A DNA stretch of 27,797 nucleotides, from positions 1 to 27,797 of IMG/VR virus record IMGVR_UViG_3300035688_000057, one strand, 5' to 3'. The stretch is from a virus. Shown here in pieces: positions 1-27,797 of the stretch. Both the position numbers and the translations under genes were made by a program. Each line of letters begins with the position of its first letter. Position 1 is the first letter of the stretch. Below the pieces are notes generated by a model, which did no database searches, was not told where the DNA came from, and worked only from the letters and a program-made list of their open reading frames with translations.

Positions 1-226
1 CGTTGTCCGCCGTGCCATTGCAGAGGTAGGTTCCTACACTAGGTCCTCCCTTGTGCATCCAGGCGGGCGCATCGCTGGCAATTACCCGATACACGATCGC
101 CCGCGTGGGTTGATACACAGGACCAATCGAACTTTCACCCGCACCAGTAGCAGCCAGCGACCTGAACCACAATGCCGCCGCCACGACAGTCACCAGTAGG
201 CATAGCCCGGCAATTCGCTTAATCAT
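1..226 (-). CDS. Partial secreted or membrane-anchored phage protein (cut by left edge)
   Basis: The frame opens with ATG at 226 and runs off the left edge, giving about 75 residues. The first 26 residues (MIKRIAG, then a Leu/Val/Ala-rich stretch up to ALWFRSLAA) look like a signal peptide or membrane anchor. The rest (from TGAGESSIGPVYQPTRA on) shows no motif I recognise. Its ATG overlaps the stop of the upstream gene as ATGA, so it is probably translationally coupled to it. It lies at the downstream end of the virion gene block, so a virion or envelope role is a guess from position only. Confidence 0.7.
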   Translation of the reverse strand, partial: MIKRIAGLCLLVTVVAAALWFRSLAATGAGESSIGPVYQPTRAIVYRVIASDAPAWMHKGGPSVGTYLCNGTADN

Positions 227-558
227 TGATCGCTCTCCGATTGGATGGTGTTGGCAAACCCCAGAAACACGGTTACGGCCTCCGCGTTCACGGCCGTGGC
301 CAAGGTCCACCGCGTCAGGCAATCCTTGCCCGAAAGCTCGTAATACGAATCGACCTCTGCCGTGTCCGATCCAGCCCAGTCCACGTCGGCAATAGTGAGT
401 ATCCCTACAGTGGGCTTGAGCACGCAGGTCATCAGCCTGTATTCAGCCCCCGGATACGCTTGCCCAAGCACGGCGAGCGCCGCCGTGATGAGCGTACCCA
501 GCGCGGCGGGGACCGCCGTGGCCGTGACCACGAGGGCATGATTCAGTCGTGCGATCAT
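223..558 (-). CDS. Small phage protein of unknown function, hydrophobic N-terminus
   Basis: This 111-residue protein begins at ATG 558, ten bases after a GAGGAG ribosome binding site. Residues about 8-33 are rich in Ala, Val and Leu and could be one membrane segment. The remainder is soluble-looking (YRLMTCVLKP, then YYELSGKDCL). I recognise no family. It follows the lectin-like virion protein on the same strand and shares an ATGA overlap with the next, truncated gene. A minor virion or head-completion role is possible by position, but not shown. Confidence 0.7.
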   Translation of the reverse strand: MIARLNHALVVTATAVPAALGTLITAALAVLGQAYPGAEYRLMTCVLKPTVGILTIADVDWAGSDTAEVDSYYELSGKDCLTRWTLATAVNAEAVTVFLGFANTIQSESDQ

Positions 559-582
559 CGCTTTACGTCTCCTCAGTCAGGT

Positions 583-612
583 CCGGGTGGAGCGCGAAGG
601 CGCCCCACCCGG
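583..612 (-). other. Intercistronic hairpin between virion genes
   Basis: CCGGGTGG (583-590) pairs with CCACCCGG (605-612) around a 14-base loop. It lies in the 84-base gap between the genes ending at 643 and starting at 558. No T-run follows on the minus strand, so it is more likely an mRNA stability or processing hairpin than a full terminator. Confidence 0.5.
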
Positions 613-642
613 GCTGGATATGTCCGCAGCACCACTTCGCCA

Positions 643-1542
643 CTACGACGTGGGCGAAGGCGGGAGCTGCGCGCAGGCGACCCAATCGGGCGTGAAGCCG
701 AGGCCCGTGGTTCCATCCGTCTGCACCGACGTTATGACCGGCGTCATGTAGTCATTCGGCCACGGCGTAGCGGCAGTCACCGCCGCAGAGACCTTGGACG
801 CCGCGGCGGTCAGTTCCACGCCGTCGATCCACTGGCTGACGGTCTTGGTTGCCGAATCGTACCGGAACCCAGCCTTGATGTAGGTGGCCGCCACCAGCGT
901 CCCGGCAGTCTTCGAGGCCACCGCGCCGCTCGCCCGCTCATAGTCGAGCACGAACGCGCCAGTCGTGGCGGCGGCGAGACGGCCAAAGCCCAGGAGGCTC
1001 AGGGTCGTCACGAAGGCATCGCTGCCGGTAATGGGCACGCCGGTGGCCACCGGCGCAACTCCGGCCGCGCCAGCCAACCCGATGAAGAAGTTGCCAATGG
1101 TCGCGGCGATGCTTTCCACCTTGAACCTCGCCTCGAAGACAAGGTCCCCGCTGATACCGGGAATCACCGCGAACGGGTACGTCCCAAAGGGGGTCAGTTC
1201 GTGACCGCCCCACTGCATGGAAACCTCATCGTTATCGACGACTCCGGCCACGCAACCGAGCCGGATCGCACCGACGCTCGTCGGCGCTATCGAGGCCGGC
1301 GTCGGCGTCAGGGCGACGTTCGTCAAGAGGGTGTTTGCCGTCTGGTACGTGATCCAGCGGTTGCCCTGCGAGAAGTATTGCCCGGTGTTGGTTGACAATA
1401 CTCCGCCGAAGCCGACGAAATCATCAACCATCGCCACACCGCCGCGACGATCCCAAGGGTTCGTCATGGCATCGAGGGGCATTCCCTTCCAGAGACCGGG
1501 GGAAAGCCACCGCGACTCAAACGCACTCCATTTTAGGTTCAT
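643..1542 (-). CDS. Lectin-like (jelly-roll) virion protein
   Basis: This 299-residue protein lies directly downstream of the major capsid gene. The central part (GDLVFEARFKVESI, then NFFIGLAGA, FVLDYERASG and IKAGFRYDSATK with QWIDGVEL) has the alternating beta-strand pattern of concanavalin/LamG-type jelly rolls seen in phage decoration or fibre proteins. That fold is my inference from the pattern. Three starts are possible (TTG 1551, ATG 1548, ATG 1542). I chose 1542 because GAGGA lies nine bases upstream of it and only three from ATG 1548. The role could be capsid decoration or surface binding. Confidence 0.7.
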   Translation of the reverse strand: MNLKWSAFESRWLSPGLWKGMPLDAMTNPWDRRGGVAMVDDFVGFGGVLSTNTGQYFSQGNRWITYQTANTLLTNVALTPTPASIAPTSVGAIRLGCVAGVVDNDEVSMQWGGHELTPFGTYPFAVIPGISGDLVFEARFKVESIAATIGNFFIGLAGAAGVAPVATGVPITGSDAFVTTLSLLGFGRLAAATTGAFVLDYERASGAVASKTAGTLVAATYIKAGFRYDSATKTVSQWIDGVELTAAASKVSAAVTAATPWPNDYMTPVITSVQTDGTTGLGFTPDWVACAQLPPSPTS

Positions 1543-1579
1543 GGTCATCAATCCTCACAAAAGTGGTTCTGGTTCAGGT

Positions 1580-2686
1580 TCAGTCCGTCTCAGTGACGGT
1601 TGCCGTGCTGTAACCGCGGAAGTTGGCCCGACGGTTGAAGCACACGATCTGCCCGGAGTCGTCCATGCAGCGGACGCGGACCAGGCTCATCTCGGGATGC
1701 TGGAAGGGGGCCCGCTTCCGCATACTACGCCCGGACTGGTAGAACCACTTGAACGTGGCCCAGTTCACCCCCAGCACGATCCCATCGGTGCGGACGTTAA
1801 TGCTGGCGGAGTTGGTCCAGGCCGGCACCCAGTTCACGGGCACGTTGCGGACGGTGACGGTGTTCATCCAAGCTCCCAGGTCCGACTTGATGTTGTCGTT
1901 ACCGGCCCGGAGCATCTCCCGAAGCAACTCCACGCGGGAGTAGGTCGTGAGGATCTCCCAGTTGAAACGACCCTGCGGAACGATGTCGTTGGTCATCACC
2001 GGCGGCTTGAAATCGCAGAGATCCAGGCAGCGGATGATCGGCTTGACGAAGTGCTCGTGATCGACCACCGCATAGGGGAAGACGCGGTTCTTCCAGGCCG
2101 GATAGGTGGTGCAGGAGACGCCTCCTACGCCGTGGGTTCCCCACCCAAGAGGCGCGACGCCGTTGAAACCCTCCGTGGCATTGTTGTCCGTAGTGCTGTC
2201 CGAGGTGGCCGTGATCCAGTGCAGCAGCGTGGCCGGAGGCATGGGCCGCTGCAAGGGACCCGTCGGGCCGGCAGCAAACATCAAATTCTCCATGCCGGCG
2301 AAGAAGGACTTCATCAGCCCCTTCTCCCGCAGAGAGAAGTAGTCCACGATCTCCGGCAGCCCGCGCGCGAACACGGCCTCGTCGAGGTCGTAGTGGTAGT
2401 TGGTGGTGGTCATGGCCCAGGGCATGTGGCCTTCGGTCAGCACGTCCTTGCGGTCCGAACTGTCCCGATGGTAGAGTTCCACGACTTGGAAGTTGTCGGC
2501 GTAATCCGTCTCCAGCTTCCACTTACACTGGTCGCCGCCCATCTCCGCCTTCTTCGCCTTGTCGAACAGCCGGCTGGCGAACTGATATTCCTGGAGTGGC
2601 ATGGAGATGTCCTGCCACTCCCCCATCACGTAGTTGTCCTGGATGGCCTCCGTGAGGCTTTCCAGTTGACTCAACGCAACTGACAT
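1580..2686 (-). CDS. Putative major capsid protein
   Basis: The 368-residue product follows the scaffold-like gene, as in most tailed phages, and has the usual major-capsid size. The N-terminus is helical and charged (LTEAIQDNYVMGEW), followed by an extended mixed alpha/beta body ending in YSTATVTETD. It is rich in Trp, Phe and Asn, as expected for a packed shell protein. ATG 2686 has an AAGGAG site nine bases upstream. I infer an HK97-type fold from length and gene order, since no short diagnostic motif exists. No N-terminal prodomain is obvious, which fits a separate scaffold gene. Confidence 0.75.
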   Translation of the reverse strand: MSVALSQLESLTEAIQDNYVMGEWQDISMPLQEYQFASRLFDKAKKAEMGGDQCKWKLETDYADNFQVVELYHRDSSDRKDVLTEGHMPWAMTTTNYHYDLDEAVFARGLPEIVDYFSLREKGLMKSFFAGMENLMFAAGPTGPLQRPMPPATLLHWITATSDSTTDNNATEGFNGVAPLGWGTHGVGGVSCTTYPAWKNRVFPYAVVDHEHFVKPIIRCLDLCDFKPPVMTNDIVPQGRFNWEILTTYSRVELLREMLRAGNDNIKSDLGAWMNTVTVRNVPVNWVPAWTNSASINVRTDGIVLGVNWATFKWFYQSGRSMRKRAPFQHPEMSLVRVRCMDDSGQIVCFNRRANFRGYSTATVTETD

Positions 2687-2699
2687 GGTGCTTTACTCC

Positions 2700-3752
2700 T
2701 TATTCCTCGCCCCTCGCCTCCTGAAGCTGCTTGTACTCGCGCTGGACGTCGGGGTGGTTTTTGAGCGGTCCCTTGAAGGGCTGCTCCGCAGGCCGCTCGG
2801 CCCCCACGCCCATGCGCAGGCTGGACTGCTTCGTGATTCGCTGGGTGAGGTTCTTTTGCTCTTGCTTGGAAATGTGCTCCGCGAACGTCATGCGGAGAAC
2901 GCGACTGACTGACGCCTGGTCCATACGAGCGTCGCGCCCCAGGGCTTTAAGCCCCGTGAGATAGACGTGGTGCTCGTCAAACAACTTGCGGCGGTCCTCC
3001 AACTGCTTCTCGGACTCCTGACCGGAGTGACCGAACAGGTCGGCGTGCTCCAAGGAATCCACGATGGCGTCGAACCGGGCCTCCATCGCCTCAGCGATGC
3101 GGGCCTGGTTCTCGGTCTCGACGGTGGTAAACCGCTCGTCAAGCGCCTTCATCCGGCCCTCGTAGTGGTCACGGAACCCGGTCAGGGCCCCCTTGACCTT
3201 TTTGCCCAGGTCCTCGTCGAACTCGGAGAGGTCCAGGTCGATCTCAAAGGGCGCCGGGGCATGGTCTGCGTCGGGCTCTTTGCGCTGCTGCTTGACGAAC
3301 TTGTCGTCCTGGCCGCGGGTTTTCGGGCCCGCATCGTCGGCGCCCTGGTCCTCGTCCCCCTTCCTGCCGGCCTCTCGGCCAGCCTTCAAGGCGGCGCGGT
3401 CCATTAGACCCAATGCCCGATCCAACTCTTCGCGGCTGGAGAACTCCGACAGATCCTCGTCGGCAATCCAGCGCGGCAACTCGGCACGCACCTCGTCAGT
3501 CAACCAGGCTTGCGCCTGCTTGTCGTCCTCGGGCTTCTCAGCCGAGCCTTCGCCATCTGCCGTTGACGGCTTGGCGGCGTCATCGTCGGCGGAATCATCA
3601 TCGCCGGCGGTTGTTTGCTTGGAAGTGTCTTTCTTCCGGGAATCGTCCTCCACCGTCTTGCTCGACTCCCTCCGCTCCTCCATGAACTCCTTGACCATCG
3701 CGTCCACGTCTTCGCGGGTCGCATCGTCCTTCAACTCTAATCCGATTGACAT
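2700..3752 (-). CDS. Putative capsid scaffolding protein
   Basis: The 350-residue product is very acidic and low in complexity up to about residue 130 (runs of Asp, Glu, Lys, Ser). It then has long helical, coiled-coil-prone segments (about 180-300) and a basic, Pro-containing tail (PFKGPLKNHPDVQREYKQLQ). Acidic helical proteins between portal and capsid genes are typically scaffolds that fill the procapsid. The ATG at 3752 is seven bases after GGAG. There is no serine protease motif that would make it a fused prohead protease. It lies 33 bases after the connector-region gene and 13 bases before the capsid gene. Confidence 0.8.
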   Translation of the reverse strand: MSIGLELKDDATREDVDAMVKEFMEERRESSKTVEDDSRKKDTSKQTTAGDDDSADDDAAKPSTADGEGSAEKPEDDKQAQAWLTDEVRAELPRWIADEDLSEFSSREELDRALGLMDRAALKAGREAGRKGDEDQGADDAGPKTRGQDDKFVKQQRKEPDADHAPAPFEIDLDLSEFDEDLGKKVKGALTGFRDHYEGRMKALDERFTTVETENQARIAEAMEARFDAIVDSLEHADLFGHSGQESEKQLEDRRKLFDEHHVYLTGLKALGRDARMDQASVSRVLRMTFAEHISKQEQKNLTQRITKQSSLRMGVGAERPAEQPFKGPLKNHPDVQREYKQLQEARGEE

Positions 3753-3785
3753 TGCATCGCTCCGGTTAAATCTGAGGTTTTGATC

Positions 3786-4097
3786 TCAATAGTAGGCGTC
3801 CACGTCCACCTGGCGTTGCGACCGCAGCCACTTCGCCCGGTGTCGGGGGGAGGTGATTTCACAATCCCCGTTTGGGTTCCACTTGATTCCTGTCAGACCT
3901 TGCCGCTTGGCCTCCGCGTTGTACTCGGCTGCCTGGTCTCGGTGGCAACTCAAGGCCAGCGATTTCAGCGGGCGAGCCGTGCTATAGGCGGTGCTCGTAC
4001 CCATCGCCACGCCAGACCCACCAACCCGCTTGCGGAAGAATTTGCGAGCGGAGACCTCATGGCCGTTCAGCTTCAATCTGTGCTTCCGGGTCTTCAC
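3786..4097 (-). CDS. Small portal-adjacent phage protein, conserved unknown
   Basis: This 103-residue protein starts at GTG 4097, sharing GTGA with the portal stop, so it is translationally coupled. The frame stays open further upstream inside the portal gene, but that extension reads as low-information shadow sequence and was discarded. The C-terminal half (SLALSCHRDQAAEYNAEAKRQ, then CEITSPRHRAKWLRSQ) resembles a small phage family I remember next to portals, with the pattern hydrophobic-x-x-x-H-P/R-x-Q, then R-x-H-R-x-x-Y/W. Function unknown; a connector or assembly role is a positional guess. Confidence 0.7.
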   Translation of the reverse strand: MKTRKHRLKLNGHEVSARKFFRKRVGGSGVAMGTSTAYSTARPLKSLALSCHRDQAAEYNAEAKRQGLTGIKWNPNGDCEITSPRHRAKWLRSQRQVDVDAYY

Positions 4098-5884
4098 GCT
4101 GGCGTCCTCGACATCGAGGCCATTTGTTGCGGTGTGACTTGGGGAGCGCTCCCGGCAAGCACCTGCTGCAAGATTGACGAGCGGCTTTCGGGAGTGCCCC
4201 CCGTGGGCACGTTGCGGCGAATCGTCTCCCGAGAGGTGATCGGCGACTGGCGAATCGTATTCTGGTCGCCACCCAACTGACCCGTTGCCACCGCGAAGGT
4301 GATAATCCGCTTGAGTTCCGGCCGGTCCAGCAAGTCCGCCATTTGCTCCACCAGCTCCCGGGCGTCCAATGTGGCCCCGGACGCCTGCAACATCGGCCAC
4401 AGCGGAGCCAGCCGTTCGATGACCGCAAACAGTTCGCTGAGTTTCTGTTGCGGCGTCTTGAAGACCGTGGAGTAGGGAACCACCTGAAACCCATAATCCT
4501 CGAAGGCGCCTACCCGATGCCCCGGCGTCCACGAACTATCGACGTGGGTGTTGAAGTTGCCGACCCGCACCGAGGCCGGAATCTCCAGCGTCTGGTCGTG
4601 CCACATCAAATAACCCAAATCGGTGCAGACCTCGCTGGCGAAGCCAAGCACGCCCTGGTGCATGTCCGCCTCGATCCGGGACACGTTCTGCTGGATGATC
4701 TCTTCCTGCCCCAAAGTGGTCGCCTGCTGCCCCAGCCCGCCCATGGCCCGCACGTTCCCGGCCAGCGCGTTGAACTGGTCGCTGACGACCATTTGGAATG
4801 CCTGTAAGCCCGGGTCCACACCGGTCATCTTGATCTGGTTGATGTCCCGCGGATTGCGGACTTTGATCCAGTCGCCGTCCCGGGCGTCGCGCATGGCCTT
4901 GGCATCTTCCTCACCCCCGGGGGCGTAGGCATTGATGGTCCGCTGCGCGTCCGCCTGCCGCTCCATTTTGCGGTAGTTGCGGTTCGCCAGATCGTGCAGC
5001 CCCTTGAGATTGGCGGCGGGAGCGATCGGCACCAGATTGTCCGGAACAATTCCCAGTCCCAAGAATTTGTAGGGTCCGGCCTGGCACCCCGTCCATTCCC
5101 GTTCAATCAGCGGCGGGGAATCCACGTCCAGGGCGAACGTGACGACCGACTTGTTCTCCGCCACCCAGAGGTCCATCAGCCAGAGCATGGGCTTCAGCTC
5201 GTCGTCATCGACTGCCCCGCCCGTGGCGATCTCCTGGGCGAAATCGGCGTCGCTGATCTGGTTCTTCGAGGTGGGCGAGAGCAACTTCTTGGCCGCCTTG
5301 CTGTAGCCCGGCTCGTCCATGACCTTCCCAAAATCCGCCCGATAGATGTGCCCGCAGTAGCGCATCTTCGAGAGTTCGCGGACCGCCATGTCGAGGATCA
5401 AATGGTCGCGGGGCACGCGGCTGAACCAGGGCTCGCCCGGATCAAGCCAAACGTCCTCCTCAGACTCCAGCAGACCGTGAAACCGGGTGTCGGTATCCCG
5501 CATCTGCACCACGCCGCAACCGATGCAGAAGAAGGCGTCCAACACGATTTCCCGGAACGTCGCGTCCAGTTGCATGTCCGAGATGAGCTTGTTCAGCGCC
5601 ACCTGAAAGCGCTGGGCGAACGGCCATAGCTCAATATTCTCCGCCGTGACCTTGACCCGGGGGTTGTTGGCCGCCAGCGCGACCATGTAGATCCGGGCCG
5701 TCTGGTTGATGAGGTTCACCAGCGTCTTATAGCGGGCCCCGTGCGGCTTCTCCTGATACCAGGAGCCGACGTGATCCCGGATCAGCTCCTTGGCCGTTCG
5801 GCAGAAGGGGCGCCACGCCTCGCGCGAGGTCTTGACCGCCTTGAACAGGCGGCCCCGGACCAACTTGTCGTGCAGGTCGAGCAT
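4094..5884 (-). CDS. Portal protein
   Basis: The 596-residue product has portal length and sits first in the virion block, upstream of scaffold and capsid. The N-terminal part (HVGSWYQEKPHGARYKTLVN) leads into a mixed body, and the segment around residues 305-410 is helical with Gln-rich stretches (MGGLGQQATTLGQEEIIQQN), typical of the portal stem and crown. Portals form the dodecameric ring at one capsid vertex through which DNA is pumped, and dock the terminase. ATG 5884 has only a weak GGGCGG site. A strong terminator ends 38 bases upstream, so this gene needs its own promoter or terminator readthrough. Confidence 0.85.
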   Translation of the reverse strand: MLDLHDKLVRGRLFKAVKTSREAWRPFCRTAKELIRDHVGSWYQEKPHGARYKTLVNLINQTARIYMVALAANNPRVKVTAENIELWPFAQRFQVALNKLISDMQLDATFREIVLDAFFCIGCGVVQMRDTDTRFHGLLESEEDVWLDPGEPWFSRVPRDHLILDMAVRELSKMRYCGHIYRADFGKVMDEPGYSKAAKKLLSPTSKNQISDADFAQEIATGGAVDDDELKPMLWLMDLWVAENKSVVTFALDVDSPPLIEREWTGCQAGPYKFLGLGIVPDNLVPIAPAANLKGLHDLANRNYRKMERQADAQRTINAYAPGGEEDAKAMRDARDGDWIKVRNPRDINQIKMTGVDPGLQAFQMVVSDQFNALAGNVRAMGGLGQQATTLGQEEIIQQNVSRIEADMHQGVLGFASEVCTDLGYLMWHDQTLEIPASVRVGNFNTHVDSSWTPGHRVGAFEDYGFQVVPYSTVFKTPQQKLSELFAVIERLAPLWPMLQASGATLDARELVEQMADLLDRPELKRIITFAVATGQLGGDQNTIRQSPITSRETIRRNVPTGGTPESRSSILQQVLAGSAPQVTPQQMASMSRTPA

Positions 5885-6083
5885 TACGCCGCCCCGAGTG
5901 TTTCAGGGCAAGTCAAGAAACAAAAAAACCCCCGCGACGTTGCGACCCGTCGCAGGGGTTATGTATCTTGGCCCGCTACCGCTCCCGCTGGCCGGCAGGA
6001 ACGGGCGTTCGCCCTGTTAGATTGTCAAAGTGCCCCGGCTGTTTAGGCGCGGGCCGGGGCCAGGGACACGCTTGCTTCTCAAG
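5885..6083. other. Gap between portal gene and tRNA
   Basis: This stretch holds the terminator at 5922-5960 and several GC-rich small hairpins (for example GGGCG-AAC-GCCC around 6003-6016). On the minus strand there are isolated TTGACA and TTGACT boxes (about 6030 and 5914), but neither has a convincing -10 at 16-18 bases, so I call no promoter here. Confidence 0.5.
5922..5960 (-). terminator. Intrinsic terminator after the packaging operon
   Basis: Read on the minus strand, AACCCCTGCGAC pairs with GTCGCGGGGGTT (12 pairs with one G-T wobble) around a 10-base loop, followed by seven T residues. It separates the terminase/tRNA transcript from the portal gene, which starts 38 bases downstream. 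Confidence 0.9.
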
Positions 6084-6157
6084 CGGTGGGGGCAGGATTT
6101 GAACCTGCGGCTCCACCTTATGAGGCTGGCGAGGACTCCGGACTCCTCCACCCCACT
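6084..6157 (-). tRNA. tRNA-Met(CAU), divergent
   Basis: A 74-base cloverleaf can be drawn on the minus strand. The acceptor AGTGGGG pairs with CCCCAC plus C (six of seven pairs, A1-C72 mismatch). The D stem is GAGG/CCTC, the anticodon loop CTCATAA gives anticodon CAU, and the anticodon stem CCAGC/GGTGG has one G-G mismatch. The T arm is GCAGG-TTCAAAT-CCTGC. CCA is not encoded. The 1-72 mismatch and the A11-U24 pair resemble initiator tRNAs, but the three G-C pairs of initiator anticodon stems are absent. It begins four bases after the stop of the 95-aa gene and ends before the terminator. Confidence 0.65.
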
Positions 6158-6161
6158 CATC

Positions 6162-6449
6162 TTACGCCTGCTGGGGACCCTCCTGGGGAACCGTTATCCC
6201 CAGCCGCTTCACGACGGCCGTCATCACACGCCAGGCTTCCTCAGCAATCCGCTCGGGAATCTGCTCTCGATCCGCATAGGTGTCCGTATGGGCTAGAATC
6301 GCCCCCGCCACTACCGGAACCAAGTTCAAGTAGCAACTTACCACCATCTGGTGGGCCACGGCCTGCTGTTGTTGATCCTGCTCCTGCTGCGACTGCCCCT
6401 GCCGGCCAAGTAGTGGAACTTGAAAAGGAATCCGAGGAGGTTGCATCAT
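6162..6449 (-). CDS. Small Gln-rich phage protein downstream of terminase
   Basis: This 95-residue protein starts at ATG 6449, whose A is the last base of the terminase TGA (TGATG overlap), so it depends on terminase translation. Residues 1-15 are Pro-rich (MMQPPRIPFQVPLLG), followed by a Gln-rich run to about residue 31. The rest is helical (VVSCYLNLVPVVAGAILAHT, then IAEEAWRVMTAVVKRLG). I recognise no family. A head-completion or terminase accessory role is possible from its place between terminase and portal. Confidence 0.75.
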   Translation of the reverse strand: MMQPPRIPFQVPLLGRQGQSQQEQDQQQQAVAHQMVVSCYLNLVPVVAGAILAHTDTYADREQIPERIAEEAWRVMTAVVKRLGITVPQEGPQQA

Positions 6450-9301
6450 CACCCCACTCTCAAAACGTCTTCGATGGTTGCCTGCGGACGGTCGTCGCTC
6501 CACTGCCGTCGATCCTCCTCTTCGCGCCGTTGTCGCCACCCGAATGAGCCATACTCTACATCTTGCCTGTCCTCCGTGCCCCTGTCAAGCCCAATTATTG
6601 GGCGGTCCCTGCACAATAAATAGGCAACCCCCCCGGCAATGCAGTTGTGAACGAGAACTCCCTGGGCAAAATACTCTGGCGTTTCATCGACACTAAGATT
6701 ATACACACGCTGGGGGGTGCCAAGCCTTTCGATTTTCTGAACATAGACGGCCTCGGCATTTCGGCGAGCACGTCTTGGCTTTGTCGTACTTGTCCGTGCG
6801 AAACTCTGTGCCGCAAATAACGCACACCCGCGCTTCGTGATCGAGCCTATTTTTCCAACGATATCCGTCACGACACGCCGGACTACAGAACTTCGTGCGG
6901 TGTTTGCGGAATGTCTGATACTCTTTTCCGCAATGCGCGCACTTGTGGTTGTACATGACCGAATGGCTGTACTGCCGCAGATGCCTGCCGTTTCTATGAA
7001 TCTTCCCGTGCTCTGAATAGCTGATGCACTCAAGATTCGAGATATCGTTGTTAAGAACGTCGCCATCCTTGTGATGAACAAGGAACCCGCCCGGAACAGG
7101 CCCGTTGTAATGCTCCCAGACGGCAACGTGCAGCGCAATTTTCTTGCCGTTGCAGTAGCTTCGCCTGCCCCAAAAATATCGCCTCCGATGCTCCTGCTTA
7201 GCGCTCGGGTTGCGGTGGTATCTCCTGCCGTTGAAAACGACCGTCTCCGTGGACGGACTGCGCTTGTACACTCTTCCGCGAACTGTTTCTGTGTCCATGC
7301 CAATAGTCTATCGTATACACACAGCGATTGCAACTCCACCCATGAGTTATTTTCAGTCCAAACTGGATGGTTTCCAGTCCCAGTCAAAGTGCGACCGTTG
7401 GAAAGGGTCAATCTGAGTACCGGCTCAAAACCGGTTTTCCCACAAATCTGTACTGGGCGAAGTCCATCCCGAGTCCACACCATGTCCCCCGGAATCAAGT
7501 CTTCGATCGGCTTTTCCCCGCAGTCCGTCAGGATCATCGTCCCTTCGATCAGGCACCTGTCCCCGTGTGCTTTCTCCAACTCTCCTGCTGATTTTGTAGG
7601 CCGGTGGATGATCTTGCCTCCCTCCCACTCGTACTCCCCACACTCCCGAATCAGGTCCAGCGAACGCGACACAAACGCCCCACCCTCAAACGCCAGCCCC
7701 AACTCCTCGAACAACTCCCCCTTGTCCTCGTCAGACCCGTTATACCACCCCAGCTTGCGCGTTTTACGCCGACTACCTATCTCGTCCACGTCACGATAGT
7801 AGACGTTCTGGTAGTCGCACTTCTCGACCACCACCTTGCCGAACTCGGTTCCAGTCGGACCCGATGCCTCCCAACCCAAGTAGGCGTTGTGCAACCACTT
7901 TGACAGACCCACCACCATGCGGGCGAACTTCGTCGCCGGCCACCCCTTGGCGGCCCACTCCAACACCTGCTCGCCCGTCGCCATGTCCACACCACAGGCC
8001 GCCGAGTTGCTCGAATAGTTCCCAGACCCGCCCGCTGAGATGTCACAGCCGATGCCATACCGGCTCCGCGGCACCGCGTTGTCCCCCCCCGGCCTGAACC
8101 AGAGTTTCAGCGACCCGTGCTCCTGCCGGATCAGCCCCTTCAGTTCCAGAGTCTCCTGGTCGAACACCGCCTTGCCCTGCCAGATCGGCGGCCGACAGCA
8201 CTCCCTCCGCATCCGGTCCAGAACCTCAGTGTCGAAAACCTTCCCCACCGCGCCGCGTGGATTCCGGTCCAGCTCCTTGGCGATCAGCCGCGGCGTGGCC
8301 CCCTTCCGCAAACACCGCATGATGTACCACGGAGAAAGCGTCTTGTCCCCAATCGAGTATCCCCGCCGCTCCAGGGCCTTGATCTTCTCCCCGTTCACAG
8401 CCATCCAGCCATCAACCTCCGCCTGTTCAGACGGCCGCACCGCCCGGGCCTGCCCCTCCTCCACCCTGAACGCCAACCGGCTCTGAACCGGGTTGTCCCG
8501 CCAGTCCAACACCAAATGCTTCCCCGTCGAGTCCGGGGCGTTCGCCGCCTCCCAAAACACCCCCGAGTCACAGCCAAACGTAGAAACCAGAAAGATGACG
8601 TTGGTCACGTCATGCAGGCTGTCCATGACCGCCCGGTCCTTCCCGCCCTTCACAAAGTCCAAGGCGCCAATCTCGTCGCAGACGAACACGCTCTTCCTGC
8701 CACCACGACCCACGTCCTGCCCCGCAGAGTACCCCACAATCGTCCCACCCTTCTCAGGATTCAAAAACGAGTGATCCGAAAGTGACCGATGCCGGCTAAA
8801 GTCAAATCCCTCCGGCAGCATCCATACCGGCAGCCGCTCCAACGCCCAGTTGACCTTCCAGAGCAATGTGTCACTGTCCGTGGCACTATCCACCAACCTC
8901 TCGTTCCGCGTCACCAACCCCGCCGAAAACATCGAGTCCCGCAGCCACCGACGGATAATGAGATTCAGGTAAATGTACGTGCCCCCCTGCGCCCGTGACT
9001 TGTCCAACAGCACGTCCATCGGCAACTCAGACGCCAACGCCTCGTCAATCGCCGCGTCCATCTCCAAGATCACCGGAACTTGGTGTGTCCAAGGCACGAA
9101 AGGCTTAACAGGAAACTGAGACCGCGGCTCAAAAACCCAACCGGCGAATGCAAAAAAGAAGAGCACGTCCTCAAACGCAGCCTGCTTCAACGCCTCCTGC
9201 ATCTCCACGTCATGCAGCGCGGCACGCCCCATCCGAGCCCGCCAACGCAGATTGGCCGCCGGGTCTTTGGGAATCAGGTGGTAGAAGGGAGAAATACTCA
9301 C
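6449..9301 (-). CDS. terL: Terminase large subunit interrupted by an intein
   Basis: The packaging motor hydrolyses ATP to pump DNA through the portal and cuts concatemers. The ATPase part shows a terminase-type Walker A (DKSRAQGGT, residues 100-108), Walker B (VFVCDE, 205-210) and coupling motif (VST, 239-241). The RNase H-like nuclease part shows Asp420 (GIGCDIS), Glu478 (GWEASGPTG) and Asp581 (KAHGDR). Residues 583-886 are an intein; after splicing the host protein is 646 residues. Start is GTG 9301, directly after the upstream stop, with GGAGG four bases before it. The 950-codon frame has no stop even across the segment where a second protein is encoded in another frame. Confidence 0.9.
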   Translation of the reverse strand: MSISPFYHLIPKDPAANLRWRARMGRAALHDVEMQEALKQAAFEDVLFFFAFAGWVFEPRSQFPVKPFVPWTHQVPVILEMDAAIDEALASELPMDVLLDKSRAQGGTYIYLNLIIRRWLRDSMFSAGLVTRNERLVDSATDSDTLLWKVNWALERLPVWMLPEGFDFSRHRSLSDHSFLNPEKGGTIVGYSAGQDVGRGGRKSVFVCDEIGALDFVKGGKDRAVMDSLHDVTNVIFLVSTFGCDSGVFWEAANAPDSTGKHLVLDWRDNPVQSRLAFRVEEGQARAVRPSEQAEVDGWMAVNGEKIKALERRGYSIGDKTLSPWYIMRCLRKGATPRLIAKELDRNPRGAVGKVFDTEVLDRMRRECCRPPIWQGKAVFDQETLELKGLIRQEHGSLKLWFRPGGDNAVPRSRYGIGCDISAGGSGNYSSNSAACGVDMATGEQVLEWAAKGWPATKFARMVVGLSKWLHNAYLGWEASGPTGTEFGKVVVEKCDYQNVYYRDVDEIGSRRKTRKLGWYNGSDEDKGELFEELGLAFEGGAFVSRSLDLIRECGEYEWEGGKIIHRPTKSAGELEKAHGDRCLIEGTMILTDCGEKPIEDLIPGDMVWTRDGLRPVQICGKTGFEPVLRLTLSNGRTLTGTGNHPVWTENNSWVELQSLCVYDRLLAWTQKQFAEECTSAVRPRRRSFSTAGDTTATRALSRSIGGDIFGAGEATATARKLRCTLPSGSITTGLFRAGSLFITRMATFLTTISRILSASAIQSTGRFIETAGICGSTAIRSCTTTSARIAEKSIRHSANTARSSVVRRVVTDIVGKIGSITKRGCALFAAQSFARTSTTKPRRARRNAEAVYVQKIERLGTPQRVYNLSVDETPEYFAQGVLVHNCIAGGVAYLLCRDRPIIGLDRGTEDRQDVEYGSFGWRQRREEEDRRQWSDDRPQATIEDVLRVG
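6644..7555 (-). mobile_element. Intein in the TerL nuclease domain (304 residues)
   Basis: The N-terminal splice block begins with Cys1 (CLIEGTMILTDCGEKPIEDL). Block B is LTGTGNHPVW with its His at intein residue 63. The C-terminal blocks are RVYNLSVDETPEYF and QGVLVHN, with the penultimate His, terminal Asn and a Cys as first C-extein residue. All class-1 splicing residues are therefore present and I expect splicing. Recognisable splicing sequence is only about 87 residues at the N side and about 36 at the C side. The roughly 180 residues between (Arg/Ser/Thr-rich, for example RSFSTAGDTTATRALSRS) look like no endonuclease, because the nuclease is encoded there in a different frame. The insertion follows the catalytic HGD motif, a highly conserved homing site. 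Confidence 0.92.
6699..7298 (-). CDS. HNH homing endonuclease nested out of frame inside the TerL intein
   Basis: This 199-residue protein lies entirely inside the intein but in the other frame (shifted -1 relative to terL). It has an HNH_3-type core (ALHVAVWEHYNGPVPGG, HHKDGDVLNNDISNLECI, then SEHGKIH). Two zinc-knuckle pairs follow: CAHCGKEYQTF with FCSPAC, and CVICGTEF with CSPKC. An in-frame TAG four codons upstream of ATG 7298 rules out extension upstream. The TAA at 6701-6699 lies inside the codons of intein block F. No Shine-Dalgarno is visible before the ATG, so how it is translated is unclear. Expected role: cutting intein-free terL alleles so that the intein is copied in. Confidence 0.88.
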   Translation of the reverse strand: MDTETVRGRVYKRSPSTETVVFNGRRYHRNPSAKQEHRRRYFWGRRSYCNGKKIALHVAVWEHYNGPVPGGFLVHHKDGDVLNNDISNLECISYSEHGKIHRNGRHLRQYSHSVMYNHKCAHCGKEYQTFRKHRTKFCSPACRDGYRWKNRLDHEARVCVICGTEFRTDKYDKAKTCSPKCRGRLCSENRKAWHPPACV

Positions 9302-9730
9302 TCATCCTCCCCCAGCCCTCAGTCGCCGGATCTCACGGCGGGCCTCGTTGATTTGGACCGCCATCGTTGATAGGGCCTGTCGGTCCAACTCGCGGTCAAT
9401 ACGCATGGCCCGGATCTCGGCCGCAGCTTGCCTCAACACCGAGTCCAAGTATGCCCAATCGAAGACAGTGGTATGTTTGCACTTGGCGAGGCTGTCCAAC
9501 TCTTCCTCAATCGACGGCACCTTCTGGGCCGCCTCCGGCACCGCCTCCCACATCCTCTCAAAGATCGACGGAGGATACATCTCGATCTGCCTGTGTGGAA
9601 ACGACGCGTGATCCGGTCCCTGCGGAGTACTGGACACAATGCCGTAGTTGCCACACGAGCGTTTCAGATGGTCGTCTATGCACTCCGCCTCGCACGTCAC
9701 ATTATGGTCGGCCTTCAATCGGTACTTCAT
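9302..9730 (-). CDS. Phage protein of unknown function upstream of terL
   Basis: The 142-residue product starts at ATG 9730, overlapping the previous stop as TGATG and preceded by a strong GAGGAGGGGG site. I rejected an upstream extension to 9826. It has a Cys-containing N-terminal part (CEAECIDDHLKRSCGNYG), a middle with PPSIFERMWEAVPEAA, and a long charged C-terminal helix (LRQAAAEIRAMRIDRELD to the end) likely to form a coiled coil. It ends directly against the terL start. A packaging accessory role is likely from position; I know no family. Confidence 0.75.
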   Translation of the reverse strand: MKYRLKADHNVTCEAECIDDHLKRSCGNYGIVSSTPQGPDHASFPHRQIEMYPPSIFERMWEAVPEAAQKVPSIEEELDSLAKCKHTTVFDWAYLDSVLRQAAAEIRAMRIDRELDRQALSTMAVQINEARREIRRLRAGGG

Positions 9731-9969
9731 CACTCCCCCTCCTCTTCCCGTCTCGCCATGACATGTACGCCTATCCGATGCTGAATCAGACCCGCCGCCC
9801 CCCAAGCCGTCAACTTGTTGCCCCAAAACCGCGTGATCGTCGTCCAGTCACAGTCCCCCTGCTCCGGCGGCGTCACGTCAATAGTCGTGCCCGCAAAACA
9901 CCCATGATCGAACCGCTTTTCCAGTTCATCCAGCAGGTCGTCCGTCGGAATCAGGTCCAGATTGTTCAC
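9730..9969 (-). CDS. Small phage protein (LLDELEKRFDHGCFAG type)
   Basis: This 79-residue protein starts at GTG 9969 with a GTGA overlap to the upstream gene. The N-terminal segment (IPTDDLLDELEKRFDHGCFAG) resembles a small family I recall in metagenomic phages, in which an acidic helix is followed by a predicted strand and a Trp-containing stretch (DWTTITRFWGNKLTAWGAAG). Function is not known to me. It lies in the packaging operon between the first gene and terL. Confidence 0.7.
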   Translation of the reverse strand: MNNLDLIPTDDLLDELEKRFDHGCFAGTTIDVTPPEQGDCDWTTITRFWGNKLTAWGAAGLIQHRIGVHVMARREEEGE

Positions 9970-10538
9970 TCACCCTCCCCTAGCTTAGAGATGATCGCTT
10001 CCACCTCCTCCACACGCCGCCTCTCCCGCCTCACCTCCTCCGTCTCTTCCCCCCCTCCACTGCCCCCCTTCGCCTTCCCCAATAAATCCATAAAGCTCTT
10101 CCGATTCTCCGCCAACAACTTCATCAACAACGGCGCCCCCTTGCTCGGCGGCGGTCCGCTCGCACGATCCCACCGATAACTCACAACTCCTCCAGCCTTC
10201 TCCTGAATCACAAAAAACCCGTTCTGGTACACCCACTCCACGTCATCCCGCCACGCCGCACCCTCCGGTAACGGAAACCACTCCTCCGGCAGCAAACCAA
10301 AACTCTCGTCCGATACCACCATCCCCTCTAACTTCCACCCCTCCAACGCCGGATACCTCCGACCCATCTCCTCCCACGCCTTGTCCTTCGCCTCCTGCCC
10401 AAACACCCCCTCCGCACGTAACTCCTTCAATACCTGATCCTTGTACACCGTCGCCTCCTGCCAACGACCCTCCTGCTGCAACCGATGCGTCAACGCTATC
10501 TTGCTCTCCCCCCTCACCTCTAACGCAACCTCTGTCAT
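9966..10538 (-). CDS. First gene of packaging operon, possible small terminase role
   Basis: The 190-residue protein starts at ATG 10538, seven bases after a near-perfect AAGGAGG site; an upstream in-frame extension to 10616 was discarded. It has a helical N-terminus (ALTHRLQQEGRWQEATVYKD), a central Trp-rich part (VEWVYQNGFFVIQEKAGGVV) and a charged C-terminal coiled coil (RRERRRVEEVEAIISKLGEG). Being the first gene before terL makes a small-terminase (DNA recognition) role plausible, but no helix-turn-helix is obvious, so this is inference. Confidence 0.65.
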   Translation of the reverse strand: MTEVALEVRGESKIALTHRLQQEGRWQEATVYKDQVLKELRAEGVFGQEAKDKAWEEMGRRYPALEGWKLEGMVVSDESFGLLPEEWFPLPEGAAWRDDVEWVYQNGFFVIQEKAGGVVSYRWDRASGPPPSKGAPLLMKLLAENRKSFMDLLGKAKGGSGGGEETEEVRRERRRVEEVEAIISKLGEGE

Positions 10539-11126
10539 TGATACACCTCCTTCGCCTATCTTCCCCCCGAAAACTGCCCCCATCACCACATTGCCCAGCT
10601 TAACACTGGAATTCACATGGAATTTGTGAGGGGGTTATACCGCTACTGGGACCCGCGCGGCCCCAGGGGGTCTGGTCCGTTTTCCGGTGACTTCGGGGGG
10701 GGCCCATTGCCGTAACCCCTTGCACGGGCTGGGCTTAGGCATGGTATGAACCTATACGGTCCATACCACAACAGACTCATCAGTTGCCATGTATTGCTGA
10801 GTCATGCGCGTGCGCCATCGTAACACAGTGTAACACAGCGTTGCGCGAGATGACCCCTGTACATCATTGTTATACAGTGTACGAAAGCATTGTACAGGAC
10901 ACCTCCAGCTTGACAACCCCTTGGGCCACAAGCGCTGGAGATGGCAGTGAGCGCGTGAGCGTCACAGGGGAGAGAACGGCGACGGAGTTGTCGGAGGCGA
11001 CGTGTCGGCGGTTGTATGATGGGTTCGCTGTGAAGTGGGAGCGCACCCAGGGTCAGAGGGCTTGAGAAAAACGCCCCCAATGGTGGGGAATCGCACCATA
11101 ATCAGCCATACCGGGCACCCGCCACA
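10539..11126. promoter_or_regulatory. Non-coding control region between late operon and HNH gene
   Basis: I accept no gene in these 588 bases. The stretch 10820-10900 is rich in related palindromes: TAACACAGTGTAACACAG (10820-10837), CCTGTACA (10856-10863) with its inverted partner TGTACAGG (10891-10898), and TACAGTGTA (10873-10881) between them. This looks like clustered operator sites. Nearer the late operon, ATTC-ACATG-GAAT (10611-10623) is a second small inverted repeat. The late promoter probably lies here, but I cannot place a convincing -35/-10 pair. Confidence 0.5.
11066..11088 (-). terminator. Likely terminator of the free-standing HNH gene
   Basis: On the minus strand CCCC-ACCATTG-GGGG is followed by CG and five to six T residues. 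The stem is short, so strength is uncertain. It lies about 40 bases after the HNH stop. Confidence 0.5.
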
Positions 11127-11717
11127 TTAGTGGCAAGTGAGTAGGGATTGGCCTACCACGTTCTTTACCTGTCTATTGCGCGTCCGGGCGGATGGCTGAT
11201 GCCACGGAGTGGTCCGTGGGCTGGAGCGTTGCTTCCTCACGAGGTTTCTGAATGTACGGTTAGCGGCCGAGGTTGATCGTTTACGGCCTTGGGCGTCGAA
11301 TGAGATTCGTTTATGGCAAGGGTGGCAGATGGCGACGAGTCGGTGGAGGCGTGTCCCTGCCATTGTGGTGTGTGAGTAGTCGAGGTGGTGGACTTGACTA
11401 GCTGGCTTGTGACAGATGCGGCAGCGGTAGTGATCGCGGTTTAGGACGGTGTTGCGAATGCAATGCCATAGTTCTGAGTGGAGGTATTCTTCGTAGGTAG
11501 GTGGCTGGAGATATGGCGGCAGGGTGGGCGTGGGACGTTGGGAGGAGGCACGAGGCTTCTTCCGTTTGGCGTACCATGCCGAGTCTTGCGGGGCGTCGAG
11601 GAGTCCTTTGCATACTTTGCATTGGGGGAATACCGCTCTACGGATCTGGTCCAGGGAGAAGGTGTAAAGGCGGCCGCACTCGACGCAGATTCGCGTTAGG
11701 CGTACTGCTTTCACCAT
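11127..11717 (-). CDS. HNH endonuclease (free-standing)
   Basis: The 196-residue protein has an N-terminal zinc ribbon (CVECGRLYTF ... CKVCKG, residues about 12-40). A classical HNH domain follows at about residues 85-135: LHSELWHCIRNTVLNRD, then YRCRICHKPASQVHHLDY, then LVAICHPCHKRI, with two CxxC zinc pairs and the catalytic HH. HNH genes beside terminases often act in DNA packaging or end formation in cos phages; a selfish homing role is the alternative. It is unrelated in layout to the intein HNH. The basic C-terminal 60 residues are probably DNA-binding and disordered. ATG 11717 has only a weak ribosome site. Confidence 0.8.
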   Translation of the reverse strand: MVKAVRLTRICVECGRLYTFSLDQIRRAVFPQCKVCKGLLDAPQDSAWYAKRKKPRASSQRPTPTLPPYLQPPTYEEYLHSELWHCIRNTVLNRDHYRCRICHKPASQVHHLDYSHTTMAGTRLHRLVAICHPCHKRISFDAQGRKRSTSAANRTFRNLVRKQRSSPRTTPWHQPSARTRNRQVKNVVGQSLLTCH

Positions 11718-12136
11718 GTTCCCAATCTACCAGGGCGTAGACACCGGCGTCAAGACCAAATGTGGTGGGTAGGAGATTGGTTCCGTGTAGTGACGCGCGA
11801 GGATGATTGCCTAGTTTACCATTTCATACAGTTCTTACGGTAGGGTGAGGCACATTAAGTCGTTGTGGCATTGAGGGTTAGCATCGGTATAGTATTGCAA
11901 TACACTCCACGAATGGGTGTATGTAAGTGTTAAGTGGTTACGGCATAAGGGTTTACACCTATTTCATGTACTATCTGTGCATACACTCAGCATTTTGGCA
12001 TAACTGGCTCGAATTGACGCAAGTGTAAGCGCAGACTTGACTTGCGATGCAATCTATCTTAATTCGATGTATTGGCCCGACTTGTGCAGGTACGTCATGG
12101 CGAAAGCGTGAACCCTTGACTTGGACTGGAGAACCG
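11718..12136. promoter_or_regulatory. AT-richer intergenic region upstream of the early operon
   Basis: No gene is accepted here. It holds a perfect 12-base palindrome GTATTGCAATAC (11892-11903), followed by a TACAC/GTGTA inverted pair (11901-11905 and 11917-11921). The base composition is clearly more AT-rich than in the flanking genes, as expected of a control region or replication origin. It separates the minus-strand HNH gene from the plus-strand early operon, so early promoters should lie here. Confidence 0.5.
12037..12065 (+). promoter_or_regulatory. Candidate early promoter
   Basis: TTGACT (12037-12042) is followed after 17 bases by TAATTC (12060-12065). The -35 box is good and the -10 only moderate. 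It lies 71 bases before the first early gene and reads toward it. Confidence 0.4.
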
Positions 12137-12477
12137 ATGCCTATCACAGTAAACGTCATTGTCCCGATTGTACACTCCAACGGCACAGGCCGGCGAGAGT
12201 TGTTAGATCAACGTTGCTTGGCGATTGACTCACTGGTAGCAGCCGGGGACGCGCTGGCGAAAGCCTCGCCTCACGACCGGGATTACTACCCACGGGGAGG
12301 GGATTACTGCCAAGCGGCTCATCGTCAGCATGAGCGGAGAGTTGGAATCTTGCAAGCGCTCATTGACGAGCTAACGGCGGAGGCGGAAGCCCTTGACACG
12401 TAGTGCCCACCTATGCCGCCGTACGGGGCGGCCCGATGTGGACACTGCAAGCGTAGACCCTCGACTTGGACTGGAGA
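12112..12477 (+). repeat. Duplicated leader segment
   Basis: The 21-base ACCCTTGACTTGGACTGGAGA at 12112-12132 recurs with one change at 12457-12477. The first copy supplies the ribosome site of the gene at 12137; the second is not followed by a clear start codon. Confidence 0.75.
12137..12403 (+). CDS. First early gene, small phage protein of unknown function
   Basis: The 88-residue protein starts at ATG 12137 with GGAG six bases upstream. The N-terminus is hydrophobic (ITVNVIVPIVHSNG), followed by a helical body (LLDQRCLAIDSLVAAGDAL) and the stretch KASPHDRDYYPRGGDYCQAA. The pattern P-H-D/G-R-D-Y-Y followed by an acidic helix (LQALIDELTAEAEALD) matches a small conserved protein I have seen in environmental phages, with no known role. 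An upstream extension to 12047 was discarded. Confidence 0.7.
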   Translation: MPITVNVIVPIVHSNGTGRRELLDQRCLAIDSLVAAGDALAKASPHDRDYYPRGGDYCQAAHRQHERRVGILQALIDELTAEAEALDT

Positions 12478-12650
12478 GTTGCTGGCAGGGATTCCTGTAT
12501 CGCGTCGGCAGAAGTGAAGTAACCCTCAGAAGTAACCCTTAGTAACCCTCAGAAGTAACCCCTAGTTAGTAACCCCTAGTTAGTAACCCCTAGGTGGCCG
12601 CGTCCACCCATGCCGCCGTACTGCCAGCCGGCGGCCTGATGTGGACACTG
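12407..12650 (+). repeat. Duplicated CCGCCGTAC / GGCGGCC-TGATGTGGACACTG segment
   Basis: Segments 12407-12447 and 12604-12650 are near-copies. Both contain ATGCCGCCGTAC, a GC hairpin and GATGTGGACACTG. They flank the iteron-like array. The first copy opens a 34-codon frame (12413-12517, with CGHCK) that has no ribosome site; I do not call it a gene. Confidence 0.7.
12518..12595 (+). repeat. Six-copy AGTAACCC iteron-like array
   Basis: AGTAACCC occurs at 12518, 12531, 12541, 12554, 12568 and 12582, with start-to-start spacing of 13, 10, 13, 14 and 14 bases. The last three copies extend to AGTAACCCCTAG. Short direct repeats at near-helical spacing resemble initiator or regulator binding arrays. 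The copies are too short and too closely spaced for a CRISPR array. Confidence 0.8.
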
Positions 12651-12666
12651 ACAGGAGAGCTGAGCG

Positions 12667-12843
12667 ATGTCTAGACTTTGCCAAGTATGTGGACGCCCGC
12701 TATACGGCCACTGGCTGTACGGCCGGTGTGCGGAATGCGAAAGCAAGGCCCTGCCCGGAGAACTGCGCCGAACCATCGAGGGCTGGAAGAATGAATTAGC
12801 TGCTTTGGCAGCGCAGCAACAGAGAACACAACATGGATCCTGA
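12667..12843 (+). CDS. Small zinc-ribbon protein
   Basis: This 58-residue protein has CQVCGRPLYGHW followed by CAECESKALPG, four cysteines in two CxxC pairs that should bind one zinc ion. The second half is a helix ending in a Gln-rich tail. ATG 12667 is preceded by AGGAGAG. Its end overlaps the start of the XRE gene by 11 bases, so the two are probably co-translated. Small CxxC/CxxC proteins beside regulators often act as DNA-binding or protein-binding adaptors; the role here is not shown. Confidence 0.75.
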   Translation: MSRLCQVCGRPLYGHWLYGRCAECESKALPGELRRTIEGWKNELAALAAQQQRTQHGS

Positions 12844-13039
12844 CGACGCACGGCTGGCGGCGCGATTGCGTGAGGCCCGAGGCTTTGCAGGGCTCTCTCA
12901 GGAGGGCCTGGCGCGGCGTGTAGGGTGTTCCACATCGGTTGTAGTCAAGTGGGAGAAGGGCGAGCGGCGACCCTCCCTGGGGATGCTGCGGCGTCTGGCG
13001 GACTGTCTGGGCGTGTTGCTTTCCAGTCTCTTGGATTGA
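12833..13039 (+). CDS. XRE-family helix-turn-helix regulator
   Basis: The 68-residue protein is a single Cro/C1-type helix-turn-helix domain: RLREARGFAGLSQEGLAR, then VGCSTSVVVKWEKGERRPS, then MLRRLADCLGV. There is no extra domain, so it is Cro-like in size. It lies near the start of the early operon and could control the early promoter or the palindromes upstream. Its ATG lies within the end of the zinc-ribbon gene. Confidence 0.85.
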   Translation: MDPDDARLAARLREARGFAGLSQEGLARRVGCSTSVVVKWEKGERRPSLGMLRRLADCLGVLLSSLLD

Positions 13040-13046
13040 CCTTGGA

Positions 13047-13065
13047 GCCGGACGACCGGCAGGAG
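13047..13065 (+). promoter_or_regulatory. Leader hairpin abutting ribosome site (gene at 13074)
   Basis: GCCGG (13047-13051) and CCGGC (13056-13060) form a perfect stem with loop ACGA, immediately followed by AGGAG (13061-13065) and GTG at 13074. Confidence 0.65.
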
Positions 13066-13073
13066 TAAGTACC

Positions 13074-13298
13074 GTGACAATGGCCCTACAGCTTGGGCGT
13101 GCAGAAGTACTCGCCCGCCAACATGCAGCAGACCACGGCATGGAGGTTACTGTCCACCGCTCTCGCTGGCTAGGCCCAGCCCAAATGCGCGATGGCAAGC
13201 GGTATCGGGTGGCCGAACTCATCATTCAGGACACGCCGCATAGTGGCCTGACGGTCCGCCTAGAGCTTTGTTCCGACGGGAGCGCGATAGTTGTCTAG
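13074..13298 (+). CDS. Early protein of unknown function
   Basis: This 74-residue product starts at GTG 13074, eight bases after GGAG. It has an N-terminal helix (LGRAEVLARQHAADHG) and then a likely beta sheet (MEVTVHRSRW, RYRVAELIIQD, LTVRLELCSDGSAIVV). I recognise no family. An alternative start is ATG 13080. The stop is followed by a GCCCAG/CTGGGC hairpin (13310-13329). Confidence 0.65.
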   Translation: MTMALQLGRAEVLARQHAADHGMEVTVHRSRWLGPAQMRDGKRYRVAELIIQDTPHSGLTVRLELCSDGSAIVV

Positions 13299-13372
13299 CC
13301 CCTCACCTCGCCCAGCGTAGCGGCTGGGCTGGGCGTGTGACTTAACCTTGACCCTTGAAGGGAGTAGATGCC

Positions 13373-13603
13373 ATGACCACGACTGAGCTTGCTGAGTATG
13401 CAGCGCACGACGGCCCAGGGGCCTGTTGCCGACCGGCTTATGATTCCAGTCCCGAGGGGATGGCATTTGCCGTCGGGTTGTGGGCGAGAGAACACGGCGT
13501 AGCAGTCCACGAAGTAGCGCAAGGCCGGGGCTACACGTTCCTCCTGAATCGAACCTACAAGATCAACTTCCGTGGCAGCGAGCCGCAAGCAACCCGCGTG
13601 TAA
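13373..13603 (+). CDS. Early protein of unknown function
   Basis: The 76-residue protein begins at ATG 13373 after GGGAG eight bases upstream; a TTG at 13355 is in frame but less well placed. It has an acidic helix with a Cys pair (MTTTELAEYAAHDGPGACC), then EGMAFAVGLWAREHGVAVHE and a beta-rich end (GYTFLLNRTYKINFRG). No family recognised. Confidence 0.65.
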   Translation: MTTTELAEYAAHDGPGACCRPAYDSSPEGMAFAVGLWAREHGVAVHEVAQGRGYTFLLNRTYKINFRGSEPQATRV

Positions 13604-13670
13604 CCGTCCGTCCCTCGTCCCAGGTAGCGCTGGGACCTGGAATGGGCGCTTGGAGCCCAGAACCCTCAAC

Positions 13671-13689
13671 GCCCCGATAGGGGCAGGAG
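13671..13689 (+). promoter_or_regulatory. Leader hairpin abutting ribosome site (gene at 13697)
   Basis: GCCCC (13671-13675) and GGGGC (13680-13684) form a perfect stem with loop GATA, followed at once by AGGAG (13685-13689). Two further hairpins (CAGGT/ACCTG and GGGC/GCCC) fill the rest of the 93-base gap upstream. Confidence 0.65.
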
Positions 13690-13696
13690 TAGAACT

Positions 13697-13915
13697 ATGA
13701 TCTCGTCAGCACTCGGCTACCTAGTGGATGCACAGGACAACGTCCTGGAGGAGAACTGCACACCCGACAATGCTCTGGAGTATCTGAAGCGTCGGAACTG
13801 GGACGGCGGCCGGACCGTTTGGCTGGCCTACGACACGGAGGAGAGTTACCAGTGGGAGGATGCAGACCTCGATTTTGTCGAGGTTGCCCCTCAGCGTACA
13901 GGGGGTGCAGCATGA
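13697..13915 (+). CDS. Small acidic early protein of unknown function
   Basis: The 72-residue protein starts at ATG 13697, seven bases after AGGAG. It is acidic throughout, with NALEYLKRRNWDGGRTVWLA and ESYQWEDADLDFVEVAP. Its stop shares ATGA with the next gene, so the two are coupled. No family recognised. Confidence 0.65.
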   Translation: MISSALGYLVDAQDNVLEENCTPDNALEYLKRRNWDGGRTVWLAYDTEESYQWEDADLDFVEVAPQRTGGAA

Positions 13916-14163
13916 GACACCGTGAGGCTCAGCTTCAAGCTATCCGCTACGCCCGCGAACAACTTCGCCGGCTAGACCCCCGATGGTGGCTTTATCAGAA
14001 TCCGGATGGCGGATTCCAGGTAATGGAACCTGACCAGATTACGCCCGACTGTGACCTGTACGTCACCCAGCCGGGTACACTCTTGGAGGTACTCAGGGAA
14101 GCCACAGAGATTGCCAAATTGCGCCTGCGATCCGCAGAGGCGGTGCCCCATGATTCTCTCTGA
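13912..14163 (+). CDS. Early protein of unknown function
   Basis: This 83-residue product starts at ATG 13912 inside the previous stop. It is basic at the N-terminus (MRHREAQLQAIRYAREQLRR) and Trp/Pro-rich in the middle (LDPRWWLYQNPDGGFQVMEP), with a C-terminal helix (LLEVLREATEIAKLRLRSAE). It overlaps the AAA+ ATPase gene by 14 bases and is probably made together with it. No family recognised. Confidence 0.65.
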   Translation: MRHREAQLQAIRYAREQLRRLDPRWWLYQNPDGGFQVMEPDQITPDCDLYVTQPGTLLEVLREATEIAKLRLRSAEAVPHDSL

Positions 14164-14794
14164 GCAATACCGCCCCCACACCTGGGGCGAGGTGGCAGGC
14201 CAAGCCGGCTTGCTGGAGCAACTGAGCAACCACCGTACCCATGGAGGGCTCTGCGGTAGGGCCTACTTTTTGGTCGGCCCCCCTGGATGTGGCAAAACCA
14301 CGATCGCCCGTCTAATTGCGGCCGAGGTGGCCGAGTTATGGGCCGTCGAGGAACTGGACGCGGCCAAGCTCGACGTGGAGACGTGCGACCGCTGGGAGCG
14401 CGAGGCGCACACCCGGCCCATCGGCGGCAAGGGGTGGGCGAAGGTGGTGAATGAGGCCGGGAGCCTACGGAAACCGATTGTCAAACGCCTCTTGACCCTC
14501 TTGGAGATAGAGGCGGTTCAGCGGAACATGACGGTGGTGTTTACCACCATGCCCGAAGAGCAGAAAGGGCTCTTCGCTGGGTCTGCGGAGTTGGAGAATG
14601 CTTTCGGAAGTCGAGTCGAATCGCTGGTTGTGGAGCCCGACCTGTTAGCGTTTGCAGCCCGGGCTCGGGCTGTTGCTCACGCGATTGGGCAGGACGGCAA
14701 AACAACCGAGGCGTACTACATCTTGGCCGTGCGGTGTGAGGGGAACCTGCGCGAAATGCTCAGGCGCGTGGAGAAAAGACAGGTGGCAGGATGA
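14150..14794 (+). CDS. AAA+ ATPase, clamp-loader-like
   Basis: The 214-residue protein opens with the clamp-loader signature (LSEQYRPHTWGEVAGQAGLL) and a Walker A motif GPPGCGKTT at residues 43-51. The Walker B position reads VVNEAGSL (99-106), with Asn instead of the usual Asp before Glu102; I recall the same NEA variant in other phage members. Sensor 1 is VFTT (130-133), and GSRVES (153-158) matches the SRC arginine-finger box of clamp loaders. A likely role is loading or remodelling at the phage replication fork. It is shorter than cellular DnaX and lacks its zinc module and C-terminal domains. Confidence 0.8.
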   Translation: MILSEQYRPHTWGEVAGQAGLLEQLSNHRTHGGLCGRAYFLVGPPGCGKTTIARLIAAEVAELWAVEELDAAKLDVETCDRWEREAHTRPIGGKGWAKVVNEAGSLRKPIVKRLLTLLEIEAVQRNMTVVFTTMPEEQKGLFAGSAELENAFGSRVESLVVEPDLLAFAARARAVAHAIGQDGKTTEAYYILAVRCEGNLREMLRRVEKRQVAG

Positions 14795-14994
14795 TAGCAG
14801 CCCTTGCGACCTACCGCGTGCTGACGATCCCGGCGACAGTCGATAACGGTGGGCCATTCAGCACGGATCGGCCAGCGTATGAGCAGGAGCGAATCGAGTT
14901 TGCAGAAGTTCCGTTTCACGGCATAACCGAACGGCTGGAAGTTGCGGGGTTTGTGCCACTCTGGGCGTGCGAGTCTCGCGTTTGGGTAAAGTGA
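14791..14994 (+). CDS. Early protein of unknown function
   Basis: A 67-residue protein that starts at ATG 14791, sharing ATGA with the AAA+ gene stop. It appears to be a small beta-rich domain (ALATYRVLTIPATVDNGG, IEFAEVPFHGITERLEVAGF, ESRVWVK). Coupling suggests a link to the ATPase. No family recognised. Confidence 0.65.
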   Translation: MIAALATYRVLTIPATVDNGGPFSTDRPAYEQERIEFAEVPFHGITERLEVAGFVPLWACESRVWVK

Positions 14995-15006
14995 AACCGA
15001 CTAACA

Positions 15007-15026
15007 GCCCGGGAGGGCGGAGGTGA
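15007..15026 (+). promoter_or_regulatory. GNRA-type leader hairpin abutting ribosome site (gene at 15031)
   Basis: GCCC (15007-15010), loop GGGA, GGGC (15015-15018), then GGAGGTGA (15019-15026), which is fully complementary to the 16S tail. The same leader with different GNRA loops occurs at 16203 and 16489. Confidence 0.75.
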
Positions 15027-15030
15027 GAAA

Positions 15031-15204
15031 GTGAAGTTCAAGATGAGTGTAGAGCTTGACAATAATGCGTTTACCGAGAGTCTGGCAACTGAACTGGCGC
15101 GCATACTGCGCCGAGTCGCGGAGCAAGTATGCGATGGTGATTTCGACGAAACGTGCATGGACATCAACGGGAATAAGGTCGGAGTCTGGGCGGTGGGCGA
15201 TTAG
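15031..15204 (+). CDS. 57-aa early protein, paralog A
   Basis: This 57-residue product (start GTG 15031) begins MKFKMSVELDNNAFTES and continues as a helix (LATELARILRRVAEQV), then CMDINGNKVGVWAVGD. It is a clear paralog of the protein at 16510: they share the first 11 residues and the GNxVGxWxVGD ending. Both have the same hairpin leader and the same trailing repeat, so gene and flanks were duplicated together. Function unknown. Confidence 0.75.
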   Translation: MKFKMSVELDNNAFTESLATELARILRRVAEQVCDGDFDETCMDINGNKVGVWAVGD

Positions 15205-15368
15205 CCGACCTGGCCTGGCCGGTCCTCCCTGGCAGGCGCTACAGCGCCGTGAGGCCATGGTTGCGTGAGGGCTGGCCGGAGCGGGCCGACAAAGCCCCGA
15301 ACATGCCGACTCGCCGGGCAACCGTGGCGAGCCCAGCCGGAGGGCATCCGAGCACAAGGAGCTTTACA

Positions 15369-15896
15369 ATGCCAGCGTTAGAAATCTACCACGTCGAGGA
15401 TTGGGGACAATTCATCGAGGAAAACAACATCGACCTGCACTGCCCAACATGCAAGGGCGAGGGCCAAGTCAACGAGGAGAACTGCGAGGAGTGCGGCGGC
15501 TCCGGTTACATGGACATCATGTGGAACACCATTTGGAATACTGGCTACCACACCGATGGGCGACAATTGCCGGCGGAGGCGCAAGGGGTAGCGATCTTCG
15601 AGCATGACGGGCATGTTTGGTTCGGGCTCCAGGGCTGCGGCATGGACATGACGCCCCATCTTGCAGCAGCTTGGATCGAGACCTTTCCCGATTGCCAATG
15701 GCTCCCCGATCAGTTCTTGGGCAACGGAACCAACCTGCGCGGGGGTTATGTGGAGAGTTGCGTTGGGAAGAAGATGGCGCGTCGGATTTACACCATCATC
15801 GGCAAGACAATCAAGGGAATGCGACAGCAAGCCGCGTTCCTGGCCGAGGACTTGAAGGAAGCACGCAAGCATCTGAGCAAGAAGGCAAGCTCTTGA
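15369..15896 (+). CDS. Protein with DnaJ-like CxxCxGxG zinc motif
   Basis: The 175-residue protein starts at ATG 15369, eight bases after AAGGAG; an in-frame extension to 15249 was discarded. Residues about 25-45 hold CPTCKGEGQ and CEECGGSGY, the zinc-binding pattern of DnaJ cysteine repeats and anti-TRAP. The middle (AIFEHDGHVWFGLQGCGMDM, then AAAWIETFPDCQWLPDQ) looks globular, and the last 40 residues are a charged helix. It may bind protein or RNA. I do not recognise the whole-length family. Confidence 0.75.
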   Translation: MPALEIYHVEDWGQFIEENNIDLHCPTCKGEGQVNEENCEECGGSGYMDIMWNTIWNTGYHTDGRQLPAEAQGVAIFEHDGHVWFGLQGCGMDMTPHLAAAWIETFPDCQWLPDQFLGNGTNLRGGYVESCVGKKMARRIYTIIGKTIKGMRQQAAFLAEDLKEARKHLSKKASS

Positions 15897-15949
15897 CGCC
15901 CCCCTTTACCGCCCCGGTGACGGGGCAGGCCGGCGGGCCGAAACGCAGC

Positions 15950-15970
15950 GCGGGTGACACCCGCAAGGAG
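15950..15970 (+). promoter_or_regulatory. Leader hairpin abutting ribosome site (gene at 15976)
   Basis: GCGGG (15950-15954) pairs with CCCGC (15960-15964), loop TGACA, followed directly by AAGGAG (15965-15970). A second hairpin, GCCCCG-GTGA-CGGGGC (15911-15926), lies 23 bases upstream and also has a GNRA loop. Confidence 0.65.
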
Positions 15971-15975
15971 ATGAG

Positions 15976-16179
15976 ATGATGACACTGATGAGTAGCATGA
16001 GCGAGGAAACATACTCTGTTATGCGCCACGACCTCAGAACGGGGGCGAAGTCTTGCGTCGGGGAGCATCTCACAATCAGACAGGCGGAGATTTACTGCGA
16101 CGTAGCCGATGAGTTGGACGGTGCCGGGGGCAGCGGCGAGGCGACTTATGCGCCTCAACTAGAAACGAAAGAGGATTAA
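15976..16179 (+). CDS. Early protein of unknown function
   Basis: This 67-residue protein may start at ATG 15976 or 15979; both follow AAGGAG at 5-8 bases. The Met/Ser-rich start is followed by YSVMRHDLRTGAKSCVGEHL, an acidic helix (RQAEIYCDVADELDGA) and a Gly-rich tail. No family recognised. Confidence 0.6.
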   Translation: MMTLMSSMSEETYSVMRHDLRTGAKSCVGEHLTIRQAEIYCDVADELDGAGGSGEATYAPQLETKED

Positions 16180-16202
16180 CGTCCCGGGTGGATCGACTAA
16201 CA

Positions 16203-16222
16203 GCCCGCAAGGGCGGAGGTGA
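16203..16222 (+). promoter_or_regulatory. GNRA leader hairpin abutting ribosome site (gene at 16226)
   Basis: GCCC (16203-16206), GCAA loop, GGGC (16211-16214), then GGAGGTGA (16215-16222) and GTG at 16226. The flank ACTAACAGCCCG is shared with the 15007 copy. Confidence 0.75.
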
Positions 16223-16225
16223 AAC

Positions 16226-16462
16226 GTGGTTATCAACGTCAACAACTCAGAAACACTTGTCGCAGTTGTGCAGCGACTCACAGAGGCCGAGTTTCCCAAC
16301 GGGGGCGACGTTCCATGGGAGGTCACGTGTTACGGCCTAACCGCGGACGTGGAATTTCCTGACGAACTCAGTGAGTATATGCGGGCGGGGGCCTACCCTG
16401 ATCCCGAGGACATTGGCGACCTGTGGCTCGCAGAGGTCGATGCAATGCTAGACGGCAACTAG
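16226..16462 (+). CDS. Acidic early protein of unknown function
   Basis: The 78-residue product starts at GTG 16226. It is acidic, with a likely beta-alpha-beta pattern (VINVNNSETLVAVVQRLTEA, WEVTCYGLTADVEFPDEL, then DIGDLWLAEVDAMLDGN). It lies between the two 57-aa paralogs and shares their leader and trailing repeats, which suggests the module is copied as gene cassettes. No family recognised. Confidence 0.65.
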   Translation: MVINVNNSETLVAVVQRLTEAEFPNGGDVPWEVTCYGLTADVEFPDELSEYMRAGAYPDPEDIGDLWLAEVDAMLDGN

Positions 16463-16488
16463 CCGACCTGGCCTAGCCGGTCCCAACA

Positions 16489-16506
16489 GCCGAAAGGCGG
16501 AGGTGA
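16489..16506 (+). promoter_or_regulatory. GAAA-loop leader hairpin abutting ribosome site (gene at 16510)
   Basis: GCC (16489-16491), GAAA, GGC (16496-16498), then GGAGGTGA (16499-16506) and ATG at 16510. Third copy of the leader family, with a shorter stem. Confidence 0.7.
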
Positions 16507-16509
16507 CAA

Positions 16510-16683
16510 ATGAAGTTCAAGATGAGCGTAGAGCTTGACAATGATGCGTTTGCCGAGAGTCTGGCAACTGAACTCATACGCATCCTGCGCGAGGTGGCAG
16601 AGGGTGTGAAACTCGGACGATTCGACGCTCAATGCCTCGACCTGAACGGTAATAGCGTGGGTCAGTGGGTCGTAGGCGATTAG
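16510..16683 (+). CDS. 57-aa early protein, paralog B
   Basis: This 57-residue protein (start ATG 16510) opens MKFKMSVELDNDAFAESLAT and ends NGNSVGQWVVGD. It is the same length as the copy at 15031, with the differences concentrated in the second half of the helix and the following linker (for example REVAEGVKLGRFDAQCLDL). That pattern suggests the ends are constrained and the middle is free to change. Function unknown. Confidence 0.75.
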   Translation: MKFKMSVELDNDAFAESLATELIRILREVAEGVKLGRFDAQCLDLNGNSVGQWVVGD

Positions 16684-16764
16684 CCGACCCGGCCTGGCCG
16701 GTCCTCGCGGAGGGCTGGCCGGAGCGGGCCGACGAGCCCGGACCTTAACCAAAGGAGTAAAAAC

Positions 16765-16953
16765 GTGTTGACCATCACAAACAACTGCAACGGTTACTCA
16801 ATCCTCCTGTCTGAGCCTGGAACCGGAACACGCGGCATTCGCGTCCAGGCGGAGAATGTGGCCGAGATTGTCGAGACCGTCCAGCATTACTACACGGAGC
16901 CGTACCATCGTGAGGGACGCCCGAACTGTCCATTGTGCCGCAGGAGAGACTAA
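16765..16953 (+). CDS. Small early protein with C-terminal CxxC
   Basis: The 62-residue product starts at GTG 16765, eight bases after AAAGGAG. It has a beta-rich N-terminus (MLTITNNCNGYSILLSEPG), a helix (AENVAEIVETVQHYYTEP) and a basic tail with CPLCRRRD. The single CxxC would need a partner or a dimer to bind zinc. No family recognised. Confidence 0.65.
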   Translation: MLTITNNCNGYSILLSEPGTGTRGIRVQAENVAEIVETVQHYYTEPYHREGRPNCPLCRRRD

Positions 16954-17041
16954 CCGCGGGCACCGGACCAAGCCGGCATGGCCGGCGTCGGCCTACTCCC
17001 CGGCGCCGGCCGGCCTGCGGATTCAACAGAAGAGCAAAACC

Positions 17042-17287
17042 ATGAGTAACAACGACGTACAGCCGTGCTGGCTCATCTGGGAGCACGTCGTTAAACCTCA
17101 AGGAAACGTCCGCTATCTGCGGGCTGTGGACATGACGGAAGCTGTGCGGGACTTGCACCTGTATACGTTGAGCCTGATGCGAGACCACGGCAAAATCGAG
17201 GTCGAAGAGCGGCTTGTGAATCACCTCATGGGGCAAAGTATGCACCTAGCTATGGGCAAAGTAAGGAGGCTCGTTCCGCCGGATTAA
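17042..17287 (+). CDS. Early protein of unknown function
   Basis: The 81-residue protein starts at ATG 17042; an in-frame open stretch back to 16856 reads as shadow. It is mostly helical (IWEHVVKPQGNVRYLRAVDM, AVRDLHLYTLSLMRDHGKI, then LVNHLMGQSMHLAMGKVRRL). The ribosome site is weak (AGAAGAG, nine bases upstream). A GC-rich set of inverted repeats (GCCGGC/GGCGCCGGCC, 16973-17016) precedes it. No family recognised. Confidence 0.6.
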   Translation: MSNNDVQPCWLIWEHVVKPQGNVRYLRAVDMTEAVRDLHLYTLSLMRDHGKIEVEERLVNHLMGQSMHLAMGKVRRLVPPD

Positions 17288-17302
17288 CGGGAGAATCAAA
17301 CG

Positions 17303-17704
17303 ATGGCGGTAGGCCGTAAACGATGCTGGAAGCGCTGGGTCTCAGTCGGTCACTACGACTTGACTCGCCTGGTTTGGATTGCTCGCCGGAACGGCATGAA
17401 GTGTATCGACGCCTACAAGTTCGACATGCACTTCTACAATGAATTGGGCTTGTTTGGCACCAGCCAGCAGATGCAAGCCACAGAAACGACCTGGCAGGCG
17501 CCTCGGTATGAGAATGGCCATATATGCCACGAGGTTCTGCGACGTAAGCCACCTTCGGCCTTCGGAGTCAACGTATCAATTGGAAAAAAGAACTGGCTCG
17601 AACGCAAATTGCCGCCAGTCGGCGACATGCCGCAAGGAACATCTTGGGACGAGTTACGTTGTATCATTCCACCGCTTGAAAGGAGCGAAGTATGTACCGA
17701 GTAG
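17303..17704 (+). CDS. Early protein of unknown function, basic
   Basis: This 133-residue protein starts at ATG 17303 with GGGAGAA ten bases upstream. It is basic and aromatic at the N-terminus (MAVGRKRCWKRWVSVGHYDL, then FDMHFYNELGLFG) and ends LRCIIPPLERSEVCTE. Its last 13 bases overlap the next gene. The base use is less GC-rich than in the surrounding early genes. I recognise no family. Confidence 0.6.
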   Translation: MAVGRKRCWKRWVSVGHYDLTRLVWIARRNGMKCIDAYKFDMHFYNELGLFGTSQQMQATETTWQAPRYENGHICHEVLRRKPPSAFGVNVSIGKKNWLERKLPPVGDMPQGTSWDELRCIIPPLERSEVCTE

Positions 17705-17997
17705 AATACGGCCAGACGCCCCACCAGCGTCTCCAGGACCGGCTGGACCGGATGGTGGCAGCTATCTGGCCGACCCGAATTTCCCCAGGGTCTCCTATTT
17801 CAACGGCTGAGCAGTTTGACTACCAGGGCATCGCAGAAGCCGTCGAGTTGGCCTGGCGACTGCTGAAAGCGGTCGAGGACAGCATTGGACATGAGGCAGC
17901 CATGGAGACAGCGTTGCACCCTGAGGTGCAAACCGCAGAACAGCAGGCGCGCGAGGAAAAGCTTAACGCCCTAATTGAGAAGATGAGGGTTACATGA
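17692..17997 (+). CDS. Helical early protein of unknown function
   Basis: The 101-residue product starts at ATG 17692, five bases after AAAGGAG. After a basic N-terminus (MYRVEYGQTPHQRLQDRLDR) it is helical (IAEAVELAWRLLKAVEDSIG, then AEQQAREEKLNALIEKMRV), probably coiled coil. It overlaps the following gene by ATGA. No family recognised. Confidence 0.65.
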   Translation: MYRVEYGQTPHQRLQDRLDRMVAAIWPTRISPGSPISTAEQFDYQGIAEAVELAWRLLKAVEDSIGHEAAMETALHPEVQTAEQQAREEKLNALIEKMRVT

Positions 17998-18266
17998 AAC
18001 GTCACGGCCGCAAACGCCCCTACACTGACATCGGCGTCCGCCGGCTGCCCTGTACCCGCTGCGGAAAGCCAGCGACTCGCCAGTGGCAAGTCTGTGCCGA
18101 CGGGAATCTCTACCGACCGATCTGTAGTCGCTGTGATGTATTTCTTAATGGGCTTGTGCTCAACACAATGCACGACCCGAAATTCATCACCAAGATGCGG
18201 AGATACCGAAACAAGGTGCTTGGTCGAACTCGGGCGATGGGGTGGGCATATCTTACGATTCCTTGA
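17994..18266 (+). CDS. Phage zinc-ribbon protein, conserved unknown
   Basis: The 90-residue protein has LPCTRCGKPATRQWQVCADG followed by YRPICSRCDVFLNGLVLNTM, two CxxC pairs that should form a zinc ribbon, and ends in a basic helix (FITKMRRYRNKV). The combination CxxCGxPAxxQWQVCADG with CxxCDxxLNxLVL matches a family I remember in environmental phages and prophages, of unknown role. It closes the early operon and overlaps the tail of the HigA-like gene on the opposite strand by 14 bases. Confidence 0.75.
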   Translation: MKRHGRKRPYTDIGVRRLPCTRCGKPATRQWQVCADGNLYRPICSRCDVFLNGLVLNTMHDPKFITKMRRYRNKVLGRTRAMGWAYLTIP

Positions 18267-18585
18267 GTATCTCCTCGCCCGTCTGTTCTTGCCTGGCACG
18301 GTAATCGTCGAGCGCCGCCTGAACTGTGAGAGGGTCAGGATGCCGATACCTCGCCTCCCGCGCATTCCAAAATCGAGCAGGAATCCCTAGCACCATCTCC
18401 AGCTTGTAGGCAGTGCGGTAGCTAATCGGCGCAACACCGTTCACGATCTGACTGATCGTCTTCTGACTCATTCCCATGCGGAGGGCCAGACCTGCCTGCG
18501 TAAGCCCCTTGGCTCGCAAGGTCTCCCTGAGAGTCGCTCCTGGGGCAACGCGATAGTCTGGCTGGAATGGATATGTCTTTGGCAT
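18253..18585 (-). CDS. higA: HigA-like XRE regulator / antitoxin-type protein
   Basis: The 110-residue protein matches the HigA/VapI antitoxin layout: a helix-turn-helix at about residues 15-70 (ATLRETLRAKGLTQAGLALR, MGMSQKTISQIVNG) followed by YRTAYKLEMVLGIPARFWNA, a typical signature. It binds DNA and, in true systems, a HigB mRNA interferase. No HigB-like gene (short basic RelE fold) is present on either side, so it is either an orphan antitoxin or a phage regulator. The ATG at 18585 has only a weak ribosome site. It may be transcribed with the coiled-coil gene upstream. Confidence 0.8.
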   Translation of the reverse strand: MPKTYPFQPDYRVAPGATLRETLRAKGLTQAGLALRMGMSQKTISQIVNGVAPISYRTAYKLEMVLGIPARFWNAREARYRHPDPLTVQAALDDYRARQEQTGEEILKES

Positions 18586-18630
18586 TTTTCAGAATCCAAA
18601 CAGCGACTGTGGAAACAACGGCTCGACTCC

Positions 18631-18885
18631 CTATGCCTCAGAGTGCAGTCTGTTCATCGCAAGTTCGTGGAGTTCGACCTTAAAATCGATTTTTTCACGC
18701 AACTCTACAAGGATAGCGAGCTTCTGCTGGGCTACGGCAACTTTGTCCTGGTACGCGAAGATCTGCTTTTCGCATTCGTTGATGGTCTGACGAGTCGCCA
18801 CGATGTCCTCTTCGATAACCCTAATCGGTGTCTGAATCTCGGCGGCAAGGTCAAACTCCACATTCACCTCGACGGCGCGTTCCAT
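18631..18885 (-). CDS. Coiled-coil protein of unknown function
   Basis: The 84-residue product starts at ATG 18885, nine bases after AAGGAG. After residue 15 it is nearly all heptad-like helix (PIRVIEEDIVATRQTINECE, then KVAVAQQKLAILVELREKID). It precedes the HigA-like gene on the same strand by 45 bases. It does not look like a toxin. It could be a structural or regulatory dimer; no family recognised. Confidence 0.65.
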   Translation of the reverse strand: MERAVEVNVEFDLAAEIQTPIRVIEEDIVATRQTINECEKQIFAYQDKVAVAQQKLAILVELREKIDFKVELHELAMNRLHSEA

Positions 18886-19562
18886 AGCCCTTGTCTCCTT
18901 ATCAATGTCTAAAGCCCTTCAGCCCTCCCTATCCTGTGGGGTCCGGCCGTCGTCCCTGTCTCTCTCTGGCATTAGCCTGATTGAGATGTAGGACGCCTGG
19001 TAAGGAAGTCTTGTATATCCGTCTGTCTTCCTGAGCAACGTAAGTCTTCCTCACATAAACTCAGGTGCCGCAGCATGAAAGAAGCGAATGTCACAACCTC
19101 TTGCTGCGACTCGACTTGCGCGCCGTGACACGGTGCGGGAACCTTACGTCCGGGGTAGGGTCTTTGTGGGATTTTGGACCACGACGCGGCTGTCATGGCA
19201 GGATCAACTACCTGCTCGTTGCGTGGAAGAGCCGCCGTAAGTCTGGCGGTAGACCCGGTTTCGGTTCGATGCGAGTGTCTAAGGCGTCCCTTTTGGCCGC
19301 CGGCGACCGAGGAGGTTTCAACTCGGCTCGTTTTGTTACTCGGCTCTTTTTTTCGTCGGGAGAAAGTGCCGACGCGACATAACCCGCGATCCAGGCGGAT
19401 CGGACAGACAGACAGTCCTCTAACAGCCATCCCAGGGATGGGCAGTGCCCCGCCTGGATGCGAGCCCAGGTAACGCCAAGTGCCTCCGCGGATACAATGT
19501 GGCACGGCACCTCTTCGGGGCGCAAATAGCAAGGCCAGCCCAGGCACTTCGCCGGACTGGCC

Positions 19563-19591
19563 TTGCACGTTCTTCTGGTGTATGCTATGAT
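19563..19591 (+). promoter_or_regulatory. Sigma-70-type promoter of predicted small RNA
   Basis: TTGCAC (19563-19568), a 17-base spacer, then TATGAT (19586-19591). The -35 overlaps the right arm (19557-19566) of a perfect 10-base inverted repeat whose left arm is 19529-19538, which could be an operator. Confidence 0.6.
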
Positions 19592-19597
19592 TCGTTT

Positions 19598-19664
19598 TGG
19601 TGGTCATGTGAGGTCCGTTCACATTGACTGCTCGGCCCGCCCGATCCCAGCGGGCCTCTTTTTT
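19598..19664 (+). ncRNA. Predicted small RNA of about 67 bases
   Basis: A well-formed promoter points into a segment that ends 73 bases after the -10 in a classic intrinsic terminator, with no coding frame in between. The start is estimated at seven bases after the -10 box. The target is unknown. It may be a regulatory RNA or an attenuated leader whose readthrough product would enter the following non-coding stretch. Confidence 0.45.
19634..19664 (+). terminator. Intrinsic terminator
   Basis: GGCCCGC (19634-19640) and GCGGGCC (19650-19656) pair around a nine-base loop, followed by TCTTTTTT. Confidence 0.85.
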
Positions 19665-19810
19665 GCCCAACGGGCCTGTGGTTTGTTACGTCATGCCGCG
19701 ACGGGCGCCGCATTGATTTGCTTGGCCCAATCATTCACCCCGTCATCTTGCCCGATTCTCGGGTGAAGGTCAATCCCAGTTTCTGGAACATCACCAGAAG
19801 CAAAGAAAGT

Positions 19811-19849
19811 GGTCCCGGCCGCTAAAATGTCCACCTAGCGGCCAGGACC
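19811..19849. repeat. Long perfect-arm hairpin
   Basis: GGTCC-C-GGCCGCTA pairs with TAGCGGCC-A-GGACC (13 pairs, one mismatch) around an 11-base loop. No T-run follows on the plus strand. It may be an RNA fold or a protein binding site; its role is unknown. Confidence 0.6.
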
Positions 19850-19949
19850 ATGTACCAACTAGACCCAAACAGAAAGGTGTGACCATGTACGGACGCACGT
19901 GGTCAGGGTCCGTCTTTATCTTAGCACGTCCGCCACCACGGTCAAGACC

Positions 19950-20000
19950 GCCGTGCCCGGCCGCTGTATCAGTGTGCGCCGGGCACGGCGTCTTTTTTTA
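19950..20000 (+). terminator. Very strong intrinsic terminator
   Basis: GCCGTGCCCGGC (19950-19961) and GCCGGGCACGGC (19978-19989) form 12 perfect pairs with a 16-base loop, followed by G, TC and T7. It faces the convergent ribbon-helix-helix gene. No accepted plus-strand gene lies directly upstream, so it supports transcription of the non-coding region. Confidence 0.88.
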
Positions 20001-20039
20001 TTGGTGGAAGGTGACCCGCGTCTCGCTGGCGCAGCGGCT

Positions 20040-20270
20040 TTATACACCGCCGGAGGGGTCGGTTTGCGCCGATGGGTTGGAGTCCCTCACCTTCCGCTTT
20101 GATTGTCGGCTTTTTGCCGCCTCTAGCAAGACCCGTCGTGCCCATGTAGAAGTTCTGCCTTCCGCGGCCACGCCGAGAGTCGCCCGCTCATCCTCCGTTA
20201 GGCGTATGCGTAGCTCAGCGATACGCCGATCCTCTGGAGTCTTGAACGGTCTGCCTCGTTTCCCGGCCAT
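20040..20270 (-). CDS. Ribbon-helix-helix-type DNA-binding protein
   Basis: This 76-residue protein starts at ATG 20270; an upstream open stretch to 20486 was discarded. The pattern KRGRPFKTPEDRRIAELRIR, then LTEDERATLGVAAEG and STWARRVLLEAAKS is that of MobC/RHH-like proteins: a basic arm, a short strand with alternating residues (ELRIRLT), then two helices with WARRVLL. It probably binds as a dimer, possibly in the intergenic region it shares with the divergent transposase operon. The C-terminal 25 residues are charged and disordered. Confidence 0.7.
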   Translation of the reverse strand: MAGKRGRPFKTPEDRRIAELRIRLTEDERATLGVAAEGRTSTWARRVLLEAAKSRQSKRKVRDSNPSAQTDPSGGV

Positions 20271-20319
20271 GACATTATCATAGCAACAAAAAATTCTTTT
20301 GCAAGTCCCTGCAAAACCC

Positions 20320-20347
20320 TTGACAGAATAATAATTGTTGCTACAAT
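20320..20347 (+). promoter_or_regulatory. Strong sigma-70 promoter of the transposase/tmk operon
   Basis: TTGACA (20320-20325), a 16-base spacer and TACAAT (20342-20347), close to consensus, inside an AT-rich divergent gap of 94 bases between the RHH gene and the leader frame. Confidence 0.8.
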
Positions 20348-20364
20348 AAAGGCAGAGGTGAAGA

Positions 20365-20559
20365 ATGAACGTCAACAAGAAACCCCGCCGGCGCGCTAAC
20401 ACCAGCGGGGCGACATTGTACCCAGGCCATCGGCCCGAATACCGTCTGAGCAACCGTATTCTACTGCCGATCGGCCGCAACAGCAAAGGCCGATCTTATG
20501 ATAGCCCCCGCCTGTCAGCACAACCAAACCAAGCGATTCGGACACGACCGCAACGGTAA
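20365..20559 (+). CDS. Possible leader peptide overlapping the transposase
   Basis: A 64-codon frame starts at ATG 20365 behind a good AGAGGTGA ribosome site and the strong promoter. It overlaps the transposase start by 62 bases in another frame. The product is very basic and low in complexity (MNVNKKPRRRANTSGATL ...), so the peptide may matter less than its translation. Moving ribosomes would open the hairpin that sits just before the transposase start, which has no ribosome site of its own. I am not sure it is a functional protein. Confidence 0.4.
   Translation: MNVNKKPRRRANTSGATLYPGHRPEYRLSNRILLPIGRNSKGRSYDSPRLSAQPNQAIRTRPQR
20469..20495 (+). promoter_or_regulatory. Hairpin directly before the transposase start
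   Basis: GATCGGCC (20469-20476) and GGCCGATC (20488-20495) form a perfect 8-pair stem with an 11-base loop; the transposase ATG is at 20498. Another stem, CCCCGC/GCGGGG (about 20383-20410), lies earlier in the leader. Confidence 0.65.
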
Positions 20560-21463
20560 TCAGCGGTTCCGGTGCATCCTCTGCGGGAAGACGTGGTTAG
20601 ACCCCCGCGTCAAGCCGATCGGCGATATGCGGATCGACCACGATAAGGCCCTCCACTGCCTCGAAATGCTCTTGGAAGGCGTCAGCCTCCGTAGTACCGA
20701 AAGGCTGACTAAGCTCGCCCACAACACCGTTCTGCGGCTCCTGGAGCTTGTGGGCACCCGTGCCCAATACTACTGGTTGACCGCCATGCGGGGACTGCCG
20801 GCTAGCAATGTCCAGGCGGATGAATGCTGGGGCTTCGTGGCCATGAAAGAAAAGACCCGGCTACAAAAGCACCGTAGCGGGGACTGCGGGGACGCCTACA
20901 CGTTCCTGGCAATTGAGCGGGATACCAAGCTGATCCTGGCTTGGCACGTCGGCCGGCGGGAGCCCGAGGATACCGCATGGTTTTCGGAGAAGCTACGGGC
21001 CGCCACGTCGGGCCGGTTCCAACTGTCCACTGACGGCTTCAAGCCCTATTGCACCGCCATCCCGGAAGCCTTCAGCGGGAATATCGACTTCGCCCAACTC
21101 ATCAAAATATACGTCAAGCCGAAGGGGGCGACGACCGATACCCGCTACACCCCAGGCGAAATAACAGGCATCCGCAAGCGGGAAAGGTGGGGCCACCCCA
21201 ACATGGACGAGGTGTGCACTTCGCATTCTGAGCGGTTTAATCTGACCGTCAGAATGGCGGTACGTCGGATGACTCGACTGACTAACGCTTTCTCAAAGAA
21301 ATGGGAGAACCACGAGGCCCACCTAGCCCTGTGGTTCCTGTACTACAACTTCTGCCGAGTTCATGCTACACTCAAGCCGAAGACGCCGGCCATGGCGGCC
21401 GGACTTACCGACCATGTTTGGACACTGGAGGAGTTGCTCAACAAACTAGCGGTGGTAAGTTGA
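20498..21463 (+). CDS. IS1-like DDE transposase, single frame
   Basis: The 321-residue protein has an N-terminal zinc finger (CQHNQ ... RFRCILCGKTW), a helix-turn-helix (about 60-82) and a DDE core: Asp108 (QADECWGF), Asp179 (LSTDGFKPY) and Glu245 (SHSERFNLT). The C-terminal RRMTRLTNAFSKKW and YYNFCRVHATLKPKTPAMAA are typical of IS1-group InsB-like enzymes. It is encoded in one frame, unlike classical IS1 with its frameshift. I find no pair of terminal inverted repeats, only a GGTAAGTTGACCCC-like end at 21454-21467, so it may be a captured gene or a decayed insertion. It shares its transcript with tmk, 19 bases downstream. Confidence 0.85.
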   Translation: MIAPACQHNQTKRFGHDRNGNQRFRCILCGKTWLDPRVKPIGDMRIDHDKALHCLEMLLEGVSLRSTERLTKLAHNTVLRLLELVGTRAQYYWLTAMRGLPASNVQADECWGFVAMKEKTRLQKHRSGDCGDAYTFLAIERDTKLILAWHVGRREPEDTAWFSEKLRAATSGRFQLSTDGFKPYCTAIPEAFSGNIDFAQLIKIYVKPKGATTDTRYTPGEITGIRKRERWGHPNMDEVCTSHSERFNLTVRMAVRRMTRLTNAFSKKWENHEAHLALWFLYYNFCRVHATLKPKTPAMAAGLTDHVWTLEELLNKLAVVS

Positions 21464-21482
21464 CCCCAAATGGAGGGAGACA

Positions 21483-22214
21483 ATGGGCATTCTCGTCGCC
21501 ATCGAAGGGATCGACGGAGCCGGCAAAACCACTCAGGTGGAATTGCTGGGCAAGGCATTGCGTGAAGCTGGGGAGCAGGTCGTCATATCAAAAGAGCCCA
21601 CAGACGGACAGTGGGGACAGCGGATACGGGCATCGGCACAAAACGGGCGTATGCCTCTTGTCGATGAATTAGAGGCTTTCATTGAAGACCGGAAGGAACA
21701 CGTCGCCAATATCATCGGCCCTGCCCTTACGACAGGACAGATCGTGGTGCTTGACCGCTACTTTTACTCGACCATCGCGTATCAGGGGGCGCGGGGGGCT
21801 GATGTAGTTGAGCTAGCAAAAGAAATGGAAGCCCTTGCTCCGAGACCAGATGTTGTGATTTTGCTTGATCTTGCCCCACGGGTTGCTTTGGATCGGATCG
21901 CCGGTAGCCGAGGGGATACGCCGAATCATTTTGAGAAAGTCGGGTACCTGGCAAAGGTCCGTAAAATATTCCAACGGCTGGCAGAGTCACACACCGAGAT
22001 GCGTCGTTTCGATGGGCATCGGTCAATCAAGGATATTCACCGCGATATTGTCGAGGAATTGGTAGAGGGGCCTTTTAAGCAGTATCGCGCCAAGACCTAC
22101 GATTGCGATTGCTGGTATTGCTCTTACAAGGAAGTCAATGCTTGCCGATGGTTCATGTTGCAAGGGCGGTTGCGGACTCTTGCTCGCAAGACGCCTTCAG
22201 CAACACATTCGTGA
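21483..22214 (+). CDS. tmk: Thymidylate kinase with C-terminal Cys-rich extension
   Basis: The 243-residue enzyme phosphorylates dTMP to dTDP, feeding dTTP synthesis for phage replication. It has the P-loop GIDGAGKTT (9-17), the KEPTDGQWGQRIR segment (37-49), FIEDRKEHVANII (66-78) and the DRYFYSTIAYQGARG motif (91-105), with a RIAGSRGDTPNHFE lid region. A tail beyond the usual end (from about residue 205) contains CDCWYCSYKEVNACRW, four cysteines that may bind zinc. ATG 21483 follows GGAGGGAGACA in the short gap after the transposase gene. The start is firm. Confidence 0.88.
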   Translation: MGILVAIEGIDGAGKTTQVELLGKALREAGEQVVISKEPTDGQWGQRIRASAQNGRMPLVDELEAFIEDRKEHVANIIGPALTTGQIVVLDRYFYSTIAYQGARGADVVELAKEMEALAPRPDVVILLDLAPRVALDRIAGSRGDTPNHFEKVGYLAKVRKIFQRLAESHTEMRRFDGHRSIKDIHRDIVEELVEGPFKQYRAKTYDCDCWYCSYKEVNACRWFMLQGRLRTLARKTPSATHS

Positions 22215-22248
22215 ACCACTACCGAATCTTCTAACGGGACCTGTATCG

Positions 22249-22431
22249 CTACCCGTGTGAAGGGGGGTCTTGACTAGGTTTGGTGGATTCTCTGTGCTTG
22301 TGCTTGGTCCTTTCTAGTGCTGCCAGAAAGTTCTGCTGCGTAAACACGGTGGGCTGTACTTGTGGCGTTTCCGTCACCTGTATTGGTGAGCCCATTTCTA
22401 TTGTGGAAGTAGGCAATGGTTTGTTCTCCAT
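22249..22431 (-). CDS. Small protein of unknown function
   Basis: A 60-residue protein from ATG 22431, seven bases after AAAGGAG. It is Thr/Pro/Gln-rich and probably disordered (PTSTIEMGSPIQVTETPQVQ), with one short helix (FLAALERTKHKH). It follows the 46-aa gene by 12 bases on the same strand, forming a two-gene operon convergent with tmk. No family recognised. Confidence 0.6.
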   Translation of the reverse strand: MENKPLPTSTIEMGSPIQVTETPQVQPTVFTQQNFLAALERTKHKHRESTKPSQDPPSHG

Positions 22432-22443
22432 ACTTTGTCTCCT

Positions 22444-22584
22444 TTACCAATCTTCCTGGGGGCTTAAACCCAACTGTTGGAAAACTTGTGGGAGAAGGTT
22501 AATCGGTGCTCCCTGAGTTTCTTCATGTTGCTTGAGGGTTTTGCGCAACATGATAGCCAGTACCTTGGCATGTTCCAAACTCAT
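22444..22584 (-). CDS. Very small helical protein of unknown function
   Basis: A 46-residue frame from ATG 22584: SLEHAKVLAIMLRKTLKQHE, then INLLPQVFQQLGLSPQEDW. Amphipathic helices, an IN-LLPQVFQQLG motif and close packing with the next gene (its stop directly abuts the AAAGGAG of the 60-aa gene) make it likely real. A -10-like TAGAAT with TTGCCA 16 bases upstream overlaps ATG 22584, so the true start may be the internal ATG 22551 (35 residues). Confidence 0.6.
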   Translation of the reverse strand: MSLEHAKVLAIMLRKTLKQHEETQGAPINLLPQVFQQLGLSPQEDW

Positions 22585-23331
22585 TCTAACATCCGTCGGC
22601 TGGCTGGCAACACACTATTCAGACACTACCCAGTTTCTGTGCGGTCGCTGACACGGACCCCCCGGCGCAATACACGGCTAGAGCCGGTTAAGCCCGGTTT
22701 AAGGACCATCAAAGAGCCGCAAGGTAGAAAATTGCACCGTCTCTCGATCGCCCGATATTTGAAAGCGCCACAACGGCGATCAACCCGTTTGCGTCGGGAC
22801 GACGGCAGACCGTCGAGAGGGGACGTTCCTACCCTGTCCGGTGCAACTCCCAATTCTACCATCATGCGGTCGGCCATACAAACCACCCGTTCATCTCACA
22901 ACTTTTCTCGATTTCTCCCAAACGTCTCTCAACGTCACATCGCTGGCTGACCTGATTTTGCCGGCTCTCTTGCCTATTCTAGGTAGTGTCTCTACACCAT
23001 CGGGTATGCCCACGGGACGCAGATACCCCAGATAACCTTGAGGGCCTAGTGGCCGTAAGGCCGTGCAGGTTCAAGGCCTGTTTCCCGCACTTAGGGGGTA
23101 AATGTCAGTCCAGCGGCCTGGGGCCTGAATTTGCCCCTCCGGGTTCCAGTACGGGCTTCGAACCCCTAGGCGGCTGGTTGAGTACACGAAACTACACGAA
23201 GTCGAGGGCGTTGTATGGCCATCGTAAAGAGAAACGCCGCGGCGTGGATTCCCAACCGCCGCGGCGTCGAAGCGGAGTCCACACCAGGGGCATTATCCGA
23301 GGTTTCACCATTTTTCACAAGGGGAGTTGCC
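22585..23331. other. Non-coding, highly structured region
   Basis: These 747 bases hold no gene I can support. Open frames on both strands have no ribosome site or protein-like pattern. The stretch contains a multi-stem element (22723-22860), a GNRA-loop hairpin GGCC-GTAA-GGCC (23051-23062), a tRNA-like T arm with half acceptor (23065-23089), a tandem ACACGAA pair (about 23191-23203) and a long palindromic hairpin (23231-23265, ACGCCGCGGC with GCCGCGGCGT) in the leader of the secreted-protein gene. Confidence 0.6.
22723..22860. ncRNA. Candidate structured RNA with nested stems
   Basis: Outer stems are nested in proper order: GGTAGAA (22723-22729) with TTCTACC (22854-22860), and TTGCACCG (22732-22739) with CGGTGCAA (22839-22846). 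Inside are GATCGCC/GGCGATC (22746-22752 and 22775-22781), CCCG/CGGG (22784-22798) and GACGG-CAGA-CCGTC (22801-22814). The strand is uncertain. On the minus strand TTGTAT, 17 bases and TAGAAT form a promoter-like pair whose -10 overlaps the outer arm; the plus strand lacks a clear promoter. Confidence 0.45.
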
Positions 23332-23634
23332 ATGCGAAAGGTCTGTCTTGCGTTGTTACTGCTGTTGTTGGCCGCGGCCGTGGCTGAGGCCCAGGTCCGA
23401 GTCCGTGGGTACTACAGGTCAAGCGGCACGTACGTCCAGCCGCATTACCGGAGTTATCCGGATTCCAGCCAATGGAACAACTGGAGCACGGTGGGGAATG
23501 TGAATCCGTACACGGGCGTCTGGGGCTCCAGGTGGCCGTCCTACAGCGGATCGCGGTCCTACACGCCCTACGTGCCGTACCGGGCGTACACGCCGTACAA
23601 CTCGTCCTACGGGGCCTACGGCTGGGGCTGGTGA
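23332..23634 (+). CDS. Small secreted Tyr-rich protein
   Basis: The 100-residue protein starts at ATG 23332 after AAGGGGAG; an in-frame extension to 23215 was discarded because it hides the signal peptide. MRK plus a Leu/Ala core ending in AEAQ is a typical signal peptide with cleavage near residue 20. The mature part, YYRSSGTYVQPHYRSYPD, then NNWSTVGNVNPYTGVWG, carries the motif V-x-x-H-x-R-S/T-x-P-D with NxxSTxGNVNPYTG, known from many small secreted bacterial proteins of unknown role. The tail repeats YTPY. It may be a lysogenic conversion gene or host DNA. Confidence 0.75.
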   Translation: MRKVCLALLLLLLAAAVAEAQVRVRGYYRSSGTYVQPHYRSYPDSSQWNNWSTVGNVNPYTGVWGSRWPSYSGSRSYTPYVPYRAYTPYNSSYGAYGWGW

Positions 23635-23639
23635 GAAGG

Positions 23640-23657
23640 GCCGAAAATCGGCCGGCG
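23640..23657 (+). other. Hairpin after the secreted-protein gene
   Basis: GGCCGA-AAA-TCGGCC follows the stop at 23634. There is no T-run, so termination would be weak. Confidence 0.4.
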
Positions 23658-23671
23658 GGGCAAGATTCAGC

Positions 23672-23700
23672 TTGTAAGCGTCTACCAGATTTGGTAAGAT
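23672..23700 (+). promoter_or_regulatory. Repressor promoter with embedded operator 1
   Basis: TTGTAA (23672-23677), a 17-base spacer and TAAGAT (23695-23700). The palindrome TACCA-GATT-TGGTA (23683-23696) fills the spacer and overlaps the -10. The expected transcription start falls on or next to ATG 23707, so the repressor mRNA is probably leaderless. Confidence 0.75.
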
Positions 23701-23706
23701 AGGGGA

Positions 23707-23958
23707 ATGATCGTGCTATCAGACAAAGACGCGAAGCGAAACCTGGCGGTCAACCTCGACCGGATTATGCGGACCCGCAAAGTGACGCAGAGTCAGTTGG
23801 CCCGGCTTACCAAGAAGCCGGTGATGACGATTTCGCGGGCTTGCCGCGGTCAGAACGTCCCTCGGGCTACGGTTTTGGCTTGTGTCGCCGAGGCCCTGGA
23901 CGTGTCAATTGACCGACTTCTGGGACCGCCGCCAGAAATTCCAGAAAAGACCGCTTGA
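23707..23958 (+). CDS. XRE-family repressor (probable phage regulator)
   Basis: This 83-residue protein has a helix-turn-helix at about residues 12-70: AVNLDRIMRTRKVTQSQLAR, then LTKKPVMTISRACRGQNVPR, then CVAEALDVSIDRLLG. It lacks a LexA-like peptidase domain, so it is not induced by RecA-driven self-cleavage. Identical operator halves (TACCA/TGGTA) lie in its own promoter and in the next promoter, which supports autoregulation and control of the ParB-like operon. ATG 23707 is only six bases after the -10, so there is no room for a ribosome site and the message should be leaderless, as for lambda cI made from PRM. Confidence 0.85.
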   Translation: MIVLSDKDAKRNLAVNLDRIMRTRKVTQSQLARLTKKPVMTISRACRGQNVPRATVLACVAEALDVSIDRLLGPPPEIPEKTA

Positions 23959-23983
23959 CCCTCTTTACCATAAATGGTAAGCT
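23955..23983 (+). promoter_or_regulatory. Promoter of ParB-like operon with embedded operator 2
   Basis: TTGACC (23955-23960), a 17-base spacer and TAAGCT (23978-23983). TTACCA-TAAA-TGGTAA (23965-23980) lies at the same place relative to the -10 as operator 1. The -35 box overlaps the end of the repressor gene. Confidence 0.75.
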
Positions 23984-24017
23984 AACCTCGTCCGGTCGAA
24001 CCGGGCGAGGTTTTTTT
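23984..24017 (+). terminator. Terminator/attenuator between promoter and ParB-like gene
   Basis: AACCTCG (23984-23990) with CGAGGTT (24006-24012), and CCGGT (23992-23996) with ACCGG (24000-24004), form a 12-pair stem with one internal mismatch and loop CGA, followed by a run of seven T residues (24011-24017). It starts right at the expected transcription start of the operator-2 promoter. Confidence 0.88.
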
Positions 24018-24035
24018 GTTTCTGGGGGTGTCGAA

Positions 24036-24806
24036 ATGGAGTTCCACGAAGCGGCAGCCATCTTTCCGCTTGACGAAGAGCACCTGGCGGCTCTCGTCGA
24101 GGACATTCGCCAACACGGACTCCAGGTGCCCATCGAAACGCTCGACGGCAAGATCATCGACGGCCGCCGCCGGTGGCTGGCTTGCAAACAAGCTGGCGTC
24201 AAACCTGAGCCTCGGGAGGTCCATCCCGATGATCCTGTGGCCTATGTGCTTTCGATGAACCTGCACCGTCGCCAGTTGAGCGTCTCCCAGCGGGCGATGG
24301 TCGGGGATAACGCGCGGGCGATGTACGAGGCCCGGGCGGAGGAGCGGATGCTCGCCGGAAAAAAAGTGGATGACCCTGAGAGGAATTCCTCTCAGGGTGT
24401 TCGGGCACCCGAAACCCGCGATCAGGTCGGCGCGTTAGTGGGCGTGTCCGGCGACAGCATCGACAAGGCCCGGCGAATCCGCGTGCAGGGCATCGCCGAG
24501 GTAGTAGCGGCCGTCGAGGCCGACAAAATCTCACTCAACGTCGCGGACAAGGTAGCCCGGCTCTCGCAAGAAGAGCAACCGAAGGCCCTGCAAAAGGCTC
24601 TTGCGCCAAGGGCTAGGTCGCCGCAAATCGGACGAAAATCAAATCCGGCAACTCTAGATGCCGAACTCCAAGAAGGCGTAGACAACGGTGTGGGCGTCTC
24701 TCGCGCGCATGAAGCGATCAACTGCTTGAGACGGATTCCAAAAAACGATCGACTCAGGAAACGTGGTTTCCAGATCGTAACGGATTGGATCAAGCACAAC
24801 CCATAG
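24036..24806 (+). CDS. ParB-fold protein 1
   Basis: The 256-residue protein starts at ATG 24036. The N-terminal ParB/Srx-like domain covers about residues 10-100: LDEEHLAALVEDIRQHGLQV, then LDGKIIDGRRRWLACKQAGV (box with DGRRR at 43-47), then VLSMNLHRRQLSVSQRAMVG, matching the ENxHRxxLS region of ParB. A helix-turn-helix follows (TRDQVGALVGVSGDSIDKAR). Such phage proteins bind DNA, and the fold can bind CTP or act as a nuclease; no ParA gene is in the window. The linker at residues 113-121 is encoded by a perfect 26-base palindrome. The longer frame from 23955 is rejected because it crosses the terminator. Confidence 0.8.
   Translation: MEFHEAAAIFPLDEEHLAALVEDIRQHGLQVPIETLDGKIIDGRRRWLACKQAGVKPEPREVHPDDPVAYVLSMNLHRRQLSVSQRAMVGDNARAMYEARAEERMLAGKKVDDPERNSSQGVRAPETRDQVGALVGVSGDSIDKARRIRVQGIAEVVAAVEADKISLNVADKVARLSQEEQPKALQKALAPRARSPQIGRKSNPATLDAELQEGVDNGVGVSRAHEAINCLRRIPKNDRLRKRGFQIVTDWIKHNP
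24373..24398. repeat. Perfect 26-base palindrome inside ParB-like gene
   Basis: The half-site ACCCTGAGAGGAA is followed directly by its exact reverse complement, centred on GAATTC. A second inverted repeat, TTCGGG-CA-CCCGAA, lies just downstream (24400-24413). Both are inside the variable linker between the ParB domain and the helix-turn-helix. It may be a protein binding site (parS-like) or an inserted palindromic unit. Confidence 0.85.
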
Positions 24807-24813
24807 GTGCAGA

Positions 24814-25590
24814 ATGGCAGCCAGCCCAAAGGTCAACGTGACGAAGGATTACCGGCTCTTCCATCGAAGCGTAGAGAATCGCTCACTGGATGAAAAGAAG
24901 CACAAGAAGCTCTTCGAGTCGATGAAACTGTACGGGTTTCTGGCATGTTACCCGATCATTTGTTGCCGTAATGGCGACAAGCAACTGGTCCTCAAGGATG
25001 GTCAACATCGTCTGATGTTCGCTGAGCGGCTGAATCTTCCCGTCTTCTGGATCGAAGAGGCGATCGATTTCGACGTGGCGGTAATCAATTCCACCCCCAA
25101 AATCTGGGTGGTGCGTGATTACGCGGAGAAGTTTGCGGCCCAGGGAAAGAAGGTCTACCAAGAGGGACTCGATTTCACGGATCGCCACGGCCTGGCAGTG
25201 GGAATCGCCTTCGCAATGCTCGCTGGAAACACAGGATTCACAAATATCCGAACGGCATTCATTGATGGCACGTTCAAGATCAAGGATCGGGAGTGGGCTG
25301 AGCGCGTAGCAACAACTTACGCTGGCCTAGTCCAGTTTTCAGCACAGGTCCGTAATGCCCGACTCTTAGAGGCGTGTATGAGCGTCTGCCGCGTGGCGGA
25401 ATTTGATCCGGCTCGTCTGCTGCAAAACGCCAAACGGTGTCGCGAGAAACTCGTCTCGTACTCAACGAAGGAAGCGTATCTGGACATGCTGGAAGCCGTC
25501 TACAATTTCGGCCGCAAGACCTTACTCGGGCTGAAGAGTCAAGCCGTGATGGCGATGCGAGATAGAAATCCAAGTGCTCAAAAGGATTGA
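24814..25590 (+). CDS. ParB-fold protein 2
   Basis: The 258-residue product starts at ATG 24814, seven bases after the stop of the first ParB-like gene. It again has an N-terminal ParB-type fold: DEKKHKKLFESMKLYGFLAC, YPIICCRNGDKQLVLKDGQH, then RLMFAERLNLPVFWIEEAID. The box is DGQHR (62-66). The C-terminal half is helical and unlike protein 1 (FIDGTFKIKDREWAERVATT, LEACMSVCRVAEFD). The H in DGQHRL resembles ParB-like nuclease or hydroxylase relatives. Two tandem ParB folds may work together on DNA; their exact role is unknown. Confidence 0.75.
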   Translation: MAASPKVNVTKDYRLFHRSVENRSLDEKKHKKLFESMKLYGFLACYPIICCRNGDKQLVLKDGQHRLMFAERLNLPVFWIEEAIDFDVAVINSTPKIWVVRDYAEKFAAQGKKVYQEGLDFTDRHGLAVGIAFAMLAGNTGFTNIRTAFIDGTFKIKDREWAERVATTYAGLVQFSAQVRNARLLEACMSVCRVAEFDPARLLQNAKRCREKLVSYSTKEAYLDMLEAVYNFGRKTLLGLKSQAVMAMRDRNPSAQKD

Positions 25591-25619
25591 AAAAGACTGA
25601 TTGACCAAATGACCTGACC

Positions 25620-25637
25620 CGGCAGGGATGCCTGCCG
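25620..25637 (+). promoter_or_regulatory. Hairpin upstream of integrase
   Basis: CGGCAGG-GATG-CCTGCCG forms seven perfect pairs with a tetraloop. It lies between the ParB-like operon and the integrase and is followed by GGAG and an ATG (25654) whose frame is not credible as a gene. It could be a processing or weak termination site. Confidence 0.55.
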
Positions 25638-25714
25638 TAACGGAGTGCGACGAATGGGATATTTTGGAGGCCCTCCGAATAGTGTCCTATCTTTAGGTAG
25701 GGCAAGGTCCCACG

Positions 25715-26596
25715 ATGATTGCCCCCGTTTCAACCCTGAGCGGGTTTCTGGAGGAGACTTATCTAGTCGAACGCTTCATCACGGATGGTGCGGCCGAGCA
25801 GCTCCGGGTCGCGGTACGCACGTTCTGTCGCTTTCTGGGTCGGGACCCGTCGCTGGCGGAACTGTGCAAGACGGACCTGTTAGGGTGGTTGAAGGAAATG
25901 GTGAACACCCGTTCGCCGTCAACGATAAACTCCAAGCGACAGGCGATTTTGAGCGTCTGGCGTGCCGCTGCGGCGGTTGGACTGTCCAGCGACCCGCCGA
26001 GAATCCCGCGTATGGTCGAACCGCAGATTCTTCCTGTAGCGTGGACTCTCGCAGACTTGAATCGCTTGCTAGGTTACTGCGGAACCCTACGGGGCGACTG
26101 GCAAGGACTGCCGGTCTCCCTCGCTTGGAGGATTTTATTGATGGTGCTCTGGGATACGGGGGCCCGAATCAACACCATGCTCTTGGCGAGGGTGGCCGAC
26201 ATCGACCTAGCCCGATGTTCGCTGTTTGTGCCCGCCAGAAACCTCAAGGGCCGCAAGGCGGACAGAGTCTTTCAACTGCACCCTCAGACTGTCGCCTTGG
26301 TGCAGGAAAGCATGGCGTGGCCAAGGGGCAGGCTCTTCCCCTGGCCTTATTCTCGGCGGCACCTCTGGACGGCGTTCGGACGGCTACTGAAGGCGGCTGG
26401 CCTGCCCTGCGACAGACGGCACAAATTCCACTGCATCAGACGGACCAGCGAGAGTTACGCAGCCGAGGCTCGCGGAATCGAGTGGGCTGCGTCAGCAGTA
26501 GGGCACAGCGTCCAAGTGGCACGGCGGTATATCTCGCCACTCATCTATCATGGGCCATCGCTGGTCGAGGCGCTGCCCAGACCAACTTTTCGCTGA
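25715..26596 (+). CDS. int: Tyrosine recombinase / phage integrase
   Basis: The 293-residue enzyme recombines attP with attB for lysogeny. A SAM-like core-binding domain (about 12-95) precedes a catalytic domain with Arg151 (DTGARINTML), Lys181 in the beta hairpin (LKGRKADRVFQL), His239-x-x-Arg242 (FHCIRRTSES), His264 (AVGHSVQVA) and nucleophile Tyr272 (RRYISP). All catalytic residues are present, so it should be active. An in-frame TAG seven codons upstream fixes the start at ATG 25715, with AAGG seven bases before. A long open frame over the same bases is a shadow. Confidence 0.9.
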   Translation: MIAPVSTLSGFLEETYLVERFITDGAAEQLRVAVRTFCRFLGRDPSLAELCKTDLLGWLKEMVNTRSPSTINSKRQAILSVWRAAAAVGLSSDPPRIPRMVEPQILPVAWTLADLNRLLGYCGTLRGDWQGLPVSLAWRILLMVLWDTGARINTMLLARVADIDLARCSLFVPARNLKGRKADRVFQLHPQTVALVQESMAWPRGRLFPWPYSRRHLWTAFGRLLKAAGLPCDRRHKFHCIRRTSESYAAEARGIEWAASAVGHSVQVARRYISPLIYHGPSLVEALPRPTFR

Positions 26597-26749
26597 GGAT
26601 ATCCAGGCGGTGGTATCAGCCGTTAGATTCCGGTTGCGGAGAACGGCCGCGTAAATGTATCCCGGTGATATCCTCACTTTCCAAGTACCACCTGGCGGCG
26701 AGTACACCGGATGGACTGAGTTCCGATCCGGATAGATGTGGTACGGCTG

Positions 26750-26768
26750 AGCCGCCGGGTGGCTTTTT
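26750..26768 (+). terminator. Likely terminator after integrase
   Basis: AGCC-GCCGGGT-GGCT followed by TTTT. The stem is only four pairs. The same core repeats at 26988-27004 with TTTT. Confidence 0.5.
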
Positions 26769-27006
26769 CTCCGTCGCTCCCCTTGTGCGAATTGCGGCCT
26801 GTCTGGACTCCGGAGACAACGGACAGGTGCAACGCATTTTGTTAAACGAGGCATTCGACATGCTGGGACAGCCTGCTGAAGGGCCGGCGGAGAATTTCAT
26901 ACACCATCCGGCGGCCGGTACCCGAGATGGTACTTTCCATGCCATCTCGTTGCGTCGAAAGACGGCCGGAGGTTTGGTCGACCTCTTGCCGCCGGGTGGC
27001 TTTTCA

Positions 27007-27073
27007 GCGCACCGCCGCACACCTCGTGGACAAGCAGGGTGGCCGCAAGATGTGGCAGCGGCGGTGCGCTTTT
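27007..27073 (+). terminator. Large hairpin with T-run
   Basis: GCGCACCGCCGC (27007-27018) pairs perfectly with GCGGCGGTGCGC (27058-27069), followed by TTTT. The 39-base loop is long for an intrinsic terminator. Confidence 0.55.
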
Positions 27074-27089
27074 GTATGCATGTGCGTGC

Positions 27090-27130
27090 GCGGCGGGGGC
27101 TCGGCCCGATGTGGCCCCCGCCGCCTCTTT
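27090..27130 (+). terminator. GC-rich hairpin before the acidic gene
   Basis: GCGGCGGGGGC (27090-27100) pairs perfectly with GCCCCCGCCGC (27114-27124), then CTCTTT. It ends a few bases before the ribosome site of the gene at 27150. Confidence 0.65.
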
Positions 27131-27149
27131 CTCGAAAGGAAAATGACTG

Positions 27150-27293
27150 ATGGCACCCTATGAAGATGATGTAGCTAACGAGGACGACGATGACGACGAG
27201 GATGATGAGTGGAATGACGAACAGGAGGACTGGGACGACGACGATGAACAGGAGGACTGGGACGACGACTTCGACGAAGACGACGATGACTGA
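27150..27293 (+). CDS. Tiny, extremely acidic protein
   Basis: A 47-residue protein from ATG 27150, nine bases after AAAGGA. It is almost only Asp and Glu with a few Trp, Gln and Asn (VANEDDDDDEDDEWNDEQED ...) and contains a direct repeat DEQEDWDDD twice, from a duplicated DNA unit (about 27214-27269). Such charge suggests nucleic-acid mimicry or binding of a basic protein (some phage anti-restriction proteins are DNA mimics); this is inference. An overlapping ATG at 27143 gives only six codons. It is bracketed by GC hairpins on both sides. Confidence 0.65.
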   Translation: MAPYEDDVANEDDDDDEDDEWNDEQEDWDDDDEQEDWDDDFDEDDDD

Positions 27294-27309
27294 CGGCCGT
27301 TGTTTGTGC

Positions 27310-27349
27310 CCCCGCCGCCCAACCATGGCCTGGTGGCGGCGGGGATTTT
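27310..27349 (+). terminator. GC-rich hairpin between acidic gene and RHH-like gene
   Basis: CCCCGCCGCC (27310-27319) pairs perfectly with GGCGGCGGGG (27335-27344), then ATTTT. The AAGGAG of the next gene follows immediately, repeating the hairpin-next-to-ribosome-site layout of the early operon. Confidence 0.7.
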
Positions 27350-27366
27350 AAGGAGCAGAACGTGAG

Positions 27367-27549
27367 ATGAAGAAACCTCTTGCGACTCAGATTGTCGTGC
27401 GATTGACCCGTGCCCAACTGGAGATGGTGGACATTTACCGTAACAACCTGAAAGCGAGAGATGGAAAATACAAACTCACCAGAGAGCGAGCCGTCAGGAA
27501 CCTGTTGGACGAATTTCTCGGAATTGCCATCAAACGAAGGCATTTGTGA
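27367..27549 (+). CDS. Small ribbon-helix-helix-like protein
   Basis: The 60-residue product starts at ATG 27367, 11 bases after AAGGAG. MKKPLATQIVVRLTRAQLEM gives a short beta strand (TQIVVRLT) followed by helices (VDIYRNNL, ERAVRNLLDEFLGIAI), the CopG/Arc-type layout of small DNA-binding dimers. It could be a regulator of the genes around it. Confidence 0.65.
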   Translation: MKKPLATQIVVRLTRAQLEMVDIYRNNLKARDGKYKLTRERAVRNLLDEFLGIAIKRRHL

Positions 27550-27619
27550 GCCTTACTTAATTCTGCCGGACAACTAATCATGATCTAGCCCGGGCGGGCA
27601 TCTTACTCAGGAGAATCCC

Positions 27620-27797
27620 ATGTCAGAACTGATTGTAGAGTTCAAGTTCGAGATCGGTGATGTCGTTTTTTTCAGGACTGCTTCGCATAGTGACGGTAAT
27701 CGCCCTAGACAATTCCTCGTCGAGGAGCAACAGGCCCATCGCTGTTGTGGCGGTGTCCAACTCTTCTACAAACTGGAGGGTGAGCAACTCCCGGCAC
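27620..27797 (+). CDS. Partial phage protein (cut by right edge)
   Basis: The frame starts at ATG 27620, seven bases after AGGAG, and runs off the right end with 59 residues seen. It opens with a beta-rich segment (MSELIVEFKFEIGDVVFFRT), then HRCCGGVQLFYKLEGEQLP. The IGDVVFFRT ... GGVQLFYKL pattern recalls small SH3-like phage and plasmid proteins with an I-G-D-x-V-Y-x-R start; function unknown. A GCCC-GGGC-GGGC hairpin lies upstream (27588-27599). Confidence 0.65.
   Translation, partial: MSELIVEFKFEIGDVVFFRTASHSDGNRPRQFLVEEQQAHRCCGGVQLFYKLEGEQLPA

Follow-up and report, generated by a model that had tools for sequence, protein, structure and literature searches.

Inteins are usually described as a splicing domain combined with an in-frame endonuclease, and those without a recognisable endonuclease are classed as mini-inteins and presumed to be immobile. 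Other arrangements of nuclease and intein are known, and the fractured genes with split inteins of Dassa et al. (2009) reportedly carry a free-standing nuclease between the two halves. The HNH homing nucleases include the intron-encoded I-HmuI (PDB 1u3e). Closer to the present case in host gene are the TerL1-b and TerL1-c inteins of mycobacteriophages, which carry an in-frame LAGLIDADG endonuclease and occupy sites in the ATPase domain of the terminase large subunit (Kelley et al. 2016, PMC5050341). Closer in coding arrangement is the ShiLan domain, in which a phage methylase harbours an out-of-frame HNH and the authors find no intein or intron motifs (2025, PMC11855218).

The locus described here lies in a 27,797-base virus record from IMG/VR, the whole of which is referred to below as the window. 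Its terminase large subunit (TerL) gene is interrupted by an intein of the Hint type, and the DNA of that intein also encodes an HNH protein in the -1 frame. The element shares with TerL1-b and TerL1-c a TerL host, a Hint splicing domain, an endonuclease placed between blocks B and F, and (as predicted here) homing, but its nuclease is an HNH in another frame, and most sites of its class are in the TerL nuclease motif. Like the fractured genes, it has an independent endonuclease ORF between intein halves, and TerL versions of such genes with the same HNH family occur in phages CL2, Vibrio 1.238.A, and BL3; in those genes, however, the host frame is broken and splicing is in trans, whereas the present gene has an unbroken frame and its intein would splice in cis. 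The likeness to I-HmuI is one of HNH fold and homing role, and the difference is that I-HmuI belongs to an intron, while the present protein is encoded inside an intein and has two C-terminal zinc ribbons.

The ShiLan domain offers the most instructive comparison. In both systems an HNH is hidden in the non-host frame of an insertion that is open in the host frame, the host frame is +1 of the HNH, and homing is inferred. Without splicing motifs, the ShiLan insert is predicted to stay in the protein, whereas a complete Hint intein surrounds the HNH described here. Moreover, the layout of the ShiLan HNH is Zn-HNH-Zn, and the profile used in this work gives it no more than 19+17 bits; the two are not of the same HNH subfamily. 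The ShiLan host is a non-essential methylase rather than TerL. In the open-access literature, to which the search was confined, no description was found of an intein whose endonuclease is read in a different frame, and ShiLan was the only near match. The remark in the initial annotation that no well-described example exists thus holds for inteins in that literature, but not for out-of-frame HNH genes at large, given ShiLan.

A complete intein in the terminase gene

The features of the locus are collected in Table 1. The N-extein aligns along its length with TerL homologues at ~50-81% identity, and the alignment also crosses the splice junction HGDR/CIA (the slash marks the junction). TerL relatives with an empty site read HGDR/CIA contiguously, with the insert absent, and the boundaries of the intein are therefore exact; one such intein-free TerL, at locus L046, is 81% identical to that of the window. 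The insertion is thus a precise, in-frame one into a conserved protein that has intein-free homologues. A tRNA-Met (CAT) gene lies just downstream of TerL, at 6083-6157 on the minus strand.

Table 1. Coordinates of the TerL gene, its intein, and the overlapping HNH gene in the window.
Feature	Position	Strand	Basis
TerL (terminase large subunit) ORF with intein; exteins are residues 1-582 and 887-950	6449..9301	-	TerL homologue alignment
304-aa Hint intein in TerL nuclease motif region	6644..7555	-	Intein_splicing, Hint_2, empty sites, AF2
N-terminal splicing half (blocks A, B), residues 1-99	7259..7555	-	AF2 pLDDT about 95 over most
Intein-frame filler, residues 100-257, predicted disordered, overlaps HNH gene	6785..7258	-	pLDDT <50 throughout
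C-terminal splicing half (blocks F, G), residues 258-304	6644..6784	-	TIGR01443, AF2
+1 Cys, first C-extein residue	6641..6643	-	many intein-free TerLs natively have Cys here
HNH_3 homing-endonuclease-like gene, two C-terminal zinc ribbons, 199 aa	6699..7298	-	Pfam HNH_3 E 6.6e-16
In-frame TAG of HNH frame, four codons before ATG; blocks upstream fusion	7308..7310	-	sequence

The sequence and structural hallmarks of an intein are found in the host frame, including a predicted Hint fold, Cys1 (7553-7555), block A (CLIEGTMILTDCG), a TxxH block B (GTGNH), block F/G (VYNLSVDETPEYFAQGVLVHN), and a terminal HN in block G that ends with Asn304 (6644-6646) and is followed by the +1 Cys. Pfam recovers Intein_splicing (E 1.2e-8) and Hint_2 (E 1.3e-7). 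In an AlphaFold2 model, the two outer parts of the intein come together as a confident Hint fold, with the halves at pLDDT ~95, and a Foldseek search with this model matches solved mini-inteins (the Mtu RecA intein and gp41-1); the AlphaFold2 models of this study were built on alignments of the window and the fetched loci only.

Since group I introns often encode HNH_3 nucleases, and I-HmuI, the closest PDB relative of the present one, is itself intron-encoded, it could be proposed that the insert is a group I intron with an HNH ORF, removed at the RNA level, and that its similarity to Hint domains is incidental. This is highly improbable, as the insert retains every Hint motif in the host frame, has the exact Cys1, HN, and +1 Cys ends, and is open throughout, and the confident Hint model likewise argues against such an intron.

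A free-standing HNH gene in the second frame

The HNH gene runs from an ATG at 7298 to a TAA at 6699-6701, lies wholly inside the intein, and is read with a 2-nt offset (the -1 frame) relative to the TerL/intein frame, which remains open across it. Its stop codon falls within the DNA for intein block F. The initial annotation had reported a separate ORF of this kind, with its own start and stop and with an upstream TAG barring fusion to the intein, and each of these points was borne out by the sequence and the HNH_3 match. The arrangement departs from that of a canonical homing intein, whose nuclease is fused in frame between blocks B and F: the HNH occupies the -1 frame here, and the intein frame encodes a region modelled as disordered. 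It also departs from that of a fractured split intein, in which the host frame is interrupted and the halves are on separate ORFs, since a single ORF is open from one end of the gene to the other.

The encoded protein has the appearance of an intact nuclease. Its catalytic motif is complete (HH..D..NN..NL..H..H), it matches phrog_15471 (E 1.9e-33), and the catalytic His/Asn residues and eight cysteines that are invariant in 34 HNH homologues are all present. The structural model is confident (pLDDT 88.7), and I-HmuI is both the sole solved homing nuclease found by profile (E 0.0013) and the top, though weak, fold match. The start of translation is less clear: the ATG at 7298 has no good Shine-Dalgarno sequence (duplex +0.3 kcal) and a GTG at 7271 scores better (-2.6), so the start codon used in the window is uncertain. 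A sigma-70-like promoter was looked for near the gene and not found. With so weak an ATG, expression of the window's HNH is the least certain step in the scheme proposed below.

Recurrence of the two-frame layout

The first relatives, from a tblastn search of phages, were found in Tetrasphaera phage TJE1, Acinetobacter phage Highwayman, Rhodobacteraceae phage LS06, and a gut phage, all with the same layout. IMG/VR was then scanned without regard to frame, six aligned HNHs serving as the query, and at least 80 loci were recovered; 80 of these, the six starting cases, and a few more make up a set of about 86. Among the 86 loci listed, 70 have the N and C blocks of the intein in one open TerL-intein ORF that spans the HNH; the intein frame is +1 of the HNH in every one of these 70, and none has an in-frame HNH. 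One further locus, L156, has an HNH with a stop-free +1 frame, but the flanking N and C blocks do not share a frame, and this locus is regarded as a recent frameshift or an error.

Selection on the nuclease was avoided in a second, nuclease-blind search by the intein C-block (the N-block has no stretch conserved enough to serve as a query), which gave at least 80 intein-selected loci. Here, 70 of the 77 complete inteins listed carry an HNH in the -1 frame, while the remaining seven are mini-inteins or, in one case, a 395-aa intein. Finally, a scan of genomes found at least seven bacterial or archaeal genome contigs with an overprinted intein, assigned to Gammaproteobacteria, Nitrospiraceae, Clostridium, a betaproteobacterium, Elusimicrobia, and two archaeal genomes (labels as given, from MAG bins). 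For example, L147 (CP070724) is an overprinted TerL intein on a 2.3-Mb contig labelled as a Thermoplasmatales archaeon chromosome, which, if the label is taken as given, suggests a provirus and a spread to archaeal viruses.

In total, the overprinted inteins collected fall into at least 115 sequence clusters. All 63 inteins of a non-redundant set begin with Cys, and nearly all end with N followed by C or S. In an alignment of 62, the host ORFs match the Terminase_3, 6N, and 6C families. The insertion points cluster at the TerL nuclease motif (DH/xxDAxRY and neighbours), and a small number lie instead at RNase H motif I or Walker B; in a Clostridium MAG (L151), for instance, the intein is at a Walker B-like sequence (FVDELDEL) and not at the nuclease motif. 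Four of the 62 host ORFs also match LAGLIDADG_3, and some of these may hold a second, conventional intein beside the overprinted one.

This recurrence bears directly on whether the layout could be an error of sequencing or assembly. A normally fused HNH could formally have been displaced in this contig, an IMG/VR record, by a pair of compensating indels near 6700-6760 and 7270-7300, and the initial annotation had offered a displacement by two shifts as an alternative to a separate homing endonuclease gene in another frame of a splicing intein. However, the equal offset is found in >100 independent contigs and in sequenced isolates, and almost all loci have stops in the HNH frame shortly before the HNH begins. 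Far from the window's copy being unique among relatives with the HNH in frame, the -1 nested HNH sought in other TerL inteins is shared by every listed relative with an intact intein, and no in-frame ancestor or relative was found among the 80 HNH-selected, 26 genome, and 80 intein-selected loci listed. Displacement as an error is thus excluded by recurrence, its probability being vanishingly small. As to the deeper origin of the arrangement, an ancient displacement by indels would look the same as the insertion of a free-standing HEG, but the loci listed include no in-frame ancestor.

Constraint on both frames and the fixed offset

An open frame of this length had been taken to suggest selection in the initial annotation, on a chance near 3 in 10,000 with equal base use. 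That figure is too strong. When the synonymous codons of the HNH gene are shuffled, with the HNH protein and codon use held fixed, the intein frame of the window stays open in 12% of shuffles (p about 0.12, not significant). For the window alone, the open frame is weak evidence, since HNH genes of this kind naturally have few stops in their +1 frame.

The argument from selection does stand for the class, where a chance open frame is rejected. Across the 63 non-redundant loci, a set defined by an intact intein ORF but drawn from a scan that was not so selected, the intein frame has 0 stops against 159 expected from synonymous shuffling, whereas the third frame has 1235 against 1315 expected. 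Free-standing HNH homologues, beside an intact TerL or elsewhere, have 2-12 stops in the frame equivalent to that of the intein, as do the fractured versions (mostly 6-12). The HNH frame is constrained as well: the -1 ORF reaches a median length of 212 codons, where 67 would be expected for a given intein frame, and in related pairs (which are not independent of one another) substitutions at HNH codon positions 1, 2, and 3 number 672, 544, and 1097. Over the same bases, the window is 63% identical to L066 in the HNH frame and 34% in the intein frame, and the corresponding values for L179 are 67% and 48%. As the changes fall mostly at position 3 and identity is higher in the HNH frame, it is the amino acids of the HNH that are conserved, while the intein frame is mainly held open.

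The fixed offset itself follows a simple rule. A stop in the +1 frame of the HNH requires a codon ending in TA followed by A or G, or one ending in TG followed by A. Such codons mostly encode hydrophobic residues that these nucleases seldom use, and this frame is therefore stop-poor, with about 2.5 stops expected per locus compared with about 21 (~eight times as often) in the other frame. We take it that only the +1-of-HNH offset could readily stay open, and that stop-codon geometry accounts for its constancy. The HNH of Mycobacterium phage ShiLan (L172, 6510-7100) is offset from the frame of its methylase host in just this way, and such agreement in an unrelated host fits this explanation.

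A probable homing intein encoded in two frames

The locus very probably represents a homing intein with splicing and homing encoded in two frames of one DNA, and a widespread class of TerL inteins. A separate HEG in another frame of a splicing intein, as first put forward for this locus, is thus the reading best supported, by its recurrence in a fixed offset. In the TerL frame, the two Hint halves and a disordered linker of ~160 residues would form a mini-intein-like domain with a predicted ability to splice itself out, after which the essential TerL would be intact. The -1 frame would be translated from a start codon internal to the shared mRNA, giving a free-standing HNH nuclease with zinc ribbons. 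This nuclease would presumably cut the uninterrupted nuclease-motif site of terL, and the intein and HNH would be copied in by recombination. Selection would hold the intein frame merely stop-free, and the HNH frame would retain its amino acids.

Separate internal initiation is favoured over frameshifting by two features of the HNH starts. Shine-Dalgarno sequences are enriched there (-6.2 vs -3.7 kcal, p 1.3e-9), as exemplified by L002 (GAGGTGATAAAATG), and across the 63 loci a stop in the HNH frame precedes the HNH homology by a median of 11 codons, a geometry to which the window conforms. Programmed -1 ribosomal frameshifting, by which an IntN-HNH fusion would be made and the HNH's own start left unused, would suit both the invariable -1 position of the HNH, which is the frame that such a shift reaches, and the weak start signals at some loci, including the window. 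The proximity of the stop nevertheless leaves little room for a slip site, start codons with a Shine-Dalgarno sequence are enriched, and the offset is already accounted for by stop-codon geometry, all of which makes frameshifting improbable.

Mobility, decay, and related forms

The composite appears to have moved between divergent hosts as a unit. L066 shares the window's insertion site, and its N-extein is 32% identical to that of the window, while its IntN and HNH are 69% and 63% identical; transfer of the composite is implied by an intein and HNH far closer than the TerL. The much closer TerL of L046, at 81% identity, lacks the intein. Such movement has not been unrestricted. Among 54 loci, HNH similarity correlates no less well with N-extein similarity (Mantel r 0.62) than with IntN similarity (0.51), and movement has therefore been mostly among related TerLs.

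Loss of the nuclease can also be traced. Four mini-inteins of 136-156 aa (L225, L254, L233, and L195) retain short scraps of the N-terminus or zinc ribbon of the HNH in the -1 frame, and they are apparently decay products of overprinted inteins, with the form that nuclease loss by in-frame deletion would be expected to give. It might accordingly be asked whether the window's HNH is a dead relic, left as an open frame in an intein that now only splices. Besides these clear relics, the weak start site of the window and the loss of the second zinc ribbon from the HNH of L066 would be in keeping with this. Yet all the HNH and zinc residues are intact in the window, the HNH is the better conserved frame in comparisons with both L066 and L179, and relics such as L225 and L254 look quite different, so that a relic is rather unlikely.

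HNHs of the window's family are also found between the halves of interrupted TerL inteins and free-standing beside TerL. Broken TerL genes include L061 (Lactobacillus phage CL2), L095-L097, L101, L123, L124, L127, L150, L173 (Vibrio phage 1.238.A), and L175 (Brochothrix phage BL3). In these, the N half of the intein is on the first ORF and the C half on the second, with an HNH of the same family (a remnant in BL3) between them, and they are apparent natural split TerL inteins, to judge from their ORFs.

It is conceivable, as a more ambitious and distinctly tentative proposal, that overprinted two-frame inteins form a separate, self-maintaining class, that inteins at the TerL nuclease motif of bacterial and archaeal viruses are for the most part built this way, and that the overlap is itself under selection. 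The overlap would be selected because an indel that kills the nuclease also breaks the frame of the essential TerL; the nuclease could then be lost only by in-frame deletions (or by nonsense in its own frame), which is how the mini-intein relics look.

Implications

Many phage inteins that seem to lack a nuclease and carry a featureless linker may in fact have all that homing requires, including a nuclease in a reading frame passed over by annotation, and they would then fall outside the usual picture of the immobile mini-intein. The class also provides >100 natural cases of long, same-strand overprinting in which both frames are constrained. It connects the overprinted, fractured, free-standing, and decayed states of a single nuclease family, and the origin of partnerships between inteins and nucleases becomes directly testable. 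Finally, these loci are a source of new cis and split inteins, and of zinc-ribbon HNH nucleases aimed at a conserved viral site.
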